Below are positions 1-64,000 of a stretch of DNA of 64,000 nucleotides, piece by piece. Numbering within the stretch: the first letter of the stretch is position 1; every line of letters begins with the position of its first letter. Source of the DNA: Hamadaea flava (GTDB lineage Bacteria; Actinomycetota; Actinomycetes; Mycobacteriales; Micromonosporaceae); NCBI RefSeq assembly GCF_024172085.1, contig NZ_JAMZDZ010000001.1:6944001-7008000 (forward strand). The letters are read 5' to 3'. The translations under genes were made by a program, and so were the position numbers. The notes under the pieces are model-generated. The model searched no databases. It was not told where the DNA came from and saw only the letters and a list, made by a program, of their open reading frames with translations.

Positions 1-594
1 GGGCCGGCCGGTCGTGCCGGACGTGTAGATCAGCGTCGCGAGGTGATCGGGCTCGATGCCCGCGACGATGTCGTCGATGAGGCCGGGGTTCTCGGCGAGC
101 GCCTGCGCGCCCTTGAGCTCCAGGTCGGCCAGGGTCAGTTGCGGTACGCCCGCCGCCGGGTCGGCTTCGCCGTCGATCAGCACGACGTGGGTGATCGACG
201 GGGCCGGGGCGGCGGTGAGCTTCGCCGCCTGCGCCGGGTTCTCCGCGATCAGCACCTTCGAGCCGGAGTCGGCGATGATGTAGCAGGCGTCCTCCGCCTC
301 GGTGGTGGGGTAGACCGTGGTGGTCGCGCCGCCGGCGCACATGATCCCGAGGTCGGCCAGGATCCACTCCAGCCGGGTGCCCGCCAGGATCGCGACCCGG
401 TCCTCCTGCCCGATGCCGAGCGTGGTCAGGCCGGCCGCGATCTGCCGGGCCTGGTCGCCGACCTGGGCCCAGGTGAGGTAGTGCGGCTCGCCGTCGGGGC
501 CGGGGCCGCCGAAGGCCTCCTTGTCCGGGGTGGCGGCCACCCGGCTCAAGAACATCTCCGGAATCGACCGGTAGGGAACCTGGGTCGTGGTCAT
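1..594 (-). CDS. Long-chain fatty-acid--CoA ligase (AMP-forming), N-terminal part, cut by the window edge
   Basis: The 198 visible codons start at an ATG (592-594, read leftward) and run off the window start. They match the N-terminus of AMP-dependent long-chain acyl-CoA synthetases (FadD15-like), which activate fatty acids to acyl-CoA through an acyl-adenylate. The opening segment (MTTTQVPYRSIPEMFLSRVA) and the P-loop-like motif YTSGTTGRP, which lies right at the window edge, support this. The catalytic C-terminal domain is not visible, so chain-length preference cannot be judged. The gene is divergent from the ABC exporter at 885, with 290 bp between them. Confidence 0.9.
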   Translation of the reverse strand, partial: MTTTQVPYRSIPEMFLSRVAATPDKEAFGGPGPDGEPHYLTWAQVGDQARQIAAGLTTLGIGQEDRVAILAGTRLEWILADLGIMCAGGATTTVYPTTEAEDACYIIADSGSKVLIAENPAQAAKLTAAPAPSITHVVLIDGEADPAAGVPQLTLADLELKGAQALAENPGLIDDIVAGIEPDHLATLIYTSGTTGRP

Positions 595-693
595 GGCCGA
601 GCTGCCCTCCGAAGCGCTATCGCTGCTGTGAATGTGTCGTTGCCCTGTTATTGCTGTGCCATCACGGGGTGACGTGCGCCACGTTTCTCTAGC

Positions 694-709
694 GTTACCG
701 AAGGGTAGC
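694..709. promoter_or_regulatory. Imperfect dyad between the fadD-like gene and the exporter
   Basis: GTTACC and GGTAGC are separated by GAAG, giving an inverted repeat with one mismatch. It lies in the 595-884 divergent intergenic region, about 100 bp upstream of the acyl-CoA synthetase start. A TetR-type lipid regulator site is possible, but this rests on shape and position only. Nothing else in this 290-bp gap is recognisable. Confidence 0.3.
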
Positions 710-884
710 CGCACGCCTCCGGTGAAGCCATACCCGCCCGTATCGTTTCGGCTGCGTTGTGTGTTCGGAGGAGCCTTCTCTGGCCGGATTGTGACGGCAC
801 CCACAGCGGATTCCGGATAGCTTCGGCGCGCACTCTCAGTAAGGATGAACACCGGGTTAGGAACTTACGAGGGACAAGCGGGGC

Positions 885-2792
885 GTGGTGGCCGAGAGCG
901 CGGCAGGCAGAGGCACAACCGAGGATGGCCGAAAAGAGATCACAGGACGCGACGTCATCGGTCGTGGCCTGCGAGTTCTCTGGGCCGGCGTCCAGCATGA
1001 ACCGAAGATCTTCACGATCGCGACGATCGGGAGCGTGCTGTTCGGGCTGCTGACCATCGGGACGGCGTACGCCCTGGGCTACGTGGTCGGTCACGTGGTC
1101 GAGCCGGCCTTCGCCACCGAGCGTTACGAGTGGGGCACGCTCCTGCTCGCGGCGGGTCTCGTCCTCGCGGTCAGCGCCGGGAAGGTGATCGGCATCTTCG
1201 GCCGGCGGCTCGGCTCGGGGTTCATGCAGTTCCGGCTGCAGGCGCTGTATCGGCGCAAGGTGACCCGGCGCTACCTGGAGCTGCCGCCCGCCTGGCACGC
1301 CCGGCACTCGACCGGATCGCTGCTCTCCAACGCCAACTCCGACGTCGAGGCGACCTGGTGGCCGATCGCGCCGCTGCCGTTCGCCATCGGCAGCATCGTG
1401 ATGATGGTCGCGGCGGTCGTCGTCCTCTTCTTCACCGACTGGGTCCTCGCCCTGGTCGGGCTGGCCGTCTTCCCCGCGCTGTTCAGCCTCAACGTCGTCT
1501 ACTCCCGCCGGATGGCCCCTCGCCAGGCCAAGGCGCAGTCGCTGCGGGCCTCGGTCAGCGGGATCGCCCACGAGAGCTTCGACGGCGCGCTCGTCGTCAA
1601 GACGATGGGCCGGGAGCAGGCCGAGACCGAGCGGTTCGCGGCCAAGGCCGCCGAGCTGCGGGACGCGCTCATCCGGGTCGGCCGTCTGCGCGGCGTCTTC
1701 GACCCGTCGCTGGAGAGCCTGCCCAGCGTCGGCACCCTCGCCGTGCTCGTGGCCGGCGCCTGGCGGGTGCAGTCGGGGGCGATCTCGCTGCAGGACCTCA
1801 TCTCGGTCACCCTGCTGTTCACGGTCATGGCCTTCCCGGTCCGCTCGATCGGCTGGGTGCTCGGCGAACTTCCGCGTTCGGTCGCGGGCTGGGACCGGGT
1901 GCAGCGCGTGCTGACCGCTACCGGCGAGATGGCGTACGGGGAAAGCGGTGTCCCGGGCGACGGCCCGGCCGAGATCGCCTTCGACCGCGTCGACTTCTCC
2001 TATGTCGACGGCGAGCGCGTCCTGCACGACGTGACGTTCAAGGTGAAGCCGGGCAAGACGGTGGCCCTGGTCGGGCCGACCGGCTCCGGCAAGTCGACCG
2101 TCGCCACGCTGGCCTCGCGGCTGCTCGACCCCGACTCCGGCGAGATCAAGCTGGGCGGCGTACCGGCGACCGATCTGGCCGCGGCCGACCTGGCCGCGGC
2201 GGTGGCACTCGTCCCGCAGCTCTCGTTCGCCTTCGACGACACCGTCCGGGCCAACGTCACCCTCGACCGGCTGCGCCCCGACGGCACGCCGATCAGCGAC
2301 GACGAGACCTGGGCCGCGCTGGCCACCGCTCAGGTCAAGCCGTTCGTCGAACGGCTGCCGGACGGGCTCGACACCGAACTCGGCGAACGCGGCACGACCC
2401 TCTCCGGTGGACAGCGGCAGCGCCTGGTGCTGGCTCGCGCCCTGGCCGGGCAGCCACGCGTCCTGATCCTCGATGACGCGACCAGCGCCGTCGACCCCCG
2501 CGTCGAGGCGGCCATCCTCCGGTCGCTCCGATCGACCTCGGGCGGGGCGACGATCCTCGTCGTCGCGTACCGGCGGGCGACCATCGCCCTAGCGGATGAA
2601 GTCATCTATCTGGAACAAGGCCGGGTTGTCGCGCACGGCACCCACACGCAACTCTTGGAGAGCGTCCCCGGGTACGCGGGCCTCGTGACCGCGTACGAGA
2701 AGGCGGAAGCCGAACGGGACCGGTCCTATGACGCGGAGGAGCCCGAAGACGACCTCGAGGAGCCCGACACAGCGATGGAGATCGTCCGATGA
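885..2792 (+). CDS. ABC exporter half-transporter, subunit 1 (degenerate-site NBD)
   Basis: This 635-aa protein has an N-terminal six-helix exporter-type membrane domain (about residues 40-340) fused to an ATPase domain. Walker A GPTGSGKST lies near residue 396 and a canonical LSGGQRQR signature near 505. The Walker B segment reads LILDDA, so Asp replaces the catalytic Glu, and the H-loop reads AYRRAT, so Tyr replaces the switch His. These are hallmarks of the non-hydrolysing Walker side of a heterodimeric exporter. It starts at GTG 885 and its stop overlaps the next gene by ATGA, so the two are co-translated. The C-terminus is acidic. The substrate is unknown: drug or lipid export is the usual family role. 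Confidence 0.93.
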   Translation: MVAESAAGRGTTEDGRKEITGRDVIGRGLRVLWAGVQHEPKIFTIATIGSVLFGLLTIGTAYALGYVVGHVVEPAFATERYEWGTLLLAAGLVLAVSAGKVIGIFGRRLGSGFMQFRLQALYRRKVTRRYLELPPAWHARHSTGSLLSNANSDVEATWWPIAPLPFAIGSIVMMVAAVVVLFFTDWVLALVGLAVFPALFSLNVVYSRRMAPRQAKAQSLRASVSGIAHESFDGALVVKTMGREQAETERFAAKAAELRDALIRVGRLRGVFDPSLESLPSVGTLAVLVAGAWRVQSGAISLQDLISVTLLFTVMAFPVRSIGWVLGELPRSVAGWDRVQRVLTATGEMAYGESGVPGDGPAEIAFDRVDFSYVDGERVLHDVTFKVKPGKTVALVGPTGSGKSTVATLASRLLDPDSGEIKLGGVPATDLAAADLAAAVALVPQLSFAFDDTVRANVTLDRLRPDGTPISDDETWAALATAQVKPFVERLPDGLDTELGERGTTLSGGQRQRLVLARALAGQPRVLILDDATSAVDPRVEAAILRSLRSTSGGATILVVAYRRATIALADEVIYLEQGRVVAHGTHTQLLESVPGYAGLVTAYEKAEAERDRSYDAEEPEDDLEEPDTAMEIVR

Positions 2793-4579
2793 GCACGGCG
2801 GCCGTTACTGATTCGACCGCGACGACCGCGACGACGTGGCAGACCCTCAAACGCGGGCTGTCGCTCTCGCCGGAGCTGCGGACCGGCCTGCTCGGCACGC
2901 TCGGGCTCGCCATCCTGTCGATGGTCGGCCGAGTCGCCGTGCCGATCGCGATCCAGCAGGGCATCGACGAAGGGCTGCAAGCGCCGGGCGGTCCCGATCT
3001 GGGCCGCATCACCATCGGGGCGCTGCTGACGGTGGCCATCCTGGTCTGCACGACCGCCTGCGGCTACCTGATGATGAAGCGGCTGTTCACCGTCTCGGAG
3101 ACCGCGCTGGCGTCGTTGCGCGTACGCACCTTCCGGCACATCCACGATCTGTCGATGCTGCACCAGCAGACGCAGCGCCGGGGCGTCCTGGTCGCCCGGG
3201 TCACCTCCGACGTGGACTCGATCACCCAGTTCCTCCAGTGGGGCGGCGTGATCCTGCTTGTCAACAGCGGCCAGATCCTGGTCACCACGGCCGTGATGGC
3301 GTTCTACTCGTGGGAGCTGACGCTGGTGGTGCTCGCCGCGTTCGTGCCCTCGGCGTACCTGATCAAGAAGTTCCAGCCGGTCCTGTCCACGTTCTACGTC
3401 GAGGTCCGCAAGCGGGTCGGCATGCTCTACGGCGCGGTCTCCGAGGCGGTCGTCGGCTCGGCGGTCATCCGCGCCTACGGCGTCGGCGCGCGTACGCAGG
3501 AGAAGCTCGACGAGACGATCGGCAGCTACGAGAAGGCCCAGAAGCGCGCCTTGCGGATGAGCGTCACCAGCTTCTCCACCGGAGAGCTGGCCGCCGGCTT
3601 GGCGATGTCGGCGGTGGTGATCGTCGGTGTGCTGCTGGGCGTCGGCAAGCAGCTGGAGCTGGGCGAGCTGGTCGCCTTCCTGTTCCTGGTCACCCTGTTC
3701 ATCCAGCCGGTGCAGATCGCGACCGAGGTGCTCAACGAGGCGCAGAACGCGATCTCGGGCTGGCGGCGGGTGCTGGACGTCCTCGACGAGAAGCCGGACG
3801 TCGCCGACCCGGCGCACGACGGCGTCGACCTGCCGTCCGGCGCGCTCGACCTCACCTTCGAGCAGGTGAGCTTCAACTATCCGGAGGGGCCGCGCGTCCT
3901 GCACGACGTGCACCTGGAGATCCCGGCCAAGACCAAGGTCGCGGTCGTCGGCGAGACGGGCAGCGGCAAGACCACCTTCGCCAAGCTGCTCACCCGGCTG
4001 ATGGACCCGACCGAGGGCCGGGTCCTGCTGTCCGGTGTGGACCTGGCGACCGTGCGGTTCGAGTCGCTGCGGTCGCATGTCGTGATGGTGCCGCAGGACG
4101 GCTTCCTCTTCGACGACACCGTCGGCGCGAACGTGCGCTTCGCCCGGCCGGCGCTGACCGACGACGATCTGACCGCCGCCTTCGAGGAACTCGGGCTCGG
4201 CGACTGGCTCGCCGGACTGCCGGACGGGCTCGCGACCTCGGTCGGCGAACGGGGCGAGTCGCTCAGCGTCGGCGAACGGCAGCTCGTCGCACTCGCGCGG
4301 GCCTACGTGGCCGACCCCGACCTGCTCGTCCTCGACGAGGCGACCAGCGCGGTCGACCCGGCCACCGAGGTCCGCCTCCAGCGCACGCTCGACGCGGTCA
4401 CCCGCGGCCGGACGACCGTCGCCATCGCCCACCGGCTGTCCACCGCGCAGGCCGCCGACGAGGTGATCGTCGTGGACAAGGGCGTCATCGTCCAGCGTGG
4501 ACCTCACGAGGACCTGGTGGCGCAGGAGGGCTCGGTCTACGCCCGCCTCTATGCGAGCTGGCTCGAACAAACCCGATAA
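2789..4579 (+). CDS. ABC exporter half-transporter, subunit 2 (consensus Walker/H-loop)
   Basis: This 596-aa protein has the same membrane-domain plus NBD layout as its partner. Walker A GETGSGKTT is near residue 388, Walker B LVLDEA near 512 with the catalytic Glu present, and the H-loop AHRLST is intact near 547. Its signature reads LSVGE instead of LSGGQ. It therefore supplies good Walker and His residues but a poor signature, the mirror image of the upstream subunit. In a heterodimer this yields one competent and one degenerate ATP site, as in known asymmetric exporters of the TM287/288 or BmrCD type. Overlap with the upstream stop supports a 1:1 complex. Confidence 0.93.
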   Translation: MSTAAVTDSTATTATTWQTLKRGLSLSPELRTGLLGTLGLAILSMVGRVAVPIAIQQGIDEGLQAPGGPDLGRITIGALLTVAILVCTTACGYLMMKRLFTVSETALASLRVRTFRHIHDLSMLHQQTQRRGVLVARVTSDVDSITQFLQWGGVILLVNSGQILVTTAVMAFYSWELTLVVLAAFVPSAYLIKKFQPVLSTFYVEVRKRVGMLYGAVSEAVVGSAVIRAYGVGARTQEKLDETIGSYEKAQKRALRMSVTSFSTGELAAGLAMSAVVIVGVLLGVGKQLELGELVAFLFLVTLFIQPVQIATEVLNEAQNAISGWRRVLDVLDEKPDVADPAHDGVDLPSGALDLTFEQVSFNYPEGPRVLHDVHLEIPAKTKVAVVGETGSGKTTFAKLLTRLMDPTEGRVLLSGVDLATVRFESLRSHVVMVPQDGFLFDDTVGANVRFARPALTDDDLTAAFEELGLGDWLAGLPDGLATSVGERGESLSVGERQLVALARAYVADPDLLVLDEATSAVDPATEVRLQRTLDAVTRGRTTVAIAHRLSTAQAADEVIVVDKGVIVQRGPHEDLVAQEGSVYARLYASWLEQTR

Positions 4580-4596
4580 CCGACAGGTCGGAATCT

Positions 4597-4641
4597 CGCG
4601 GGGGTGCAGCCCGTCCCTCCCGTGACGCCGTCACCCCCGCG
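4597..4641. terminator. Hairpin between convergent exporter and ROK genes
   Basis: CGCGGGGGTG (4597-4606) and CACCCCCGCG (4632-4641) are perfect 10-bp arms with a 25-nt loop. The hairpin starts 17 bp after the exporter stop and 47 bp beyond the end of the convergent ROK gene. There is no T-tract. It probably acts as a bidirectional terminator. Confidence 0.5.
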
Positions 4642-4688
4642 CATGGACCTGCCGCGCCGCCGCGCAACGGCGCAGCGTCCGCGCGGGG

Positions 4689-5855
4689 CTAGGCGAGGGG
4701 GTCGGCCAGGAGTTGCTCGAAGGCCAGTTCGGCTGCGCCGAGCAGCGCCGCGTCGTCGCCGAGCTGGGGCGTACGCAACCGGACGTGCTCCCGGCAGGCG
4801 GCGAGCGCGTTGTGGTTGAGGCGGCTGCGTACCTGGGCGGCGGAGGCGAGATAGACGTCGCGGAGTGTGCCGCCGAAGACGACCAGCTCCGGGTTGAAGA
4901 TGTTGACGAGGTTGGCCACGCCGAACCCGAGCCAGTCGCCGACGTGGCGGACGGCCGCCTGGGCTTCGGCGTCACCGCGGGCGGCGGCGTCCACCACGGC
5001 CAGCACGGCGTCCCGCCCGAGCTGGCCCGAGCGGCCCGCGTGTCGCAGCAGTGACTCCTCGCCGATCTCGGTCTCCCAGCAGCCCCGGGAACCGCAGCCG
5101 CAGGGGCGGCCGTTCGGGTTGACCACCATGTGGCCGACCTCGCCGCCGTAGCCGCCGTGGCCGGTGACGCGGCGGCCGCCGGCGATGATCCCCGCGCCGA
5201 TGCCGACGTCGCTGTAGACGTAGATGATGTTCGAGCAGCCCTGCGCGGAGCCCCGGGTGTGCTCGGCCAGCGCCGACAGGTCGGCCACGTTGCCGACGAC
5301 CACGCTGGGCAGCAGGTCGGGCAGCTTCTCGGCCAGCGCCTCGCCGACCGGCTGGTCGAGCCAGCCGAGATGCGGGCCGAGCCGGACGACGCCGTCCTCC
5401 CGGCGGACGAGGCCGCAGACGGCGACCCCGGCGCCGATGCAGCGGGCGCCCGGCCCGACGCTCGCCTCCATCGACTCGATGAACTCCCGCAACGGGGTGA
5501 CGACGTCCTCGGCCGGACGTTCGGCCTCGCGGCGATCCATGATCACGCCGCCGAGCCCGATCCGGGCCGCGCTGATCCGGTCGACGCCGACGCTCGCGGC
5601 GTACGCGTAGATCAGCTCGGAGGACGCGCGGACCACAAGGGACGGCCGGCCCGCGCGCCCGGTCTCCCGAGGCGCCTCTTCGCTGACGAGGCCGACGGCC
5701 GCGAGTTCCGCGGTCAGCGCGCCGATGGTGGAGCGGTTGAGACCGAGTTCGGAGGTGAGTTCGGCGCGGGAGATCTGGCCGCGCACGTGCACGAATCGCA
5801 GCAGCGCCCCGAGGTTCTGGCGCCGGATCTCCTCCTGGCTCGGTCCCGCCCGCAT
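4689..5855 (-). CDS. ROK-family transcriptional regulator of the sugar operon
   Basis: This 388-aa protein has an N-terminal winged helix (recognition region about residues 29-52, SRAELTSELGLNRSTIGAL) followed by a ROK sugar-kinase-like domain. The ROK zinc motif CGCGSRGCWE is near residue 250, preceded by the EVGH segment. The length and layout match XylR/NagC-type repressors that bind sugar and release operator DNA. It is the last gene of a leftward operon, 37 bp after the permease, so it is probably the local repressor or autoregulator. The actual sugar is inferred from the binding protein. Confidence 0.9.
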   Translation of the reverse strand: MRAGPSQEEIRRQNLGALLRFVHVRGQISRAELTSELGLNRSTIGALTAELAAVGLVSEEAPRETGRAGRPSLVVRASSELIYAYAASVGVDRISAARIGLGGVIMDRREAERPAEDVVTPLREFIESMEASVGPGARCIGAGVAVCGLVRREDGVVRLGPHLGWLDQPVGEALAEKLPDLLPSVVVGNVADLSALAEHTRGSAQGCSNIIYVYSDVGIGAGIIAGGRRVTGHGGYGGEVGHMVVNPNGRPCGCGSRGCWETEIGEESLLRHAGRSGQLGRDAVLAVVDAAARGDAEAQAAVRHVGDWLGFGVANLVNIFNPELVVFGGTLRDVYLASAAQVRSRLNHNALAACREHVRLRTPQLGDDAALLGAAELAFEQLLADPLA

Positions 5856-5892
5856 TCTCAGCGTCCCTTCCGGACAGTCTTGTCGACGCTCG

Positions 5893-7152
5893 TCAGGAGG
5901 TCGCCGAACGACGGCGGAACAACGCGTCCACGCCCGCGGCGGCCAACAGCACCGAGCCGGTGAAAACGTACTTCACCCAGGAACTCAGGCCCAGCAGCCC
6001 CAGACCGTTGACGATGACCGCCACGACGAGGCCGCCGAGAATGGCGTCGAGGATTCGGCCCCGGCCACCGAAGAGGCTGGTACCGCCGATGACCGCCGCG
6101 CCGACGGCGTACAGCAGGACGTTGGAGCCGCCCGTGTTCGGGTCGACCGACCGCGCCTGGCTGACCGCGACGATGCCGCCGATCGCCGCCATCGACGAGC
6201 AGATGACGAACGCCGCGATGCGGATGGTGTCCACCCGGATGCCGGCCCGGCGGGCCGCTTCCATGTTGCCGCCGACCGCGTACACGTGCCGGCCGAACCG
6301 GGTGCGGCGCAACACGATCGTCCAGAAGACGAGCAGGACGGTGATGATCGGCACGATGATCGGCAGACCCTTGAGGGAGCCGAAGATCGCGGGGTTGCGG
6401 GACCGCTCCTCGTTGAGCACCGCGACCGCGACGCCGAGCAGGACGGCGAGGCTGCCGATGCGCAGCGCGACGATCTCCCACGGGTCCGAGGCGAGGCCGC
6501 GGTTCATGCGCTTGAGCTTCGTGACGATCTGGACGGCGGCCAGGCCGAGCACGGCGACGGCCACGAACGCCCAGCCGAGCATCGGCGACAGGTATTCGTT
6601 CTCCAGCGCGATGATGACCGTCTGGTTGTCCCGGATGGAGATGTTGGTGCCCTCTTTGAGCAGCCGGAGCACGACGCCCTGGAAGGCGAGGAAGGCCGCG
6701 AGGGTCACCACGAACGACGGGATGCCGACCTTGGCGACCAGGAAGCCGAGCAGCACCCCGATCGCGGCGCCGGTGACGATCGCGATTCCGCAGGCCGCGT
6801 ACCAGGGCCAGCCCTCGTTGGTCAGCAGGATCGCGAGCACCGCCGCGCACACACCTGAGGTGAAGCCGGCCGACAGGTCGATCTCGCCCAGGAGCAGGAC
6901 GAAGACCAGGCCCATCGCGATGACCGTGATCGGCGCGGCCTGGGTGAACAGGTTCGCGATGTTGAGCGGCGCGAGGAACGCCGGGTTCAGGATGGTGAAC
7001 AGGGCACAGAGGAAGACCAGCCCGGCCACGGCGGGCAGCGCGCCCAGGTCGCCGCCGCGCAACTTCCGGCCGTAGTTCTTCGCGTACGCGATGAGCGGGC
7101 TTTCGGCGCGCTCGGGCGTGGCCACCGTCGGGGTGGTCGTCGCGGTGCTCAC
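5893..7152 (-). CDS. xylH: Sugar ABC transporter permease (XylH/RbsC type)
   Basis: A 419-aa polytopic membrane protein of the ribose/xylose permease family (BPD_transp_2). The segment GEIDLSAGFTSG matches the conserved GxIDLSVG loop of this family, and about ten hydrophobic segments are visible. The start is GTG at 7150-7152, which overlaps the TGA of the ATPase gene by 4 bp. Upstream in-frame sequence is out-of-frame ATPase coding and was excluded. It forms the membrane channel with the ATPase at 7149 and the binding protein at 8034. The xylose assignment is by operon context. Confidence 0.88.
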   Translation of the reverse strand: MSTATTTPTVATPERAESPLIAYAKNYGRKLRGGDLGALPAVAGLVFLCALFTILNPAFLAPLNIANLFTQAAPITVIAMGLVFVLLLGEIDLSAGFTSGVCAAVLAILLTNEGWPWYAACGIAIVTGAAIGVLLGFLVAKVGIPSFVVTLAAFLAFQGVVLRLLKEGTNISIRDNQTVIIALENEYLSPMLGWAFVAVAVLGLAAVQIVTKLKRMNRGLASDPWEIVALRIGSLAVLLGVAVAVLNEERSRNPAIFGSLKGLPIIVPIITVLLVFWTIVLRRTRFGRHVYAVGGNMEAARRAGIRVDTIRIAAFVICSSMAAIGGIVAVSQARSVDPNTGGSNVLLYAVGAAVIGGTSLFGGRGRILDAILGGLVVAVIVNGLGLLGLSSWVKYVFTGSVLLAAAGVDALFRRRSATS

Positions 7153-7928
7153 AGTGCCTCCTCCGGCTGCAGTCCGAGGCTGCCGCTGCGTCCGGCGGTG
7201 ATCAGCTCTACGACTTGGGCGTGGGTGACGTCGGTCGTCTTGACCTGGGCCGCCATTCGTCCCAAGTAGAGGGCGGCGATCCGGTCGGAGACGGCGAAGA
7301 CGTCGTTCATGTTGTGCGAGATGAGCACGACGGCTAGGCCGTTGTCGGCCAGCCGGCGTACCAGTTCGAGGACCTGGGCGGTCTGTGCGACGCCGAGCGC
7401 GGCGGTGGGCTCGTCGAGGATGACCAGGCGGCTGTTCCACAGCACCGCCTTGGCGATGGCGACGGTCTGGCGCTGCCCGCCGGAGAGGCTGGAGACCAGC
7501 TGGCGGACCGATCGCACAGTACGCACCGACAGCCCGGCCAGCGTCTGCGTGGCGAGCTGCTCCATGGTGGGCTCGTCGAGGATGAGCCCGCTGCGCCTCT
7601 CCCGGCCGAGGAACATGTTCTGGACGATGTCGAGGTTGTCGCAGAGCGCGAGATCCTGGTAGACGATCTCGATGCCGTGGTGGGCGGCGTCCCGCGGGCC
7701 GTGGATGTGCACGCGCTCACCGCCGACCAGCACCTCGCCGGTGTCCGTGGTGTAGATGCCGCTGATGCACTTGACCAGGGTGGACTTGCCGGCGCCGTTG
7801 TCGCCGACGAGTGCGGTGACCTCGCCGGCCCGCACGACGAAGTCGACGTCCCGCAGCACGTGCACGGGGCCGAAGCTCTTGTTCACGCCCCGTAGCTCCA
7901 ACAGGGGAGGGGCGGTGGTCTCGCTCAC
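7149..7928 (-). CDS. xylG: Sugar ABC transporter ATP-binding protein (single-domain XylG-like)
   Basis: A 259-aa ATPase with Walker A GDNGAGKST (residues 42-50), signature LSGGQRQ (148-154) and Walker B LVILDEP (168-174). Carbohydrate ABC ATPases of the RbsA/XylG class are often about 500 aa with two NBDs. This one has a single NBD, so a homodimer probably powers uptake. That form is common in actinobacteria. It overlaps the permease start by 4 bp and lies 105 bp downstream of the binding-protein gene, with a stem-loop between them. Confidence 0.9.
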   Translation of the reverse strand: MSETTAPPLLELRGVNKSFGPVHVLRDVDFVVRAGEVTALVGDNGAGKSTLVKCISGIYTTDTGEVLVGGERVHIHGPRDAAHHGIEIVYQDLALCDNLDIVQNMFLGRERRSGLILDEPTMEQLATQTLAGLSVRTVRSVRQLVSSLSGGQRQTVAIAKAVLWNSRLVILDEPTAALGVAQTAQVLELVRRLADNGLAVVLISHNMNDVFAVSDRIAALYLGRMAAQVKTTDVTHAQVVELITAGRSGSLGLQPEEAL

Positions 7929-7980
7929 GGGTGGTTCTCCTCGGGGTGGGGCGCCGCGACGGGGGGACGGGCGGAGGAAA

Positions 7981-8012
7981 GGCTCGCCGACGTCAGCCGA
8001 CGCCGGCGAGCC
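7981..8012 (-). other. Intercistronic stem-loop between binding-protein and ATPase genes
   Basis: GGCTCGCCG (7981-7989) and CGGCGAGCC (8004-8012) are a perfect 9-bp stem with a 14-nt loop, beginning 21 bp after the binding-protein stop. Such hairpins can stabilise the upstream mRNA or partly terminate transcription, giving excess binding protein over membrane parts. There is no T-tract. Confidence 0.5.
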
Positions 8013-8033
8013 GTCCAGTCTTCCAGCGGAAGA

Positions 8034-9128
8034 TCAGCTGATTCCAGCCTCGGCGCACTTGGCCGCGAACTCGGCCGTGCACAGCTCGGCCTTGGTGACG
8101 TAGCCGTCGGTGACGACGTCCTTGACGTTGGCGAAGGTGATCGCCTGCGGGTCGAGCAGAACCGAGGGGACCTCGACGTTGGTCGTCGGGTCCTTGACCG
8201 TCTTGCCGGTCTCCTTCTTCTCACCCTTGGCCAGCGAGATCGCGAGGGCGGCCGCGTTGTCGGCCTCCTTCTTGACCGCCTTGTAGACCGTCATGCACTG
8301 GTCGCCGGCGAGGATGTTCTGCAGGCCCTGCACGGTCGCGTCCTGGCCGGTGACCGGGACCTTCCCGTTCAGCTTGTTCTTCTTCAGGATGGTGATCGCC
8401 GCGTTGCCGAGACCGTCGTTGGCCGCGAGGACACCGTCGATCTTGCCCTTCTGGCGGGTCAGCATCTGCTCGAACATCGTGCCGCCGGTGGCGTTGTCCC
8501 ACTCCGGAACGGACTCGTCCGGGCCCTTGACGTAGTCGCCGCTGTCGTACTTCGGCTTGAGGATCGAGTCGTAGCCGTTCTTGAAGAGCGTCGCGTTGTT
8601 GTCCGTCGGCGAGCCGTTCAGCTCGGCGATGACCGGCTTGGTGACGTTCTTCTTGGTCAGGCAGTCGACCAGGCCCTGGCCCTGCAGCTTGCCGACGGCC
8701 TCGTTGTCGAAGCTGACGTAGTACTGCGCGCCGCCGCCGAGCGTCAGGCGGTCGTAGTCGATGGTCGCCACGCCCTGCTGGCGCGCCTTGTCGATGACGG
8801 CCTTGCCGGTGCCGGAGTCCAGGTTGACGATCATCAGGACGGTCGCGCCGTTGGTGATCATCTGGTCGGCGATCGTCTGGAACGCCGCCTTGTCGTTCTG
8901 GGCGTTCTGGATGTCGTACTTCACGCCGGCGGCCTTGAAGGCGGCTTCGAGGTACTTGCGGTCCGCCGTCTCCCAGCGGGCCGAGGACTTGCTGTCCGGA
9001 AGGATGACGCCGATCTTCGGCTCTTTCGTGCTGCCCGATCCGGTCTTGTCGTCGTTGCCGCCGCAGGCGGCGAGGGTGCCGACCGTCAGCACGCCGACGG
9101 CGGTCAGGGCAAGGAGGCTCCTGCGCAT
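8034..9128 (-). CDS. xylF: Sugar (xylose-type) ABC transporter substrate-binding lipoprotein
   Basis: A 364-aa periplasmic-binding-protein-1 family lipoprotein. The start chosen is ATG 9126-9128, which gives a clean lipoprotein signal peptide with lipobox LAAC and lipidated Cys22. The mature part (KIGVILPDSKSSARWE, TIDYDRL, GLVDCL, TGQDATVQGLQNILAGDQ) resembles XylF-type xylose-binding proteins. It captures sugar outside the membrane for the permease and ATPase downstream. It is first in a four-gene operon ending in a ROK regulator. The upstream region holds several palindromes likely to control the operon. Confidence 0.9.
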   Translation of the reverse strand: MRRSLLALTAVGVLTVGTLAACGGNDDKTGSGSTKEPKIGVILPDSKSSARWETADRKYLEAAFKAAGVKYDIQNAQNDKAAFQTIADQMITNGATVLMIVNLDSGTGKAVIDKARQQGVATIDYDRLTLGGGAQYYVSFDNEAVGKLQGQGLVDCLTKKNVTKPVIAELNGSPTDNNATLFKNGYDSILKPKYDSGDYVKGPDESVPEWDNATGGTMFEQMLTRQKGKIDGVLAANDGLGNAAITILKKNKLNGKVPVTGQDATVQGLQNILAGDQCMTVYKAVKKEADNAAALAISLAKGEKKETGKTVKDPTTNVEVPSVLLDPQAITFANVKDVVTDGYVTKAELCTAEFAAKCAEAGIS

Positions 9129-9213
9129 CTTCGCTCGGTTTCCTCTCAGGGGGGTGGGCGGGGCGCGGGTTAGGGACTGACCCGACCGAGATCCGGAGCC
9201 CGGCCGGGCCAAA

Positions 9214-9231
9214 CGTGTGACCGGTCACACG
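9214..9231. promoter_or_regulatory. 18-bp perfect palindrome, probable operator of the sugar operon
   Basis: CGTGTGACCGGTCACACG is a perfect palindrome, 85 bp upstream of the binding-protein start. It contains TGTGA and TCACA separated by 4 bp. The classical CRP site has 6 bp between those half-sites, so it is not simply a CRP site. A dimeric repressor or activator is likely. Which protein binds is not shown by sequence. Confidence 0.55.
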
Positions 9232-9289
9232 ATGGTTTGTTGTGCCCGGCAACGTATGTTGTCGCGAGGCGTCCGCGCAAGAGCGAGGT

Positions 9290-9308
9290 TTGTTGCTGGC
9301 GATAACAA
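9290..9308. promoter_or_regulatory. TTGTT-N9-AACAA dyad, candidate ROK operator
   Basis: TTGTT (9290-9294) and AACAA (9304-9308) form an AT-richer inverted repeat in a GC-rich background. XylR/ROK-type operators in other bacteria often have TTTG/CAAA-rich arms. The operon encodes a ROK regulator, so this is a plausible binding site, but that is inference. Confidence 0.35.
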
Positions 9309-9354
9309 TTCAGTCACGCAGTTTTAACCTGCGAAGAAACGCAGCTCCCACCAC

Positions 9355-9417
9355 GTGCAGATCATGGTTACGCCGGTAACCCGGGCGCGGAGAAGCACGC
9401 GTAACCGTGATCTGCAC
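9355..9417 (-). terminator. 19-bp-stem hairpin downstream of the ArsR-like gene
   Basis: Arms 9355-9373 (from GTGCAGATCATGG) and 9399-9417 (ending GTGATCTGCAC) pair over 19 positions with one G-U-type mismatch, around a 25-nt loop. It begins 27 bp beyond the stop of the leftward gene at 9445, so it would terminate that transcript before the sugar-operon promoter. There is no T-run. Confidence 0.55.
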
Positions 9418-9444
9418 CTGAATGGAGCGCGGGCGAGGGCGTCG

Positions 9445-10422
9445 CTAGAGGGAGCGGGCGAGGGCGTCGCCGAGAGGCGTACGCCCATAGAGGACGGACC
9501 GGCCGTCCCGGGCCCGCCGCACGAGCCCCGCTCGCAGCAGGACGGCCAGGTGATCGCCGACCGCCCCGGTGGCCAGGCCGAGGGAGCGGGCGAGCTGGGT
9601 GGTGCTGGCCGGGTCGTCGAGGGCCAGCAACAACCGGGCCCGCGACCGTCCTAAGAGGTCGGCCAGCGCGTCTGGAGCGGTCGGCGGCTGCCGCTCCCAC
9701 AGTGCGGCGACACCTCGAGCCGGATAGATGAGCGCTTTGGGCCACGGCGAGTCCGAGTACGCCGCCAGCCCAGGCCAGATGTGCGCGGACGGGATCAGCA
9801 ACAGGCCGTCGCCGTCGAGGCTGATCCGGCCCGAGTCGAGCGGCCGGACGTCGATCCCGCCGTCGCGCCAGGCCACCTCGGGATGCAGTCCGTCGAGGGC
9901 GGCCGCCCAGCCGGATCGGGCGAGCAGCCCCGCCCGGTGGACCACGTCGCGTTCGCAGATCGCCCGCAGCTGCGGCCAGTCCGGCGCGATCAGCTCGTGC
10001 CAGGCCGCGTCCAGGGCGACGGCGACCCGCTCGACGACGGTCCGGCTGCGCAGGATCGCCAGCGCCCGGGGATCGTCGGTCGGCCGCCGCCGCAGACAGT
10101 CGGCGATCTCCGCGCGGGCCTGCCGCAGCGAGGTCGCCCGGGTGGCGGCGAGGTCGTCGGCCCACGTCTGGGCCAGTCCCAGCGGTGGCAGCGCGATGAA
10201 GTTCGGGCCGCCGCGTGCGTACTGGAGAGCGAGGACGGCGTCGAGCTCGGTCTCCCGCCGCAGACGCTCGAAGGCCGGGCGCAACCGGTCCAGCGAGGGA
10301 CGCGTACCGGGGTGGCGGTCGAACCCGGCCAGCCGGCGCAGCACGCTGGCCAGGTCCATCGCGGGGGACAGGGCGAACCGGCTGTGCAGCAGGTCGTCCG
10401 GCCCGACCTCGAAACGCAGCAC
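9445..10422 (-). CDS. ArsR-like winged-helix transcriptional regulator (DUF5937-type)
   Basis: A 325-aa protein. The last 80 or so residues form an ArsR-type winged helix (DDPASTTQLARSLGLATGAV, then DHLAVLLRAGLVRRARDG). The long N-terminal part resembles the DUF5937 region found with such HTHs in actinomycetes. It starts at ATG 10422, divergent from an MFS transporter with only 65 bp between, the usual arrangement for a regulator and its efflux target. The ligand is unknown. No metal-binding Cys cluster is visible, so metal sensing is not indicated. Confidence 0.82.
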   Translation of the reverse strand: MLRFEVGPDDLLHSRFALSPAMDLASVLRRLAGFDRHPGTRPSLDRLRPAFERLRRETELDAVLALQYARGGPNFIALPPLGLAQTWADDLAATRATSLRQARAEIADCLRRRPTDDPRALAILRSRTVVERVAVALDAAWHELIAPDWPQLRAICERDVVHRAGLLARSGWAAALDGLHPEVAWRDGGIDVRPLDSGRISLDGDGLLLIPSAHIWPGLAAYSDSPWPKALIYPARGVAALWERQPPTAPDALADLLGRSRARLLLALDDPASTTQLARSLGLATGAVGDHLAVLLRAGLVRRARDGRSVLYGRTPLGDALARSL

Positions 10423-10444
10423 CCGTCGACCTTACGCCCCTGGG

Positions 10445-10459
10445 CGAATCATTCGAATC
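10445..10459. promoter_or_regulatory. CGAATC repeats / ATTCGAAT palindrome in the divergent promoter
   Basis: CGAATC occurs at 10445-10450 and 10454-10459, overlapping the palindrome ATTCGAAT (10451-10458). It lies midway between the ArsR-like start and the MFS start and is the only AT-richer element there. A regulator binding site is possible. Confidence 0.3.
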
Positions 10460-10487
10460 CAGCCGCCGGTCTGCGCAGGCTGTCCAC

Positions 10488-11717
10488 GTGACCACACTGC
10501 TCGAACCCGAGGCCCAGCGCGCCACGTACCGCGAGGTCCTCGCGGATCCGATCTACCGGCTGCTGTTCGTGACCCGCTCGCTGGCGATCGCGGCCGACTC
10601 GCTGCGCATCCTCGCGCTGTCCGTGCTCATCTACACGACCACCTCGTCGCCGCTGCTGGGCGCGCTTGCATTCGGCGCGGGCTTCCTGCCCCAGCTCTTC
10701 GGCTCCACGCTCTTCGGTTCGCTCGCGGACCGCGTCCGCCCCCGCTTCGTGATCTTCCTCGGGTACGCCGTGGAATGCGTGTCGGCGGTGCTCCTGGCGA
10801 CGGTCCCGCTCCCGGCATGGGCCTGTCTCGTGCTGGTAGCCGTGATCGCCACGTTCGTGCCCGTCTTCGGCGGCGCCTCGGCGCGGGTCATCGCCGAGAC
10901 GCTGACCGGGGACGCGTACGTGCTGGGGCGGGCGCTGTCGTCGATGTCGGCCTCGGCGGCGCAGCTCGTGGGCCTGGCCGGCGGTGGGGCGGCGATCGCC
11001 GCGCTCGGCAGCCCGCAGCACGCGCTGCTGGTCAGCGCGGTGCTCCACGCGATCGCGGCGGTCGTGATCCGGCTGCGGATGCCGAACCTGGCCGCCGTCC
11101 CCGCAGCCGCGGGCAGCGTGCTGAAGCACAGCTGGCAGGCCAATCGCACCCTGCTCGGGGATCAGGCGATACGCCGGTTGATGTTCGCGCAATGGCTCCC
11201 GCCCGCGTTCTCGGTCGGCGCCGAGGGACTGCTCGTCGCGTACGCGGCTGAGCGGGACTTCCCGGCCGGGACGGCCGGGTATCTGCTGGCCTGCCTGCCC
11301 GTCGGGATGTTCGCCGGTGACCTCGTCGTCGGGCGGTTCGTCACCCCGCGTACGCGCGAACGGCTGGCCGCGCCGCTCGTTCTGCTGCTGGGAGTGCCCC
11401 TGGCTCTGCTCGGCTTCGAGGTGTCCGTGGCGGTCGCCGCCGCTTTGCTCTTCCTGTCCGGCGCCGGATTCGCGTACACGTTGGGGCTGCAGCGCAGCTT
11501 CGTCGACGCGTTGCCGGAAGCGATGCGGGGTCAGGCGTTCGGGATGCTGTCCTCGGGCCTGATGACCGCGCAGGGCCTGGGACCGGCGGTGTTCGGTGCG
11601 GTCGCGCTGGCCACCGGCGCGACCGCGGCCGTCGCGCTGGCGGGCGCGGCGGCCGCGGGTTGTGCGGTGATCGTCAGCGTGAGTAGAACTCGACCACCAG
11701 CTGTCCGTCACACATGA
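10488..11717 (+). CDS. MFS transporter, probable efflux
   Basis: A 409-aa polytopic membrane protein with about twelve hydrophobic segments and the MFS loop 2-3 motif GSLADRVRPR near residue 75. The start chosen is GTG 10488, since upstream in-frame sequence would run antisense through the regulator gene. The overall look is that of the MFS_3/enterobactin-exporter-like group. The divergent ArsR-like gene probably controls it. The substrate is unknown. The 3' end is followed by GC tandem repeats and a dispersed element. Confidence 0.85.
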   Translation: MTTLLEPEAQRATYREVLADPIYRLLFVTRSLAIAADSLRILALSVLIYTTTSSPLLGALAFGAGFLPQLFGSTLFGSLADRVRPRFVIFLGYAVECVSAVLLATVPLPAWACLVLVAVIATFVPVFGGASARVIAETLTGDAYVLGRALSSMSASAAQLVGLAGGGAAIAALGSPQHALLVSAVLHAIAAVVIRLRMPNLAAVPAAAGSVLKHSWQANRTLLGDQAIRRLMFAQWLPPAFSVGAEGLLVAYAAERDFPAGTAGYLLACLPVGMFAGDLVVGRFVTPRTRERLAAPLVLLLGVPLALLGFEVSVAVAAALLFLSGAGFAYTLGLQRSFVDALPEAMRGQAFGMLSSGLMTAQGLGPAVFGAVALATGATAAVALAGAAAAGCAVIVSVSRTRPPAVRHT

Positions 11718-11731
11718 CCGGAACCTCCGCC

Positions 11732-11794
11732 CGCGCGTGCTGTCCGCGCGTGCTGTCCGCGCGTGCTGTCCGCCCGCGCTGTCCGCGCGCTGTC
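11732..11794. repeat. 13-bp tandem array abutting a dispersed element
   Basis: CGCGCGTGCTGTC is repeated three times (11732-11770). A 13-bp variant (11771-11783) and an 11-bp variant (11784-11794) follow. The array ends directly against CGCGCGATCATG, the start of the dispersed element. Confidence 0.85.
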
Positions 11795-11795
11795 C

Positions 11796-11861
11796 GCGCG
11801 ATCATGAACTATCGGCCATGATCGACCGGCGTGTCGTGTCCCCAGCGCCCTGATCAACTCC
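11796..11861 (+). repeat. Dispersed GATCATG element, copy 1
   Basis: The core is GATCATG (11800-11806), ten bases, then CATGATC (11817-11823), a perfect 7-bp hairpin. It is followed by GACCGGCGTGTCGTGTCC and CCTGATCAACTCC. A second TGATCAACT unit lies 20 bp further on (11871). Copies near 17105, 22524, 41222, 46512 and 62028 share this layout. Confidence 0.85.
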
Positions 11862-11931
11862 GCGAGTACGTGATCAACTGACCCCAGGCGGGTCGCGCTG
11901 CTTGTCCCGGGCGGTGCTGGCGCATTGCCGT

Positions 11932-11996
11932 GTGATCTCCGGACGGTGGCGTACGTATCAGGGTCAAGATCAGGTAGCTGGCGTTCCGGAGATCAC
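11932..11996. terminator. 12-bp hairpin, probable terminator region
   Basis: GTGATCTCCGGA (11932-11943) and TCCGGAGATCAC (11985-11996) are perfect inverted arms separated by 41 bp. The hairpin lies between the convergent MFS and TetR genes. There is no T-tract. Confidence 0.4.
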
Positions 11997-12100
11997 CCAG
12001 GCCCACCGTCGGCGCGGCGAAGGTTCGGTCGCCAGCGGGGCGCAGGCGGCATGCAGCGTGATGAAGGGCGAAGCGTCGCTGGTCGGCCGGTAGCGCGAAG

Positions 12101-12196
12101 CGGGCGGCGGACTCCCGGCGAACGCGTCGTCGAGTAGAGCGCGTGATGCGGGCGGCGGACTCCCGGCGGACGCGTCGTCGAGTAGAGCGCGCGTGA
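12101..12196. repeat. 48-bp direct repeat, two copies
   Basis: A unit beginning CGGGCGGCGGACTCCCGGCG occurs at 12101-12148 and again at 12149-12196 with few differences. It is in non-coding sequence downstream of the TetR gene. Confidence 0.75.
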
Positions 12197-12310
12197 AGCG
12201 GCGCGGCGAGGGAAGGCGCGGCGGGGGACGACGCGGCGTGATGCAAGACGAGGCGCGGAGCAGGAGAGCGCGACGCGACGCGGCGTGCGGGGGAGCGGAG
12301 TGAGCGACCG

Positions 12311-12913
12311 CTAGCGGGGAGCGGGGAGCGGGCCCGTGGCGTACCGCTGGATCGTGGGGGCGAACATCCCGACGAGGTCGTCGACCGCAGCACTCGCGAG
12401 GGGTTCGAGCTTGATGATGTACCGCATCATGGCCAGCCCGGCGAGTTGCGAGGCGATCAGGGCGGCCCGGATCGGCGCTTCGGCCGGGTCGAGGTCGAGC
12501 TGTTTGACGACTCGTCGCAGGATCTGCGTCTGGAGGAATTCCCGCAGCAGGCGCGCGCCCATCTCGTTGGTCACCCCGGAACGGATCAGCGCCACTCCGA
12601 TGCCGCCGGCGGGGGAGTCCCATACTCGCAGGAAGGCCCTGATCAGCGTCTCGCCGACGTGGTCGACTCCCGCCGTCGTGATTCCGTCGATGAGCGTACG
12701 CGGGTCGATGGGGACTTTCATGGTGTCGAGGAACAGTTGTTCCTTGGAGCCGAAGTAGTGGTGCACCAGCGCCGGATCGACTTCGGCTCCGGCGGCGATC
12801 TGGCGTACGGTCGCGCCGTCGAAGCCGCGTTCGGCGAACGCCTGCCGCGCCGACGCGAGAATGGCCTCTCGCGTGTCCGGGCTGCCCGGGCGGCGGCCCG
12901 TCCTCTTCGCCAT
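12311..12913 (-). CDS. TetR-family transcriptional regulator
   Basis: A 200-aa regulator with an N-terminal TetR helix-turn-helix (about residues 15-60, including ATVRQIAAGAEV and HHYFGSKEQL) and a helical ligand domain resembling the TetR_C_17/PsrA-type C-terminus. The start chosen is ATG 12911-12913 (MAKRTGRRPG). It is the last gene of the leftward ABC-2 exporter operon, 64 bp after the permease. A 14-bp palindrome upstream of the operon (14470-14483) is a good candidate for its operator. Confidence 0.9.
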   Translation of the reverse strand: MAKRTGRRPGSPDTREAILASARQAFAERGFDGATVRQIAAGAEVDPALVHHYFGSKEQLFLDTMKVPIDPRTLIDGITTAGVDHVGETLIRAFLRVWDSPAGGIGVALIRSGVTNEMGARLLREFLQTQILRRVVKQLDLDPAEAPIRAALIASQLAGLAMMRYIIKLEPLASAAVDDLVGMFAPTIQRYATGPLPAPR

Positions 12914-12977
12914 CACGATGATCCACCTTAGGCCGGGCCGCGCGACCACCCATCGGGAGGCCGCGCGGCCGATCCGG

Positions 12978-13706
12978 TCAGGGCGTACGCCGCCGCAGGG
13001 TCATCGAGGCGAGCACGAGGGCCAGCACCACGACTCCGGCGACGATGCCGAGGTCACGCCACATCGTCGAGGTGGCGTCGGCGTTCGCGCCCACCTCTTG
13101 GAGCGCTTCGACGGCGTACGTCAGCGGCATGACGTCGCTGATCGCCTGAAGCCAGCCCGCCATCTGATCCCGAGGGACGAACAGTCCACACAGGAGGATC
13201 TGGGGCAGGGCGACGACCGGCATGAACTGGACGGCTTGGAACTCCGTCTGGGCGAACGCGCTGGCCAGCAGGCCGAGCGCCACGCCGAGGACGGCGTTGG
13301 TGACCGCGATGAGGATGACCAGCGCCGGGCTGCCCGCGGTGTCGAGATCGAGCAGCCAGTACGCCAGCGCGCTGGCGATCGTCGCCTGGATCGCGGCGGC
13401 GACGCCGAACGCGATCCCGTAGCCGAACAGCAGGTCCGTTCGGCGCAGCGGGGTGGTCAGGAGCCGTTCCAGCGTCCCGGTGGTCCGTTCCCGGAGCATC
13501 GCGATGCTGGTGACCAGGAACATGATGATGAAGGGGAACAGCCCCAGCATGATCAGCGCCACCCGGTCGAAGACCGCCTGCTGGTTGTCGTACATGAAGT
13601 ACAGCAACGTGAGCAGCAGCGTCGGCACCACGACGAGCAGACCGATCGTGCGCTTGTCGTGGCGCAGCTGGCGGAGGATCCGAGCGGTGGTGTGCAGCAG
13701 CGTCAT
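12978..13706 (-). CDS. ABC-2 type exporter permease
   Basis: A 242-aa protein with six hydrophobic segments and the ABC-2 family features RERTTGTLERLLTTPLRR (about residues 72-89) and a C-terminal MPLTYAVEAL segment. It pairs with the ATPase whose gene overlaps it by 4 bp (13703-13706), forming a drug- or lipid-type efflux pump such as the DrrAB/NodJ group. The substrate is not determinable. The operon also encodes a TetR regulator, which is typical for inducible efflux. Confidence 0.9.
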   Translation of the reverse strand: MTLLHTTARILRQLRHDKRTIGLLVVVPTLLLTLLYFMYDNQQAVFDRVALIMLGLFPFIIMFLVTSIAMLRERTTGTLERLLTTPLRRTDLLFGYGIAFGVAAAIQATIASALAYWLLDLDTAGSPALVILIAVTNAVLGVALGLLASAFAQTEFQAVQFMPVVALPQILLCGLFVPRDQMAGWLQAISDVMPLTYAVEALQEVGANADATSTMWRDLGIVAGVVVLALVLASMTLRRRTP

Positions 13707-14446
13707 CGCTCTTCTCCTGCCGGTAGACCGCCCTGTTCCAGCGCGTCACCGTGGCGGCGGATGAGCGTCAGGAACGCCTGGTCGAGGTCCTCGGTGCCGG
13801 CGGATGCCTTGACCGCCGCCGGGGTGTCGTCGGCGATCAGCTCGCCCCGCCGGATCAGCAGCAGGCGGTCGCACCGGTTGGCCTCGTCCATGACGTGACT
13901 GGAGACCAGCACGGTGGCCCCGTCGACGGCCAGTTGCCGGAACCGGGCCCACAGTTCGTCCCGCAGCACCGGGTCCTGCCCGACCGTGGGTTCGTCGAGC
14001 ACCAGGATCTCCGGCTTGCCGACCAGCGCGCACGCCAGGGAGGCGCGGCTGCGCTGGCCGCCGGAGAGGTCGCCGACGAGCTGGGTCGCTGCGCCGCCCA
14101 GGCCGACGTCGACCACGACCTGATCGGCGTGCGCGCTGTCGAGCCCGTGCAGGGCGGCGAAGTACCGCGCGTTCTCCCGGACGGTCAGGTCGGCGTACAC
14201 GCTGGGCGCTTGGGTGAGGTAGCCGATCTTGTGCCGGAGCGTGGCCGACCCGGCGGGCTGGCCGAGCACGGTCACCGTGCCGCTCCGCACGAGCTGTACG
14301 CCGACGACGGCCCGCATCAGCGTGGTCTTCCCCGAGCCGCTCGGGCCGAGCAGCCCGGTGATGCTGCCGGTCGGGACCGAGCAGCTGAAGCCGTCGAGCA
14401 CCCGAAGTTTGCCGCGGTCCACCACCAGGTCTTTGACCTCGATCAT
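13703..14446 (-). CDS. ABC exporter ATP-binding protein (DrrA-like)
   Basis: A 247-aa ATPase with Walker A GPSGSGKTT (34-42), signature LSGGQRSR (128-135), Walker B ILVLDEPT (147-154) and switch His in the SSHVMDEA segment. It energises the ABC-2 permease. It is the first gene of the leftward operon. It starts at ATG 14446, 23 bp from the palindromic operator candidate. Confidence 0.92.
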   Translation of the reverse strand: MIEVKDLVVDRGKLRVLDGFSCSVPTGSITGLLGPSGSGKTTLMRAVVGVQLVRSGTVTVLGQPAGSATLRHKIGYLTQAPSVYADLTVRENARYFAALHGLDSAHADQVVVDVGLGGAATQLVGDLSGGQRSRASLACALVGKPEILVLDEPTVGQDPVLRDELWARFRQLAVDGATVLVSSHVMDEANRCDRLLLIRRGELIADDTPAAVKASAGTEDLDQAFLTLIRRHGDALEQGGLPAGEER

Positions 14447-14469
14447 CGTTCCTCCCAGATTTCATTGTC

Positions 14470-14483
14470 CGTTGAATTCAACG
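14470..14483. promoter_or_regulatory. 14-bp perfect palindrome, probable TetR operator
   Basis: CGTTGAATTCAACG is a perfect palindrome 23 bp upstream of the exporter ATPase start, in an AT-richer promoter segment. Position and symmetry fit autoregulation by the operon-encoded TetR protein. It is 77 bp from the divergent hisI start. Confidence 0.6.
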
Positions 14484-14560
14484 CTAGATGAGTTCTGCGG
14501 AGTGGTCAACCCAACCCACCCCTGTCGCGGATCGCCGACACGGCGCGGGAGAATCGTGGG

Positions 14561-14911
14561 ATGCCCGACTCGACCCTCGACCCAGCCATCGCCCAGCAGC
14601 TCAAACGCGACGAGCACGGGCTGGTCGCCGCGATCGCCCGGCGGCACGACACCGGTGAGGTCCTGATGCTGGCCTGGATGGACGACGAGGCGTTGGCGCG
14701 TACGCTCCGGACCGGCCGAGCCACCTATTGGTCGCGCAGCCGGCAGGCGTACTGGGTCAAGGGGGAGACCTCCGGGCACGTGCAGCACGTCAAGGCCGTC
14801 CGGCTCGACTGCGACGGCGACGCGCTGCTGCTCGACGTCGAGCAGGTCGGGGCGGCCTGCCACACCGGTGCGCCGACGTGTTTCTTCACCGAACTGCCGT
14901 TGGGGGCCTGA
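14561..14911 (+). CDS. hisI: Phosphoribosyl-AMP cyclohydrolase
   Basis: A 116-aa enzyme of histidine biosynthesis that opens the purine ring of phosphoribosyl-AMP in the cytosol. It carries the family motifs [10 protein letters not shown] (36-45), YWSRSR (56-61), WVKGETSG (65-72), the metal-binding DCDGDALL (83-90) and AACHTG (98-103). It is the stand-alone form without a HisE domain. Its TGA shares one base with the ATG of trpE, so histidine and tryptophan genes are translationally coupled here. Confidence 0.97.
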
Positions 14912-16428
14912 TGCTGTCTGGTGCCGTTACCCCGGATCTCGACGACTTCGAGAAGCGGGCACAGGGAAGACGGGTGCTCCCCGTCGCCCGGCGGCTGCTC
15001 GCCGACGGCGAGACCCCCGTCGGCGTCTACCAGAAGCTCGGCGGCGGCCCCGGCACCTTCCTGCTCGAATCGGCCGAGCCCGCCGCCGGTGCGGCCTGGT
15101 CGCGCTACAGCTTCATCGGCGTACGCTCGCTGGCCACGCTCACCGAACGGGACGGCGAAGCCGTCTGGCTCGGTACGCCCCCGGCCGACCTGCCCAGCGA
15201 AGGCGATCCGCTCGACGTCCTGCGGGCCACCCTGGCCGCGTTGAGCCACGATCACCTCGACGACGATCTCCCGCCGCTGACCGGTGGGCTCGTCGGCTAC
15301 CTCGGCTACGACTTCGTCCGGCGGCTCGAACGGCTGCCCAGTCTCGCCGAGGACGACCTGCACCTGCCCGAGCTGGGCCTGATGCTCGCGACCGACCTGG
15401 TGGTGCTCGACCATTACGCCGGAGCCGCGATTCTCATCGCGAACGCGGTTCTCCCCGCGGACGGCACCGAAGCGGACGTGCGGGCGGCGTACCACATGGC
15501 GGTGGGCCGGCTGGACGCGATGACGACGGCTTTGTCGCGGCCGACACCACCCCTGGTCTCGACCGTGCGCGGCGTGGGCGCGCCCGCGTTGCGCAGCCGT
15601 ACGCCCGACGGTGAGTTCCCGAAGGCGGTCGAGGCCGCCAAGGAGGCGATCCGCGCGGGCGACTGCTTCCAGATCGTGGTGGCGCAACGGTTCGAGGCCG
15701 AGTGCGAGGCCGACGCGCTGGACGTCTACCGGGTGTTGCGGACGACGAACCCGAGCCCCTACATGTACCTGCTGCGGTACGACGGCTTCGACATCGTCGG
15801 GTCGTCCCCGGAGGCGCACCTGAAGGTCACCGCGACCGGCAAGGCGATGCTGCACCCCATTGCGGGCACGCGGCCCCGGGGCGTGTCCGCCGAGGACGAC
15901 GCGCGGTTGGCGAACGAGCTGATCGCCGACCCCAAGGAACGGTCCGAGCACGTCATGCTCGTCGACCTAGGGCGCAACGACCTGGGCCGGGTCTGCCGGC
16001 CGGGCACGGTCGAGGTGCCGGAGTTCGCCACGATCGAGTTCTACAGTCACGTCATGCATATCGTCTCGACGGTCACCGGCGAGCTGCGCCCCGAACAGTC
16101 GGCTTTCGACGCGCTGTGCGCGACCTTCCCGGCCGGCACGCTGTCCGGTGCGCCGAAGGTCCGCGCGATGGAGATCATCGAAGACCTCGAACCAACGCGG
16201 CGCGGCCTCTATGGCGGCACGGTCGGCTACTTCGGCTTCGGCGGCGACCTCGACATGGCCATCGCCATCCGCACCGCGCTCATCCGGGAACAGCGGGCGT
16301 ACGTCCAGGCCGGGGCGGGCATCGTCGCCGACTCGGACCCGGCCGCCGAGGAACAGGAGACCCGCAACAAGGCTATGGCGGTCCTGTCGGCCATCGCCGC
16401 CGCGCAGACCCTGCGGGCCGCGCGATGA
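14911..16428 (+). CDS. trpE: Anthranilate synthase component I
   Basis: A 505-aa chorismate-utilising enzyme that makes anthranilate, the first tryptophan step. The N-terminal tryptophan-feedback motif LLES is at 51-54. The C-terminal chorismate-binding domain shows GSSPEAHLKV, AGTRPRG, LVDLGRNDLGRVC, GTLSGAPKVRAME and QAGAGIVADSDP. The start is ATG 14911, overlapping the hisI stop. The glutaminase TrpG is not in this window. The 3' end overlaps the small membrane protein gene by ATGA. Confidence 0.97.
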   Translation: MLSGAVTPDLDDFEKRAQGRRVLPVARRLLADGETPVGVYQKLGGGPGTFLLESAEPAAGAAWSRYSFIGVRSLATLTERDGEAVWLGTPPADLPSEGDPLDVLRATLAALSHDHLDDDLPPLTGGLVGYLGYDFVRRLERLPSLAEDDLHLPELGLMLATDLVVLDHYAGAAILIANAVLPADGTEADVRAAYHMAVGRLDAMTTALSRPTPPLVSTVRGVGAPALRSRTPDGEFPKAVEAAKEAIRAGDCFQIVVAQRFEAECEADALDVYRVLRTTNPSPYMYLLRYDGFDIVGSSPEAHLKVTATGKAMLHPIAGTRPRGVSAEDDARLANELIADPKERSEHVMLVDLGRNDLGRVCRPGTVEVPEFATIEFYSHVMHIVSTVTGELRPEQSAFDALCATFPAGTLSGAPKVRAMEIIEDLEPTRRGLYGGTVGYFGFGGDLDMAIAIRTALIREQRAYVQAGAGIVADSDPAAEEQETRNKAMAVLSAIAAAQTLRAAR

Positions 16429-16694
16429 AGAACCGCGTACTTCTCGTTCTGGTCATCGCCGCGGGCGTCGTCTGGCTCGCCGGGGACAAGATCGCTTCAT
16501 GGGTACGCCCAGTGGCGCTGGCGGTGTTCGCCGGTTCGTTGGCCCTGCTCCTGTGGCCGCGCATCCGGCCATCGGGCCGGTCGTCCTCGTCGCCTTCATC
16601 CGCTACGTCGCCTTCGTCCGACCCGTCGAAGCCGGAATCGACGAAGGACCTGTGGGACGCCGTCGACCGAGGCGAAGACCCCACCGCCCGCTAA
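16425..16694 (+). CDS. Small membrane protein of the trp cluster
   Basis: An 89-aa protein with two N-terminal hydrophobic helices (about 4-20 and 30-46) and a Ser/Pro-rich charged tail ending in DLWDAVDRGEDPTAR. It overlaps trpE by 4 bp. The tail ending resembles that of Trp-operon-associated membrane proteins of actinobacteria, although those are usually longer (about 200 aa), so this may be a reduced version. The function is unknown. A tandem array begins 26 bp downstream. Confidence 0.75.
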   Translation: MKNRVLLVLVIAAGVVWLAGDKIASWVRPVALAVFAGSLALLLWPRIRPSGRSSSSPSSATSPSSDPSKPESTKDLWDAVDRGEDPTAR

Positions 16695-16719
16695 CGCCGT
16701 CTCTTTCGCGGGGTTCCGG

Positions 16720-16867
16720 CTCGTGCCCTGTCCGGGTCGGGCTCGCGCCCTGTCCGGGTCGGGCTCGCGCCCTGTCTGGGTCGGGCTCGTGCCCTGTCTG
16801 GGTCGGGCTCGCGCCCTGTCCGGGTCGGGCTCGCGCCCTGTCTGGGTCGGGCTCGTGCCCTGTCTGG
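16720..16867. repeat. 22-bp tandem array, six full units plus a partial
   Basis: The unit CTCG(T/C)GCCCTGTC(C/T)GGGTCGGG starts at 16720, 16742, 16764, 16786, 16808 and 16830. A partial seventh (16852-16867) ends against ACGATCATGAAC. The variable positions are C/T only. Confidence 0.9.
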
Positions 16868-16869
16868 AC

Positions 16870-16893
16870 GATCATGAACTTATGGTCATGATC
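16870..16893 (+). repeat. Dispersed GATCATG element, core-only derivative
   Basis: GATCATGA, eight bases, then TCATGATC gives a perfect 8-bp hairpin. The downstream part does not keep the GACCGGCGTGTCG segment of other copies, so this is a degenerate or truncated member. The 22-bp array abuts its left side. Confidence 0.7.
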
Positions 16894-17104
16894 AGCTGCG
16901 GATCAGCCGCCATTCATGATCAAGTGCCCGTGGTCAGCGATCGAAGGGCAGTTTTGAAGATCAAGTTCCGGTGGTATGCGGAAATGAGCACTGTCGCGCA
17001 TACCTGGGGACATGATCTCCGTTTCCAGCCGTACAACGCAGCTGTAGGGCACTGGACCAAGCTCGGCCCAACGTCCGGCCCTGACGGCCTGTTGATCATG
17101 GAGT

Positions 17105-17173
17105 CGGGGGATCGATCAGGGTGCTGCGGACGCGACACGCCGGTCGATCACGACCGATAGTTCATGATCGCGC
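17105..17173 (-). repeat. Dispersed GATCATG element, inverted copy
   Basis: Read on the minus strand it gives CGCGATCATGAAC, CGTGATCGACCGG, CGTGTCGCGTCC and CCTGATCGA, matching the other copies. The core is 17146-17169. GC-rich repeats lie beyond its GCGCG end, on the same relative side as the arrays at other copies. Confidence 0.85.
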
Positions 17174-17181
17174 GGAAAGCC

Positions 17182-17278
17182 GGCGGGCGAGCGGGCGAGC
17201 GCGGCGAGCGGGGGAGCGCGGCGAGCGGGCGAGCGCGGCGGCGCGCGGGAGTAGCGGCGCGCGGGAGTAGCGCGGGGG
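17182..17278. repeat. Irregular GC-rich repeats (GGGCGAGCGCGGCGAGC words)
   Basis: Repeated GCGGGCGAGCG, CGGCGAGCG and GCGGGAGTAGCG words fill the gap between the inverted element and the end of the leftward small gene. Unit length is irregular. Confidence 0.5.
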
Positions 17279-17488
17279 CTAGGGGCGGCGGAGGCGGGCG
17301 CGCAGGTCGGCCCGTTCGGCCGCGCGGGCCCGGTCGGCGCACACGGCGTCCCAGGCGTTGCTCTGTGCGGTGGCGACTGCCTTCTCGTCGGTCAGCGCGC
17401 GCTGAAGCTGGCCCAGCAGCCGGGCGCTGAACGTGATGACGGCGCGCGGAACCGCGGTGATGTCCCGTTCGGGTGCGATTGTGGACAT
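17279..17488 (-). CDS. Small uncharacterised protein
   Basis: A 69-aa soluble protein (MSTIAPERDITAVPRAVITF...), helical and Arg/Ala-rich. It starts at ATG 17486-17488 with a very good ribosome-binding site (AGGAGG, about 8 nt upstream), which supports it as real despite its size. No family is recognised. It is convergent with nothing close and divergent from the GH18-like gene. Confidence 0.6.
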   Translation of the reverse strand: MSTIAPERDITAVPRAVITFSARLLGQLQRALTDEKAVATAQSNAWDAVCADRARAAERADLRARLRRP

Positions 17489-17688
17489 GACGACCGCCTC
17501 CTGACGAATGCCCGTCGACCATTCTGGTCACCCGAGGCCATGAACGCATCTCAACGTGCCGGGCGTCTCAAGTGTTCTGGGACATACCTTCTACGCTGCG
17601 GATTTCCGATTCGTGTCACCGCCGTGACAAGTGGCTCGCTCGATCGGCCGAGCGCCGCTGTCGCAGTCAAGTAGTTAAGTTTCTTTCC

Positions 17689-18765
17689 ATGAGAAGGTTG
17701 CTCGCATTCGTCCTCGCGGTAGCCGTGGGGATGCTGGCCGCGCCGGTCCCGGCTCAGGCGGCCGGCACCCCGCCGCAGATCTACGGGGCTTGGCACTGCA
17801 GCGACGACGCCTGCATCTGGGGCACTGTCCGCACGGTCGCCGAGTTCGATTCGAAGAACCATTGGCTGATCGACCGGGGAGACGGGCGGCCCAGCGTCAA
17901 CCTGGTGGTCCTGAGCTTCGTCGAGCCGCTCAAGCTCCTGCATCAGACGACCGACACGGCCACGCTGAACGGCGTACCTCGGGGGATGACGCCGGAGATC
18001 GTCAACTACTTCACCTCGCGCGGCGTACGCGTGATGCTGTCCATCGGCGGGATCACCTACACCGACGAATGGGACGCGGCGCTGGCCGAGAACGGCACGC
18101 TGCTCGGGCAGCGGGCGGCGGCGGTGGCGACCCAGCTCGGCGTCGGCATCGAGATCGACTACGAGCAGAACTCCAACCCGAACCTCAGCCAGCTGCAGAA
18201 CTTCATCACGGCGTACCGGGCGGTGCATCCGTACAACGCGGCCGGGACCGATCCGACCGCCCGGCTGACCATCGACACGGCCGCTGGGGACCGCTGGCTG
18301 ATCGACATCAACCGCAAGGCGACCGCGGACTGGCTGCGGACCGACACTCCAGTGCTGGACTACGCCAACGCCATGGTGCCGGCCCGTCAGCCGTCGACCT
18401 CCAGCGCGATCGCCAACTGGCAGGAGCACCTCGACGGCAAGCCGACCTATTCGCCGCCGGTGCTCCCGCTGGCTCCGGCGAAGTTCACCGGTGGTCTCTA
18501 CGTCGCCGAGGGGAGCAAGGTCCGGCCGGAGTGCACCAACTTCGCCGGCTCGCTGCAGAACAGCACCGGCTCGTGGCTGACCGCGGCCGCCCCGAACGGG
18601 GCCGGAACGACCGCCGGTCTCCTCGGGTACATGTTCTGGGCCGCCGAGAAGCCATCGACGCGGGGCGTCACGACTCAGCCGCCGAACACGTGCGAGGGCG
18701 GGATGGGCGCGGGGGCGACCTTCTATGCGATCCCGATCCCTATGCCAGCCCTGCGACAGAGTTGA
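17689..18765 (+). CDS. Secreted GH18-like (chitinase-fold) protein
   Basis: A 358-aa exported protein. The signal peptide covers about residues 1-25, with cleavage after AQA. GH18-type marks are VVLSF (73-77), VMLSIGG (115-121) and GIEIDYE (153-159). The last corresponds to the DxxDxDxE active-site strand but lacks the first Asp and has Glu for the second, while keeping the final D-Y-E with candidate catalytic Glu159. Chitinase or endo-glucosaminidase activity is possible but altered chemistry or a binding role cannot be excluded. The gene interrupts the trp cluster. The region before the ATG is AT-rich with a weak ribosome-binding site. Confidence 0.75.
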   Translation: MRRLLAFVLAVAVGMLAAPVPAQAAGTPPQIYGAWHCSDDACIWGTVRTVAEFDSKNHWLIDRGDGRPSVNLVVLSFVEPLKLLHQTTDTATLNGVPRGMTPEIVNYFTSRGVRVMLSIGGITYTDEWDAALAENGTLLGQRAAAVATQLGVGIEIDYEQNSNPNLSQLQNFITAYRAVHPYNAAGTDPTARLTIDTAAGDRWLIDINRKATADWLRTDTPVLDYANAMVPARQPSTSSAIANWQEHLDGKPTYSPPVLPLAPAKFTGGLYVAEGSKVRPECTNFAGSLQNSTGSWLTAAAPNGAGTTAGLLGYMFWAAEKPSTRGVTTQPPNTCEGGMGAGATFYAIPIPMPALRQS

Positions 18766-18778
18766 GCTGGGAGTTCTC

Positions 18779-18805
18779 GCCGGGCCGTCACGGGGGCGGC
18801 CCGGC
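18779..18805 (+). terminator. 9-bp hairpin after the GH18-like gene
   Basis: GCCGGGCCG (18779-18787) and CGGCCCGGC (18797-18805) form a perfect stem with a 9-nt loop, 13 bp after the stop. There is no T-run. It separates the secreted-protein gene from trpC. Confidence 0.55.
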
Positions 18806-18910
18806 ATTATGCACCATTCCATTCGGTGGTGCGCGCCATACCCCCGAGTCCGAGGCCGACATCTCGCCGCCTAGCATCCACCCATGGCACCTGGAGATGG
18901 GAAAACGCAG

Positions 18911-19726
18911 GTGACGGGGAGCGTTCTCGACGAGATCATCGCCGGCGTCCGGGAGGACGTCGAGGCACGTCAGCATGAGGTTCCGCTGGAGGAGATCCGG
19001 CGGCGGGCGGAAGCGGCACGGGCGCCGCTCGACGCGTACGCCGCACTCCGCCGACCCGGCGTGGGCGTCATCGCGGAGGTGAAGCGGTCGTCGCCGTCCA
19101 AGGGGGCGCTCGCTGAGATCCCCGACCCGGCCGAGCTGGCCGGTGAGTACGCCGCCGGCGGCGCACGCTGTGTCAGCGTGCTCACCGAGGGCCGCTGGTT
19201 CGGCGGTTCGCTGGACGACTTGGCGGCCGTCCGGGCCACGATCGACATCCCGGTGCTGCGCAAGGACTTCATCGTCTCCACGTACCAGGTGCACGAGGCG
19301 CGGGCGTTCGGCGCCGACCTCGTCCTGCTGATCGTGGCCGCGCTGGACCAGAAGGTGCTGGTCGGGCTGCTGGAGCGGATCGAGTCTCTCGGGATGACCG
19401 CCCTCGTGGAGGTGCACACCGAGGAGGAGGCCGACCGCGCGCTCGAAGCCGGGGCCCGCGTCATCGGTGTCAACGCCCGGGACCTGCGTACGCTGGAGGT
19501 CGACCGTTCGGTGTTCGAGCGGATCGCGCCCGGCCTGCCGAATCACGTCGTCAAGATCGCCGAGTCGGGCGTACGCGGCCCGCTGGACCTGATCCGATAC
19601 GCGAGCGCCGGCGCCGATGCCGTCCTCGTCGGGGAGGGCCTCGTCACGCAGAAGAGCCCGCGGGAAGCGGTGGCCGAACTGGTCAACGCCGGTAACCACC
19701 CGGCGACGCCGCGCCCCGCCCGCTAA
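18911..19726 (+). CDS. trpC: Indole-3-glycerol phosphate synthase
   Basis: A 271-aa TIM-barrel enzyme that closes the indole ring in tryptophan synthesis. It shows [11 protein letters not shown] (catalytic Lys near 58), [14 protein letters not shown] and IAESGVRG. I chose GTG 18911 because GGAGATGGGA lies upstream of it and the family N-terminus begins near SVLDEI. An in-frame ATG at 18884 would add nine residues but has no visible ribosome-binding site. Unlike many operons it is separated from trpB by 94 bp containing a hairpin. trpD and trpF are not in the window. Confidence 0.95.
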
Positions 19727-19738
19727 CCGGCAGACCTG

Positions 19739-19802
19739 CGTTGGTCATGGAGTTTCCGGTGTCGACACGCCGTCCACACCACAGTCAACTCCATGATCAA
19801 CG
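19739..19802 (+). other. Long hairpin between trpC and trpB
   Basis: Arms 19739-19754 (CGTTGGTCATGGAGTT) and 19787-19802 (AACTCCATGATCAACG) pair over 16 bp with one wobble, around a 32-nt spacer. It ends 18 bp before the trpB start, so it could affect transcription or ribosome access. It could also be a remnant of the GATCA-rich intergenic repeats seen elsewhere. Confidence 0.5.
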
Positions 19803-19820
19803 GGATGGGGGTAAGTAGAG

Positions 19821-21029
19821 ATGCAGCCCGATGAGCGGGGGCACTTCGGCCCGTATGGCGGCCGTTTCGTGCCGGAGGCGCTGGTCGCCGCCCTGGACGA
19901 ACTGGACGCGCACTATCGCAAGGCGATGGCCGACCCTGAGTTCACCGGGGAGTTCGACCGGATGCTCCGCGAGTACGCCGGCACGCCGTCGCTGTTGTTC
20001 GACGCCACCCGGCTGTCGAAGCAGGCGGGCGCCCGCATCCTGCTCAAGCGGGAGGACCTCAACCACACCGGCGCGCACAAGGTACGCAACGTGCTCGGGC
20101 AGGCGCTGCTCACCAAGCGGATGGGCAAGCCACGGGTGATCGCGGAGACGGGCGCGGGCCAGCACGGCGTCGCGAGCGCCACCGCGGCGGCGTACCTCGA
20201 TCTCGAATGCGTCGTCTACATGGGCGAGGTCGACACCGAGCGGCAGGCGCTGAACGTCGCGCGGATGAAGATGCTCGGCGCGACCGTCATCCCGGTGACG
20301 CACGGGTCGCGGACGCTCAAGGACGCCATCAACGAGGCGCTGCGCGACTGGGTGACCAATGTGGACTCCACCCACTACCTGCTCGGCACGGCCGCCGGGC
20401 CGCATCCGTTCCCCGCGATGGTGCGTGACTTCGTCAGCGGCATCGGCGTCGAGGCCCGGGAGCAGTGCCTCGCACTGACCGGTGCGCTGCCGGACGCGGT
20501 CGCGGCCTGCATCGGCGGCGGCTCGAACGCCATCGGCGCGTTCCACGCGTTCATCCCGGACGAGTCGGTCCGCCTCTACGGCTTCGAGGCCGGCGGCGAC
20601 GGGTTCGAGACGGGGCGGCACGCGGCGAGCATCACCGCCGGCGAGACCGGCGTCCTGCACGGCGCCCGCACCTACCTGCTGCAGGACGAGGACGGGCAGA
20701 CCATCGAGTCGCACTCGATCTCGGCCGGGCTGGACTACCCGGCGGTCGGGCCGGAGCACGCCTGGCTGAACGACACCGGCCGGGCGATCTACGAGCCGGT
20801 GACCGACGCCGAGGCGATGGACGCGTTCGCGCTGCTCTGCCGGACCGAGGGGATCATCCCGGCGATCGAGAGCGCGCACGCGCTCGCCGGTGCGCTGCGG
20901 ATCGCCCCCACCTTGTCGGCCGAGCTGGGCCGGCCCGCCACGATCGTCGTCAACCTCTCCGGACGCGGCGACAAGGACATGCACACCGCCGGGGCGTACT
21001 TCGGCCTGTTCACCGGGGAGACGGTGTGA
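19821..21029 (+). CDS. trpB: Tryptophan synthase beta chain
   Basis: A 402-aa PLP enzyme that condenses indole with serine. The PLP lysine lies in [10 protein letters not shown] (Lys87). [16 protein letters not shown] and the C-terminal SGRGDKD are also intact. The gene overlaps trpA by GTGTGAGC (4 bp), as expected for the alpha2-beta2 complex. The length is normal. Confidence 0.98.
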
Positions 21030-21811
21030 GCCTCTTCGACAAGGCCCTGGCTGAGGGTCGCCCGGCGCTCGTCGGCTACCTGCCGGCGGGCTTCCCGACG
21101 GTCCAGGGCGGCATCGACGCCGTCCACGCCCTGATCGACTCCGGCGTGGACCTCGTCGAGGTCGGCCTGCCCTACTCCGATCCGGTCATGGACGGACCGG
21201 TGATCCAGCGGGCCACCGAGCGAGCGCTCGCGAGCGGTGTGCGTACCAAAGATGTGCTGGCCACGGTCGAGGCCGTGACCGGCAAGGGCGTGCCGGTGGT
21301 CGTGATGACCTACTGGAACCCCGTGGATCGATACGGCGTCGACGCCTTCGCGCGCGACCTGGCCGCGGCGGGCGGCGCGGGCCTGATCACCCCGGACCTG
21401 ATCCCGGACGAGGCCGAGGACTGGCTGGCCGCCTCCGACGAGCACAAGCTCGACCGGATCTTCCTGGTCTCGCCCTCGTCGACCGACGCGCGCATCGCGA
21501 TGACCGTCGCCCACTGCCGTGGGTTCGTCTACGCCACCGCGGTCATGGGCGTCACGGGGGCGCGCGACGCCGTCTCGGACGCGGCTCCCGAGCTGGTCGC
21601 GCGGGTCAAGGCGGCCAACTCTCCGGTGCCGGTCGGGGTGGGCCTGGGGGTACGCGACGGGGCGCAGGCCGCGCAGGTCGGCCGGTACGCCGACGGCGTG
21701 ATCGTGGGCAGCGCCCTGGTGAAGGCGGTGGCCGACGACCCGACCCTGGCTTCGCTGCGCGCCCTGACCGTGGAGCTGGCGGCAGGCGTCCGGTCCGCAC
21801 GCGCGTCGTGA
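21026..21811 (+). CDS. trpA: Tryptophan synthase alpha chain
   Basis: A 261-aa TIM-barrel subunit that cleaves indole-3-glycerol phosphate and passes indole to TrpB. The catalytic residues sit in [15 protein letters not shown] (Glu45, Asp56). It starts at GTG 21026, inside the end of trpB. Its own stop overlaps the start of the phosphotransferase-like gene by 4 bp, placing that gene in the same transcript. Confidence 0.97.
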
Positions 21812-22488
21812 GCCGCCGTGGGCTCGGCGAGCCGTTGCCGGTTCACGACCTGGCCGACCGGTACGCCAAATGGCACGCCGAGAAGGTCTACGAGTGGGAG
21901 GCCGGGCGGCCGACGTATCGGCTGACCGGCCCGGACGACTCCGTCCGGTACGTCAAGCTCACCCCTTCGACGGGGCGGCTGCACGACGAGGCCCTGCGTA
22001 CGCGCTGGGCCCTGCCGTGGGTCCGGGTCCCCGAAGTGGTGGAGTTCGGCAGCGACGGCGACCACGACTGGCTCATGACCACCGAACTGTCCGGAGTGGA
22101 CGCTTCGACGCATCCGCTGCGGGCGGCCGACCCGGTCGCGTTGGTGACGGCGTTCGCCCAGGGCCTACGGTTCTTCCACGACACCGTGCCGGTGGACGAG
22201 TGCCCGTTCTGGTTCCCCGACCTGCCGCCCGACGCCGACCTCGTCGTCTGCCACGGGGACTACGTCCTGCCGAACGCGTTCCTCACCGGCGACGTCGTCA
22301 CCGGGTACATCGACCTCGGCGACCTCTGCGTCGCCGACCGGTGGCTGGACCTGGCCGTCGCGCTGAACAGCCTGGAACAGCCGTACAACATGGGGCCCGG
22401 GTACGCCGACGCCTTCCTCTCGGCGTACGGGGTCTCGCCGGACCCTGAGCGGGCCGCTCGGTACCTCGCTCTCTACGACGCTCGCTGA
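21808..22488 (+). CDS. Aminoglycoside phosphotransferase (APH)-family protein
   Basis: A 226-aa kinase-fold protein. It has the APH catalytic motif HGDYVLPN (149-156) and a second metal-binding region beginning IDLGD (168-172), with a candidate ATP-contact Lys50 in RYVKL. It resembles APH(3')-type kinases but is shorter (about 260 aa is usual). Its start (GTG 21808) overlaps trpA, so it is expressed with tryptophan synthase. It may confer aminoglycoside resistance or phosphorylate another small molecule. The sequence does not decide. Confidence 0.85.
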   Translation: MSRRGLGEPLPVHDLADRYAKWHAEKVYEWEAGRPTYRLTGPDDSVRYVKLTPSTGRLHDEALRTRWALPWVRVPEVVEFGSDGDHDWLMTTELSGVDASTHPLRAADPVALVTAFAQGLRFFHDTVPVDECPFWFPDLPPDADLVVCHGDYVLPNAFLTGDVVTGYIDLGDLCVADRWLDLAVALNSLEQPYNMGPGYADAFLSAYGVSPDPERAARYLALYDAR

Positions 22489-22523
22489 CCGCTCGCCTAC
22501 CCCGCGTTCTCTGCCTTCTCTGC

Positions 22524-22589
22524 GCGATCATGAACTATCGGTCGTGATCAACCGGTGTGTCGTGTCCCCAGCACCCTGATCGACTCCGT
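22524..22589 (+). repeat. Dispersed GATCATG element, copy near 22.5 kb
   Basis: The core is GATCATGAAC to CGTGATC (22526-22549), followed by AACCGGTGTGTCGTGTCC, then CCTGATCGACTCC, and a second CCTGATCAACTC at 22596. No clear tandem array precedes it (only CTTCTCTGC words). A 33-bp array lies downstream instead. Confidence 0.85.
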
Positions 22590-22610
22590 CCGGCCCTGAT
22601 CAACTCGGCG

Positions 22611-22696
22611 CGGCCGGATGGGCGTGACCGGATCAAGTCAGCGCGGCCGGATGGGCGCGACCGGATCAAGTCAGCGCGGCCGGATCTGCTCAGCGC
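22611..22696. repeat. 33-bp tandem array, two full units plus a partial
   Basis: The unit begins CGGCCGGATGGGCG and ends ATCAAGTCAGCG, with starts at 22611, 22644 and 22677. It lies between the dispersed element and the flavodoxin-like gene. Confidence 0.85.
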
Positions 22697-22747
22697 GCCG
22701 GGTCGGGCTCGGACGCCGAGCGTCCGGCTGGATGGCAGGCTGGGGGC

Positions 22748-23209
22748 GTGGCCCGTCTGCTCGTCGTGCATCATACGACCTCACCCGTCCTGCAGGAGAT
22801 GCTCGAAGCCGTGCTCGGCGGGGCGCGTACGGATGAGATCGAGGGCGTCGAGGTGGTGACCCGGCCGGCGTTGGCCGCGACCGTCCCCGATCTGCTGGCC
22901 GCTGACGCGGTGCTGCTCGGCACCCCGGCGAACATCGGGTACATGTCGGGTGCGCTCAAGCATTTCTTCGACACGGTCTACTACCCGTGCCTCACCGACA
23001 AGGTCGGGCTGGCGTACGGGCTCTATGTGCACGGCAACAACGACACCTCCGGAGCGGTGCGGGCGGTGGAGACCATCGCAGGCGGCATGTCCTGGGCGCG
23101 TACGCGGGAACCGGTGGCCGTCGTGGGTGCGCTCGGACCGGCCGATCGGGAGGCGCTGTGGGACCTCGGCGCGGTCACGGCGTACTCCGCGAGTTTGACC
23201 TCAACCTGA
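22748..23209 (+). CDS. Flavodoxin-family / NAD(P)H-dependent FMN reductase-like protein
   Basis: A 153-aa flavodoxin-fold protein starting at GTG 22748. The FMN-phosphate loop is VVHHTTSPVLQEM (about 6-18). The downstream TPANIGYMSGALKHFFD (about 59-75) matches the flavin-contact loop of this family. It probably acts as a small cytosolic redox protein. It is followed 22 bp later by an SDR gene and may be co-transcribed with it. Confidence 0.85.
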   Translation: MARLLVVHHTTSPVLQEMLEAVLGGARTDEIEGVEVVTRPALAATVPDLLAADAVLLGTPANIGYMSGALKHFFDTVYYPCLTDKVGLAYGLYVHGNNDTSGAVRAVETIAGGMSWARTREPVAVVGALGPADREALWDLGAVTAYSASLTST

Positions 23210-23231
23210 CTTGACGTGGTCTGATCGGCCC

Positions 23232-23921
23232 ATGGGGTTCGAAGGGATGCGGGTCGTGCTCACCGGCGGTGGACGTGGACTGGGACGACGGCTGGCGGGG
23301 GAGTTCGCTCAGCGGGGCGCGCACGTGTTCGTGTCGGCGCGGGACGAGGCGGCGGCGAAGGAGACCGTCCGCGGGATCGAATGGGCGGCCGTGGGCTCGG
23401 CGTCGGCGTACGCCTGCGATCTGGCGCAGCCGGCCTCGGTCGCCGAGTTCGCCCAGACGGTGTCGGCTCGGACCGATCGGGTCGACGTGCTGATCAACAA
23501 CGGGGCGGCGTATCTGGAGGGCCCGGCGGACGACGAGCGGATCGCCGAGACGGTGCAGGGTGCGGCGACCGGAACGATCCTGCTCACGGAGAAGTTGCTG
23601 CCGCTCCTTCGGCGGTCCGACCGGCCGGACGTCGTGAACGTCGTGTCCGCCGCCGGGGAACCTGGCCACCATCGGTCGCCCGCCCATCCCGCGTTCTACG
23701 CCGCCAAGCACGCCCAGGCCGGGTACGCCGAGATCCTCTCCCATCGCCTGCGGCCCGAGGGGATTCGGGTTGTTTCCCTTTTCCCACCCGATTTCGTGCA
23801 GGACGGCCCGCGTACGGCGGGTTCTCCGCTGACCGCGGCGTCCGTCGCCGATTGCGTGCTTTTCGCGGTGGGCCCGCCCAGGGACTGCTTCCTGCGTGAG
23901 TTCCGCTTCGAGCAACTCTGA
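23232..23921 (+). CDS. Short-chain dehydrogenase/reductase
   Basis: A 229-aa SDR with the cofactor motif TGGGRGLG, the NNGA-type strand (INNGAA) and the active-site segment YAAKHA with the YxxxK pair, preceded by VVSAAG with the catalytic Ser. The start chosen is ATG 23232 (MGFEGMRV). A TTG seven codons earlier is possible. The substrate is unknown. It is classical SDR length. Confidence 0.9.
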   Translation: MGFEGMRVVLTGGGRGLGRRLAGEFAQRGAHVFVSARDEAAAKETVRGIEWAAVGSASAYACDLAQPASVAEFAQTVSARTDRVDVLINNGAAYLEGPADDERIAETVQGAATGTILLTEKLLPLLRRSDRPDVVNVVSAAGEPGHHRSPAHPAFYAAKHAQAGYAEILSHRLRPEGIRVVSLFPPDFVQDGPRTAGSPLTAASVADCVLFAVGPPRDCFLREFRFEQL

Positions 23922-23955
23922 GCCGCTATGTATTTCGGCGCACGGACGGTAGCGT

Positions 23956-25059
23956 GTGCCCGTGAACCTCGCCGCTGAGCTGACCCAGAGCCTGTCGAGT
24001 CAGGTGCTGGCGTCGATCCCGAGCCCTTCCGTCGCCGTGTGGAAGGTCGGGCCGATCCCGATCCGGGCCTACGCGCTGTGCATCATCGTGGGCATCATCG
24101 CCGCCGCGGTCATCTCCGACTACCGCATGCGGCGTCGCGGCGCTCCGCGCTGGGCGATCCTCGACATCGCGGTCTACGCCGTCCCGTTCGGCATCATCGG
24201 CGGCCGGATCTACCACGTGATCACCTCGCCGGAGGCGTACTTCGGCGACGGCGGTGAGCCGATCAAGGCGCTCTACATCTGGGAGGGCGGCCTCGGCATC
24301 TGGGGCGCGATCGCGCTGGGCGCGCTCGGGGCCTGGCTGGCCTGCAAGCAGATGGGCCTGCCGCTGGCCCTGGTCGCCGACAGCATGGCGGTGGGTCTGC
24401 CGGTCGGACAGGCGATCGGCCGCCTCGGCAACTGGTTCAACAACGAGCTTTACGGCGGCCCCACCGACACTCCGTGGGGTCTGGAAGTCCACAAGATGGA
24501 CCCGAACAACCAGGGGCACGCCCTCGTCGGGCCGGACGGCAAGCCGGTCCTGCTGGAGGGCCTCTACCAGCCGACGTTCCTCTACGAGCTGATCTGGAAC
24601 CTGCTGGTCGCGGTCTTCGTCTACCTCGCCGACCGCCGGTTCAAGTTCGGCCGCGGCCGGGCGTTCGCGCTCTACGTGATGGCGTACACGGCCGGCCGGG
24701 GCGTCATCGAGACGATCCGCACCGACGAGGCGAACCACTTCTACGGCATCCGCCTCAACGTCTGGACCTCGATCATCGTCTTCCTCGGCGCGCTGATCTT
24801 CTTCCTGCTGCGCAAGGGCCCGCAGGAGTTCGTGATCCCGGCGGCCGACGGCGGCAAGGGCTTCCAGGTCGTGACCGAGGCCGAGTACGACGCCTTCACC
24901 GCCTCCGGCGCCCGCCCGGACGCGCCCGCCCAGCCGGACGCCGAATCCGACGACGCGGACGGACCTGACGACGCGGACAGACCCGACGACGCCGACGAAG
25001 CCGCGGAGGCAGACTCGGCAACGGCCCAGGAGAAGCAGGAACAAAAGCAGAAGGGCTGA
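23956..25059 (+). CDS. lgt: Prolipoprotein diacylglyceryl transferase
   Basis: A 367-aa membrane enzyme that attaches diacylglycerol to the lipobox cysteine of prolipoproteins. It has seven or so membrane segments and the Lgt signature GRLGNWFNNE (about 155-164). The C-terminal tail (about 310-367) is hydrophilic and very acidic, then Gln/Lys-rich, a common actinobacterial extension. Start GTG 23956 was kept; GTG 23962 is equally possible. The many lipoproteins in this window are its potential substrates. It sits downstream of trpBA as in other actinomycetes. Confidence 0.95.
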   Translation: MPVNLAAELTQSLSSQVLASIPSPSVAVWKVGPIPIRAYALCIIVGIIAAAVISDYRMRRRGAPRWAILDIAVYAVPFGIIGGRIYHVITSPEAYFGDGGEPIKALYIWEGGLGIWGAIALGALGAWLACKQMGLPLALVADSMAVGLPVGQAIGRLGNWFNNELYGGPTDTPWGLEVHKMDPNNQGHALVGPDGKPVLLEGLYQPTFLYELIWNLLVAVFVYLADRRFKFGRGRAFALYVMAYTAGRGVIETIRTDEANHFYGIRLNVWTSIIVFLGALIFFLLRKGPQEFVIPAADGGKGFQVVTEAEYDAFTASGARPDAPAQPDAESDDADGPDDADRPDDADEAAEADSATAQEKQEQKQKG

Positions 25060-25066
25060 GGTCCGC

Positions 25067-26275
25067 ATGGGGCAGGCGGTGGTGGTCGGAGCCGGCGTTG
25101 GCGGGCTCGCCGCCGCCGGAGCGCTGGCTCGCAACGGGTGGCGCGTCACCCTGCTGGAACGCAACGATCGGCTGCGCGCTGATCCGGCCGCGGTGTTGTT
25201 GTGGCCCAACGGCGTACGGGCGCTGCGGGCGCTCGGCCTCGCCGACGGGCTCGACTCCATCGCGACCCCGGTCCCGCCCAGCGGCATCCGGCGCGCCGAC
25301 GGCAGCTGGCTCGTCCAGCCGGGGGCGGCGGCCGCGCTTTCACCCCGGTCTGCGCCGGTCGTGGTGCACAGCGAAGACCTGCACGACGCGCTGATCGCGC
25401 GGCTCACCGCCACGGTCGACGTGCGTACCGGGATCTCGGTGCGGCAGGCCCGCGTCACGCCCAGGGACCGGCCCAGCGTCACCGACGGTCGCGCCACGTG
25501 GGAGGCCGATCTGCTCGTCGGCGCCGACGGGGTCCAGTCCGTCGTCCGGCGCGCGGTCTCGCCGGAGTCCAGCGTGATCAGCAGCGGGTACGCCGCCTGG
25601 CGGGCCGTCATCCCCTGGTATCGAGCGCCCCACCTGGCCACGGATGTGGCCCTGGGTGCGGAGATCCTCGGCGGCGACTACCGGTTCTTCGCGGCGTCCC
25701 TCGGCGAGCGAGGGTCGGCCGGGGCGTCCACCCGCGGCGGCATCTACTGGCAGGCCACCGTCGCCGGAGCGGCCCGGCCGGAGGCTCCGGCCACCCAGCT
25801 GGCCCTGTTGCGGCGCTGGTTCGAGCGGTGGCCGGCGCCGGTCGGCGACCTGCTCGGCGCGACCGAGCCCGACGACCTCGTGCAACACGACGTACGCGAG
25901 ATCAACCCGGCGCTGACCGAGTTCGGCACGCCCAGCACCACCGGTGGTGTGGCGCTCATCGGTGACGCCGCCCACGGCATGGCTCACCACCTGGCGCAGG
26001 GCGCCTGTCTGGCCTTCGAGGACGTGGCGACGCTGGTCGCCCTGGCCAACCAGACGCAACCGGGGGACGGCCTGCGGGCTGCTGTGCTGGCGTATTCGAA
26101 GGCCCGGGTGCCGCGGTCGGCGGCCGTGGCCCGGCAGACCAAGCGGGTGGCCGCCGTGCTCGCGCCGCGCGGCCGGTTCGGTACGCGAGCCCGGGACGCC
26201 GCGTTCGGCGTGCTCTCGACGCGGGTGCTGGATCGCGCCCGGGCCGAGGCCGCCAACTGGTTCCCGCCCAACTGA
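25067..26275 (+). CDS. FAD-dependent monooxygenase (PHBH-type)
   Basis: A 402-aa flavoprotein. It carries the Rossmann motif GAGVGGLAAAGALARNGW (about 7-24), the DG motif in LVGADGVQSVVRR and the second FAD motif GDAAHGMAHHLAQGA. It belongs to the group of aromatic hydroxylases that use NAD(P)H and O2. It starts 7 bp after lgt. The substrate is unknown. A long hairpin follows it. Confidence 0.9.
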   Translation: MGQAVVVGAGVGGLAAAGALARNGWRVTLLERNDRLRADPAAVLLWPNGVRALRALGLADGLDSIATPVPPSGIRRADGSWLVQPGAAAALSPRSAPVVVHSEDLHDALIARLTATVDVRTGISVRQARVTPRDRPSVTDGRATWEADLLVGADGVQSVVRRAVSPESSVISSGYAAWRAVIPWYRAPHLATDVALGAEILGGDYRFFAASLGERGSAGASTRGGIYWQATVAGAARPEAPATQLALLRRWFERWPAPVGDLLGATEPDDLVQHDVREINPALTEFGTPSTTGGVALIGDAAHGMAHHLAQGACLAFEDVATLVALANQTQPGDGLRAAVLAYSKARVPRSAAVARQTKRVAAVLAPRGRFGTRARDAAFGVLSTRVLDRARAEAANWFPPN

Positions 26276-26295
26276 GACTCGTCCCGCACGAATGA

Positions 26296-26398
26296 GCGCT
26301 GGATCAGGGTTCTCGGTCGAAGCTTGCCTGACCGCACTCCTGGCGGCTCGCCCAAGAGGCTCCCCGGCAAGATTCGACCCGGATCCCTGATCCAGCGC
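26296..26398. terminator. Long imperfect hairpin between convergent genes
   Basis: GCGCTGGATCAGGG (26296-26309) and CCCTGATCCAGCGC (26385-26398) are perfect 14-bp ends. Inside, TCGAAGCTTGCC and GGCAAGATTCGA continue the pairing with one mismatch. It lies 20 bp after the monooxygenase stop and 17 bp beyond the convergent channel gene, so it is probably bidirectional. There is no T-run. Confidence 0.6.
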
Positions 26399-26415
26399 CT
26401 TAGGAGCGTGCGAGG

Positions 26416-27168
26416 TCAGACGGACGGGGTCTGCGGCGGTTCGCCCTTGAGGTGGGTCGAGACCTTCGTCATCTCGGCCTCGCCCTTGGTGAGCATCCGC
26501 TCCCAGCGTTCGCGCATCGGCTGGATGAGACCGCCGCCGACGCCGACCACCAGGATGCCGCCGATCGTCGCCAGGATCGTGATGAGCACCGGCATCGTGA
26601 CGGTGGTCGCGACCCCGATCTGGTTGAGCGCGGCGATCGCGCCGAGGACGATGATCGCGATCTGGGCCGCCCGGCCCAGGCCCCTGCCGTAGGAGAGCTG
26701 CGACAGGGCGTTGCGGATGATGTCGTAGACCGCGCCCGCGATGGCGATCGCCACGACCAGGATCACGCAGGCCACGATGAGGCGCGGGATCCAGGCGATG
26801 ATCGAGTCGATCAGGTCGCTGATCGCGTTCGGCCCGAAGACGCCGAAGGCCAGCTGCAGTGTGATCAGCAGCAGGATGTACCGGACGATCCGGCCGACCA
26901 GCGCGCTCGGCGCGTACTTGCCGGTCCAGCGGCGCAACCCGGTCCGCTCGGCGAGCCGGTCGAAGCCGACCTTCGCCAGCAGCCGGCTCACCGCGGAGTC
27001 GACCGCGCGGGCGATGAGCCAGCCGACGAACAGAATGACCAGGAACACAATGCACTTCAGCGCTGCGTTGCCGACGGTCGCCAGCCATTGCTGCAGGGTG
27101 TCGGAAATGCTCGTGCTCGTCCCGGCTACGCCGCTCAGCGGTGCACCGGCGCGGATGATGCTCCCCAT
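26416..27168 (-). CDS. CmpX-type / mechanosensitive-channel-related membrane protein
   Basis: A 250-aa protein with four to five hydrophobic segments in pairs and the TM-helix-repeat pattern seen in CmpX and small MscS relatives (KCIVFLVILFVGWLIARAVD; LVGRIVRYILLLITLQLAFG). The lining-helix-like segment AIIVLGAIAALNQIGVA is present, but a full MscS beta domain is not. A role in ion flux or osmotic adaptation is the family suggestion. It is divergent from gltB. Confidence 0.8.
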   Translation of the reverse strand: MGSIIRAGAPLSGVAGTSTSISDTLQQWLATVGNAALKCIVFLVILFVGWLIARAVDSAVSRLLAKVGFDRLAERTGLRRWTGKYAPSALVGRIVRYILLLITLQLAFGVFGPNAISDLIDSIIAWIPRLIVACVILVVAIAIAGAVYDIIRNALSQLSYGRGLGRAAQIAIIVLGAIAALNQIGVATTVTMPVLITILATIGGILVVGVGGGLIQPMRERWERMLTKGEAEMTKVSTHLKGEPPQTPSV

Positions 27169-27539
27169 CGCGTCCTGCCTTCCTCCAGATGGACAGTGGA
27201 CGGCAATGACGCACCAGAGCTGCCGTCAATCGCACATTAATCCGGAATATGGCATTTGTTTGGCAAAAGACGTGAATAACCTGCCATCTCAGCTTGTGGA
27301 CATGTGATCTATCTGTGTCTGGCGGAATGACGGGGGAGTTAACGTAGACTCACTTTCACTCCCCGTACGGGGCGAGCAACACTTGCCACAGGTGGCAACC
27401 TTGCCGCATGGCTGACCGGCGATCCCGGTCGGCGACCGTAACGGGATTCTTCCCCCAGGGCCGATGTCGTCCCGATGACCCACATGAGCGAGCGGGCGTT
27501 TCACGCATCCAGATCTCGCGACGACGACAGGAGGCCGGT
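27169..27539. other. AT-richer leader between the channel gene and gltB
   Basis: This 371-bp gap is AT-richer than its surroundings (27220-27350) and holds the divergent promoters. It contains CCCCGTACGGGG (27361-27372) and a TTGCCAC/GTGGCAA dyad. The long stretch before the gltB GTG has no supported short gene. A clear GlnR-box pair was not found by eye. Confidence 0.6.
27383..27398. promoter_or_regulatory. TTGCCAC-AG-GTGGCAA dyad upstream of gltB
   Basis: A perfect 7-bp inverted repeat with 2-bp spacing, 142 bp before the gltB start. Symmetry suggests a dimeric regulator controlling glutamate synthase. The regulator is not identified. Confidence 0.45.
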
Positions 27540-30500
27540 GTGGCATACCCGTACCCCCAGGGCCTTTACGATCCGGCCAACGAGAAGGACGCCTGCGGCG
27601 TCGCCTTCGTCGCCGACCTCCATGGCCGCCGCGCACACGACGTCGTGGCCAAGGGCTTGGCCGCCCTGTGCCGGCTGGATCATCGAGGAGCCCGCGGCGC
27701 CGAGCCGGAGACGGGGGACGGCGCCGGGATCATGATCCAGATCCCGGACGAGTTCTACCGGGCGGTGCTCGCCGACGAGGGCGCCGCGTTCGAACTGCCC
27801 CCCGCCGGGCAGTACGTCACCGGTCTCGTCTTCCTGCCGACCAACGGCGCGGACGAGGCACGCGCACTGACCGTGCTGGAGAAGTACGCCCTCGTTGAGG
27901 GCGCGGAGATCATCGGCTGGCGCGACGTCCCGGTACGCCCCCGTGGCCTGGGCGCGACAGCCGAGCGGGCCCGGCCCCGGATCCGCCAGGTGTTCCTGAA
28001 GGCGCACAGCCTCGCCGCGCCGCACCGGCCGCTGGACGGGCTGGAGCTGGAGCGCGTCGCGTACTGCGTGCGCAAGCAGACCGAGCGCGAGTCGTTCGAG
28101 CGCGGCGTCCCGCTGTACTTCCCGTCGCTGTCCGGCCGGACCGTGGTCTACAAGGGCATGCTCACGCCCGAGCAGCTCACGACGTTCTTCCCGGACCTCG
28201 CCGACGAGCGGGTGATCAGCGCCATCGCGCTGGTGCACTCGCGCTTCTCGACGAACACCTTCCCGAGCTGGCCGTTGGCGCACCCGTACCGGTTCATCGC
28301 GCACAACGGTGAGATCAACACCATCCGGGGCAACAAGAACTGGATGCAGGCCCGGGAGTCGCTGCTGGCCAGCCCGTTGATCCCGGGCAACCTCAAGCGC
28401 CTGTTCCCGATCTGCACGCCCGACGGCTCGGACTCGGCGAACTTCGACGAGGTCTTGGAGCTGCTGCACCTGACCGGGCGCAGCCTGCCGCACGCCGTGC
28501 TGATGATGATCCCCGAGGCGTGGGAGAACGACGCCAACCTCGCGGGCACCCCGGAGGGCGCCGCCCGCAAGGCGTTCTACCAGTTCCACGCGAGCCTGAT
28601 GGAGCCGTGGGACGGCCCGGCCGACGTGGCCTTCTGCGACGGCACGGTGGTCGGCTCGGTGCTGGACCGCAACGGCCTGCGCCCCGGCCGCTGGTCGCTG
28701 ACCAGCGACGGACTGGTGGTGCTGGGCAGCGAGTCCGGCATGCTCGACCTCGACCCGGCGACCGTGGTCGCCAAGGGCCGCGTGCAGCCGGGCCGGATGT
28801 TCCTGGTGGACACCGCGGCCGGCCGGATCATCGGCGACGAGGAGATCAAGAGCGAGCTGGCCGCGGCCGCCCCGTACGCGGAGTGGCTGCACGGCGGCCT
28901 GATCCACCTGGAGTCGCTGCCCGAGCGGGCGCACATCGTCTACACGCACGACTCGGTGCAGCGCCGCCAGCAGACCTTCGGCTACACCGAGGAGGAGCTG
29001 AAGATCCTCATCGGGCCGATGTCGCGGGCCGGGGCCGAGCCGCTGGGCTCGATGGGCACCGACACCCCGATCTCGCCGCTGTCGACCCGGCCGCGACTGC
29101 TCTACGACTACTTCCACCAGCTGTTCGCGCAGGTGACGAACCCGCCGCTGGACGCCATCCGCGAGGAGATGGTGACCAGCCTGGCCGGCACCATCGGGCC
29201 GGAGGGCAACCTGCTCGATCCGGGCCCGGCGAGCTGTCGCCAGATCGTGCTGCCGTTCCCGGTCATCGATAACGACGAGCTGGCCAAGATCCTGTCCATC
29301 GACGAGGACGGGGACATGCCGGGCTACAAGGCCGTCCGGGTGTCCGGCCTCTACCCGCTGCGGGACGGCGCGGCCGGGCTCAAGGCGCGGCTGACCGAGA
29401 TCTGCCGCCACGTCTCGGAGGCGATCGAGGACGGCGTACGCATCCTCGTGCTGTCCGACCGGGACTCCACCGCCGATCTCGCGCCCATCCCGTCGCTGCT
29501 GCTCACGGCGGCCGTGCATCAGCACCTGATCCGGGAGCAGACGCGTACGCAGGTCGCGCTGATCATCGAGTCCGGCGACTGCCGCGAGGTGCACCACGCC
29601 GCGGTGCTGATCGGCTACGGCGCGGCGGCGGTCAACCCGTACCTGGCGTTCGAGAGCGCCGAGGACCTGATCCGCGAGGGCGCCCTGCCGGGTGTCACGC
29701 CGGAGAAGGCGATCCGCAACTACGTCAAGGCGCTCGGCAAGGGCGTCCAGAAGATCATGTCGAAGATGGGCATCTCGACGGTCTCGTCCTACTGCGGCGC
29801 CCAGGTCTTCGAGGCGGTCGGCCTCGACTCCCGGCTGGTCGACCGCTATTTCACCAGCACCTCGTCGAAGATCGGCGGCATCGGGCTCGCCGAGATCCAC
29901 GCCGAGGTCGCCGCCCGCCACTCGGTCGCGTACCCGTTGAACGTCGCGGAGCAGGCGCACCGCCGACTGGAAGTGGGCGGCGAGTATCAGTGGCGGCGCG
30001 AGGGTGAGCTGCACCTGTTCAACCCGGAGACCGTCTTCTTGCTTCAACATGCCACTCGCTCGAAGCAAGAAGACGTCTTCCGTGACTACACCCGGAAAGT
30101 GGACGAGCTCGCGACCCAAGGAGGCTCGTTGCGTGGGCTGTTCGCCTTCGCCGAGCGGCAGCCGATCCCGATCGAGGAGGTCGAGCCGGTCGAGGCGATC
30201 GTGAAGCGGTTCGCCACCGGCGCGATGAGCTACGGCTCGATCTCGGCCGAGGCGCACGAGACGCTCGCGATCGCGATGAACAACCTCGGCGCCAAGTCCA
30301 ACACGGGCGAGGGCGGCGAGGACGTCGAGCGGCTCTACGACCCGGCCCGGCGCTCGTCGGTCAAGCAGATCGCCTCCGGCCGGTTCGGCGTGACCACCGA
30401 GTACCTGGTCAACGCGGACGACCTGCAGATCAAGATGGCGCAGGGGGCCAAGCCCGGCGAGGGCGGCCAGCTGCCCGGCAACAAGGTGTGGCCGTGGATC

Positions 30501-32105
30501 GCCAAGACCCGGCACGCCACCGCGGGCGTCGGGCTGATCTCGCCGCCGCCGCACCACGACATCTACTCGATCGAAGACCTCGCGCAGCTCGTCTTCGACC
30601 TCAAGAGCGTCAACCCGGCCTCGCGGGTCCACGTCAAGCTGGTCAGCGAGAGCGGCGTCGGCACCGTCGCCGCGGGCGTCGCCAAGCTCAAGGCCGACGT
30701 CATCCTCATCTCGGGCCACGACGGCGGCACCGGCGCGTCACCGCTCAACAGCCTCAAACACGCTGGTACGCCATGGGAGCTGGGCCTCGCGGAGACGCAG
30801 CAGACGCTGCTCCTGAACGGGCTGCGCGACCGGGTGACGGTGCAGGTCGACGGCCAGCTGAAGACCGGCCGTGACGTGGTGGTCGCCGCGCTGCTCGGGG
30901 CGGAGGAGTTCGGCTTCGCGACCGCGCCGCTGATCGTCGCGGGCTGCGTGATGATGCGCGTCTGCCACCTGGACACCTGCCCGGTCGGCATCGCGACGCA
31001 GAACCCGCGGCTGCGCGAGCGGTTCACCGGCAAGCCGGAGTTCGTCGAGAACTTCTTCCTGTTCCTCGCCCAGGAGGTCCGGGAGCACCTGGCCGCGCTG
31101 GGCCTGCGCAGCGTCGACGAGGCCGTCGGCCGGGTCGACCTGCTGAACTTCACCCCGGCGGTGGACCACTGGAAGGGGCACGGTCTCGACCTGACCGCCG
31201 TCCTGCACCAGCCGTCGCTTCCGGTCGGGGCCGCCCTGCGCAAGACCCGCGACCAGGACCACCAGCTGGAGAAGTCGCTGGACAACGCGTTGCTGGAACT
31301 CGCGGCGCCGGCGTTGGAGAGCGGCGCGCCGGTCGAGGCGACCGTCACCGTCCGCAACGAGCACCGCAGTGTCGGCGCGATGCTGGGCGGCGAGGTGGTC
31401 CGGCGGTACCGGGGCAAGGGCCTGCCCGACGGCACCATCGACTTCACCCTGGTCGGCACGGCCGGGCAGTCGTTCGGCGCGTTCGTGCCCCGCGGGGTGA
31501 CCTTGCGGCTGCTCGGCGACGCCAACGACTACGTCGGCAAGGGCCTGTCCGGCGGTCGCCTGATCGTCCGGCCGCACTCGTCGGCGCCGTTCGCCGCCGA
31601 GGCCAACGTCATCGCGGGCAACACCGTGCTCTATGGCGCGACCTCGGGTGAGGTGTTCCTGCGCGGGCAGGCCGGCCAGCGATTCGCCGTACGCAACTCC
31701 GGCGCGACCGCCGTGGTCGAGGGCGTCGGCGACCACGGCTGCGAGTACATGACCGGCGGCACGGTCGTCGTGCTCGGCCCGACCGGGCGCAACTTCGCCG
31801 CCGGCATGAGCGGCGGGCAGGCGTACCTGCTCGACCTGGACACCGACCTGGTCAACCGGGATCTGGTCGACCTCGACCCGGTGACCGGGGCGGCGGCCGC
31901 CACGCTGCGGGACGTCGTCGCGAAGCACTACGCGGAGACCGGGTCGACGGTGGCCGAGAAGCTGCTGGGCGACTGGGACGCCGCGATCACCCGGTTCACC
32001 GCGGTGATCCCCCGGGACTACAAGAAGGTATTGGAAGTCATGCGGGCCGCCGAGGCTGCCGGTCGCGACGTGGATGCGGCTGTCATGGAGGTCTCCCGTG
32101 CCTGA
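27540..32105 (+). CDS. gltB: Glutamate synthase (NADPH) large subunit
   Basis: A 1521-aa enzyme that transfers the amide nitrogen of glutamine to 2-oxoglutarate. The start chosen is GTG 27540 behind AGGAGG. After an 18-residue propeptide comes the Ntn amidotransferase nucleophile Cys19 (KDACGVAF). The central and FMN domains follow ([27 protein letters not shown]). Cysteines in [15 protein letters not shown] with a preceding GCVMM (about 1136-1147) would bind the [3Fe-4S] cluster. The C-terminal beta-helix domain is full length. It overlaps gltD by 8 bp. Confidence 0.98.
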
Positions 32106-33564
32106 TCCCAATGGTTTCCTGCGATACGGCCGGCGGCTGCCGGCCCGTCGCCCCGTCCCGGTCCGGATCATGGACTGGCGGGAGGTCTACCCGCCGGCCG
32201 GCGAGGAGCTGGTCCGCGAGCAGGCCACCCGCTGCATGGACTGCGGCATCCCGTTCTGCCACGACGGCTGCCCGCTCGGCAACCGGATCCCCGACTGGAA
32301 CGACCTGGTCCGGACGGGATCGTGGGCGTCGGCGATCGAGTCCCTGCACGCCACCAACAACTTCCCGGAGTTCACCGGGCGGCTGTGCCCCGCTCCGTGC
32401 GAGGCGGCGTGCGTACTCGGGATCGGGGATGCCCCCGTCGCGATCAAGCAGGTCGAGGTGTCCATCATCGACCAGGCGTTCGCCGACGGCACGGTCGTCG
32501 CGCAGCCGGCGCCGGTGTCGTCGGGCAAGTCGGTCGCGGTGGTCGGCTCCGGCCCGGCCGGGCTGGCCGCCGCTCAGCAGCTCGCCCGCGCCGGACACCA
32601 GGTGACCGTCTACGAGCGGGACGAGAAGGTCGGCGGCCTGCTGCGATTCGGCATCCCGGACTTCAAGCTGGAGAAGCACCACATCGACCGCCGCGCCGCG
32701 CAGCTGGCCGAGGAAGGCGTCGAGTTCCGGACCGGGGTGAACGTCGGCGTCGACGTCTCGGCCGCCGACCTGCGCGCGCAGCACGACGCGGTCCTGCTGG
32801 CGACGGGCGCGCTGGCCGGGCGGGACACCCCGGAGACGCCGGGGCGGGCGCTGCGTGGCGTGCACCTCGCGATGGATCACCTGGTGCAGAGCAACCGGTT
32901 GGTCGAGGGCGGAACCGTGCCGGAGATCACCGCCGAGGGCAAGCACGTGATCATCATCGGTGGCGGCGACACCGGTGCGGACTGCCTCGGCGTCGCGCAC
33001 CGGCAGAACGCCGCCTCGGTGACCCAGCTCGACCGGTACCCGCTGCCGCCGAACTCCCGCGAGGACGAGCGGGACCCGTGGCCGACCTGGCCCTGGATCC
33101 TGCGGAACTACCCGGCTCACGAGGAGGGCGGCGAGCGCGTCTTCTCCGTGGCGGTCCAGCGGTTCGTCGACGACGGCCAGGGCAATGTCCGCGCCATCGT
33201 GCTCACCGACGTGACGGTGCAGCGGATCAACGGGCGCGGTGTCGTGACGGTCGTCCCGGGCAGCGAACGGGAGATCCCGGCCGACCTGGTGCTGCTCGCG
33301 ATCGGCTTCGAGGGCACCGACGCGTACGCCGCGTTGGAGCAGCTGGAACTGCCGGCGCGGGGGACCGTCGCGGTCGACGCCGCCTGGCAGACCAGTACGC
33401 CCGGCGTCTTCGCCGCCGGTGACGTGCACAAGGGAGCGTCGCTGATCGTGTGGGCCATCGCGGAAGGGCGCTCCGCCGCCGCCGCGATCCACGCCTACCT
33501 GGGAGCCGAGGGCGCCCTGCCGGCCCCGGTACGCCCGTCGTCCCGGCCGCTCGCCGCCGCCTGA
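32098..33564 (+). CDS. gltD: Glutamate synthase small subunit
   Basis: A 488-aa NADPH-binding flavoprotein that feeds electrons to GltB. The N-terminal cysteine clusters [14 protein letters not shown] and CPAPCEAAC bind [4Fe-4S] centres. The FAD motif [14 protein letters not shown] and the NADPH motif [11 protein letters not shown] follow, with [14 protein letters not shown] near the end. It starts at GTG 32098 within the end of gltB, behind GGAGG. A perfect hairpin terminator follows. Confidence 0.98.
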
Positions 33565-33572
33565 ACAGCAGA

Positions 33573-33602
33573 AGAGGGGGTCCCGGCGCCGGGACCCCCT
33601 CT
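33573..33602. terminator. 15-bp perfect palindromic hairpin after gltD
   Basis: AGAGGGGGTCCCGGC (33573-33587) is followed immediately by its exact complement (33588-33602). It is 8 bp after the gltD stop and 12 bp beyond the stop of the convergent WXG100-like gene, so it serves both. Confidence 0.75.
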
Positions 33603-33614
33603 CTCCTGTTCTGG

Positions 33615-34412
33615 TTATAACAGGGCTGGCCAGTCGATCGACGTGTCGCCGGCCCCGACGGCCGGTCGGACGACATGTTTGCCGACGGTCGGCTCGACGA
33701 TCGTCTTCTTGATCACCCAGTTGGTGGCCATCAGCTGGAAGCCCGCGCCGGTGGCGAACCGGGCCTTCGTCCAGTTGCCCACGCCGGTCTTCATGATCTT
33801 CGTCAGCTTGTACGCCTTCGCGAAGTCGCTCATCTTCTTGAGGAACGCCTCGGCTGTCCGCAGCAGCTTGGCCAGCTTGGCGGCGACCGTGGCACACCGG
33901 CCGGCGGCGACCGCGGACTCGGCCCATCCAGCGGCGGTGCCGGCCGCGACCGACGCGCCGAGGGTGATCCACGAGGAGGCCAGCGCCACGATGATCGTGA
34001 CGATCAGCCAGGCGATCAACTCCTTGACGATGTCGACCACCAGCTCCTCGGCCTGCTCCGCGCCGATCGCGCACTGCTCGAGCATCTCGGCCGTGCCGTT
34101 GAAGTGCTCGACGATCTGGGCGAGGCTGGTCGCCAGCTCGCCGATCTCCCGGTTGAACGCGTTCGCGGCGTCACCCTCCCAGGCGGCGATCAGCCGGGCT
34201 CGCGCATCGGCCTCCTGGGTGATGAGCCCGTCGACCGTGGTCGCGGCCTGCTTCCACGCCTGGGCCTTGGCCCGCAACCCTTCGGGGTCGCCGGTGACCT
34301 GGTCGAGCGGGTGCGACAGGAAGTCGACGATCGGCTTGACGATGTGCAGCGCCGCCCCGGCCGGTGCCAGCCAGCCGTCGATGCGCATCGCACCGGATTC
34401 GGAACGCGCCAT
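33615..34412 (-). CDS. WXG100-like / type VII secretion-associated protein with hydrophobic centre
   Basis: A 265-aa protein. Residues about 30-110 form a helical WXG100-like hairpin with the WxG turn AWEGDAANAF. A hydrophobic double segment follows (LIAWLIVTIIVALASSWITL, then GASVAAGTAAGWA), and then a basic C-terminal region of about 75 residues with no recognised toxin motif. ATG 34410-34412 was chosen since GGAGGT is 8 nt upstream. A GTG at 34418 overlaps the upstream stop. With the preceding small gene it looks like an ESX-type substrate pair. No secretion ATPase is in the window. Confidence 0.7.
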   Translation of the reverse strand: MARSESGAMRIDGWLAPAGAALHIVKPIVDFLSHPLDQVTGDPEGLRAKAQAWKQAATTVDGLITQEADARARLIAAWEGDAANAFNREIGELATSLAQIVEHFNGTAEMLEQCAIGAEQAEELVVDIVKELIAWLIVTIIVALASSWITLGASVAAGTAAGWAESAVAAGRCATVAAKLAKLLRTAEAFLKKMSDFAKAYKLTKIMKTGVGNWTKARFATGAGFQLMATNWVIKKTIVEPTVGKHVVRPAVGAGDTSIDWPALL

Positions 34413-34414
34413 GA

Positions 34415-34720
34415 TCACTTACCTCCGTATCGCTGGGCGGCGGCCAGGTCGGCCGAGCGGTAGGCGTCGCGAACCGCCTCCATCGCGTCGGCCAGCGCGT
34501 CGAAGACGGTCCGGCCGTCGGTCAGCACCTGGAGGCCGTCCTCACAGCGCTCGCTGTACTTCCCGGCGATGCCTTGCGACTCCTGGAGCAGCCCGAAGCT
34601 GTCACCGCTCACGTCGGCGTCGTTCAGCCCCTGCTTGGCCCGGTCGAACCCGTCGGCGATCTGCGTCGCCGCCTGCCGGTAGCCGTCCAGGGCCTGTAAG
34701 GCGATCTTGGTGGTATCCAC
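34415..34720 (-). CDS. Small helical protein resembling EspC/ESX substrates
   Basis: A 101-aa all-helical protein (MDTTKIALQALDGYRQAATQ...) of the size and character of type VII secretion substrates and EspC-like proteins, though without a clear WxG motif. It starts at GTG 34720. Its stop lies 3 bp before the next gene's preferred ATG. Heterodimer formation with that protein is likely by analogy with ESX pairs. Confidence 0.65.
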   Translation of the reverse strand: MDTTKIALQALDGYRQAATQIADGFDRAKQGLNDADVSGDSFGLLQESQGIAGKYSERCEDGLQVLTDGRTVFDALADAMEAVRDAYRSADLAAAQRYGGK

Positions 34721-34760
34721 TCCTGCGTTCCCTCCCCATGGAACCCCGCCTGGCGGCGCG

Positions 34761-35288
34761 TCACCCTCCCAGTGCGCGCAGCACGACGGACGATTGTTTC
34801 TTCAGCAGATTGACGACGCCGGTGGAGCCGTCGGCGTAACGCAGCTCCAGGCGGCCCCGCCGCATCAGGCCCTTCGGCGCCGGTCGGGCGCCCACGACAG
34901 CGGTCCGCGGCAGCGACCCGACCAGATCGAACTTGTAGCTGCCGGGGCCGAGCAGCTCACCGCGCGCGATGATGACGCGCTTGTCGGTGAGCACCAGCTT
35001 GGCCCAGCTCGCCTCGTGGATCAGGTCGTGCAGCGTGTGCGCCAGCGAGTTGGGCGGCCCCGAGACCGAGCGGCCCCAGAACGCGCGCCGCATCAGCTGG
35101 GTGTTCTCGCCGACCAGCCCGAGAGTGAGCAGCCGGATGACGAAGTTGCCCAGCTCCGGGCCGACCCGGACCGGTCCGGTGGCTCCGGGGTCGGAGGACG
35201 TGATGATCGCGGCGACCGCCAACTCCTCGCCCGGCGCGAGGATCGGAGCCACGTCACGGGCCATCGTCGCGGTGATGTCGTCGGGCAC
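34761..35288 (-). CDS. Uncharacterised protein with a PH-like C-terminal part
   Basis: A 175-aa soluble protein. The segment KLVLTDKRVIIARGELLGPG with flanking strands resembles bacterial PH-like domains (about residues 95-170). The N-terminal half is unrecognised. It lies 40 bp upstream of the ESX-like pair in the same direction and is probably in the same operon. It is divergent from the YbaB-family gene. The function is unknown. Confidence 0.65.
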   Translation of the reverse strand: MPDDITATMARDVAPILAPGEELAVAAIITSSDPGATGPVRVGPELGNFVIRLLTLGLVGENTQLMRRAFWGRSVSGPPNSLAHTLHDLIHEASWAKLVLTDKRVIIARGELLGPGSYKFDLVGSLPRTAVVGARPAPKGLMRRGRLELRYADGSTGVVNLLKKQSSVVLRALGG

Positions 35289-35383
35289 AACGGGAATCTT
35301 GGCATGGTTCGGCCCGGGTGGCTATGGTGCCTCCGCGCCCTGTGGATAACTCTGGGGCGGGTTTGGACACCGGGGAGGCGGCC

Positions 35384-35773
35384 ATGGCCGGCATGAACAA
35401 TTTGGATGGTCTCGCGCACTACGCACTGGACCAGGTGGACCGGCTGCGCCGGGCCCAGGAGCGGCTCGAGCAGGCCAGCGCCGAGGGCCGGTCGCCCGAC
35501 GGACTGGTCGTCGCGCGTACCGGGGCCGGCGGGATGCTGCGCGATCTGCGGATCGACGAGTCGGCCCTGCGCAGCGGCGCCGATCGGCTCTCGCATGCGG
35601 TGACGGCGGCGATCACGGCCGCTCAGGCGGCGTACAACGAGCAGGCCGAGGACATCATGGGCGGCGAGATGGGCATGCGGCCCAGCGAGGGCAGCGAGTT
35701 CGACCGCGGGATCGCCCGCATCGACGAGCTGACCGAGCAGCTCGAAGACCTGACGCGCCGGATGGACCGCTGA
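35384..35773 (+). CDS. YbaB/EbfC-family nucleoid-associated protein
   Basis: A 129-aa protein with an N-terminal helix rich in Gln, Arg and Glu (YALDQVDRLRRAQERLEQAS), a short beta core (VVARTGAGGMLRDLRID) and a C-terminal helix ending in ELTEQLEDLTRRMDR. This fits YbaB/EbfC proteins that bind DNA as dimers. The start chosen is ATG 35384, behind GGGGAGG. In actinomycetes YbaB-like genes often sit beside WXG100-type genes, as here. Confidence 0.75.
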   Translation: MAGMNNLDGLAHYALDQVDRLRRAQERLEQASAEGRSPDGLVVARTGAGGMLRDLRIDESALRSGADRLSHAVTAAITAAQAAYNEQAEDIMGGEMGMRPSEGSEFDRGIARIDELTEQLEDLTRRMDR

Positions 35774-35791
35774 CGTCGCCGGCGGCGGCGC

Positions 35792-36631
35792 TCATGATGC
35801 GGGCGGGTTGAGCGTGTGCTCGTGCCCGACCACTTCGAACCCGGCCGCTCGGTACACGCCGACGGCCGGTTCGTTGTCGGCGGGCGGCAGCACGGCGACG
35901 GCGCTCGCGCCCAACCGGCGTAGTTCCTCGGCGGTGGCCAGGACGACGGCCCGCCCGTAACCGCGACGGCGGTAGCGGGGATGGGTGCCGACCGGTTCGA
36001 GCACGGCGCACCGGCCGGGCCCGGCGAACCAGCCGATGGCGGCCGCCGCAGCCGACCCGCCGGGCGTACGCACCAGAACGTCGACGGCGTAGCGACCGGC
36101 GGGCGAGGCATGCAGCTGCCGCCAGCGCGCCACCGTGAAGGTCGACCGCTGGAACGCGGAGCGCTGCACGTCCACCCGGGCCGCCGCGTCGGCCTCGCCG
36201 ACGAGGACGTACGGGACGTCGACGGCGATCGGGCCCGACAGCGGCAGGACGAAGTGGGCCGCCGGCGACGGATCCTCCGTCCAGCCCGCCTGGAGCAGTG
36301 CGGTACGCACCCCCGACTCGGGCGCGAGCTCGACCGGCCCGCCGTCGCGGCGGATCTCGTCGACCACGGCGGTCAGCAGCTCCGGCTCGGCTTCCACCCG
36401 CGGCGCGAGCGTGATTCGGCGTCCCGGATCGTCGAAGAGTTCGACGGCGACCGGCCCGGTGGCGTCCGACCACAGCGCCAGCGCGGAGCGGACGGTGTCC
36501 TCCTCGAAGCGCAGGAACCAGCCGACGTCGCCGACGTGGAGCGAACTGGACGACCGGCCGGGCTTGGCCCACGCGCGCAGCGCGTCGAGCGCGAGGCCGC
36601 AGTCGTCGCGGCCCAGGGGTGTGCGCATCAT
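35792..36631 (-). CDS. GNAT-family N-acetyltransferase
   Basis: A 279-aa protein. The acetyl-CoA-binding GNAT motif is GTHPRYRRRGYGRAV in the C-terminal half, followed by AVLPPADNEPAVGVYRAAGF. The N-terminal half is a degenerate second acetyltransferase-like domain. The start chosen is ATG 36631 (MMRTPLG); upstream in-frame codons lack a ribosome-binding site. The acceptor is unknown. It is convergent with the YbaB gene. Confidence 0.85.
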   Translation of the reverse strand: MMRTPLGRDDCGLALDALRAWAKPGRSSSSLHVGDVGWFLRFEEDTVRSALALWSDATGPVAVELFDDPGRRITLAPRVEAEPELLTAVVDEIRRDGGPVELAPESGVRTALLQAGWTEDPSPAAHFVLPLSGPIAVDVPYVLVGEADAAARVDVQRSAFQRSTFTVARWRQLHASPAGRYAVDVLVRTPGGSAAAAAIGWFAGPGRCAVLEPVGTHPRYRRRGYGRAVVLATAEELRRLGASAVAVLPPADNEPAVGVYRAAGFEVVGHEHTLNPPAS

Positions 36632-36793
36632 GCCGCCGACGCTAGAAGGCGTGGGCAACGGACCGCATGCGAATATTCGATCTCTCTGCCCGGTTAGGCG
36701 CAGCGGACAACTAAGAATGCCGCAGGTGAACTAGCGTTAAAGGGTGTATCCCGGCTTCGTGGTTCGGGGGGTTGAGGGCTAGGCTCAGTCAAC

Positions 36794-38230
36794 GTGACAC
36801 GCCGCGCGAAAATCGTCTGCACCCTTGGCCCCGCGACCAGTAGCCCCGAGCGGCTCAAGGGCCTCATCGACGCGGGCATGAACGTCGCCCGCCTCAACTT
36901 CAGCCACGGCGACCACGCCGACCACGAGGCCGTCTACGAGCAGGTACGCCGCCAGGCGCGGGCCGCCGGCGCGGCGGTGGCCATCCTCGCCGACCTCCAG
37001 GGCCCGAAGATCCGGCTCGGCCGGTTCATCGACGGACCGCACGAGTGGCGTACCGGTGACACGGTCACGATCACCAGCGAGGAGATCGAGGGCACCGCCG
37101 ACCGGGTCTCGTGCACCTACAAGAAGCTGCCCGAGGAAGTGCGGCCGGGCGACAAGCTGCTCATCGACGACGGCAAGGTGGCCGTCGAGGTGATCGCCGT
37201 CGACGGGCCCGACATCAAGTGCCGCGTCGTCGAGGGCGGCATGGTCTCCAACAACAAGGGCGTCTCGCTGCCGAACGTCGCGATCAGCGTCCCGGCACTG
37301 TCCGAGAAGGACACCGAGGACCTGCGGTTCGCGCTGCGGCTCGGCGTCGACTGGATCGCCCTGTCCTTCGTGCGTTCGCCCGAGGACATCAAGCTCGTCC
37401 ACCAGATCATGGCGGAGGAGGACATCCACCGCCCGGTCATCGCGAAGGTGGAGAAGCCGGAAGCGGTCGCCAACCTCGAGGCGATCGTGGACGCGTTCGA
37501 CGGCGTGATGGTGGCGCGCGGCGATCTCGGCGTGGAGATGCCGCTCGACCAGGTCCCGCTGGTGCAGAAGAAGGCCGTCCAGCTGTGCCGGGAGTTCGCC
37601 AAGCCGGTCATCGTGGCGACCCAGATGCTCGACTCGATGATCGAGAACTCGCGCCCGACCCGCGCCGAGGCCAGCGACGTCGCCAACGCCGTCCTCGACG
37701 GCGCGGACGCGGTGATGCTGTCCGGCGAGACCAGCGTCGGCAAGTACCCGGTGCTCACCGTCAGCACGATGGCGAAGATCATCACGACCACCGAGGCCGG
37801 CCAGGTCGGCGTGCCCCGGCTCCAGCACGACCCGCGTACGCGGGGTGGCGCGCTCACCGTGGCCGCCTCCAACATCGCCACCGCCGTCGGCGCCCGGGCC
37901 CTGGTCGCGTTCACGCAGACCGGCGACACCGTCCGCCGCCTCGCCCGGCTGCACTGCACGCTGCCGCTGCTGGCGTTCACGCCGGAGGAGCACGTCCGCA
38001 ACCAGATGGCGCTGTCCTGGGGTGTCGAGACGTTCCTGGTGCCGTTCGTGCACCACACCGACGACATGTTCCGCCAGGTCGACCAGGCGCTGCTGGGCCT
38101 CGGCCGGGCCAAGCCGGGCGACATCGTCGTGATCGTGGCGGGCAGCCCGCCCGGCACCCCGGGCTCGACGAACACCCTGCGGGTGCACGAGCTGGGCTCC
38201 CTCACGCCCGCGCTGGCCGGTTACCGGTGA
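36794..38230 (+). CDS. pyk: Pyruvate kinase
   Basis: A 478-aa glycolytic enzyme that makes pyruvate and ATP from phosphoenolpyruvate and ADP. It shows RAKIVCTLGPATSS at the N-terminus, LADLQGPKIRLG, the active-site segment VIAKVEKPEAV and the metal-binding MVARGDLGVEMP. The C-terminal allosteric domain is complete. It starts at GTG 36794 and overlaps tesB by 4 bp. The 36632-36793 gap holds its promoter, but I cannot place -35/-10 boxes with confidence. Confidence 0.97.
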   Translation: MTRRAKIVCTLGPATSSPERLKGLIDAGMNVARLNFSHGDHADHEAVYEQVRRQARAAGAAVAILADLQGPKIRLGRFIDGPHEWRTGDTVTITSEEIEGTADRVSCTYKKLPEEVRPGDKLLIDDGKVAVEVIAVDGPDIKCRVVEGGMVSNNKGVSLPNVAISVPALSEKDTEDLRFALRLGVDWIALSFVRSPEDIKLVHQIMAEEDIHRPVIAKVEKPEAVANLEAIVDAFDGVMVARGDLGVEMPLDQVPLVQKKAVQLCREFAKPVIVATQMLDSMIENSRPTRAEASDVANAVLDGADAVMLSGETSVGKYPVLTVSTMAKIITTTEAGQVGVPRLQHDPRTRGGALTVAASNIATAVGARALVAFTQTGDTVRRLARLHCTLPLLAFTPEEHVRNQMALSWGVETFLVPFVHHTDDMFRQVDQALLGLGRAKPGDIVVIVAGSPPGTPGSTNTLRVHELGSLTPALAGYR

Positions 38231-39114
38231 CCTCGGACGCCGACGGTGGCCCGCTCATGGGGCAGGCCGCCGTCGACGACCTGATTCGGCTGCTCGACCT
38301 GGAGCAGCACGACGAGCTCCGGTTCCGTGGGCACAGCACGAGTCACCTGCCGATGCGGGTCTACGGAGGTCAGGTCGCCGCGCAGGCGCTGTCGGCCGCC
38401 GGGCGTACCGTCGACCCGGCCCGGCATGTGCACTCGCTGCACGGCTACTTCGTCCGCCCCGGCGATCCGCAGGAGCCGATCGACTACGCCGTCGAGGTCA
38501 TCCGCGACGGCCGGTCGTTCTCGGTCCGGCGGTCGGTCGCGTTGCAGGGTGGCAAGCCGATCTTCCTGATGTCGGCCTCGTTCCAGATCGAGGAGCAGGG
38601 CCTCGACCATCACGCGCCGGGCCCGTCGGACGTGCCCGGCCCGGACGAGCTGCCGACGATGCTCGACCGGCTCGCGAAGTACCCGGAGCGCGTGGCGATC
38701 TGGACGCAGATCCCGCGCCCGCTCGACGTCCGCTACGTCGGCGAGCCCGGCTGGGTCCGCCCCGGCGACCGTACGCCCGACCCGCATCAGCGCGTCTGGA
38801 TGCGCATCGACGGCAAACTGCCGACCGACCCGCTCGTGCACGCCTGCGCGCTGACGTACGCGTCCGACCTGACGCTGCTCGACTCGGTCCTGTCCTACCA
38901 CGGCGAGGTCTGGGGACCCGGCGGCGTCATCGGGGCGAGCCTCGACCACGCGCTGTGGTTCCACCGGCCGTTCCGCGCCGACGAGTGGTTCCTCTACGAC
39001 TCCTGGTCCCCGTCGGCCTCGGGCGCGCGCGGTCTGGCCGCGGGCCGGATGCTCGACGCGTCCGGCCGTCACATCGCGACCGCCGTCCAAGAGGGCCTGC
39101 TCCGCAAGGTCTGA
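38227..39114 (+). CDS. tesB: Acyl-CoA thioesterase II
   Basis: A 295-aa double-hotdog thioesterase that hydrolyses acyl-CoA to free acid and CoA. Typical TesB segments are RVYGGQVAAQAL, HSLHGYFVRPGD, GRSFSVRRS and, in the second half, ASLDHALWFHRPFRADEW with the catalytic Asp. GTG 38227 overlaps the pyk stop. An ATG at 38257 is an alternative. Pairing with pyk is common in actinomycetes. Confidence 0.95.
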   Translation: MTSDADGGPLMGQAAVDDLIRLLDLEQHDELRFRGHSTSHLPMRVYGGQVAAQALSAAGRTVDPARHVHSLHGYFVRPGDPQEPIDYAVEVIRDGRSFSVRRSVALQGGKPIFLMSASFQIEEQGLDHHAPGPSDVPGPDELPTMLDRLAKYPERVAIWTQIPRPLDVRYVGEPGWVRPGDRTPDPHQRVWMRIDGKLPTDPLVHACALTYASDLTLLDSVLSYHGEVWGPGGVIGASLDHALWFHRPFRADEWFLYDSWSPSASGARGLAAGRMLDASGRHIATAVQEGLLRKV

Positions 39115-39689
39115 TCCTTCGCCGGTCTGATCTTCCGCGAGGTCTTGTCCCGGCTCCGCCGAGCGGCAGCCCGTCGCTCCCGCCGGGCACCGGCCGGTCC
39201 GGGCCCGCATCCGCGCGGTGTCTACCCGTCGCCCGGCCCGGCCTGCCAGCCTCGCGGGCCGGGCAGTATGCCGCGCGGCCGGCTACCGGGCTCGTCCGGG
39301 CTGCCGCTCCGCGCGCCGGGCGTCACGATCTACGTTCGTCGCCCCGCCCACCTTCCCGAGCACTTCGTAGTTGGCGCGCTGCCACCCCCCATGATCGTCG
39401 TCGGCCGACGTTCATCGCGGTTCGTGTGGCCATGATCGGCGGTGGCCGACGAGTTGCGCGGTAGGACGCCCTTGATCGTCGGCCGCCGACGATCTCCGCG
39501 GTTCGTGTGGCCATGATCGGCGGTGGCCGACGAGTTGTGCGGTAGGACGCCCTTGATCGTCGGCTGCCGACGATCTCCGCGGTTCGTGTGGCCATGATCG
39601 GCGGTGGCCGACGAAGAGCGCGGTAGGACGCCCCTGATTGTCGGCTGCCGCCGATCTCCGCCGCGCGCGTGGGGCCCCGTCCGGGGGAG
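39115..39689. other. Gene-free region with 81-bp tandem repeats
   Basis: 39115-39404 is GC-rich with CGG/CCG words and no supported gene. 39405-39662 is an 81-bp tandem array ending 28 bp before the stop of the leftward TauE gene. Open frames across the array exist only because 81 is a multiple of 3. Confidence 0.65.
39405..39662. repeat. 81-bp tandem array, three full copies plus a partial
   Basis: Units start at 39405, 39486 and 39567 with a partial at 39648. Each contains CGCGGTTCGTGTGGCCATGA, then TCGGCGGTGGCCGACGA and GCGGTAGGACGCCC(T/C)TGAT. Copies differ at only a few positions, so the expansion is recent. Inner dyads such as CGTCGGC and GCCGACG can form hairpins. Confidence 0.9.
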
Positions 39690-40595
39690 CTAGACGGCGG
39701 GTTCCAGCTCCGGCTCGGCTACCGGCGACGGTTGCCGCGTTGTGCGTACTCGTCGGTGGATGCGGATCGCGATCGTGATCGCACTGACCCACACGAGCCC
39801 GAGCAGCGGATAGAGCCACGGGCCCACGGAGCTTTCGAGGTCGGACACGCGCAACAGGGTGCGGGTGTTGGTGAGGATGATGAGCCCGCCGACCGCGGCC
39901 CCGATGACCTGGCCCGGGACCGCGCGGACGAGCCAAGCGGCCAGGGGCGCGCCGACGACGCCGCCCGCGAGTAGGGCGATGACCGTGGGCAGGACGAAGC
40001 CGGAGGTGCCGAGGCCGATCAGGAAGCCGGCGCTGGCGGCCGCCGCGACCAGGAACTCCGCGGTGTTGACCGAGCCGATCACCTTGCGCGGTTCCATGCG
40101 GCCCGAGGCGAGCAGCGTGGGTGTCGCGATCGGACCCCAGCCGCCTCCGCCGGTGGCGTCGACGAAGCCTGCGACCAGCCCGAGTGGGGCCAGGAACCGG
40201 GTACGCACCGGCCGTGGCCGAGCCGGGCGCAGTGGGCGGGTGAACCGGGCGACCAGGAAGACGCCCAGCGCGAGCAGTACGCCCGAGGTCCACGGCGCGG
40301 CCGTCGACGTCGAGATGGTGCTCAGCACGGTCGCGCCGAGGAAGGAGCCGACCGCGCCCGGAACGGCGATCCGGGTGACGACCCGCCAGTCGACGTTGCC
40401 GAAGCGCCAGTGCGCTATGCCGGAGGCGAGGGTCGTGCCGATCTCGGAGAGGTGGACCGACGCGCTGGCGGAGGCCGGCGCGACCCCGGCGAGCAGCAGC
40501 AACGTCGTCGACGTGACGCCGTACGCCATGCCGAGCGCGCCGTCGACGAGCTGAGCCGCCAGGCCGACGAGGGCGAGCAGGACGAGCCGGGTCAT
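39690..40595 (-). CDS. TauE/SafE-family sulfite/sulfonate exporter-like permease
   Basis: A 301-aa membrane protein with eight to nine hydrophobic segments and the TauE/SafE repeats (QLVDGALGMAYGVTSTTLL near the N-terminus; GFVDATGGGGWGPIATPTLL mid-protein). The start chosen is ATG 40593-40595, with GGAGG just upstream. The family moves sulfite, sulfoacetate or related anions. It is divergent from the Rrf2-type regulator and close to the sulfate transporter, so a sulfur role is likely. Confidence 0.88.
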   Translation of the reverse strand: MTRLVLLALVGLAAQLVDGALGMAYGVTSTTLLLLAGVAPASASASVHLSEIGTTLASGIAHWRFGNVDWRVVTRIAVPGAVGSFLGATVLSTISTSTAAPWTSGVLLALGVFLVARFTRPLRPARPRPVRTRFLAPLGLVAGFVDATGGGGWGPIATPTLLASGRMEPRKVIGSVNTAEFLVAAAASAGFLIGLGTSGFVLPTVIALLAGGVVGAPLAAWLVRAVPGQVIGAAVGGLIILTNTRTLLRVSDLESSVGPWLYPLLGLVWVSAITIAIRIHRRVRTTRQPSPVAEPELEPAV

Positions 40596-40627
40596 GGTCA
40601 CCTCCAATTCCGGTCAAGAAGATTTAA

Positions 40628-40645
40628 CCTATCGGCATAGTAGGA
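40628..40645. promoter_or_regulatory. CCTATCGGCATAGTAGGA dyad between TauE and Rrf2 genes
   Basis: CTAT and ATAG flank CGGC, and CCTA (40628-40631) mirrors TAGG (40641-40644). The right half contains AGTAGGA (40639-40645), which recurs twice just before the sulfate-binding protein gene. It is a candidate operator of the Rrf2-type regulator. Confidence 0.45.
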
Positions 40646-40718
40646 TAACGACAATGGCCTGGTCGAGCCCTGCCCCTGGCGTCCCAAGGACCGGACGAGG
40701 AGTGTGATAATTACTCGC

Positions 40719-41156
40719 ATGCGCCTCTCCGCCCGCGTCGACTATGCGATCCGCGCCGTCATCGAACTGGCGACGATCGAACCTGTCGTAGCGGGGAAAC
40801 CTCCAGGCGAGTTCCCGATCACCTCGGAGCGGATCGCGAAGGCGCAGGAGATCCCGCCGAAGTTCCTGGAGAGCATCCTGCTGCAGCTGCGGCGTGGAGG
40901 AGTGGTGAACGCCCAGCGCGGCCCCGAAGGCGGCTACTGGCTCGCCCGGCCCGCCGCGCAGATCAGCCTCGCCGAAGTCATCGAGATCATCGACGGACCG
41001 CTGTCCCAAGTGCGCGGCCACATCCCGGCCGACCTCGACTACCAGGGCCCCGCGCGTACGCTGCAGAACGTCTGGGTCGCCGTCGAAGCCCAGGAGCGGC
41101 GCATGCTGGAGCAGGTGACGTTCGCGCACCTGGCCAGCGGCCAGCTCCCCTTCTAG
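40719..41156 (+). CDS. Rrf2-family transcriptional regulator (CymR-like, no cysteines)
   Basis: A 145-aa winged-helix regulator with the Rrf2 pattern MRLSARVDYAIRAVIELA, IPPKFLESILLQLRRGGVV and GPEGGYWLARP. It contains no Cys, so it cannot hold an Fe-S cluster as IscR or NsrR do. This fits a CymR-type sulfur regulator. ATG 40719 was chosen from the family N-terminus; GTG 40704 is an alternative. It is flanked by TauE and the sulfate transporter genes. Confidence 0.88.
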   Translation: MRLSARVDYAIRAVIELATIEPVVAGKPPGEFPITSERIAKAQEIPPKFLESILLQLRRGGVVNAQRGPEGGYWLARPAAQISLAEVIEIIDGPLSQVRGHIPADLDYQGPARTLQNVWVAVEAQERRMLEQVTFAHLASGQLPF

Positions 41157-41158
41157 CT

Positions 41159-41224
41159 CCGGTGTTCTCGGCGTGACCCTTCGCCGGTGTTCTCGGCGTG
41201 ACCCTTCGCCGGTGTTTTCGGCGT
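41159..41224. repeat. 25-bp tandem array abutting a dispersed element
   Basis: The unit CCGGTGTTCTCGGCGTGACC plus CTTCG starts at 41159 and 41184. A third, partial copy from 41209 runs straight into the GATCATG core of the element. Confidence 0.88.
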
Positions 41225-41290
41225 GATCATGAACTATCGGTCGTGATCGACCGGCGTGTCATGTCCCTAGCGCCCTGATCGTTCCCCCAG
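41222..41290 (+). repeat. Dispersed GATCATG element, copy near 41.2 kb
   Basis: The core GATCATGAAC to CGTGATC (41225-41248) is followed by GACCGGCGTGTCATGTCC and CCCTGATCG. It lies between the Rrf2-type gene and the sulfate operon. Confidence 0.85.
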
Positions 41291-41299
41291 CGGCATGAT

Positions 41300-41400
41300 C
41301 GCTGCCAGCGCCAGCCGGGAAGTTGCCAGCGCTTGCCGGGCAGCTGCGAGCGCTGGCCGGGGAGCTGCCAGCGCCGGGAGCTGCCGGCGCTTGCCGGGGG
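41300..41400. repeat. Irregular repeats of GCCAGCGC / GCCGGGGAGCTG words
   Basis: Words such as GAGCTGCCAGCGC and GCGCTTGCCGGG recur at about 20-28 bp intervals. The unit is not constant, so array boundaries are approximate. Confidence 0.5.
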
Positions 41401-41540
41401 GAGCCGTCAGCCCTGCGCCGGGAGGGCCACCGGCACTCGCCGAACGAGCCACCCGGCGTGCCCAGCGGGTGACTGGGGTCACCCGAAAGTGCCTCTTCCC
41501 ATCGTTGGTCGACCATGGCAAACTCAAAACCCATCAAGTC

Positions 41541-41574
41541 AGTAGGAAAACTATGGATGATGGGATTAGTAGGA
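41541..41574. promoter_or_regulatory. Two AGTAGGA motifs before the sulfate-binding protein gene
   Basis: AGTAGGA occurs at 41541-41547 and 41568-41574 in an AT-rich stretch. It matches the half-site in the TauE/Rrf2 divergent promoter. The second copy touches the chosen start codon. It could be a regulator site or, in part, a ribosome-binding sequence. Confidence 0.4.
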
Positions 41575-42627
41575 ATGGTCACCAGAAGGCAGAGCATCCG
41601 ACTCGCCGCCGGGATCGCGGCGACCGTACTGGCGACGGCTGCGCTCACGGCATGCGGCGACGGCGACTCCGGTAGCGGGGACAAGGCCGAGGTGACGCTC
41701 TCGCTGGTGGCGTACTCCACTCCGCAGGCGGCATATGAGGCGCTGATCAAGGCCTTCCAGAAGACCGACGCCGGCAAGAACGTCAAGTTCAAGACGTCCT
41801 TCGGCGCCTCCGGCGATCAGAGCCGGGCGGTCGCGGCCGGTCTCAAGGCCGACATCGCGGCGTTCTCCCTGGAGCCCGACCTGACCCGGCTCGTCACCGC
41901 CGGCCTGGTCGCCGAGGACTGGAACAGCGGCCCGACCAAGGGCTTCATCACCGACTCGGTCGTCGTCATCGCCACCCGCAAGGGCAACCCGAAGGGCCTG
42001 AAGACCTGGGACGACCTGATCAAGCCGGGTGTCGAGGTCATCACCCCGAACCCGTTCACCTCCGGCGGCGCCCGGTGGAACATCCTGGCGGCGTACGGGG
42101 CCAAGGCGAACAAGGGAGCGGACAAGGCGACCGGGCTGGCGTACATCGACAGCCTGATCGGCAACGTGCCGGTGCAGGACGCGTCGGCGCGGGCCTCGCT
42201 CCAGACGTTCACCGGCGGCAAGGGCGACGCGATCCTCTCCTACGAGAACGAGGCGATCTTCGCCCAGCAGCACAACCAGGAGCTCGACTACACCGTGCCG
42301 GACTCGACCATCCTGATCGAGAACCCGATCGCGGTCACCAAGAACTCCGAGCACCCGGCTGAGGCCAAAGCGTTCCTCGACTTCCTCTACTCGGCCGAAG
42401 GGCAGAAGATCTTCGCGCAGAACGGCTACCGGCCCACCGTGTCCGGAGTGGACACCGGCGTGACCTTCCCGACCCCGTCCGGCCTGTTCACGATCCAGGA
42501 CCTAGGCGGCTGGCCGGCCGTGACCAAGGAGTTCTTCGACGCCAAGACCGGTTCGATCGCCCTGATCGAGGCCAAGCACGGCGTCGCGACCGTGGCGACC
42601 AGCCCCAGCGCGAGCCCGAGCAAGTGA
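41575..42627 (+). CDS. cysP: Sulfate ABC transporter substrate-binding lipoprotein
   Basis: A 350-aa binding protein of the sulfate/thiosulfate type. Its marks are VTLSLVAYSTPQAAYEALI, SFGASGDQSRAVAAGLKADI, WDDLIKPGVEVITPNPFTSG and GDAILSYENEA. Start ATG 41575 gives a lipoprotein signal (LTAC, Cys27). In-frame ATGs at 41515 and 41557 are possible, but the intervening sequence is AT-rich and unlike local codon use. It is the first gene of a four-gene operon. Its TGA overlaps the next ATG. Confidence 0.93.
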   Translation: MVTRRQSIRLAAGIAATVLATAALTACGDGDSGSGDKAEVTLSLVAYSTPQAAYEALIKAFQKTDAGKNVKFKTSFGASGDQSRAVAAGLKADIAAFSLEPDLTRLVTAGLVAEDWNSGPTKGFITDSVVVIATRKGNPKGLKTWDDLIKPGVEVITPNPFTSGGARWNILAAYGAKANKGADKATGLAYIDSLIGNVPVQDASARASLQTFTGGKGDAILSYENEAIFAQQHNQELDYTVPDSTILIENPIAVTKNSEHPAEAKAFLDFLYSAEGQKIFAQNGYRPTVSGVDTGVTFPTPSGLFTIQDLGGWPAVTKEFFDAKTGSIALIEAKHGVATVATSPSASPSK

Positions 42628-43478
42628 TGTCCGCCCCCGTTCTCACCGAGGCCGGTGCTCCCGCTCCCGCGGGCGTGCCGGCCTCGGTCCGTCGCAAACC
42701 ACGCGTCGGCCCCGGCCTCGGGCTGGGCCTCGCGGTGCTCTACCTCAGCCTGATCGTGCTGTTCCCGCTGACTGTCGTCGCGTGGAAGGGCGTCGAGGGC
42801 GGGTTCGGCACGTTCTGGTCAGCGGTCACCACCCCGGACTCATGGGCGGCGCTCAAGCTGACCCTCGGGGCTTCCGCGCTGGTCGCGGTCATCAACGTGC
42901 TCATGGGTACGCTCATCGCCTGGGTGCTGGTCCGCGACCGGTTCCCCGGCAAGGCCATCGTCGACACCCTGATCGACCTGCCGTTCGCCCTGCCCACCAT
43001 CGTCGCCGGCCTCGTCCTCCTCGCCCTGTATGGGGTGAAGAGCCCACTGCACCTGAACCTGGCGTACACCCGGGCCGGGGTGGTCATCGCGCTGCTGTTC
43101 GTCACGCTGCCGTTCGTCGTGCGTACGGTGCAGCCCGTCCTCCAGGAACTCGACCGGGACATGGAGCAGGCGGCGTTCTCCCTCGGCGCCGGCCCGTGGC
43201 TGACCTTCCGCCGGATCATCCTGCCCAACCTGGTCCCGGCCATGGTCTCCGGCGCGGGGCTGGCGTTCACCCGCGCCATCGCCGAGTTCGGCTCCACCGT
43301 CCTGCTGTCGGGCAACCTGCCCTTCAAGACCCAGGTCGCCGCGGTCAACATCTTCGGCCGCATCGAGAGCGACGACACCGCGTCGGCGGCCGCCGTCTCG
43401 ACGGCGCTGCTCGTCGTGGCCTTCGTCGTCCTCATCGGACTGGATCTCGTCCAGCGTTGGGGGTCCCGCCGTGGCTAA
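42627..43478 (+). CDS. cysT: Sulfate ABC transporter permease CysT
   Basis: A 283-aa inner-membrane permease with six hydrophobic segments. It has the permease-ATPase coupling (EAA) loop DMEQAAFSLGAGPWLTFRRI and the family region DLPFALPTIVAGLVLL. The start chosen is ATG 42627, sharing one base with the upstream TGA. It forms the channel with CysW, which it overlaps by 8 bp. Confidence 0.95.
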   Translation: MSAPVLTEAGAPAPAGVPASVRRKPRVGPGLGLGLAVLYLSLIVLFPLTVVAWKGVEGGFGTFWSAVTTPDSWAALKLTLGASALVAVINVLMGTLIAWVLVRDRFPGKAIVDTLIDLPFALPTIVAGLVLLALYGVKSPLHLNLAYTRAGVVIALLFVTLPFVVRTVQPVLQELDRDMEQAAFSLGAGPWLTFRRIILPNLVPAMVSGAGLAFTRAIAEFGSTVLLSGNLPFKTQVAAVNIFGRIESDDTASAAAVSTALLVVAFVVLIGLDLVQRWGSRRG

Positions 43479-44259
43479 GTACCTGCTCCGCGCGATCGCC
43501 CTGGTCTACCTGCTGTTCCTGCTGATCCTGCCGGTGGGTCTGATCGTCTGGCAGACCTTCGGCGACGGACTGCAGAACGTGATCGACGCGCTGACCACCG
43601 AGGAGGCGATCCACGCCTTCCAGGTGACACTCCAGGTCGCCGTGTGGGCCGTCGTCCTGAACACCGTCTTCGGTGTCGGGGTCGCCCTGCTGCTCACGCG
43701 GACGAACTTCCCCGGCAAACGACTGCTCAACGCGCTCATCGATCTCCCGCTGGCGGTCTCCCCGGTCGTCGTCGGGCTCGCGCTGATCCTGGCGTACGGG
43801 CGGTATTCGACGGTCGGCGGCTGGCTGGAGAGCGCCGGAATCCACGTCATCTTCTCCCTCCCCGGCATGGTCCTGGCCACCGTCTTCGTCTCCCTGCCGC
43901 TCGTCGTCCGGGCGATCGTGCCGGTGCTCGAAGAGATGGGCGACGACCAGGAACAAGCCGCCCGGACCCTCGGCGCGGGCGCGTGGCAGACGTTCCGCCG
44001 GATCACCCTGCCCGGCATCCGCAGCGCGCTCGGCTACGGAATCGTGCTGTGCCTGGCTCGCGCGCTCGGCGAGTACGGCGCGGTGGCGGTCGTCTCCGGC
44101 AAAGTCGTCGGCGAGACCCAGACCCTGACGCTGTTCGTCGAGGAGCGCTACCTCAACTACGAGGTGCCCGCCGCGTTCGCCGCCGCCACCGTACTGGCCC
44201 TGCTGGCCGTCGGCTCCCTGCTCCTGACCACCCTTTTGCGCCCGAAGGACGGCAACTGA
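43471..44259 (+). CDS. cysW: Sulfate ABC transporter permease CysW
   Basis: A 262-aa permease with six hydrophobic segments, the EAA loop [20 protein letters not shown] and the CysW-type C-terminal [20 protein letters not shown]. It starts at GTG 43471 inside the end of cysT. Its TGA shares a base with the cysA ATG. Confidence 0.95.
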
Positions 44260-45224
44260 TGGCCATCGAAGTACGCGGCGTCTCGAAGTCGTTCGGCCGC
44301 ACCCCGGTGCTCAAGGACGTCTCGGTCGACATCGCCTCCGGTTCGCTGACCGCCCTGCTGGGTCCGAGCGGCGGCGGCAAGTCCACCCTGCTGCGCGTCA
44401 TCGCCGGACTGGAGACCCCGGACGCCGGAGCGGTGCTCATCTCCGGCGTGGACGCCACCCGGCTGTCGCCGCAGCGCCGCAACGTCGGGTTCGTGTTCCA
44501 GCACTACGCGGCGTTCAAGCACATGAGCGTCCGCCGCAACGTCGCCTTCGGGCTGGAGATCCGCAAGCGGCCGAAGGCCGAGATCCAGGCCCGGGTCGAC
44601 GAGCTGCTGCAGCTGGTCCACCTCGAACAGTTCGCCGACCGTTACCCGGCGCAGCTGTCCGGCGGCCAGCGGCAGCGCATGGCGCTGGCCCGCGCGCTCG
44701 CCGTCGAACCGCAGGTGCTGCTGCTCGACGAGCCGTTCGGCGCGCTCGACGCCCAGGTACGCAAAGAGCTGCGGACCTGGCTGCGCCGCCTGCACGACGA
44801 GGTGCACGTGACGACCGTCTTCGTCACCCATGACCAGGAGGAGGCGATGGACGTCGCCGACGAGATCGTGGTGCTCGCCGACGGCGAGGTGAAACAGGCC
44901 GGCCGACCGCAGGACCTCTACGACAACCCGGCCAGCCCGTTCGTCATGAGCTTCCTCGGCCCGGTGACCGAGCTGGACGGCCGTCTGGTCCGGCCGCACG
45001 ACATCGACGTCACCGCCGAGCCCGCCGACGGCTCGACGGCGGCCGTCGTCAACCGGATCGTGCACCTCGGCTTCGAGGTACGCGTCGAGCTGACCGCCGG
45101 CGACCGCGACGTCTGGGCGCAGATCACCCGCGGCGCGGCGAGCCGGCTCGGCCTGGCACCCGGCGACACCGTCCACCTCAGAGCCGTTCCGGCCGCGAAG
45201 TCCCTGGCGGTCGCCGACGCCTGA
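44259..45224 (+). CDS. cysA: Sulfate ABC transporter ATP-binding protein
   Basis: A 321-aa ATPase of the CysA/PotA group with Walker [10 protein letters not shown], signature [15 protein letters not shown], Walker [12 protein letters not shown] and the H-loop in [11 protein letters not shown]. The C-terminal regulatory domain (about 235-321) is of TOBE-like type and includes LVRPHDIDV. It energises sulfate/thiosulfate uptake by CysTW. It is the last gene of the operon. Confidence 0.95.
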
Positions 45225-45265
45225 CCGGGCACCCGGGCCGGGCTGCCGGCTGACACAATCGCGGC

Positions 45266-46486
45266 GTGGAACTGGCCCGCCGGCTCGGCCCGGCCGACGC
45301 GGTCGTCATCGGGCTCGGCTCGATGATCGGAGCCGGCGTCTTCGCGGCGTTCGCCCCCGCCGCGCGAGCCGCCGGCAGCCTGCTGCTCGCCGGACTGACC
45401 GTGGCCGCCGTCGTCGCGTACTGCAACGCCACGGCGTCGGCCCAGCTCGCCGCGCAGTACCCGACCTCCGGCGGCACCTACGTCTACGGCCGCGAACGGC
45501 TGGGGGAGTGGTGGGGCTACGTCGCGGGCTGGGGGTTCGTCGTCGGCAAGACCGCCTCCTGCGCGGCCATGGCCTTGACGTTCGCCGCCTACGCCGTACC
45601 CGCGCCCTGGCAGCGCCCGGCCGCCGTCGTCGCGGTCCTCGCCCTGGCCGCGGTCAACTACCGCGGCGTCACGCGTACCGCCCGGCTTGCGATGATCATC
45701 GTCGTCGCGGTCCTGGCCGTGCTCGCGGTGGTCGCCACCGCGGGCCTGCTGGGGCCCCCGGGCCCAGCAGCTTCGCGCGGCGCGTCACCCTACGGGGTCC
45801 TGCAATCGGCCGGTCTGCTGTTCTTCGCCTTCGCCGGGTACGCGCGGATCGCGACCATGGGAGAAGAGGTACGCGAGCCGCAGCGCACGATTCCGCGAGC
45901 CATTCTGACCGCACTGGCCCTGGCCGTCGGCGTCTACGCCGTCATCGGCGTAGCGCTCCTGCACGTCCTCGGCCCGGAGAAGCTGGCCGCGTCGGTCGCC
46001 CCGTTGGCCGACGCCGTGCACGCCGCCGGCTGGAACTGGGCCGCGCCCCTCGTCCGCGTCGGAGCCGCCCTCGCCAGCCTCGGCGCACTGCTGGCCCTCA
46101 TCGCGGGGATCGGCCGCACCGCACTGGCCATGGCCCGCCACGACGACCTGCCCCGCTGGCTCTCCGCCGTGCACCCCCGGTACGCCGTCCCCCACCGAGC
46201 CGAGATCGCCCTCGCCGTCGTGGTCTGCGCGCTCGTGCTCACCGTCGACCTCCGCGGCGCGATCGGCTTCTCATCCTTCGGCGTCCTGGTGTACTACCTG
46301 ATCGCCAACCTGGCCGCCTGGACCCAGACCGGCGCCGACCGGCGCTACCCGCGGATCCTCCAGGCACTCGGCGCCCTCGGCTGCGTGGTGCTCGTCGCCA
46401 CACTGCCCTGGCCGGCGGTCGTCGGCGGGCTCGCCGTCTTCGGCGTCGGCCTGCTCTACCGCGCCCTCCGCCTCCGCCTCGCCTAA
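45266..46486 (+). CDS. APC-family amino acid permease
   Basis: A 406-aa membrane protein with about twelve hydrophobic segments. The first helix carries GLGSMIGAGVFAAFAPAARA, the substrate-binding signature of APC transporters, and AGYARIATMGEEVREPQRTI matches the conserved helix 6-7 region. It starts at GTG 45266, 41 bp after cysA. The substrate is not determinable. It may be co-transcribed with the sulfate genes, but this is uncertain. Confidence 0.88.
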   Translation: MELARRLGPADAVVIGLGSMIGAGVFAAFAPAARAAGSLLLAGLTVAAVVAYCNATASAQLAAQYPTSGGTYVYGRERLGEWWGYVAGWGFVVGKTASCAAMALTFAAYAVPAPWQRPAAVVAVLALAAVNYRGVTRTARLAMIIVVAVLAVLAVVATAGLLGPPGPAASRGASPYGVLQSAGLLFFAFAGYARIATMGEEVREPQRTIPRAILTALALAVGVYAVIGVALLHVLGPEKLAASVAPLADAVHAAGWNWAAPLVRVGAALASLGALLALIAGIGRTALAMARHDDLPRWLSAVHPRYAVPHRAEIALAVVVCALVLTVDLRGAIGFSSFGVLVYYLIANLAAWTQTGADRRYPRILQALGALGCVVLVATLPWPAVVGGLAVFGVGLLYRALRLRLA

Positions 46487-46511
46487 CCCGCGCCCTCCCC
46501 TCGGGCTATCC

Positions 46512-46575
46512 GCGCGATCATGAACCTTCGGTCATGATCGACCGGCGTGTCGTGTCCGAAAGTTCATGATCGCGC
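46512..46575. repeat. Dispersed element with mirrored ends, terminator-like
   Basis: A GATCATG element (core 46516-46539) is closed by an inverted copy of its own end. GCGCGATCATGAA (46512-46524) is complementary to TTCATGATCGCGC (46563-46575) with 38 bp between. It lies between the convergent permease and proS genes and could terminate both. Confidence 0.75.
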
Positions 46576-46606
46576 CCTGGAGGGCGGGGGAGGGAGGGTG
46601 AGGGGG

Positions 46607-48307
46607 TTAGGCGGGGCGGATTTGGTCGGCGAGGCGTACGGCGGCCTCCTCGACCGGCACCTCGACGGTGTCCCCGGTCGACCGGCGCGTCACCTCGACG
46701 ATGCCCCGGGCCAGCCCACGCGCACCGACAGTCACCCGCAACGGGATGCCCACCAACTCGGCGTCGCTGAACTTCACGCCCGGCCGCTCCTCGCGGTCGT
46801 CCCAGACGACCTCGATACCGTTGTTACCCAAGCGCTCGTACAGCTCACGGGCCGCCAACGCGGTCGCCTCATCGGTACCGAGCTGCACGATGACAACCTG
46901 GAACGGCGCCACCGCCATCGGCCACACGATGCCCTTGTCATCGTGATGCGTCTCGACGATCGCCGCGATGGCCCGCTCCACCCCGATGCCGTACGAACCC
47001 ATGATCGGCGCGACCCGAGTCCCGTCCGCCATCAGCACGCTGACACCCATCGACTCGCTGTACTTACGCCCCAGCTTGAAGATGTGCCCGACCTCGACGG
47101 TCTTCGTCGCCTCCAACGGCGTGCCACAGCGTACGCACGGCTCCCCGGCGACCACCTCTCGCAGATCGGCCCAGCGCCCGACCACGATGTCCCGATCGAC
47201 CTCGACCCCACGCAAGTGCACGTCGTCCACGTTGGCGCCGGTCGCCATCCCACGCCGCCCGCGCAACGCCTCATCCGCCACGATCGGCAACTCGCTGACG
47301 CCGACCGCCCCCAGACTGCCGGGCAACGCACCGAGCGCCGAACGGATCTCCTCCGCCTGCGCCGGCCGAATCGCGATCGCCCCGAGCGCGTCCACCAGTT
47401 TCTGCTCCACCAGCGCGTGGTCGCCCCGCAACAACACCAGCGTCAACTGATCGTCCACGACATACACCAGCGTCTTGATCTGACGATCCCCGGCGAAGCC
47501 ATGCCCGACCGCGAGATCCTCGATGGTGCGTACGCCCGGGGTGGCGAACCGCTCCGGCGCGTCCAGCAGATCCACGTCCTCGACAGCCGTCAGCGCCGCC
47601 TGCGCAGCCTCCACATTCGCCGCGTACCCACACCCCGGACAGACGATCGTGATGTCCTCACCGGCACCCGACGGGCACATGAACTCCCGCGAATCACTGC
47701 CGCCCATCGTCCCGTTCGACGCCTCGACCGCCACGACCGGAATCCCCAGCCGCTCGAAAATCCGCCGATACGCCTCGTAATGCCGATCGAACGCGGTATC
47801 CAGCCCGGCCTCATCCACATCGAACGTGTACGAGTCCTTCATCGTGAACTCGCGAACGCGCATCAGACCACTCTTCGGCCGCGGCTCATCCCGGAACTTC
47901 GTCTGGAACTGATACCACGCCTGCGGCAACTCCCGATAGGACCGCAACTCCGAAGCGACCGTCGCGAAGATCTCCTCATGCGTCATCCCCAACGCCAGAT
48001 CAGCGCCCCGCCGATCACGCAGCCGGAACATCTCCTGCCCCATGACATCCCAGCGCCCCGACTTGTGCCAGATCTCGGCCGGATGCATCGCCGGCAACAG
48101 GAACTCCTGCGCCCCGATCCGATCCATCTCCTCCCGGATCACCGTCATGATCTTCGCGCGTACGCGGATCGCCAACGGCAGCAGGCTGTAATGCCCCGCC
48201 ATGAGCTGCCGGATGAACCCGGCCCGGAGCAACAGTCGATGGCTCACGGCGTCGGCGTCCGCCGGATCCTGCCGCAAAGTAGGGACAAACATCTGTGACC
48301 AGCGCAT
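46607..48307 (-). CDS. proS: Prolyl-tRNA synthetase (bacterial type)
   Basis: A 566-aa class II aminoacyl-tRNA synthetase that charges tRNA-Pro. Motif 2 region FRDEPRPKSGLMRVREFTMKDS, motif 3 GSYGIGVERAIAAIVE and the CxxC-bearing inserted editing domain (about 230-390) mark the long bacterial form. The start is ATG 48307. The gene ends 31 bp from the dispersed element. Confidence 0.97.
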   Translation of the reverse strand: MRWSQMFVPTLRQDPADADAVSHRLLLRAGFIRQLMAGHYSLLPLAIRVRAKIMTVIREEMDRIGAQEFLLPAMHPAEIWHKSGRWDVMGQEMFRLRDRRGADLALGMTHEEIFATVASELRSYRELPQAWYQFQTKFRDEPRPKSGLMRVREFTMKDSYTFDVDEAGLDTAFDRHYEAYRRIFERLGIPVVAVEASNGTMGGSDSREFMCPSGAGEDITIVCPGCGYAANVEAAQAALTAVEDVDLLDAPERFATPGVRTIEDLAVGHGFAGDRQIKTLVYVVDDQLTLVLLRGDHALVEQKLVDALGAIAIRPAQAEEIRSALGALPGSLGAVGVSELPIVADEALRGRRGMATGANVDDVHLRGVEVDRDIVVGRWADLREVVAGEPCVRCGTPLEATKTVEVGHIFKLGRKYSESMGVSVLMADGTRVAPIMGSYGIGVERAIAAIVETHHDDKGIVWPMAVAPFQVVIVQLGTDEATALAARELYERLGNNGIEVVWDDREERPGVKFSDAELVGIPLRVTVGARGLARGIVEVTRRSTGDTVEVPVEEAAVRLADQIRPA

Positions 48308-48349
48308 AGCCGCCCAGCCTACCGGCCACGCCCAGCCCGGTCGCGCGAG

Positions 48350-48397
48350 TTATCCGTCCTTCGGGCCGACGTCTTATCCGTCCTTCGGGCCGACGTC
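48350..48397. repeat. 24-bp tandem duplication at the end of the LAGLIDADG gene
   Basis: TTATCCGTCCTTCGGGCCGA plus CGTC occurs at 48350-48373 and again at 48374-48397 without change. The second copy includes the stop and last codons of the leftward gene. The first lies just outside it. Confidence 0.9.
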
Positions 48398-49138
48398 GCG
48401 ATCCAACCGCTCCACCGCCGTACGCCGCGCGACGCTGAGCGAATCCGGCCGCGCCATCCGCCACTCGACCCCGAGCCGGTTCAACGCCACCTGACACATC
48501 CGCATGATGTCCGGCGACTTGTTGCTGAAGAAATAGCGCGGGTACTCGTAGTCGCGGCCGCCCCTGTGCACGCGGTTGACCACGCGGCAGCCGTCCGAGT
48601 GGAACAGGCCGCGCAGGAAACGGCCCGGATGGGCGGCCACGATCTCCTCCTGCCACAGTTCGAGGACGATCGGGCGGTTGTGCTTCTTCCCGGGACCGGC
48701 CTGCGGAAGCAGACACGGCCAATGCTTCGCGTAGGACTGGAGATACGAGCATCCGATGGACTGCACTCGCCCGACCTTGTAGGCGAGCGTAGCGAGCATC
48801 GCCGCTTCGGCCTCGTCCTTGATCGCGGGGTACTTGTCGTCGCAGGCGATCCTGAGCACCGGTGTCTTCGAGGTCAGCACGAGATGACCGTCGCCGAGGT
48901 AGACACCTAGCAGATAGGCATACGCCTCAAGATCGGGCGGCGGGGCTGGCGGGTCTTGGCAACGAGGACAGCGGGTCGCCGATTCGGAGGTGAGGTCCAG
49001 GCGTCCCTGGCCGACGCACCAGTACCAGACTGTGTGACGTGGCACCCCCATCGCACGCCCGATCGCTGCGATGCTGCGTCCCAAGGCGTATTGCGCCCGT
49101 GCTTCACGCCGACGCTCGACGGGATGCCGATCAGCCAT
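48374..49138 (-). CDS. Free-standing HTH + two-motif LAGLIDADG (homing-endonuclease-like) protein
   Basis: A 254-aa protein. An N-terminal helix-turn-helix (about 12-40, RSIAAIGRAMGVPRHTVWYW) is followed by a CPRC motif (57-60) with an upstream Cys41. Two LAGLIDADG-type motifs follow: YLLGVYLGDGHL (75-86) and FLRGLFHSDGCR (174-185), each ending in an acidic residue. This is the layout of a monomeric homing endonuclease or a DNA-binding derivative. The start chosen is ATG 49138. It lies 46 bp after a tRNA gene on the same strand. It is not inside an intron or intein. Confidence 0.75.
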   Translation of the reverse strand: MADRHPVERRREARAQYALGRSIAAIGRAMGVPRHTVWYWCVGQGRLDLTSESATRCPRCQDPPAPPPDLEAYAYLLGVYLGDGHLVLTSKTPVLRIACDDKYPAIKDEAEAAMLATLAYKVGRVQSIGCSYLQSYAKHWPCLLPQAGPGKKHNRPIVLELWQEEIVAAHPGRFLRGLFHSDGCRVVNRVHRGGRDYEYPRYFFSNKSPDIMRMCQVALNRLGVEWRMARPDSLSVARRTAVERLDRDVGPKDG

Positions 49139-49184
49139 GCGACGCATTCTCGTACGAACGTACGACAAGGCGTCTGACCTGCGA

Positions 49185-49261
49185 TGGTGCCCCCGGTGGG
49201 ATTCGAACCCACACTGTCGGAGGTTTGAGCTCCGCTTCTCTGCCAGTTGGAATACGGGGAC
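49185..49261 (-). tRNA. tRNA with CAA anticodon but class I shape, encoded CCA
   Basis: Read leftward from 49261: acceptor GTCCCCG pairs with CGGGGGC, anticodon stem CGGAG/CTCCG encloses CTCAAAC (anticodon CAA), T-arm GTGGG-TTCGAAT-CCCAC, then ACCA. The variable loop is only five bases (ACAGT), whereas bacterial tRNA-Leu has a long arm. The D-stem (TTCC with GAA plus one extra base) is imperfect. By anticodon it would read UUG (Leu). By shape it is not a normal tRNA-Leu. A -10-like TACTCT lies on the minus strand at 49274-49279. Confidence 0.75.
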
Positions 49262-49349
49262 GGTGGCCCGTCTAGAGTACCCACTAGGCTTATGGAGGTT
49301 GCACCCGGATATCGGGTGTTCGAGGATTTCGCTGTTGGGGGTTGGGTTC

Positions 49350-49949
49350 GTGACCGAGGGCGCGGCGCGCAAGCGGGTGCTGATCGCGGAGGACGAGGCG
49401 CTCATTCGGCTCGACCTCGCCGAGATGCTGGGCGAGGAGGGCTACGAGGTCGTCGGCGAGGCCGGGGACGGTGAGACCGCGGTACGCCTGGCCGAGGAGC
49501 TGAAGCCCGATCTGTGCATCTTCGACATCAAGATGCCGATCATGGATGGTTTGGCGGCGGCGGAGAAGGTCGCCGGCGCGCGGCTGGCTCCGGTGATCAT
49601 TCTGACGGCGTTCAGTCAGCGGGATCTGGTGGAGCGGGCGCGGGCGGCCGGTGCGATGGCGTACTTGGTGAAGCCGTTCCAGAAGTCGGATCTGGTGCCG
49701 GCGATCGAGATCGCGTTGTCGCGGCATGCCGAGGTGGCGGCGTTGGAGGCTGAGGTCGCCGGGTTGTCCGACCGGCTGGAGACTCGTAAGGCGGTGGAGC
49801 GCGCGAAGGGTGCGCTCATGACGCAGTACGGGATGACGGAGCCGCAGTCGTTCAAGTGGATTCAGCGGACGGCGATGGATCATCGGATGACGATGCGTGA
49901 GGTCGCTGAGCGGATCATCGAGGAGGCGGCGGCCGAAGCGGCCGAGTAG
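49350..49949 (+). CDS. pdtaR: Response regulator with ANTAR RNA-binding domain
   Basis: A 199-aa two-domain protein. The receiver domain (1-125) has the acidic pocket AEDE, phosphoacceptor Asp59 in IFDIKMP and Lys108 in YLVKPF. The ANTAR domain (about 140-195) has RKAVERAKGALM and QSFKWIQRTAMDHRMTM. By analogy with PdtaR it binds tandem hairpins in mRNA leaders to control antitermination. GTG 49350 was chosen. The partner kinase is not in the window. A strong terminator follows. Confidence 0.92.
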   Translation: MTEGAARKRVLIAEDEALIRLDLAEMLGEEGYEVVGEAGDGETAVRLAEELKPDLCIFDIKMPIMDGLAAAEKVAGARLAPVIILTAFSQRDLVERARAAGAMAYLVKPFQKSDLVPAIEIALSRHAEVAALEAEVAGLSDRLETRKAVERAKGALMTQYGMTEPQSFKWIQRTAMDHRMTMREVAERIIEEAAAEAAE

Positions 49950-49964
49950 CTTCGGAAAGCACCC

Positions 49965-49993
49965 ACCCGCAGGTCTCTGACCTGCGGGTTTTT
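49965..49993 (+). terminator. Rho-independent terminator of the ANTAR regulator gene
   Basis: ACCCGCAGGTC (49965-49975), loop TCT, GACCTGCGGGT (49979-49989), then a T5 run. It is a classic intrinsic terminator, 15 bp after the stop, and the only hairpin in the window with a proper T-tract. Confidence 0.92.
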
Positions 49994-50250
49994 GCTTTCA
50001 TCTATTAAGTCGATCATGTTTCGGCCATGTGATCGCATCGCGTTGGCCACCGTTGGGTCACGGCTTGGTCGCCAATGTCGGCGTGTGCGTGTCCCAAGCC
50101 TTGACATGGCTCCTCGCGAACACCTACGTTCGCGCCACCGGTGTCACGCATCACAGCCATGAGCACGCAATTGGCTGTTGTGCGTCAGGCAACCGACCGT
50201 CTGCGGGTCGCCCGAAGGCGGACATGGGTTGAGGAGTCGAGAGGAATAGG
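49994..50250 (+). promoter_or_regulatory. liv operon promoter and leader
   Basis: The gap before the liv binding-protein gene holds TTGACA (50101-50106), an 18-bp spacer and TACGTT (50125-50130), a fair -35/-10 pair about 120 bp upstream of the ATG. The leader then has AGAGGAATAGG before ATG 50251. No ANTAR-type tandem hairpin pair is obvious. Confidence 0.5.
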
Positions 50251-51510
50251 ATGAACAGGCGCATCAAGGCACTCACCGTGCTTGCCGCCGCAGCCGCCAC
50301 CGCGGTCGCGGCGACGGCGTGCGACAGCTCCGGCGGCGATAGCGGCTCGGGCACCACCGAGGTCGTCGTCGGCGTGGACCTTCCCTTCCAGGGTTCGTCG
50401 AAGGACGCCTCCGACTCGACCTGGAACGCGATGTCGCTCTACCTCGAGCAGTCCGGCAACAAGGCCGGCAAGTACAAGGTGACGCTCAAGAAGTACGACG
50501 ACTCGACCGCGGCGGCCGGCAAGTGGGACGCGGCGCAGTGCACCAAGAACGCGAACGACCACGTGGCCAACACGAGTGAGGTCGCGGTCATGGGCACGTA
50601 CAACTCCGGTTGCGCGCAGCTGCAGATCCCGGTGCTGAACCAGGACCCGAGTGGCCCGATGCTGATGGTCTCGCACGCGAACACCAACCCTGGCCTCACC
50701 AAGACCTGGGACACCGGCGAGCCTGGCAAGTGGTACCCGACCAACAAGCGCAACTACGCGCGTGTGGTCACCACCGACGACTACCAGGGCAAGGCCGCCG
50801 CGCAGATGGCGATCAAGGACCTGGGTGTGAAGAACTGCCTCGTCCTCGACGACACCGAGACCTACGGCAAGGGCGTCGCGAAGCAGTTCGCCGACGAGGC
50901 CACCAAGCAGGGCATCAAGGTCAGCACCGCGGCGTGGGACGCCAAGGCGACCAACTACAACGCCCTGTTCAACAAGGCCAAGACCGACGCCGTCGATTGT
51001 GTCTTCACCGGTGGCGTGTTCGACAACAACGGCGGCCAGCTGGTCAAGGACAAGGTCAAGATCCTGGGCGACAACAAGACCGTCAAGCTGATCGGCCCGG
51101 ACGGCATGGTCGGCTACCCGGAGTTCGACAAGATGCCCGAGGCTGAGGGCGCGTACCAGACCTTCCCGGGTCTGGGTCTGTCGGACCTCGCGAAGTCCCC
51201 GGTCACCGGCAAGTTCCTGACCGACTACAAGGCCAAGTATGGCGCCGACCCGGCCAGCCCCTACGCGCTCTACGGTGTGCAGGCGCTTCAGGTGATCCTC
51301 GCCGCGATCGAGAAGTCCGACGGTACGCGTAAGGGCGTCACCGAGCAGGTGCTGAGCGGCACCGGGGTATCGATCCCGGCCTCGACGGCGATCCTGGGCA
51401 AGGACATCAAGATCGACCCGGCCACCGGTGACGTCAACGCGATCGACATGACGATCCAGACCATCACCGGCGGCAAGGAGACCACCGTCAAGGCCTGGCC
51501 GGTCGCCTGA
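50251..51510 (+). CDS. livK: Branched-chain amino acid ABC transporter substrate-binding lipoprotein
   Basis: A 419-aa binding protein of the LivJ/LivK fold with an N-terminal signal ending ATAC (Cys24), a slightly atypical lipobox. Mature features are VVVGVDLPFQGSSKDASDST, VMGTYNSGCAQLQIPVLNQ and the periplasmic-binding core. It delivers leucine-type substrates to LivHMGF encoded downstream. A hairpin separates it from livH. Exact substrates cannot be read from sequence. Confidence 0.93.
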   Translation: MNRRIKALTVLAAAAATAVAATACDSSGGDSGSGTTEVVVGVDLPFQGSSKDASDSTWNAMSLYLEQSGNKAGKYKVTLKKYDDSTAAAGKWDAAQCTKNANDHVANTSEVAVMGTYNSGCAQLQIPVLNQDPSGPMLMVSHANTNPGLTKTWDTGEPGKWYPTNKRNYARVVTTDDYQGKAAAQMAIKDLGVKNCLVLDDTETYGKGVAKQFADEATKQGIKVSTAAWDAKATNYNALFNKAKTDAVDCVFTGGVFDNNGGQLVKDKVKILGDNKTVKLIGPDGMVGYPEFDKMPEAEGAYQTFPGLGLSDLAKSPVTGKFLTDYKAKYGADPASPYALYGVQALQVILAAIEKSDGTRKGVTEQVLSGTGVSIPASTAILGKDIKIDPATGDVNAIDMTIQTITGGKETTVKAWPVA

Positions 51511-51544
51511 CCAGGTAGGTGACGGCACCTAACGGATGAGCTGG

Positions 51545-51584
51545 GGAGGGAGCCGCTGCGGCCCGGCGTCGCACGGCTCCCTCC
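51545..51584 (+). other. Intercistronic hairpin between livK and livH
   Basis: GGAGGGAGCCG (51545-51555) and CGGCTCCCTCC (51574-51584) form a perfect 11-bp stem with an 18-nt loop, 34 bp after the livK stop. It has the same layout as the hairpin in the sugar operon and probably raises binding-protein mRNA over the permease mRNA. Confidence 0.55.
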
Positions 51585-51640
51585 GCGCATCCAGGGGCAC
51601 GTCCACGACGGACATACCGATCGCCCTTCCAAGGAGCACC

Positions 51641-52705
51641 ATGGCACAGTCCACGACAGCTGCCGGGACCTTGCCCCGTACGCGGCTGAATCTGTCGGCG
51701 TACGGCGAGCGAATCGCCGGCTACACGATCCTCGCCGCCGTCGCGGTGTGGCTCGGGATCAACTTCATTGACAATCCGCAGCAGTTCATGACCGCTTCGG
51801 TCATCGGCATCAGCAACGGCGCGCTGTATGCGCTGATCGCGCTGGGCTACTCGCTCGTGTACGGCATCATCGAGCTGATCAACTTCGCGCACGGCGACCT
51901 GTTCATGCTCGGCACCTTGTTCAGCGCGTCCGTTGTCGCCGCTGCCTTCGGTCTCCTCAACGAGCCGGTCGCGATGGGCCCGCTCGGCTGGGTGGTCTTC
52001 GCGGCGTCACTGGCGCTCGCGGCGGCCTTCTGCGCCTCGATCAACGTGGCGATCGAGTTCCTGGCATACCGGCGGCTTCGGCACGCGCCGAAGCTGGCGC
52101 CGCTGATCACGGCGGTGGGCATGAGCTTCATCCTGCAGTTCATCGGTCTGAAGTGGAACCACTCGGGTCAGCGGGACCAGCCGAGCGTGCTGCCGCAGGG
52201 TTCGATCAGCCTCGGCGGGGTCGAGATCGACACCAGCTTCTTCGTGGTGCTGGCGGTCGTCGTCCCGGTCCTGGTCCTGATGACCTGGATCGTGACCAAG
52301 ACCCGGGCCGGCAAGGCGATGCGCGCGACCGCGCAGGACCCCGACGCCGCCCGGCTGATGGGCGTCAACGTCAACCGGATCATTTCCTTCACCTTCGCCA
52401 TGGGCGGCGCGCTGGCGGGCGTCGCCGGGCTCATGTACGAGCAGGTGGTCACCACGACCCGGTACGACGTGGGTCTGCAGCTCGGCCTGATCGCGTTCAC
52501 GGCCGCGGTGCTCGGTGGCATCGGCAGTCTCCCCGGCGCGGTGCTGGGCGGTGTGCTCATCGGCCTGATCCAGGGTCTGAACGAGGGTGTCAAATACGGT
52601 GCCGGGCAGCGGTGGACGCAGAGCGTCGTCTTCTCGATCCTCATCCTGATGCTGGTCTTCCGGCCGGCCGGCCTGCTGGGCAAGGCCACGAGGGAGAAGG
52701 TGTGA
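51641..52705 (+). CDS. livH: Branched-chain amino acid ABC transporter permease LivH
   Basis: A 354-aa permease with eight or more hydrophobic segments. The family core GISNGALYALIALGYSLVYG, INFAHGDLFMLG and the coupling loop TAQDPDAARLMGVNVNRII are present. The start chosen is ATG 51641, behind AAGGAG. It forms the channel with LivM. Confidence 0.95.
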   Translation: MAQSTTAAGTLPRTRLNLSAYGERIAGYTILAAVAVWLGINFIDNPQQFMTASVIGISNGALYALIALGYSLVYGIIELINFAHGDLFMLGTLFSASVVAAAFGLLNEPVAMGPLGWVVFAASLALAAAFCASINVAIEFLAYRRLRHAPKLAPLITAVGMSFILQFIGLKWNHSGQRDQPSVLPQGSISLGGVEIDTSFFVVLAVVVPVLVLMTWIVTKTRAGKAMRATAQDPDAARLMGVNVNRIISFTFAMGGALAGVAGLMYEQVVTTTRYDVGLQLGLIAFTAAVLGGIGSLPGAVLGGVLIGLIQGLNEGVKYGAGQRWTQSVVFSILILMLVFRPAGLLGKATREKV

Positions 52706-52707
52706 CC

Positions 52708-53976
52708 ATGAGCCAGCCGACTATCGCGGTTCCCACACCGAAGCGACCGCAGAGCATCGACCGGACCCGGCTCGGGTGGCCGCTCGGGTTCACCATCGCG
52801 GCCGTCGTCGTGGTCGTCTTCTACGGTTTCATCCTGCCGTTCCTGGTGCCCGGCGTTCGGGTCTGGGTTCAGGACTGGCTGCCGATCAGCGAGATCAACG
52901 TCGCACTCATCTGGGCGATGAGCGCCCTGGGCCTGAACATCGTGGTCGGCTACGCCGGCCTGCTCGACCTCGGGTATGTGGCGTTCTGGGCGCTGGGCGG
53001 CTACACCACCGCCTGGTTGATGTCCGACTTCGGTTTCGGTGGCAAGGTCAACTTCAACATCTTCGGCAGCCCCGGAGCGGCCAGCACGGGCGGCATCCAT
53101 CTGAACGTCGTGCTGGTGTTCCTGGCCGCGGCGGCGGTCTGCGCCTTGTTCGGCGTGATCATCGGCGCGCCGACGTTGCGCTTGCGCAGCGACTATCTGG
53201 CGCTCGTGACGCTCGGCTTCGGTGAGATCATTCCGCAGATCTTCCGCAACGGCGACCCGGACGGTCTCGGGTTCAACCTGAGCAACGCCACGCTCGGCAT
53301 CGGGCCGATCGACTCGATGACGTTCGTCCGGATCAACAAGGGCGAGGTCGCGGTCGGGCAGATGAACGTGTTCGACCACGTCGGCCGGTTCATTTTGTTC
53401 TCCCTGCTCACCGCGCTGATCATCTTCGTCTCGCTGCGGCTGCGGCAGGGCCGGCTCGGCCGGGCTTGGCTGGCCATCCGGGAGGACGAGCTGGCGGCGA
53501 GCGCGATGGGCGTGCCGCTGATGCGGGCGAAGCTGTCGGCGTACGCCGTCGGCGCCATCGCCGGTGGCATCGGTGGTGTGGCATACGCGCTGCACCTGGG
53601 CCGGATGCTGCCCGACCCGTTCACCTTCGCGGTCTCGATCACGCTGCTGGCGATGGTTGTGCTGGGCGGCATGGGCAACGTGTGGGGCGTGCTGCTCGGC
53701 GCGCTGGTGATCTCCTGGTTCAACTCGACGGGTCTGCCGCAGATCGGCGACTCGTTCAACTCCACGTTCGGCACGAACGTCGACTTCCCGTCGTTCAACT
53801 TCCTGATCTTCGGCGGGGTGCTCGTGCTGATGATGTTGTTCCGCCGCGAGGGCTTCCTGCCCGAGTCGCGTACACGTCTGGTCCTGCACGAGGGCGAGGC
53901 GGGCGACACTCAGGCGGAGGAGCCGGAGCAGGAGCTGGTCGACGAGACCACGGTCAAGTCGGGAGACGTGAAGTGA
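52708..53976 (+). CDS. livM: Branched-chain amino acid ABC transporter permease LivM
   Basis: A 422-aa permease. It shows LNIVVGYAGLLDLGYVAFWA, TLGFGEIIPQIFRNGD and the loop IREDELAASAMGVPLMRAK. The C-terminus is an acidic Glu-rich tail of about 30 residues. ATG 52708 was chosen (GTG 52702 also possible), following GGGAGAAGG. It overlaps livG by 4 bp. Confidence 0.95.
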   Translation: MSQPTIAVPTPKRPQSIDRTRLGWPLGFTIAAVVVVVFYGFILPFLVPGVRVWVQDWLPISEINVALIWAMSALGLNIVVGYAGLLDLGYVAFWALGGYTTAWLMSDFGFGGKVNFNIFGSPGAASTGGIHLNVVLVFLAAAAVCALFGVIIGAPTLRLRSDYLALVTLGFGEIIPQIFRNGDPDGLGFNLSNATLGIGPIDSMTFVRINKGEVAVGQMNVFDHVGRFILFSLLTALIIFVSLRLRQGRLGRAWLAIREDELAASAMGVPLMRAKLSAYAVGAIAGGIGGVAYALHLGRMLPDPFTFAVSITLLAMVVLGGMGNVWGVLLGALVISWFNSTGLPQIGDSFNSTFGTNVDFPSFNFLIFGGVLVLMMLFRREGFLPESRTRLVLHEGEAGDTQAEEPEQELVDETTVKSGDVK

Positions 53977-54812
53977 GCGAGAACGCGACTCTGACGACCG
54001 TGCCGGCGCTGCAGGCCGACGACGTCTCGGTGGTCTTCGGCGGTCTGGTGGCCGTCAACAAGGTCAGTTTCACGGTGCCCGATCAGAGCATCGTGAGCCT
54101 CATCGGCCCGAACGGCGCCGGCAAGACCACGTTCTTCAACGTGCTCACGGGGTTGTATCCGACCGAGCGCGGCGGGCAGGTGCTCCTCGGCGGCCGGGAC
54201 GTCACCGGCATGGCGCCGCACAAGATCGCGTCGCTCGGCCTGGCCCGGACGTTCCAGAACATCCGGCTGTTCAACCTGATGACGGCGGAGGAGAACGTCA
54301 AGGTCGCGATGCACTCGCACCTGAAGTCGGGCGTCTTCGGCACCGTCATCCGGGCGCCGTGGCAGCGCCGGGAGGAGCACGAGGCGCACGAGTTCGCGTT
54401 GGATCTGCTCAAGTTCGTGGGCATCGGGAAGTCGGCGTACGAGTACGCCCGCAACCTGTCCTACGGCGACCAGCGGCGGCTGGAGGTGGCTCGGGCGCTC
54501 GCGCTCAAGCCGCGGGTGCTGCTGCTCGACGAGCCCACCGCGGGTATGAACCCGCGCGAGTCCGCCGAGTTCGTGGACTTCGTCCACCGCGTACGCGACG
54601 AGCGGAAGGTGTCGGTGCTGCTCATCGAGCACGACATGAGCGTCGTCATGCGGGTGTCGGAGCGGATCACGGTGCTCGACCGGGGCGAGAAGATCGCCGA
54701 GGGCACCGCCGAGGAGGTCCGCACCAACCCGCGGGTCGTCGAGGCGTACCTGGGCAGCGCGGCGAACGACAACCACGTGACCATCGACGACGGTGAGGAG
54801 GCCGGGTCGTGA
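53973..54812 (+). CDS. livG: Branched-chain amino acid ABC transporter ATPase LivG
   Basis: A 279-aa ATPase with Walker A GPNGAGKTT, LivG-type ARTFQNIRLFNLMTAEENV, signature LSYGDQRRLE, Walker B LLLDEPTAGMNP and H-loop LIEHDMSVVM. It starts at GTG 53973 inside the end of livM. It works with LivF as a heterodimer. Confidence 0.95.
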   Translation: MSENATLTTVPALQADDVSVVFGGLVAVNKVSFTVPDQSIVSLIGPNGAGKTTFFNVLTGLYPTERGGQVLLGGRDVTGMAPHKIASLGLARTFQNIRLFNLMTAEENVKVAMHSHLKSGVFGTVIRAPWQRREEHEAHEFALDLLKFVGIGKSAYEYARNLSYGDQRRLEVARALALKPRVLLLDEPTAGMNPRESAEFVDFVHRVRDERKVSVLLIEHDMSVVMRVSERITVLDRGEKIAEGTAEEVRTNPRVVEAYLGSAANDNHVTIDDGEEAGS

Positions 54813-55519
54813 CGATGCTGGACGTGAGCGGCATCTCCGTCTACTACGGCAACATCGCCGCGGTGAAGGACCTGTCGCTCCAGGTGGAGCAGGGTGAGAT
54901 CGTGACCCTGATCGGCTCCAACGGCGCGGGGAAGTCCACCACGCTGCGGACGATCTCCGGGCTGCTCAAGCCGCGGTCGGGGAACATCGTGTTCGACGGT
55001 CGCAAGATCGAGGGCATGCCGGCGCACGACATCGTCCGGCTGGGTCTGGCCCAGTCGCCCGAGGGCCGGCGGATCTTCCCGCGGATGAGCGTCGCGGAGA
55101 ACCTGGACCTGGGTGCGTACCTCCGCAACGACAAGGAGGGCATCGCCGAGGACCAGGAGCGGATGCTCGAACTGTTCCCGCGGCTGCGGGAGCGGATCGC
55201 GCAGAAGGCCGGCACCTTGTCCGGCGGCGAGCAGCAGATGCTGGCCGTCGCGCGGGCGCTGATGGCCCGGCCGAAGCTCCTGCTGCTCGACGAGCCGTCG
55301 ATGGGTCTGGCGCCGGTGCTGGTGGACGTCATCTTCGCGACCATCAAGCGGATCCGCGAGGCGGGCACCACGGTGCTGGTGGTCGAGCAGAACGCGCGGG
55401 CCGCGTTGAGCGTCGCCGACCGGGCGTATGTTCTGGAGTCGGGGTCGATCAAGCTCAGCGGTGAGGCTCGGGCGCTGCGCAACGACCCGGAGATCGCCAA
55501 GGCATACCTGGGCGGCTAG
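54809..55519 (+). CDS. livF: Branched-chain amino acid ABC transporter ATPase LivF
   Basis: A 236-aa ATPase with Walker A GSNGAGKST, the LivF-type AQSPEGRRIFPRMSVAENL, signature LSGGEQQMLA, Walker B LLLDEPSMGLAP and H-loop VVEQNARAAL. GTG 54809 overlaps livG; an ATG two codons later is possible. It is the last liv gene and is followed by a long hairpin. Confidence 0.95.
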   Translation: MTMLDVSGISVYYGNIAAVKDLSLQVEQGEIVTLIGSNGAGKSTTLRTISGLLKPRSGNIVFDGRKIEGMPAHDIVRLGLAQSPEGRRIFPRMSVAENLDLGAYLRNDKEGIAEDQERMLELFPRLRERIAQKAGTLSGGEQQMLAVARALMARPKLLLLDEPSMGLAPVLVDVIFATIKRIREAGTTVLVVEQNARAALSVADRAYVLESGSIKLSGEARALRNDPEIAKAYLGG

Positions 55520-55550
55520 CCGGCCCCGCTGGGCGGTGAGTGGTGACAGC

Positions 55551-55607
55551 CAGATCAGGGATATCCATGGAATCTTGTCCCAAGATCACATGGATATCCC
55601 TGATCTG
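55551..55607 (+). terminator. Long perfect hairpin after the liv operon
   Basis: Arms 55551-55569 (CAGATCAGGGATATCCATG) and 55589-55607 are exact 19-bp complements. Inside, ATCTTG (55572-55577) and CAAGAT (55581-55586) pair again, giving a 25-bp two-part stem with a TCC loop. There is no T-tract. It lies 31 bp after livF. Confidence 0.7.
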
Positions 55608-55643
55608 CATCTCTGGGGCGTACGGATGTCGTAACCTACCTTC

Positions 55644-56534
55644 GTGCGAATTGTCCAGATTGTGACGGCTGCGCTGCTGGTCGCCGCCGGAGCCACCGCC
55701 TGCAGCAACGACGACAACGGCGGAGGCGGTGGCGCGGCCACCCCGATGCCGAGCGTGACCGCCGACGCGGCGCTGGCGGCGAAGGTGCCCGCGGCGATCA
55801 AGTCCGACGGGAAGATCACCGTCGGCACGGAGGCGACGTACGCCCCGGCGGAGTTCCTCGACACCGACGGCAAGACGGTGATCGGCTTCGACATCGACCT
55901 GTTCAAGGCGGTCGCGGCGCGGCTGGGACTGACCGCCGACTTCCAGCAGAGCACCTTCGGCGCCATCATCCCCGGCGTCGGCACGGGCAAGTACGAGGCC
56001 GGCGTCTCGGCGTTCACGATCAACAAGGAACGCCTGCAGCAGGCCAACATGACCAGCTACTTCAACGCCGGTACGCAGTGGGCGGTGAAGAAGGGCAACC
56101 CGCAGGGCGTCTCCATCGACGAGCCGTGCGGCAAGCGGATCGCCGTGCAGAAGGACACCGTCCAGGTCGACGACATCACGGTCCGGTCGACCGCGTGCAC
56201 CTCGGCCGGAAAGGCCGCGGTCACCATCAACCCGTACCCGGGGCAGGACGCGGTGGCCAACTCGGTGGCCTCCGGCAAGGACGACGCGATGCTGGCCGAC
56301 TCGCCGGTCACGGCGTACGCCGTCAAGCAGTCCAACGGCGAGCTGGAGACGCTCGGCGACATCTACGACTCGGCGCCCTACGGATACGTGACCGCCAAGG
56401 CGCAGACCGACTTCGCCGAGGCGCTGCGCGGGGCCGTCCAGTCGCTCATCGACGACGGCAGCTACCTGAAGATCCTCCAGGCCTGGGGCGTGGAGAGCGG
56501 CGCGATCAAGACCTCCCAGGTCAACCCGGCGTGA
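55644..56534 (+). CDS. Polar amino acid ABC transporter substrate-binding lipoprotein
   Basis: A 296-aa protein of the glutamate/cystine-type binding-protein family (SBP family 3). The signal peptide ends GATAC (Cys20). The family core is ITVGTEATYAPAEFLDTDGK, VIGFDIDLFKAVAARLGL and FGAIIPGVGTGKYEAGVS. It starts at GTG 55644. A permease and an ATPase follow within 35 bp. The substrate is an amino acid or related polar compound. Confidence 0.92.
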   Translation: MRIVQIVTAALLVAAGATACSNDDNGGGGGAATPMPSVTADAALAAKVPAAIKSDGKITVGTEATYAPAEFLDTDGKTVIGFDIDLFKAVAARLGLTADFQQSTFGAIIPGVGTGKYEAGVSAFTINKERLQQANMTSYFNAGTQWAVKKGNPQGVSIDEPCGKRIAVQKDTVQVDDITVRSTACTSAGKAAVTINPYPGQDAVANSVASGKDDAMLADSPVTAYAVKQSNGELETLGDIYDSAPYGYVTAKAQTDFAEALRGAVQSLIDDGSYLKILQAWGVESGAIKTSQVNPA

Positions 56535-56568
56535 CCGGGACACGGTACGTGACGGGGAGACGGGAGAG

Positions 56569-57504
56569 GTGACCCAGCAGCCGGAGCCGCTGACGGCGGT
56601 GCCGGTCCGGCATCCGGGCCGGTGGGTGGCGGTCGGCGTGATCGTCGTGCTCGCCGCGATGTTCGCCCACCTGCTCATCACGAACGACTCGTTCCACTGG
56701 TCGTTCATGGTCCACAACATGTTCACCCCCGCCGTGCTCCGCGGTCTGCAAGGCACCCTGCTGATGACCGTGCTGGCCATGTTCTTCGGCATCGCGCTGG
56801 GCATCCTGGTGGCGATCGCCCGGCTCTCGCCCAATCCGGTGCTGCGCGGCGTGGCCTGGGTCTACACCTGGTTCTTCCGGGCGATACCCCGGCTGGTGCT
56901 GCTGGCTCTGCTGGGCAATCTGAACATCCTGTGGCCGCAGATCTCGTTCGGCGTGCCGTTCGACACCTACATCGGGAAGATCTTCGGCATCACCGACCTG
57001 CACATGCGGGTCTTCGAGGGGGAGACGCGCGACCTGCTGTCGGGATTCATCGCCGGGCTCATCGGCCTGGCGCTCTCGGAGGCGGCGTACATGGCCGAGA
57101 TCGTGCGGGCCGGCATGCAGTCGATCGACCCCGGGCAGGAGGAGGCCGCGACCGCGCTCGGCATGCGGCGCTCGCAGACACTGCGCCGGATCGTGCTGCC
57201 GCAGGCGATGCGCGTCATCATCCCGCCCACCGGCAACGAGACCATCGCCATGCTCAAGGACACCTCGCTGCTGATCTACGTGCCGGTCACCGCCGAGCTG
57301 TTCTTCCAGCTCTCCGCGATCGGCAGCCGCACCTTCCTGCCGTTCCCGATGTATGTCGCGGCCAGCCTGTGGTACCTGGCCATCGTCAGCGTCCTGCTGA
57401 TCGGCCAGCACTTCCTGGAGCGCCACTTCGCCCGGGGCCACCGGACGGAACAGGCCCGGATCCGGCTGGCCGGCATCGCCGGGGAGCAGGGCGGCACGCT
57501 GTGA
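56569..57504 (+). CDS. Polar amino acid ABC transporter permease
   Basis: A 311-aa HisM/GlnP-type permease with hydrophobic segments and the coupling region [40 protein letters not shown] and [20 protein letters not shown] match the N-terminal family pattern. It has an N-terminal extension of about 60 residues with an extra hydrophobic segment. It starts at GTG 56569 and overlaps the ATPase gene by 4 bp. Confidence 0.93.
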
Positions 57505-58286
57505 CCGTCCCGGACGCCCCGCCGCCGGACGTCATGGTCCAGGCCGACCAGGTCCACAAGTACTTCGGCCGGCTGGAAGTGTTGCGGGGCATCGACCTGA
57601 CCGTCCCCGCCGGGCAGGTGTGCGTCCTGCTGGGACCGTCGGGCTCCGGCAAGTCCACCTTCCTGCGCTGCATCAACCACCTGGAGAAGGTGACCAGCGG
57701 CCGGATCTGGGTCGGCGGCGAGCTGATCGGCTACCGCCAGCGCGGCGACAAGCTCTACGAGCTGCACGACAAGCAGATCGCCGAACAGCGCCGCGACATC
57801 GGCATGGTGTTCCAGCGGTTCAACCTGTTCCCGCACATGACGGCGCTGCAGAACGTGATGGAGGCGCCCCAGCGGGTCAAGGGCGAGTCCAAAGAGGAAG
57901 TCCGCGAGCGCGCCAAGGCGCTGATGAACCGCGTCGGACTGGCCGACAAACAGGACAGCTACCCCGCGCAGCTGTCCGGCGGCCAGCAGCAACGCGTGGC
58001 CATCGCCCGGGCGCTCGCGATGCGGCCCAAGCTCATGCTGTTCGACGAGCCCACCAGTGCGCTGGACCCCGAACTGGTCGGCGAGGTCCTCGACGTCATG
58101 CAGGGCCTGGCCGGCGAGGGGATGACCATGATCGTGGTCACCCACGAGATCGGATTCGCCCGCGAGGTCGGCAATCAGGTCGTCTTCATGGACGCCGGGG
58201 TGGTCGTCGAGTCCGGCCGGCCGCGCGACGTGCTGGAGAATCCCCAGCACGAACGCACCCGCGCCTTCCTCGCCAAAGTCCTCTAA
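57501..58286 (+). CDS. Polar amino acid ABC transporter ATP-binding protein
   Basis: A 261-aa GlnQ-type ATPase with Walker [30 protein letters not shown], signature [15 protein letters not shown], Walker [15 protein letters not shown] and H-loop [12 protein letters not shown]. It starts at GTG 57501 within the permease end. Its TAA overlaps the TAG of the convergent gene (CTAA), leaving no spacer between the two. Confidence 0.95.
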
Positions 58287-59044
58287 CGCGGGGCACCGGG
58301 CAACGCCGCCAAGCCCGCGAGAAACTCGAGACGCTCCGCCGGGGTCAAGGCCCGCCACGGGGCGGCGGCTCCGCGGTTCGTCTCGGCTTCCACACTGATA
58401 CGCACAGCGGAGTGCCCTGGCAGGGCGACGATGCCGGCGGCGGTCAGCCCGGCGGCCTGCCAGGCGGCGGCGTGCGCGTCGGCTCGGTGGTAGCGCAGCG
58501 TTCCCAACCCGGTCAACAAGGTCGCGCCGGTGTGCGTACCGAGGGAAGGCAGCGGGAGCACCGCGGACAGGGCGTGGCCGTCGGTCGTGACCGCCCAGGT
58601 GGCTGGATCTTGCGCGACGGCGAGCGCGCGGCCGGCGAGGTCGGCGAGGCGCGCGACCGGCTGCCCGGCCCAGAGCGTGTCCGTGACCTTCGCATGCAGC
58701 TCAACGAGCGCCGCCAGGAATTCGCGTCCGCGGTCGGTGGCCCGGAACGTGCCGTCTTCGGCGATGCTGAGCATCCCGCGTTCGGCCTGGCCGGCGAGGA
58801 TCTCGCGGGCCTTCGCGAGGTCGCCGTAGCGGCGGATCGCGGCGAACTGTCCCGGAGTGACCGCTTCGCCCGCCCCGAGTCGAGTACGCAGGTCGATCAG
58901 GTAGCCGACGGCGGACACGCCGCCGAACGACTCGCTCAGTTCGCGACCGCCCATCGACCGCGTGGCCAGCATCGTCTCGGCGAAGACCCGGTCGATCGCG
59001 GGCGCCGCCAACGCCGCGAATGCCTCAGGTGCGAGTTCGTCCAC
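58283..59044 (-). CDS. Uncharacterised protein with a winged-helix-like segment
   Basis: A 253-aa soluble protein starting at GTG 59044. The middle (about 70-120, including [20 protein letters not shown] and [12 protein letters not shown]) looks like a MarR/PadR-type winged helix. The remainder is unrecognised. It is divergent from polA with 54 bp between. I do not know its function. The open frame continues upstream through antisense polA and was not used. Confidence 0.7.
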
Positions 59045-59098
59045 TGCGCGAGCGTAGCGGTGCGCCGGATTGTCGGACGCCTGCAATAGGCTTCCGGG

Positions 59099-61786
59099 GT
59101 GACTGACGCTCGACTGTTGCTGCTGGACGGACATTCGCTCGCATACCGGGCCTTTTTCGCGCTGCCCGCCGAGAACTTCTCGACCACCACCGGGCAGACG
59201 ACCAACGCCGTCTACGGCTTCACCTCGATGCTGATCAACGTGATCAAGGACGAGCGGCCGACCCACATCGCGGTCGCGTTCGACGTCTCCCGGCAGTCGT
59301 TCCGCACCGAGCAATACGCGGAGTACAAGGCGGGCCGGTCGGAGACGCCGGAACAGTTCAAGGGCCAGGTCAGCCTGGTGCACGAGGTGCTCGACGCGCT
59401 CAAGATCAGCCACGTGCAGCTGGAGGGCTACGAGGCCGACGACGTCATCGCGACCATGGCCCGGCAGGGCCGCGAAGCCGGGATGAAGGTGTTCATCTGC
59501 ACCGGCGATCGCGACGCGTTCCAGCTGATCACCGACGACGTCACCGTGCTCTACCCGCGCAAGGGCGTCTCCGACCTGGCGCGGATGGACCCGGCGGCGG
59601 TGCTCGAGCGCTACGGCGTCGGCCCCGACCGCTACCGCGACCTGGCCGCGCTGGTCGGCGAGTCCAGCGACAACCTGCCCGGCGTGCCCGGGGTCGGGCC
59701 GAAGACCGCCGCCAAGTGGATCGACCTCTACGGCGGCATCGACGGGGTCGTGGAGCACGCCGACCAGATCAAGGGCAAGGCCGGCGACAGCCTGCGCGAG
59801 CACCTGGCCGGGGTGATGCGCAACCACCAGCTCAACTACCTGCTCGACGACCTCACGCTGCCGCTCGCGGTGGACCAGACCGGCTGGACCGGCTGGGACC
59901 GCGAGGAGGTGCACCGAGTCTTCGACGCACTGGAGTTCCGGGTCCTGCGCGAGCGGCTCTACCAATACCTGGAGATCACCGACGAGCCCGAGGCGCAGGC
60001 CGGCTTCGACGTCACCGGCGAGGTCATGCGGGCCTCCGGCGCGCTCACCGACTGGCTCATCGCCCAGGCGGGCAAGCCGACCGGCGTCGCGGTCAGCGGC
60101 ACGTTCGGTCGTGGCACCGGCAACCTGACCGGCATCGCGCTGGCCACCGACGAATCCGCCGCCTGGTTCGACCCGTCGGAGGTCGACCAGGTCGACGACG
60201 AGTCGTTCGCCCGCTGGCTCGGCGACCCCGACCAGCCCAAGGTGCTGCACGACGAGAAACCCGCGCTGCTGGCGTTCGCCGCCCGAGGCTGGGCGCTGGC
60301 CGGGGTCACCCGCGACACCGCGCTCGCGGCGTACCTGGTCCGGCCGGACCAGCGCAGCTATGACCTGGCCGACCTGTCGGTCCGCTACCTGCACCGGGAA
60401 CTGCGGGCCGAGGCGCCCGACGACGGCGGGCAGCTGGCCCTCGACTTCGGCGACAGCACCGCGGCCGACAGCGCCGCCGAGGCGTTGATGCTGCGCGCCA
60501 GGGCCACTCTCGACCTGGTCGACGCCCTTGGTGCCGAACTCGACAAGGGCGACCCCGAGGCGCACGGCTCCCGGCTGCTCGCCGAGGTCGAACTGCCCCT
60601 GGTCAAGGTGCTCGCCCGGATGGAGCAGACCGGCATCGCCGCCGACACCGACTACCTCAGCGAGCTGGAGGCGTTCTTCGCCGGCGAGGTCAAGTCGTCC
60701 GCTCAGTCGGCGTACGGGGTGATCGGGCGTGAGTTCAACCTCGGCTCGCCCAAGCAGCTGCAGGAGATCCTGTTCGCCGAGCTGAACCTGCCGAAGACCA
60801 AGAAGATCAAGACCGGTTACACCACCGACGCCGACTCCCTGCAATGGCTGTACGCCGAAACCGGCCACCCGGTGCTGGAGCACCTGCTGCGCCACCGCGA
60901 CGTCGCCAAGCTGAAGTCGACCGTGGACGGCCTGCTCAAGTCGGTCAGCGAGGACGGCCGCATCCACACGACGTTCTACCAGACCGTCGCGGCCACCGGC
61001 CGGCTGTCGAGCACCGACCCCAACCTGCAGAACGTGCCGATCCGCACCGAGGAGGGCCGGCGCATCCGCCGTGCCTTCATCGTCGGGCCGGACTACGAGT
61101 CGCTGATGACGGCCGACTACTCGCAGATCGAGATGCGGATCATGGCCGACCTCTCCGGCGACGAGGGCCTCATCCGGGCCTTCACCTCCGGCGAGGACCT
61201 GCACACCTGGGTGGCCTCCCAGGTCTTCGAGACCGACCAGATCACCCCCGACCACCGCCGCAAGATCAAAGCGATGTCCTACGGGCTGGCCTACGGACTG
61301 TCCGCCTTCGGGCTGGCACAGCAGCTGGGCATCTCCACCCAAGAGGCCAACGGCTTGATGGAGGACTACTTCGCCCGGTTCGGCGGCGTACGCGACTATC
61401 TGCAGCGCGTGGTCAGGCGGGCTGGTGCGGACGGCTACACGGCGACGATCCTCGGCCGTCGCCGCTACCTGCCCGATCTGCGGAGCGACAACCGGCAGCG
61501 CCGCGAGATGGCCGAGCGGATGGCGCTCAACGCCCCGATCCAGGGCTCGGCGGCCGACATCATCAAGATCGCCATGCTCCGCGTCGACGCCGCCCTTCGG
61601 GACGAGCAGCTCGCCTCGCGCCTGCTGCTCCAGGTACACGACGAACTCGTCCTCGAGATCGCACCGGGGGAGCGGGAACAGGTGGAAACGTTGCTGCGCC
61701 GCGAAATGGGCGGCGCGCACCAGCTCTCGGTGCCGCTGGAGGTGTCGGTCGGCGTCGGCCGCGACTGGAACGCCGCCGACCACTGA
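59099..61786 (+). CDS. polA: DNA polymerase I
   Basis: An 895-aa repair and Okazaki-processing polymerase. The N-terminal 5'-3' exonuclease domain (about 1-290) keeps LLLDGHSLAYRAFFAL, EADDVIATMA, CTGDRDAFQLI and GVPGVGPKTAAKW. Polymerase motif A DYSQIEMRI is near 671, motif B KIKAMSYGLAYG follows, and motif C VHDELVLE is near 848. The middle domain lacks the DxE proofreading residues, as is usual in actinobacteria. It starts at GTG 59099. Confidence 0.98.
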   Translation: MTDARLLLLDGHSLAYRAFFALPAENFSTTTGQTTNAVYGFTSMLINVIKDERPTHIAVAFDVSRQSFRTEQYAEYKAGRSETPEQFKGQVSLVHEVLDALKISHVQLEGYEADDVIATMARQGREAGMKVFICTGDRDAFQLITDDVTVLYPRKGVSDLARMDPAAVLERYGVGPDRYRDLAALVGESSDNLPGVPGVGPKTAAKWIDLYGGIDGVVEHADQIKGKAGDSLREHLAGVMRNHQLNYLLDDLTLPLAVDQTGWTGWDREEVHRVFDALEFRVLRERLYQYLEITDEPEAQAGFDVTGEVMRASGALTDWLIAQAGKPTGVAVSGTFGRGTGNLTGIALATDESAAWFDPSEVDQVDDESFARWLGDPDQPKVLHDEKPALLAFAARGWALAGVTRDTALAAYLVRPDQRSYDLADLSVRYLHRELRAEAPDDGGQLALDFGDSTAADSAAEALMLRARATLDLVDALGAELDKGDPEAHGSRLLAEVELPLVKVLARMEQTGIAADTDYLSELEAFFAGEVKSSAQSAYGVIGREFNLGSPKQLQEILFAELNLPKTKKIKTGYTTDADSLQWLYAETGHPVLEHLLRHRDVAKLKSTVDGLLKSVSEDGRIHTTFYQTVAATGRLSSTDPNLQNVPIRTEEGRRIRRAFIVGPDYESLMTADYSQIEMRIMADLSGDEGLIRAFTSGEDLHTWVASQVFETDQITPDHRRKIKAMSYGLAYGLSAFGLAQQLGISTQEANGLMEDYFARFGGVRDYLQRVVRRAGADGYTATILGRRRYLPDLRSDNRQRREMAERMALNAPIQGSAADIIKIAMLRVDAALRDEQLASRLLLQVHDELVLEIAPGEREQVETLLRREMGGAHQLSVPLEVSVGVGRDWNAADH

Positions 61787-61800
61787 CCCATCCGCCCCGG

Positions 61801-62010
61801 CCGCTCGCCCGTCCGGCGGGCCGCTCGTCCGCCCGGCGGGCCGCTCGCCCGCCCGGCGGGCCGCTCGCCCGTCCGGCGGGCCGCTCGCCCGCCCGGCGGG
61901 CCGCTCGTCCGCCCGGCGGGCCGCTCGTCCGCCCGGCGGGCCGCTCGTCCGCCCGGCGGGCCGCTCGTCCGCCCGGCGGGCCGCTCGTCCGCCCGGCGGG
62001 CCGCGCGGCC
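61801..62010. repeat. 20-bp tandem array, ten full units plus a partial
   Basis: The unit CCGCTCG(C/T)CCG(C/T)CCGGCGGG is repeated ten times in exact 20-bp register (61801-62000), with half a unit more. Copies differ only by C/T at two places. It starts 14 bp after polA and ends about 18 bp before a dispersed element. Confidence 0.95.
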
Positions 62011-62027
62011 ACCCCCGTGGGCTTTCC

Positions 62028-62113
62028 GCGCGATCATGAACTATCGGTCGTGATCAACCGGCGTGTCGTGTCCCGGCGGCCCTGATCAACTCCGCAGGTG
62101 CCTGATCAACTCG
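62028..62113 (+). repeat. Dispersed GATCATG element overlapping a gene end
   Basis: The core GATCATGAAC to CGTGATC (62032-62055) is followed by AACCGGCGTGTCGTGTCC and two CCTGATCAACTC units (62081 and 62101). The second unit supplies the stop codon (TGA on the minus strand, 62106-62108) of the methyltransferase gene. Confidence 0.85.
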
Positions 62114-62918
62114 GCAGGGTGGCGGTGAAGATCGCCGTACCGGGGATGATGTCCCCGCGATGTGGACTCCAGCCGCCCCAGACCTGTTCGTTGCCGACCG
62201 TCCACTCCGGTTCGACCAGGTCGGTCAGGTGGAATCCGGCTCCGGTGATCAGGCGTACCCAGTCGCCGACCGTCCGGTGATGCTCCACGTAGACCGCCGT
62301 GCCGTCGGCGTCCTCCTCGACGTACGGGCGGCGGTCGAAGTAGGAACTGACCGCGTACAGGCCCTCTTCGCCAGGCTCGTCGAGGAAGCACCACCGGATC
62401 GGGTGCGAGACGGAGAACACGAAGCGGCCGCCGGGGCGCAGCACCCGGGCCACCTCGGCGAGCACGCCGCCGGCGTCGGCGACGAACGGCATCGCCCCGT
62501 ACGCCGAACACACGAGGTCGAAGGAGCCCGGGGCGAACGGCAGGTGCACCGCGTCGGCCTGCACCACCGGCAGGCGTACGCCGGACCGCGCGTCCAGTTC
62601 CCGCGAGTGAGCCAGTTGGCGGCCGGACAGTTCGAGCCCGATCGCCGTCGCGCCCTGCGTGAGCAGCCAGCGACCGCACTGCCCGGCGCCGCAGCCGATC
62701 TCCAGGACGTGCCTGCCTTCGACGTCGCCGAGCAGCCGGGCCCACGCCTCGTCCAGGCCCTCGGGTCCCCAGATGAATCGGGCGTCGCCGAGGAACTCGC
62801 CGTGTTCGGCCTGGTACGCGTCGGCGGCGCCGTCCCACCAGTGGCGGCTGGCGCGCATCGTCTCGTCGGCGGCGACGGGCCGCCGGTTCGGCCGGGCCCC
62901 TTGATCGGGATAAGTCAC
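62106..62918 (-). CDS. Class I SAM-dependent methyltransferase
   Basis: A 270-aa Rossmann-fold methyltransferase of the Methyltransf_11/25 type. Motif I VLEIGCGAGQCGRWLL (71-86) binds SAM, followed by VVQADAVHLPFAPGSFDLV and the RPGGRFVFSVSHP strand. The start is GTG 62918. The last codons lie in the repeat element. The substrate is unknown. Confidence 0.9.
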   Translation of the reverse strand: MTYPDQGARPNRRPVAADETMRASRHWWDGAADAYQAEHGEFLGDARFIWGPEGLDEAWARLLGDVEGRHVLEIGCGAGQCGRWLLTQGATAIGLELSGRQLAHSRELDARSGVRLPVVQADAVHLPFAPGSFDLVCSAYGAMPFVADAGGVLAEVARVLRPGGRFVFSVSHPIRWCFLDEPGEEGLYAVSSYFDRRPYVEEDADGTAVYVEHHRTVGDWVRLITGAGFHLTDLVEPEWTVGNEQVWGGWSPHRGDIIPGTAIFTATLPS

Positions 62919-62928
62919 CTGATCATTG

Positions 62929-63837
62929 TCACGGGCACACCGAACGCCATGCGTCCAGGTCCAGGTGCTTGCGCATCGAGGCGAACCGCAGCTTTCTCGT
63001 GGCTGGGCAGAACTGGGCGGGGGACAGGTCGTACTCGACGTGGAACACCGGTTTGCCCGCGGTGACGAACACGCTCAGCCGGGCGCATTCGGCGTACTGG
63101 GCGCACTCCTCGTTCACTGCGAAGTCGAACGACGGCTGCAACTGTTTGGCCTGGTCGACGTCGTTCTTGAGGCCCACCGCCAGCCCGTGCCGGTGTGCCA
63201 GGTCGGCCACCCGGCGGTTGAAGGCGAGCTGATCCGCGGCGGTCAGGGAGAACCCGCTGTCATTCGCGTACGCCTCCAGGTTGTCCGGCTCGACGCCGTC
63301 GAAGCCCTTGTCCCGGCACATCTTCATCCGGTCGGTGAGGATGGGGGACAGCAGGTCCCAGCGCCGGATGTCGACCCAGTGCTCGCCGGGCCAGCCGTCC
63401 AGCTCCTTGCCGAGCACCGACTTCGGGTACCGGCCGGAGTCTGTGCGGAAGTCCTCCTGCGCGCCCGCGTTCAGGTAGCAGATCACCTTCCGGCCGGCCT
63501 TGTGGAGGGCAGCGACCTGGGCTGCCGTCGTCGTGAACAGGTCGACGTCGTACACCTCGGCCGGCACGGTGAGGTCGAGTCTCCCGGACAGCTGCCATTG
63601 CCAGGTCTGCCCGACCCGGGGCTTCCATCGGGCGGTGCTCGCACTCTCCGTCGGCGCGGCCGTGGCCGTCGCGGCGGCCGGGGACGAAGACGCCGTCGCG
63701 GACGCGGGTTCTGCTGTCGGCGTACCACTGGGGGAAGTTGATGCCGAATGGGCCGCGACCGACGGGCCGGACGCGGACCCGCAGCCGGCGGTCGCGAGCG
63801 TGAGGGCTAGCATGATTGTTATCCACAGAGGACGCAC
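62929..63837 (-). CDS. GH114 / endo-alpha-1,4-polygalactosaminidase-like lipoprotein
   Basis: A 302-aa exported lipoprotein. Start GTG 63837 gives a short signal ending LATAGC (Cys19). ATG 63891 (longer) and ATG 63813 (short) are alternatives. A Ser/Thr/Ala/Pro-rich linker (about 20-68) precedes the GH114-type domain, with VICYLNAGAQEDFR, GFDGVEPDNLEAY (acidic active-site candidates) and GLAVGLKND. It probably hydrolyses an extracellular galactosamine polymer or related glycan. The last 163 bp of the window upstream of it hold no recognised gene. Confidence 0.82.
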   Translation of the reverse strand: MRPLWITIMLALTLATAGCGSASGPSVAAHSASTSPSGTPTAEPASATASSSPAAATATAAPTESASTARWKPRVGQTWQWQLSGRLDLTVPAEVYDVDLFTTTAAQVAALHKAGRKVICYLNAGAQEDFRTDSGRYPKSVLGKELDGWPGEHWVDIRRWDLLSPILTDRMKMCRDKGFDGVEPDNLEAYANDSGFSLTAADQLAFNRRVADLAHRHGLAVGLKNDVDQAKQLQPSFDFAVNEECAQYAECARLSVFVTAGKPVFHVEYDLSPAQFCPATRKLRFASMRKHLDLDAWRSVCP

Positions 63838-64000
63838 GGCGTCATGATGCCCGACGAGGCATCTCGAGGCGAATAGTGACCTGGGCCACATGATCGACTG
63901 CGGCTCGGCCGATCAGTGTGATCAGACACACGTTCGGTCGCGAAGCGTGCCCGACCCGGGACTTGCGAGCGGAAGTCTTCTTCTCAAAGCTGATGGGGTT

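What the first reader, a model, noticed from the sequence alone, without database searches (positions are those of the whole stretch)
22524..22589. A dispersed intergenic element family with a conserved hairpin core
Seven sites (11796, 16870, 17105 inverted, 22524, 41222, 46512, 62028) share GATCATG, about ten bases, then CATGATC or CGTGATC. Five also keep (G/A)ACCGG(C/T)GTGTC, a (C/A)TGTCC-like word and a CCTGATC unit. All are between genes. The left boundary is sharp (GCGCGATC). No transposase, IS ends or rRNA/tRNA similarity is seen. This could be a small mobile element family comparable to REP/MITE elements, or a conserved protein-binding or RNA-processing site.
Basis: seen in the sequence. 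Interest (0 to 1): 0.8.

Follow-up and report, generated by a model that had tools for sequence, protein, structure and literature searches.

The report
Repeated marker after bacterial genes
A roughly 90-letter DNA element with four precisely spaced GATC sites sits mostly just after genes at about 150 or more places in one soil bacterium's chromosome, and it has stayed in place between related species while the DNA around it was scrambled, which suggests an unknown signal that marks gene ends.

Summary
The genome (genus Hamadaea, Micromonosporaceae) holds at least 150 copies. Most share one plan: GATC at offsets 0, 20, 52 and 72 plus a fixed centre, with near-random letters between. Three of 4 Hamadaea genomes held carry it; of 296 other family genomes searched, none has a credible copy.

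In an unselected 209-kb comparison with a sister species, 10 of 12 copies have a counterpart in the same gap. In 49 orthologous pairs most fixed positions differ in 0-4% (second GATC up to 18%), spacers in 31-61%, flanks in about 63%. So the copies are old and kept by selection. The 'hairpin' is not supported: no long-range covariation in 257 copies and ordinary folding energy. No Y1/RAYT transposase, REP head or target duplication was found.

Copies lie mainly after stop codons and avoid divergent promoters. They carry a polar C-rich, often tandemly repeated left leader whatever the gene or fork direction. Best reading: a repeat that spread in an ancestor and is now kept as a protein-recognised, probably terminator-like boundary element. 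Function is inferred, not shown.

The parts
22526..22604 (+). Focal core copy (type A): GATC at 22526, 22546, 22578, 22598; centre word AACCGGTGTGTCGTGTCC at 22550-22567
   Evidence: 131.7 bits. A G003 copy is in the orthologous gap in the same orientation (site 138433).
22466..22525 (+). Left leader of the focal copy: C-rich tract and left edge TTCTCTGCGC; begins inside the predicted 3' end of the upstream gene (stop at 22488)
   Evidence: C minus G = 0.28. Family-wide in G000 C 0.53-0.55, G 0.21-0.23.
11800..11878 (+). Core copy, type A, between convergent genes; preceded by a degenerate tandem array of GCTGTCCGCGC
   Evidence: 137.7 bits. G003 carries type B in the same gap.
16870..16893 (+). 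Divergent copy: first module only, GATC at 0/20/31/48/69/89
   Evidence: A subtype C copy lies elsewhere in the same G003 gap.
17091..17169 (-). Core copy, type A, minus strand
   Evidence: 143.3 bits. Aligned counterpart in G003.
41225..41303 (+). Core copy, type A; the orthologous G003 gap lacks it and has another palindrome; the G001 gap has its own GATC-containing repeats
   Evidence: 126.2 bits
46516..46571 (.). Double copy: two opposed overlapping elements between convergent genes (stops at 46486 and 46607)
   Evidence: G003 has type B in the same gap.
62032..62110 (+). Core copy, type A, between a DNA polymerase I gene and a convergent gene; tandem array to its left
   Evidence: 140.6 bits. 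G003 has subtype C after the same gene.

Best explanation
The element is a polar DNA unit of about 90 bp: a C-rich leader ending in CTTTCCGCGC, then a 79-bp core with four (T/C)GATC(R) sites at 0/20/52/72 and a fixed central word. Shown here: it is confined to three related Hamadaea genomes, most copies in an unselected stretch share their gap with a sister species, and the fixed letters and spacings are held by selection while spacers and flanks randomise. Inferred: it spread to its many places in their common ancestor; the core is read as double-stranded DNA by a lineage-specific protein through the phased GATC sites; it marks the ends of transcription units, most likely by stopping or roadblocking RNA polymerase after genes, with the C-rich leader giving transcripts a Rho-loading-like tract. 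No expression or binding data were available.
For: Strict grid: 35 of 40 copies inspected contain 0/20/52/72; the 20-bp pair spacing is kept in the rare copies whose right pair is shifted to 62/82, 54/74, 75/95 or 76/96. Selection: 49 orthologous G000/G003 pairs, first, third and fourth GATC 0-2% different, second GATC 2-18%, most other fixed words 0-12%, spacers 43-49 and 63-71 31-61%, flanks 62-64%; 28 G000/G002 pairs show the same contrast. Unselected 209-kb stretch: 10 of 12 gaps keep an element in G003. Sequence rather than stems: the top 26 dependencies among 257 copies are all within 3 positions of each other. Location: 117 of 150 lie 3' of a same-strand gene, median 39 nt after the stop; 13 take the gene's stop at -7 and 3 at -1 from the element; 74 of 150 between convergent genes against 15 of 92 gaps in the unselected segment, 11 of 150 between divergent genes against 27 of 92. 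Seven of 7 neighbouring pairs under 250 bp apart are convergent. Leader: C 0.53-0.55, G 0.21-0.23 in all four gene-orientation classes of G000 (148 copies) against C 0.34-0.37, G 0.33-0.34 after 61 element-free stops.
Against: 33 of 150 copies are not 3' of a same-strand gene, and in tandem gene pairs the bias is only 43 to 22 (p 0.013). The leader is as C-rich in those copies, which a plain terminator for the upstream gene does not explain. Two of 12 gaps are empty in G003, so single copies are dispensable, and G001 lives without the family. No reader protein, RNA 3'-end or expression data. Gene calls come from my own finder. The fixed letters could also be read in RNA.
Confidence: 0.4

Rival explanations
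1. A non-autonomous mobile repeat family (REP/MITE/BOX-like) moved by an unidentified enzyme; it sits at gene ends because insertion elsewhere is harmful, and has no host function.
For: At least 150 copies in G000, many in G002 and G003, none by grid in G001. Different subtypes in one orthologous gap (A and B at 11800, A and C at 62032). The two modules are imperfect inverted repeats. Other palindromic families occur in the same genomes. An AbiEi/DUF559 nuclease-like gene is tightly flanked by inverted copies in G000 and G003 and missing at that place in G001.
Against: No Y1_Tnp in 4 of 4 genomes. No target duplication above permutation at 7 lengths. Few weak copies in the fetched loci: 3 of 151 below 80 bits in G000 and 5 of 77 in G003, although loci were picked by score; whole-genome G003 has 51 of 149 hits below 77 bits, some of them other subtypes. 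Fixed core against saturated spacers at orthologous sites is not expected of inert copies.
Confidence: 0.27
2. An RNA element of 3' UTRs: transcribed in sense, it folds into hairpins that stabilise or process the mRNA 3' end, preceded by a Rho-loading tract.
For: 117 of 150 in sense 3' of genes. C-rich, G-poor, A-poor leader on the sense strand. RNAalifold draws short helices with 19 pairs whose changes are mostly G-U compatible. Subtype D in G003 is a long near-perfect palindrome.
Against: No distant covarying pair in 257 copies, though many stem positions never vary. Mean energy only about 0.8 sd below mononucleotide shuffles, and sense is lower than antisense in only 55 of 148. Pair 8-17 broken in 35%. 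The leader is just as C-rich without a sense gene upstream.
Confidence: 0.2
3. A chromosome-organising site: a DNA-binding protein uses the dispersed arrays to structure the nucleoid, and gene ends are merely where such sites do least harm.
For: Phased sites without covariation. Uneven spread: 119 of 148 copies within 2.5 Mb of dnaA, 29 beyond. Fork direction nearly even, 80 to 68.
Against: Two of 12 gaps empty in G003 and none in G001. Scarcity far from dnaA may only reflect accessory DNA there; this was not tested.
Confidence: 0.1

Closest known systems
REP / BIME sequences with RAYT (Nunvar et al. 2010, PMC2817692; abstract and outline, Background, and the section 'RAYTs in other bacteria' read)
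   Same: More than 100 extragenic copies per genome, clade-specific, imperfect inverted modules often paired (the paper mentions 89-bp R0 repeats of P. fluorescens), proposed protein binding and a role in Rho-dependent termination.
   Different: No GT(A/G)G head and no PF01797 gene in four genomes; a fixed four-GATC grid with near-random spacers, no stem covariation, and a polar C-rich tandem leader.
Pneumococcal BOX / RUP / SPRITE repeats (Croucher et al. 2011, PMC3049150; abstract and outline read)
   Same: Small interspersed repeats confined to one species and a near relative; modular.
   Different: Their authors judge them parasitic, with extensive secondary structure. Here most sites are kept between species at about 92% protein identity and structure is not supported.
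Mycobacterial MIRU (recalled, not looked up)
   Same: Actinobacterial dispersed repeats that can supply stop codons to neighbouring genes.
   Different: Different sequence; MIRU themselves form tandem units, whereas here the left leader is tandem.
Rho utilisation (rut) tracts (passages of PMC4499133 and PMC13289151)
   Same: C-rich, G-poor tract on the transcript strand near gene ends.
   Different: Those passages tie rut to no conserved 79-bp core; here the tract also precedes copies with no sense gene upstream.

Membership tests
REP/RAYT | More than 100 extragenic copies per genome | tested here: met
   (context by my own gene finder)
REP/RAYT | GT(A/G)G head next to a GC-rich palindrome (definition from PMC2817692) | tested here: not met
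   Left edge is CTTTCCGCGC or GTT in the 35-row alignment
REP/RAYT | Cognate Y1 (PF01797) transposase in the genome | tested here: not met
   0 of 4 Hamadaea genomes at E 0.001; control rings in 5 of 14. Two of the genomes are draft MAGs.
MITE | Terminal inverted repeats | tested here: inconclusive
   Modules 1-24 and 53-76 share only GATCA..GG..TGATC as inverted repeats
MITE | Target-site duplication | tested here: not met
   Lengths 2, 3, 4, 5, 6, 8, 9 against permuted flanks, 148 copies, no excess; old insertions could have lost it
MITE | Parent transposon with the same ends | tested here: inconclusive
   15 of 24 proteins listed between neighbouring copies were scanned: no transposase, one AbiEi/DUF559 gene. 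No whole-genome scan for other transposases.
Structured RNA element | Covarying base pairs | tested here: not met
   257 copies, top 26 signals all within 3 positions; invariant stem positions say nothing
Known Rfam family | Match to a curated covariance model | tested here: not met
   Only tRNA in the window at gathering score; two chance-level hits on 22400-22750 at relaxed threshold
Rho-dependent terminator | C-rich, G-poor tract on the transcript strand | tested here: met
   but present also in copies without a sense gene upstream
Rho-dependent terminator | Transcripts end there in a Rho-dependent way | not testable with these tools
   No RNA data held

The most novel reading that the evidence does not exclude
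A lineage-specific genome-wide system not described before: an unknown protein complex reads a four-GATC grid (20/32/20 or 20/42/20, near whole helical turns) at gene ends, and some activity tied to the element's polarity keeps regenerating a C-rich tandem leader on its left side, independent of transcription and replication direction. A once-selfish repeat thus became a boundary code for the genome, with the AbiEi/DUF559 gene between inverted copies as one candidate partner.
Probability: 0.15. Interest if true: 0.8.

Novelty: new variant of a known kind. Interest (0 to 1): 0.6.

Why it matters
Bacterial dispersed repeats are usually read as decaying parasites (recalled). Here is a family absent from a congener yet kept at shared places between sister species while its spacers and flanks randomised, so the domestication of a repeat can be followed directly. 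It may show how transcription units are bounded in a high-GC actinobacterium. The polar C-rich tandem leader is an unexplained mutational or selective signature that can be tested.

Tried and rejected
Rejected or weakened. (1) Chance: shuffle and reversed controls were 0. (2) REP/RAYT. (3) Known RNA. (4) Conserved hairpin; RNAalifold did draw helices. (5) Phage origin: 0 hits to one pattern in viral contigs. (6) Fork direction as cause of the left tract: no difference between 80 codirectional and 68 head-on copies. (7) Local transcription as its cause: no difference between 116 copies with a sense and 32 with an antisense left gene. (8) G-quadruplex: C-runs no more frequent than in shuffles, 509 against 521. 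(9) Most 'empty' G003 sites were artefacts of locus de-duplication or carry subtype B. (10) Pairs 0.25-3 kb apart are convergent in 10 of 13, which looked like cassettes; the genes between them are ordinary in the 15 of 24 proteins scanned, apart from the DUF559 lead.

Against my reading or weakening it: tandem repetition is also raised on the right side, though less (19 of 148 against 51 of 148). G001 gene ends carry tandem arrays without the element in 18 of 47. The C excess at 8 orthologous G001 edges is lower but not absent (0.07 against 0.21). The second GATC differs in up to 18% of orthologous pairs.

Limits. Gene calls are from my own codon-usage finder. A1 uses 35 of 40 copies; 5 irregular ones were dropped. 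The 257 copies passed a weight matrix made from A1 (75 bits), so they lean to type A. The G003 loci were chosen for holding elements, so its 49 of 54 is biased upward. In the 209-kb test one copy without orthologous neighbours (6843041) and one missed by the search pattern (6833108) were not counted. G003 subtypes C and D were not tested in the reverse direction. Covariance searches cap at 131-150 scored hits. Twelve genomes besides G000, G002 and G003 show 1-7 weak model hits (best 5.2e-5); they were not inspected.

Literature: eight searches of the held open-access library listed no paper that I recognised as describing this family; most subscription journals are not held.

Full report
WHAT WAS CHECKED. 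The window is G000:C1:6944001-7008000 of an 8,864,410-bp single-contig genome. The genome is therefore a Hamadaea (Micromonosporaceae); no tool named its species. A scan of the 84,980-species collection for one core pattern returned 16 stretches, 3 from Bin2.24 and 13 from Bin8.36 (which may leave out the window's own genome).

THE OBSERVATION. All seven sites are there; corrections are in the observation field. Genome-wide there are 144 hits to the first module, 140 exact four-GATC grids, 156 with one mismatch, and 150 of 150 scored candidates in a capped covariance-model run, worst 78 bits. Reversed-pattern controls were 0.

ANATOMY. Of 40 copies inspected, 35 contain GATC at 0, 20, 52 and 72. 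In those 35, 39 of 100 alignment columns are invariant while others approach random. Consensus: CTTTCCGCGC, GATCATGAACTATCGGTCGTGATC, GACCGGCGTGTCGTGTCC, seven variable letters, CCTGATCAACTCC, nine variable letters, TGATCAAC. Each GATC is flanked as (T/C)GATC(A/G). Subtype B moves the right pair to 62/82, about one helical turn further; rare copies have 54/74, 75/95 or 76/96. G003 also has subtype C, lacking the second GATC, and subtype D, a long palindrome with GATC at 0 and 52.

STRUCTURE OR SEQUENCE? RNAalifold finds short helices with 19 pairs. Across 257 type-A copies (148 G000, 77 G003, 32 G002) the top 26 dependencies are all within 3 positions of each other, and no distant complementary pair stands out. 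Pair 8-17 is broken in 35%. Mean folding energy is -32.0 in sense and -33.2 in antisense, against -28.2 (sd 4.6) and -30.4 for mononucleotide shuffles; sense is the lower in 55 of 148. Many stem positions never vary and say nothing. Recognition of letters at fixed spacing, on DNA or RNA, fits better than a selected stem.

WHO HAS IT. Of 300 genomes of the family, G000, G002 and G003 have 140, 103 and 76 exact grids, G001 (same genus) has 0, and of the other 296 two have one hit each whose sequence does not resemble the family. With the model, 12 genomes besides those three (of 31) show 1-7 weak hits, G001 one at 9.9e-4; these were not inspected. In 60 kb of G001 syntenic to the window (main matched pieces 75-82% DNA identity) no copy reaches 20 bits on either strand. 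One looser palindrome, GATCATGACTCATTGATCATGATC, was noted there. Gaps matching the 41225 and 46516 sites carry G001's own GATC-containing repeats. For 11800 and 22526 the neighbours are only partly syntenic in G001.

OLD AND CONSERVED. In a contiguous comparison not chosen for elements (209 kb of G000 against 198 kb of G003; 148 orthologues, median 92.7% identity), 12 G000 sites had an orthologous neighbour. Ten have an element in the same G003 gap: type A in six, B in two, C in two (for 16870 the C copy lies elsewhere in the gap). Two do not: window 41225, where another palindrome sits, and 7019060. All 7 G003 copies found by the same search have a G000 copy in the same gap. In 49 orthologous pairs the first, third and fourth GATC differ in 0-2%, the second in 2-18%, CATGAAC, CCGG and GTGTC words in 0-12%, spacers 43-49 and 63-71 in 31-61%, flanks in 62-64%, about what unrelated DNA of that composition gives. 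With G002 (28 pairs) spacers differ in 18-46% and the GATC words in 0-7%. Five more G000 sites lack type A in G003; the same five G003 loci carry subtype B, two of them aligned directly. The 49 and 5 come from loci chosen for holding elements; the 10 of 12 does not. Purifying selection in place follows; conversion between copies would have homogenised the spacers too (inference).

WHERE IT SITS. By my gene finder 117 of 150 copies are 3' of a same-strand gene (median 39 nt); 74 lie in convergent, 43 in sense tandem, 22 in antisense tandem and 11 in divergent gaps. The 92 gaps over 60 bp of the 209-kb segment are 15 convergent, 27 divergent, 41 and 9 tandem; in all fetched G000 loci, element gaps included, 130 of 624 are convergent and 193 divergent. 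Thirteen upstream genes take their stop at -7 and three at -1 from the element. Seven of 7 neighbouring pairs closer than 250 bp are convergent. In G003, 56 of 73 are sense-3'.

THE POLAR LEADER. The 50 nt from -60 to -11 are 53-55% C, 21-23% G and 8-9% A in all four gene-orientation classes of G000 (148 copies); G003 shows 47-49% C and 21-26% G (72 copies), and G002 is similar on 27. After 61 element-free stops in G000, C is 34-37% and G 33-34%. Tandem repetition reaches the threshold in 47 of 148 leaders against 1 of 38 control gene ends in G000 and 4 of 51 in G003, but 18 of 47 in G001, which lacks the element. Fifty-eight further copies of the left-edge word lie upstream against 8 in shuffles; the right side is also raised, less so. 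Neither fork direction (80, 68) nor the strand of the left gene (116, 32) changes the leader. At 8 orthologous G001 edges the C excess is 0.07 against 0.21, a small sample.

INTERPRETATION. Shown: a clade-restricted family, mostly shared gaps, selection on fixed letters and spacing, 3'-end location, polar leader. Inferred: protein recognition, boundary or termination function, spread in the ancestor. The chief difficulty for a plain terminator is the 33 of 150 copies without a sense gene upstream but with the same leader. The chief difficulty for a plain parasite is the selection at each site. A repeat that spread and was recruited as a protein-read boundary reconciles most facts.

A LEAD. Between purA and purD an AbiEi_4/DUF559 gene of 326 aa (L170:5144-6124) lies 50 bp from one copy (5015-5093) and 6 bp from an inverted copy (6131-6209). 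In G003 the gene (83% over 310 aa) lies between two inverted copies and between purA and purD; in G002 (88%) one flanking copy, beside purD, was seen on the fetched piece. DNA of the gene is not matched between purA and purD in G001, where other genes are predicted. DUF559 genes occur elsewhere in all four genomes (6, 5, 9 and 9 matches in G000, G002, G003 and G001), and the gene was picked after looking, so this is only a lead in the style of RAYT genes flanked by REPs.

KNOWN KINDS. It works like REP/BIME-type repeats in abundance and location but fails the head and RAYT criteria (PMC2817692). It resembles pneumococcal BOX-type repeats in clade restriction (PMC3049150, abstract). rut tracts are described as C-rich and G-poor in passages seen of PMC4499133 and PMC13289151. 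Eight literature searches listed no description of this family that I recognised.

Noticed in passing
window about 9354-9414; more copies in the 209-kb G000 segment: A second palindromic dispersed family, CAGATCACGG(A/T)TA(C/T)GCATGC...CCGTGATCTG: 13 hits to its first ten letters, 10 to the longer form; outward flanks also C-rich (0.46).
   Followed up: partly
G003 contig C99 (L226-L228, L311-L319): Another G003 family, GCGCTGGATCAGGG(A/T)TC..GGGTCGAATCTTGG with its inverted half, 8 hits to its CAAGATTCGACC word; the two arms seem by eye to change together.
   Followed up: no
L170:5015-6209 (G000 about 4.699 Mb): AbiEi/DUF559 gene tightly flanked by two inverted copies between purA and purD; same in G003 (L230), one flank seen in G002 (L294), not found there in G001.
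   Followed up: partly
whole G000 genome: dnaA is at 4,834,685. Of 148 copies 119 lie within 2.5 Mb of it and 29 beyond; of the 150 listed none lies at 1.5-2.0 Mb and one from 8.0 Mb to the end.
   Followed up: partly
L285, L286, L287 (G001): G001 has its own GATC repeats (TGATCRTTTACGGCTG.., TGATCATGTARCGCCAT.., spaced 42) and frequent short tandem arrays after stop codons.
   Followed up: partly
G000, G003 and G001 segments: GATC is about 3 times over-represented in coding and intergenic DNA alike; CTAG is strongly depleted in coding DNA.
   Followed up: no
window 49185-49261 (-): tRNA-Leu(CAA), the only tRNA and the only Rfam match at gathering score in the window.
   Followed up: no
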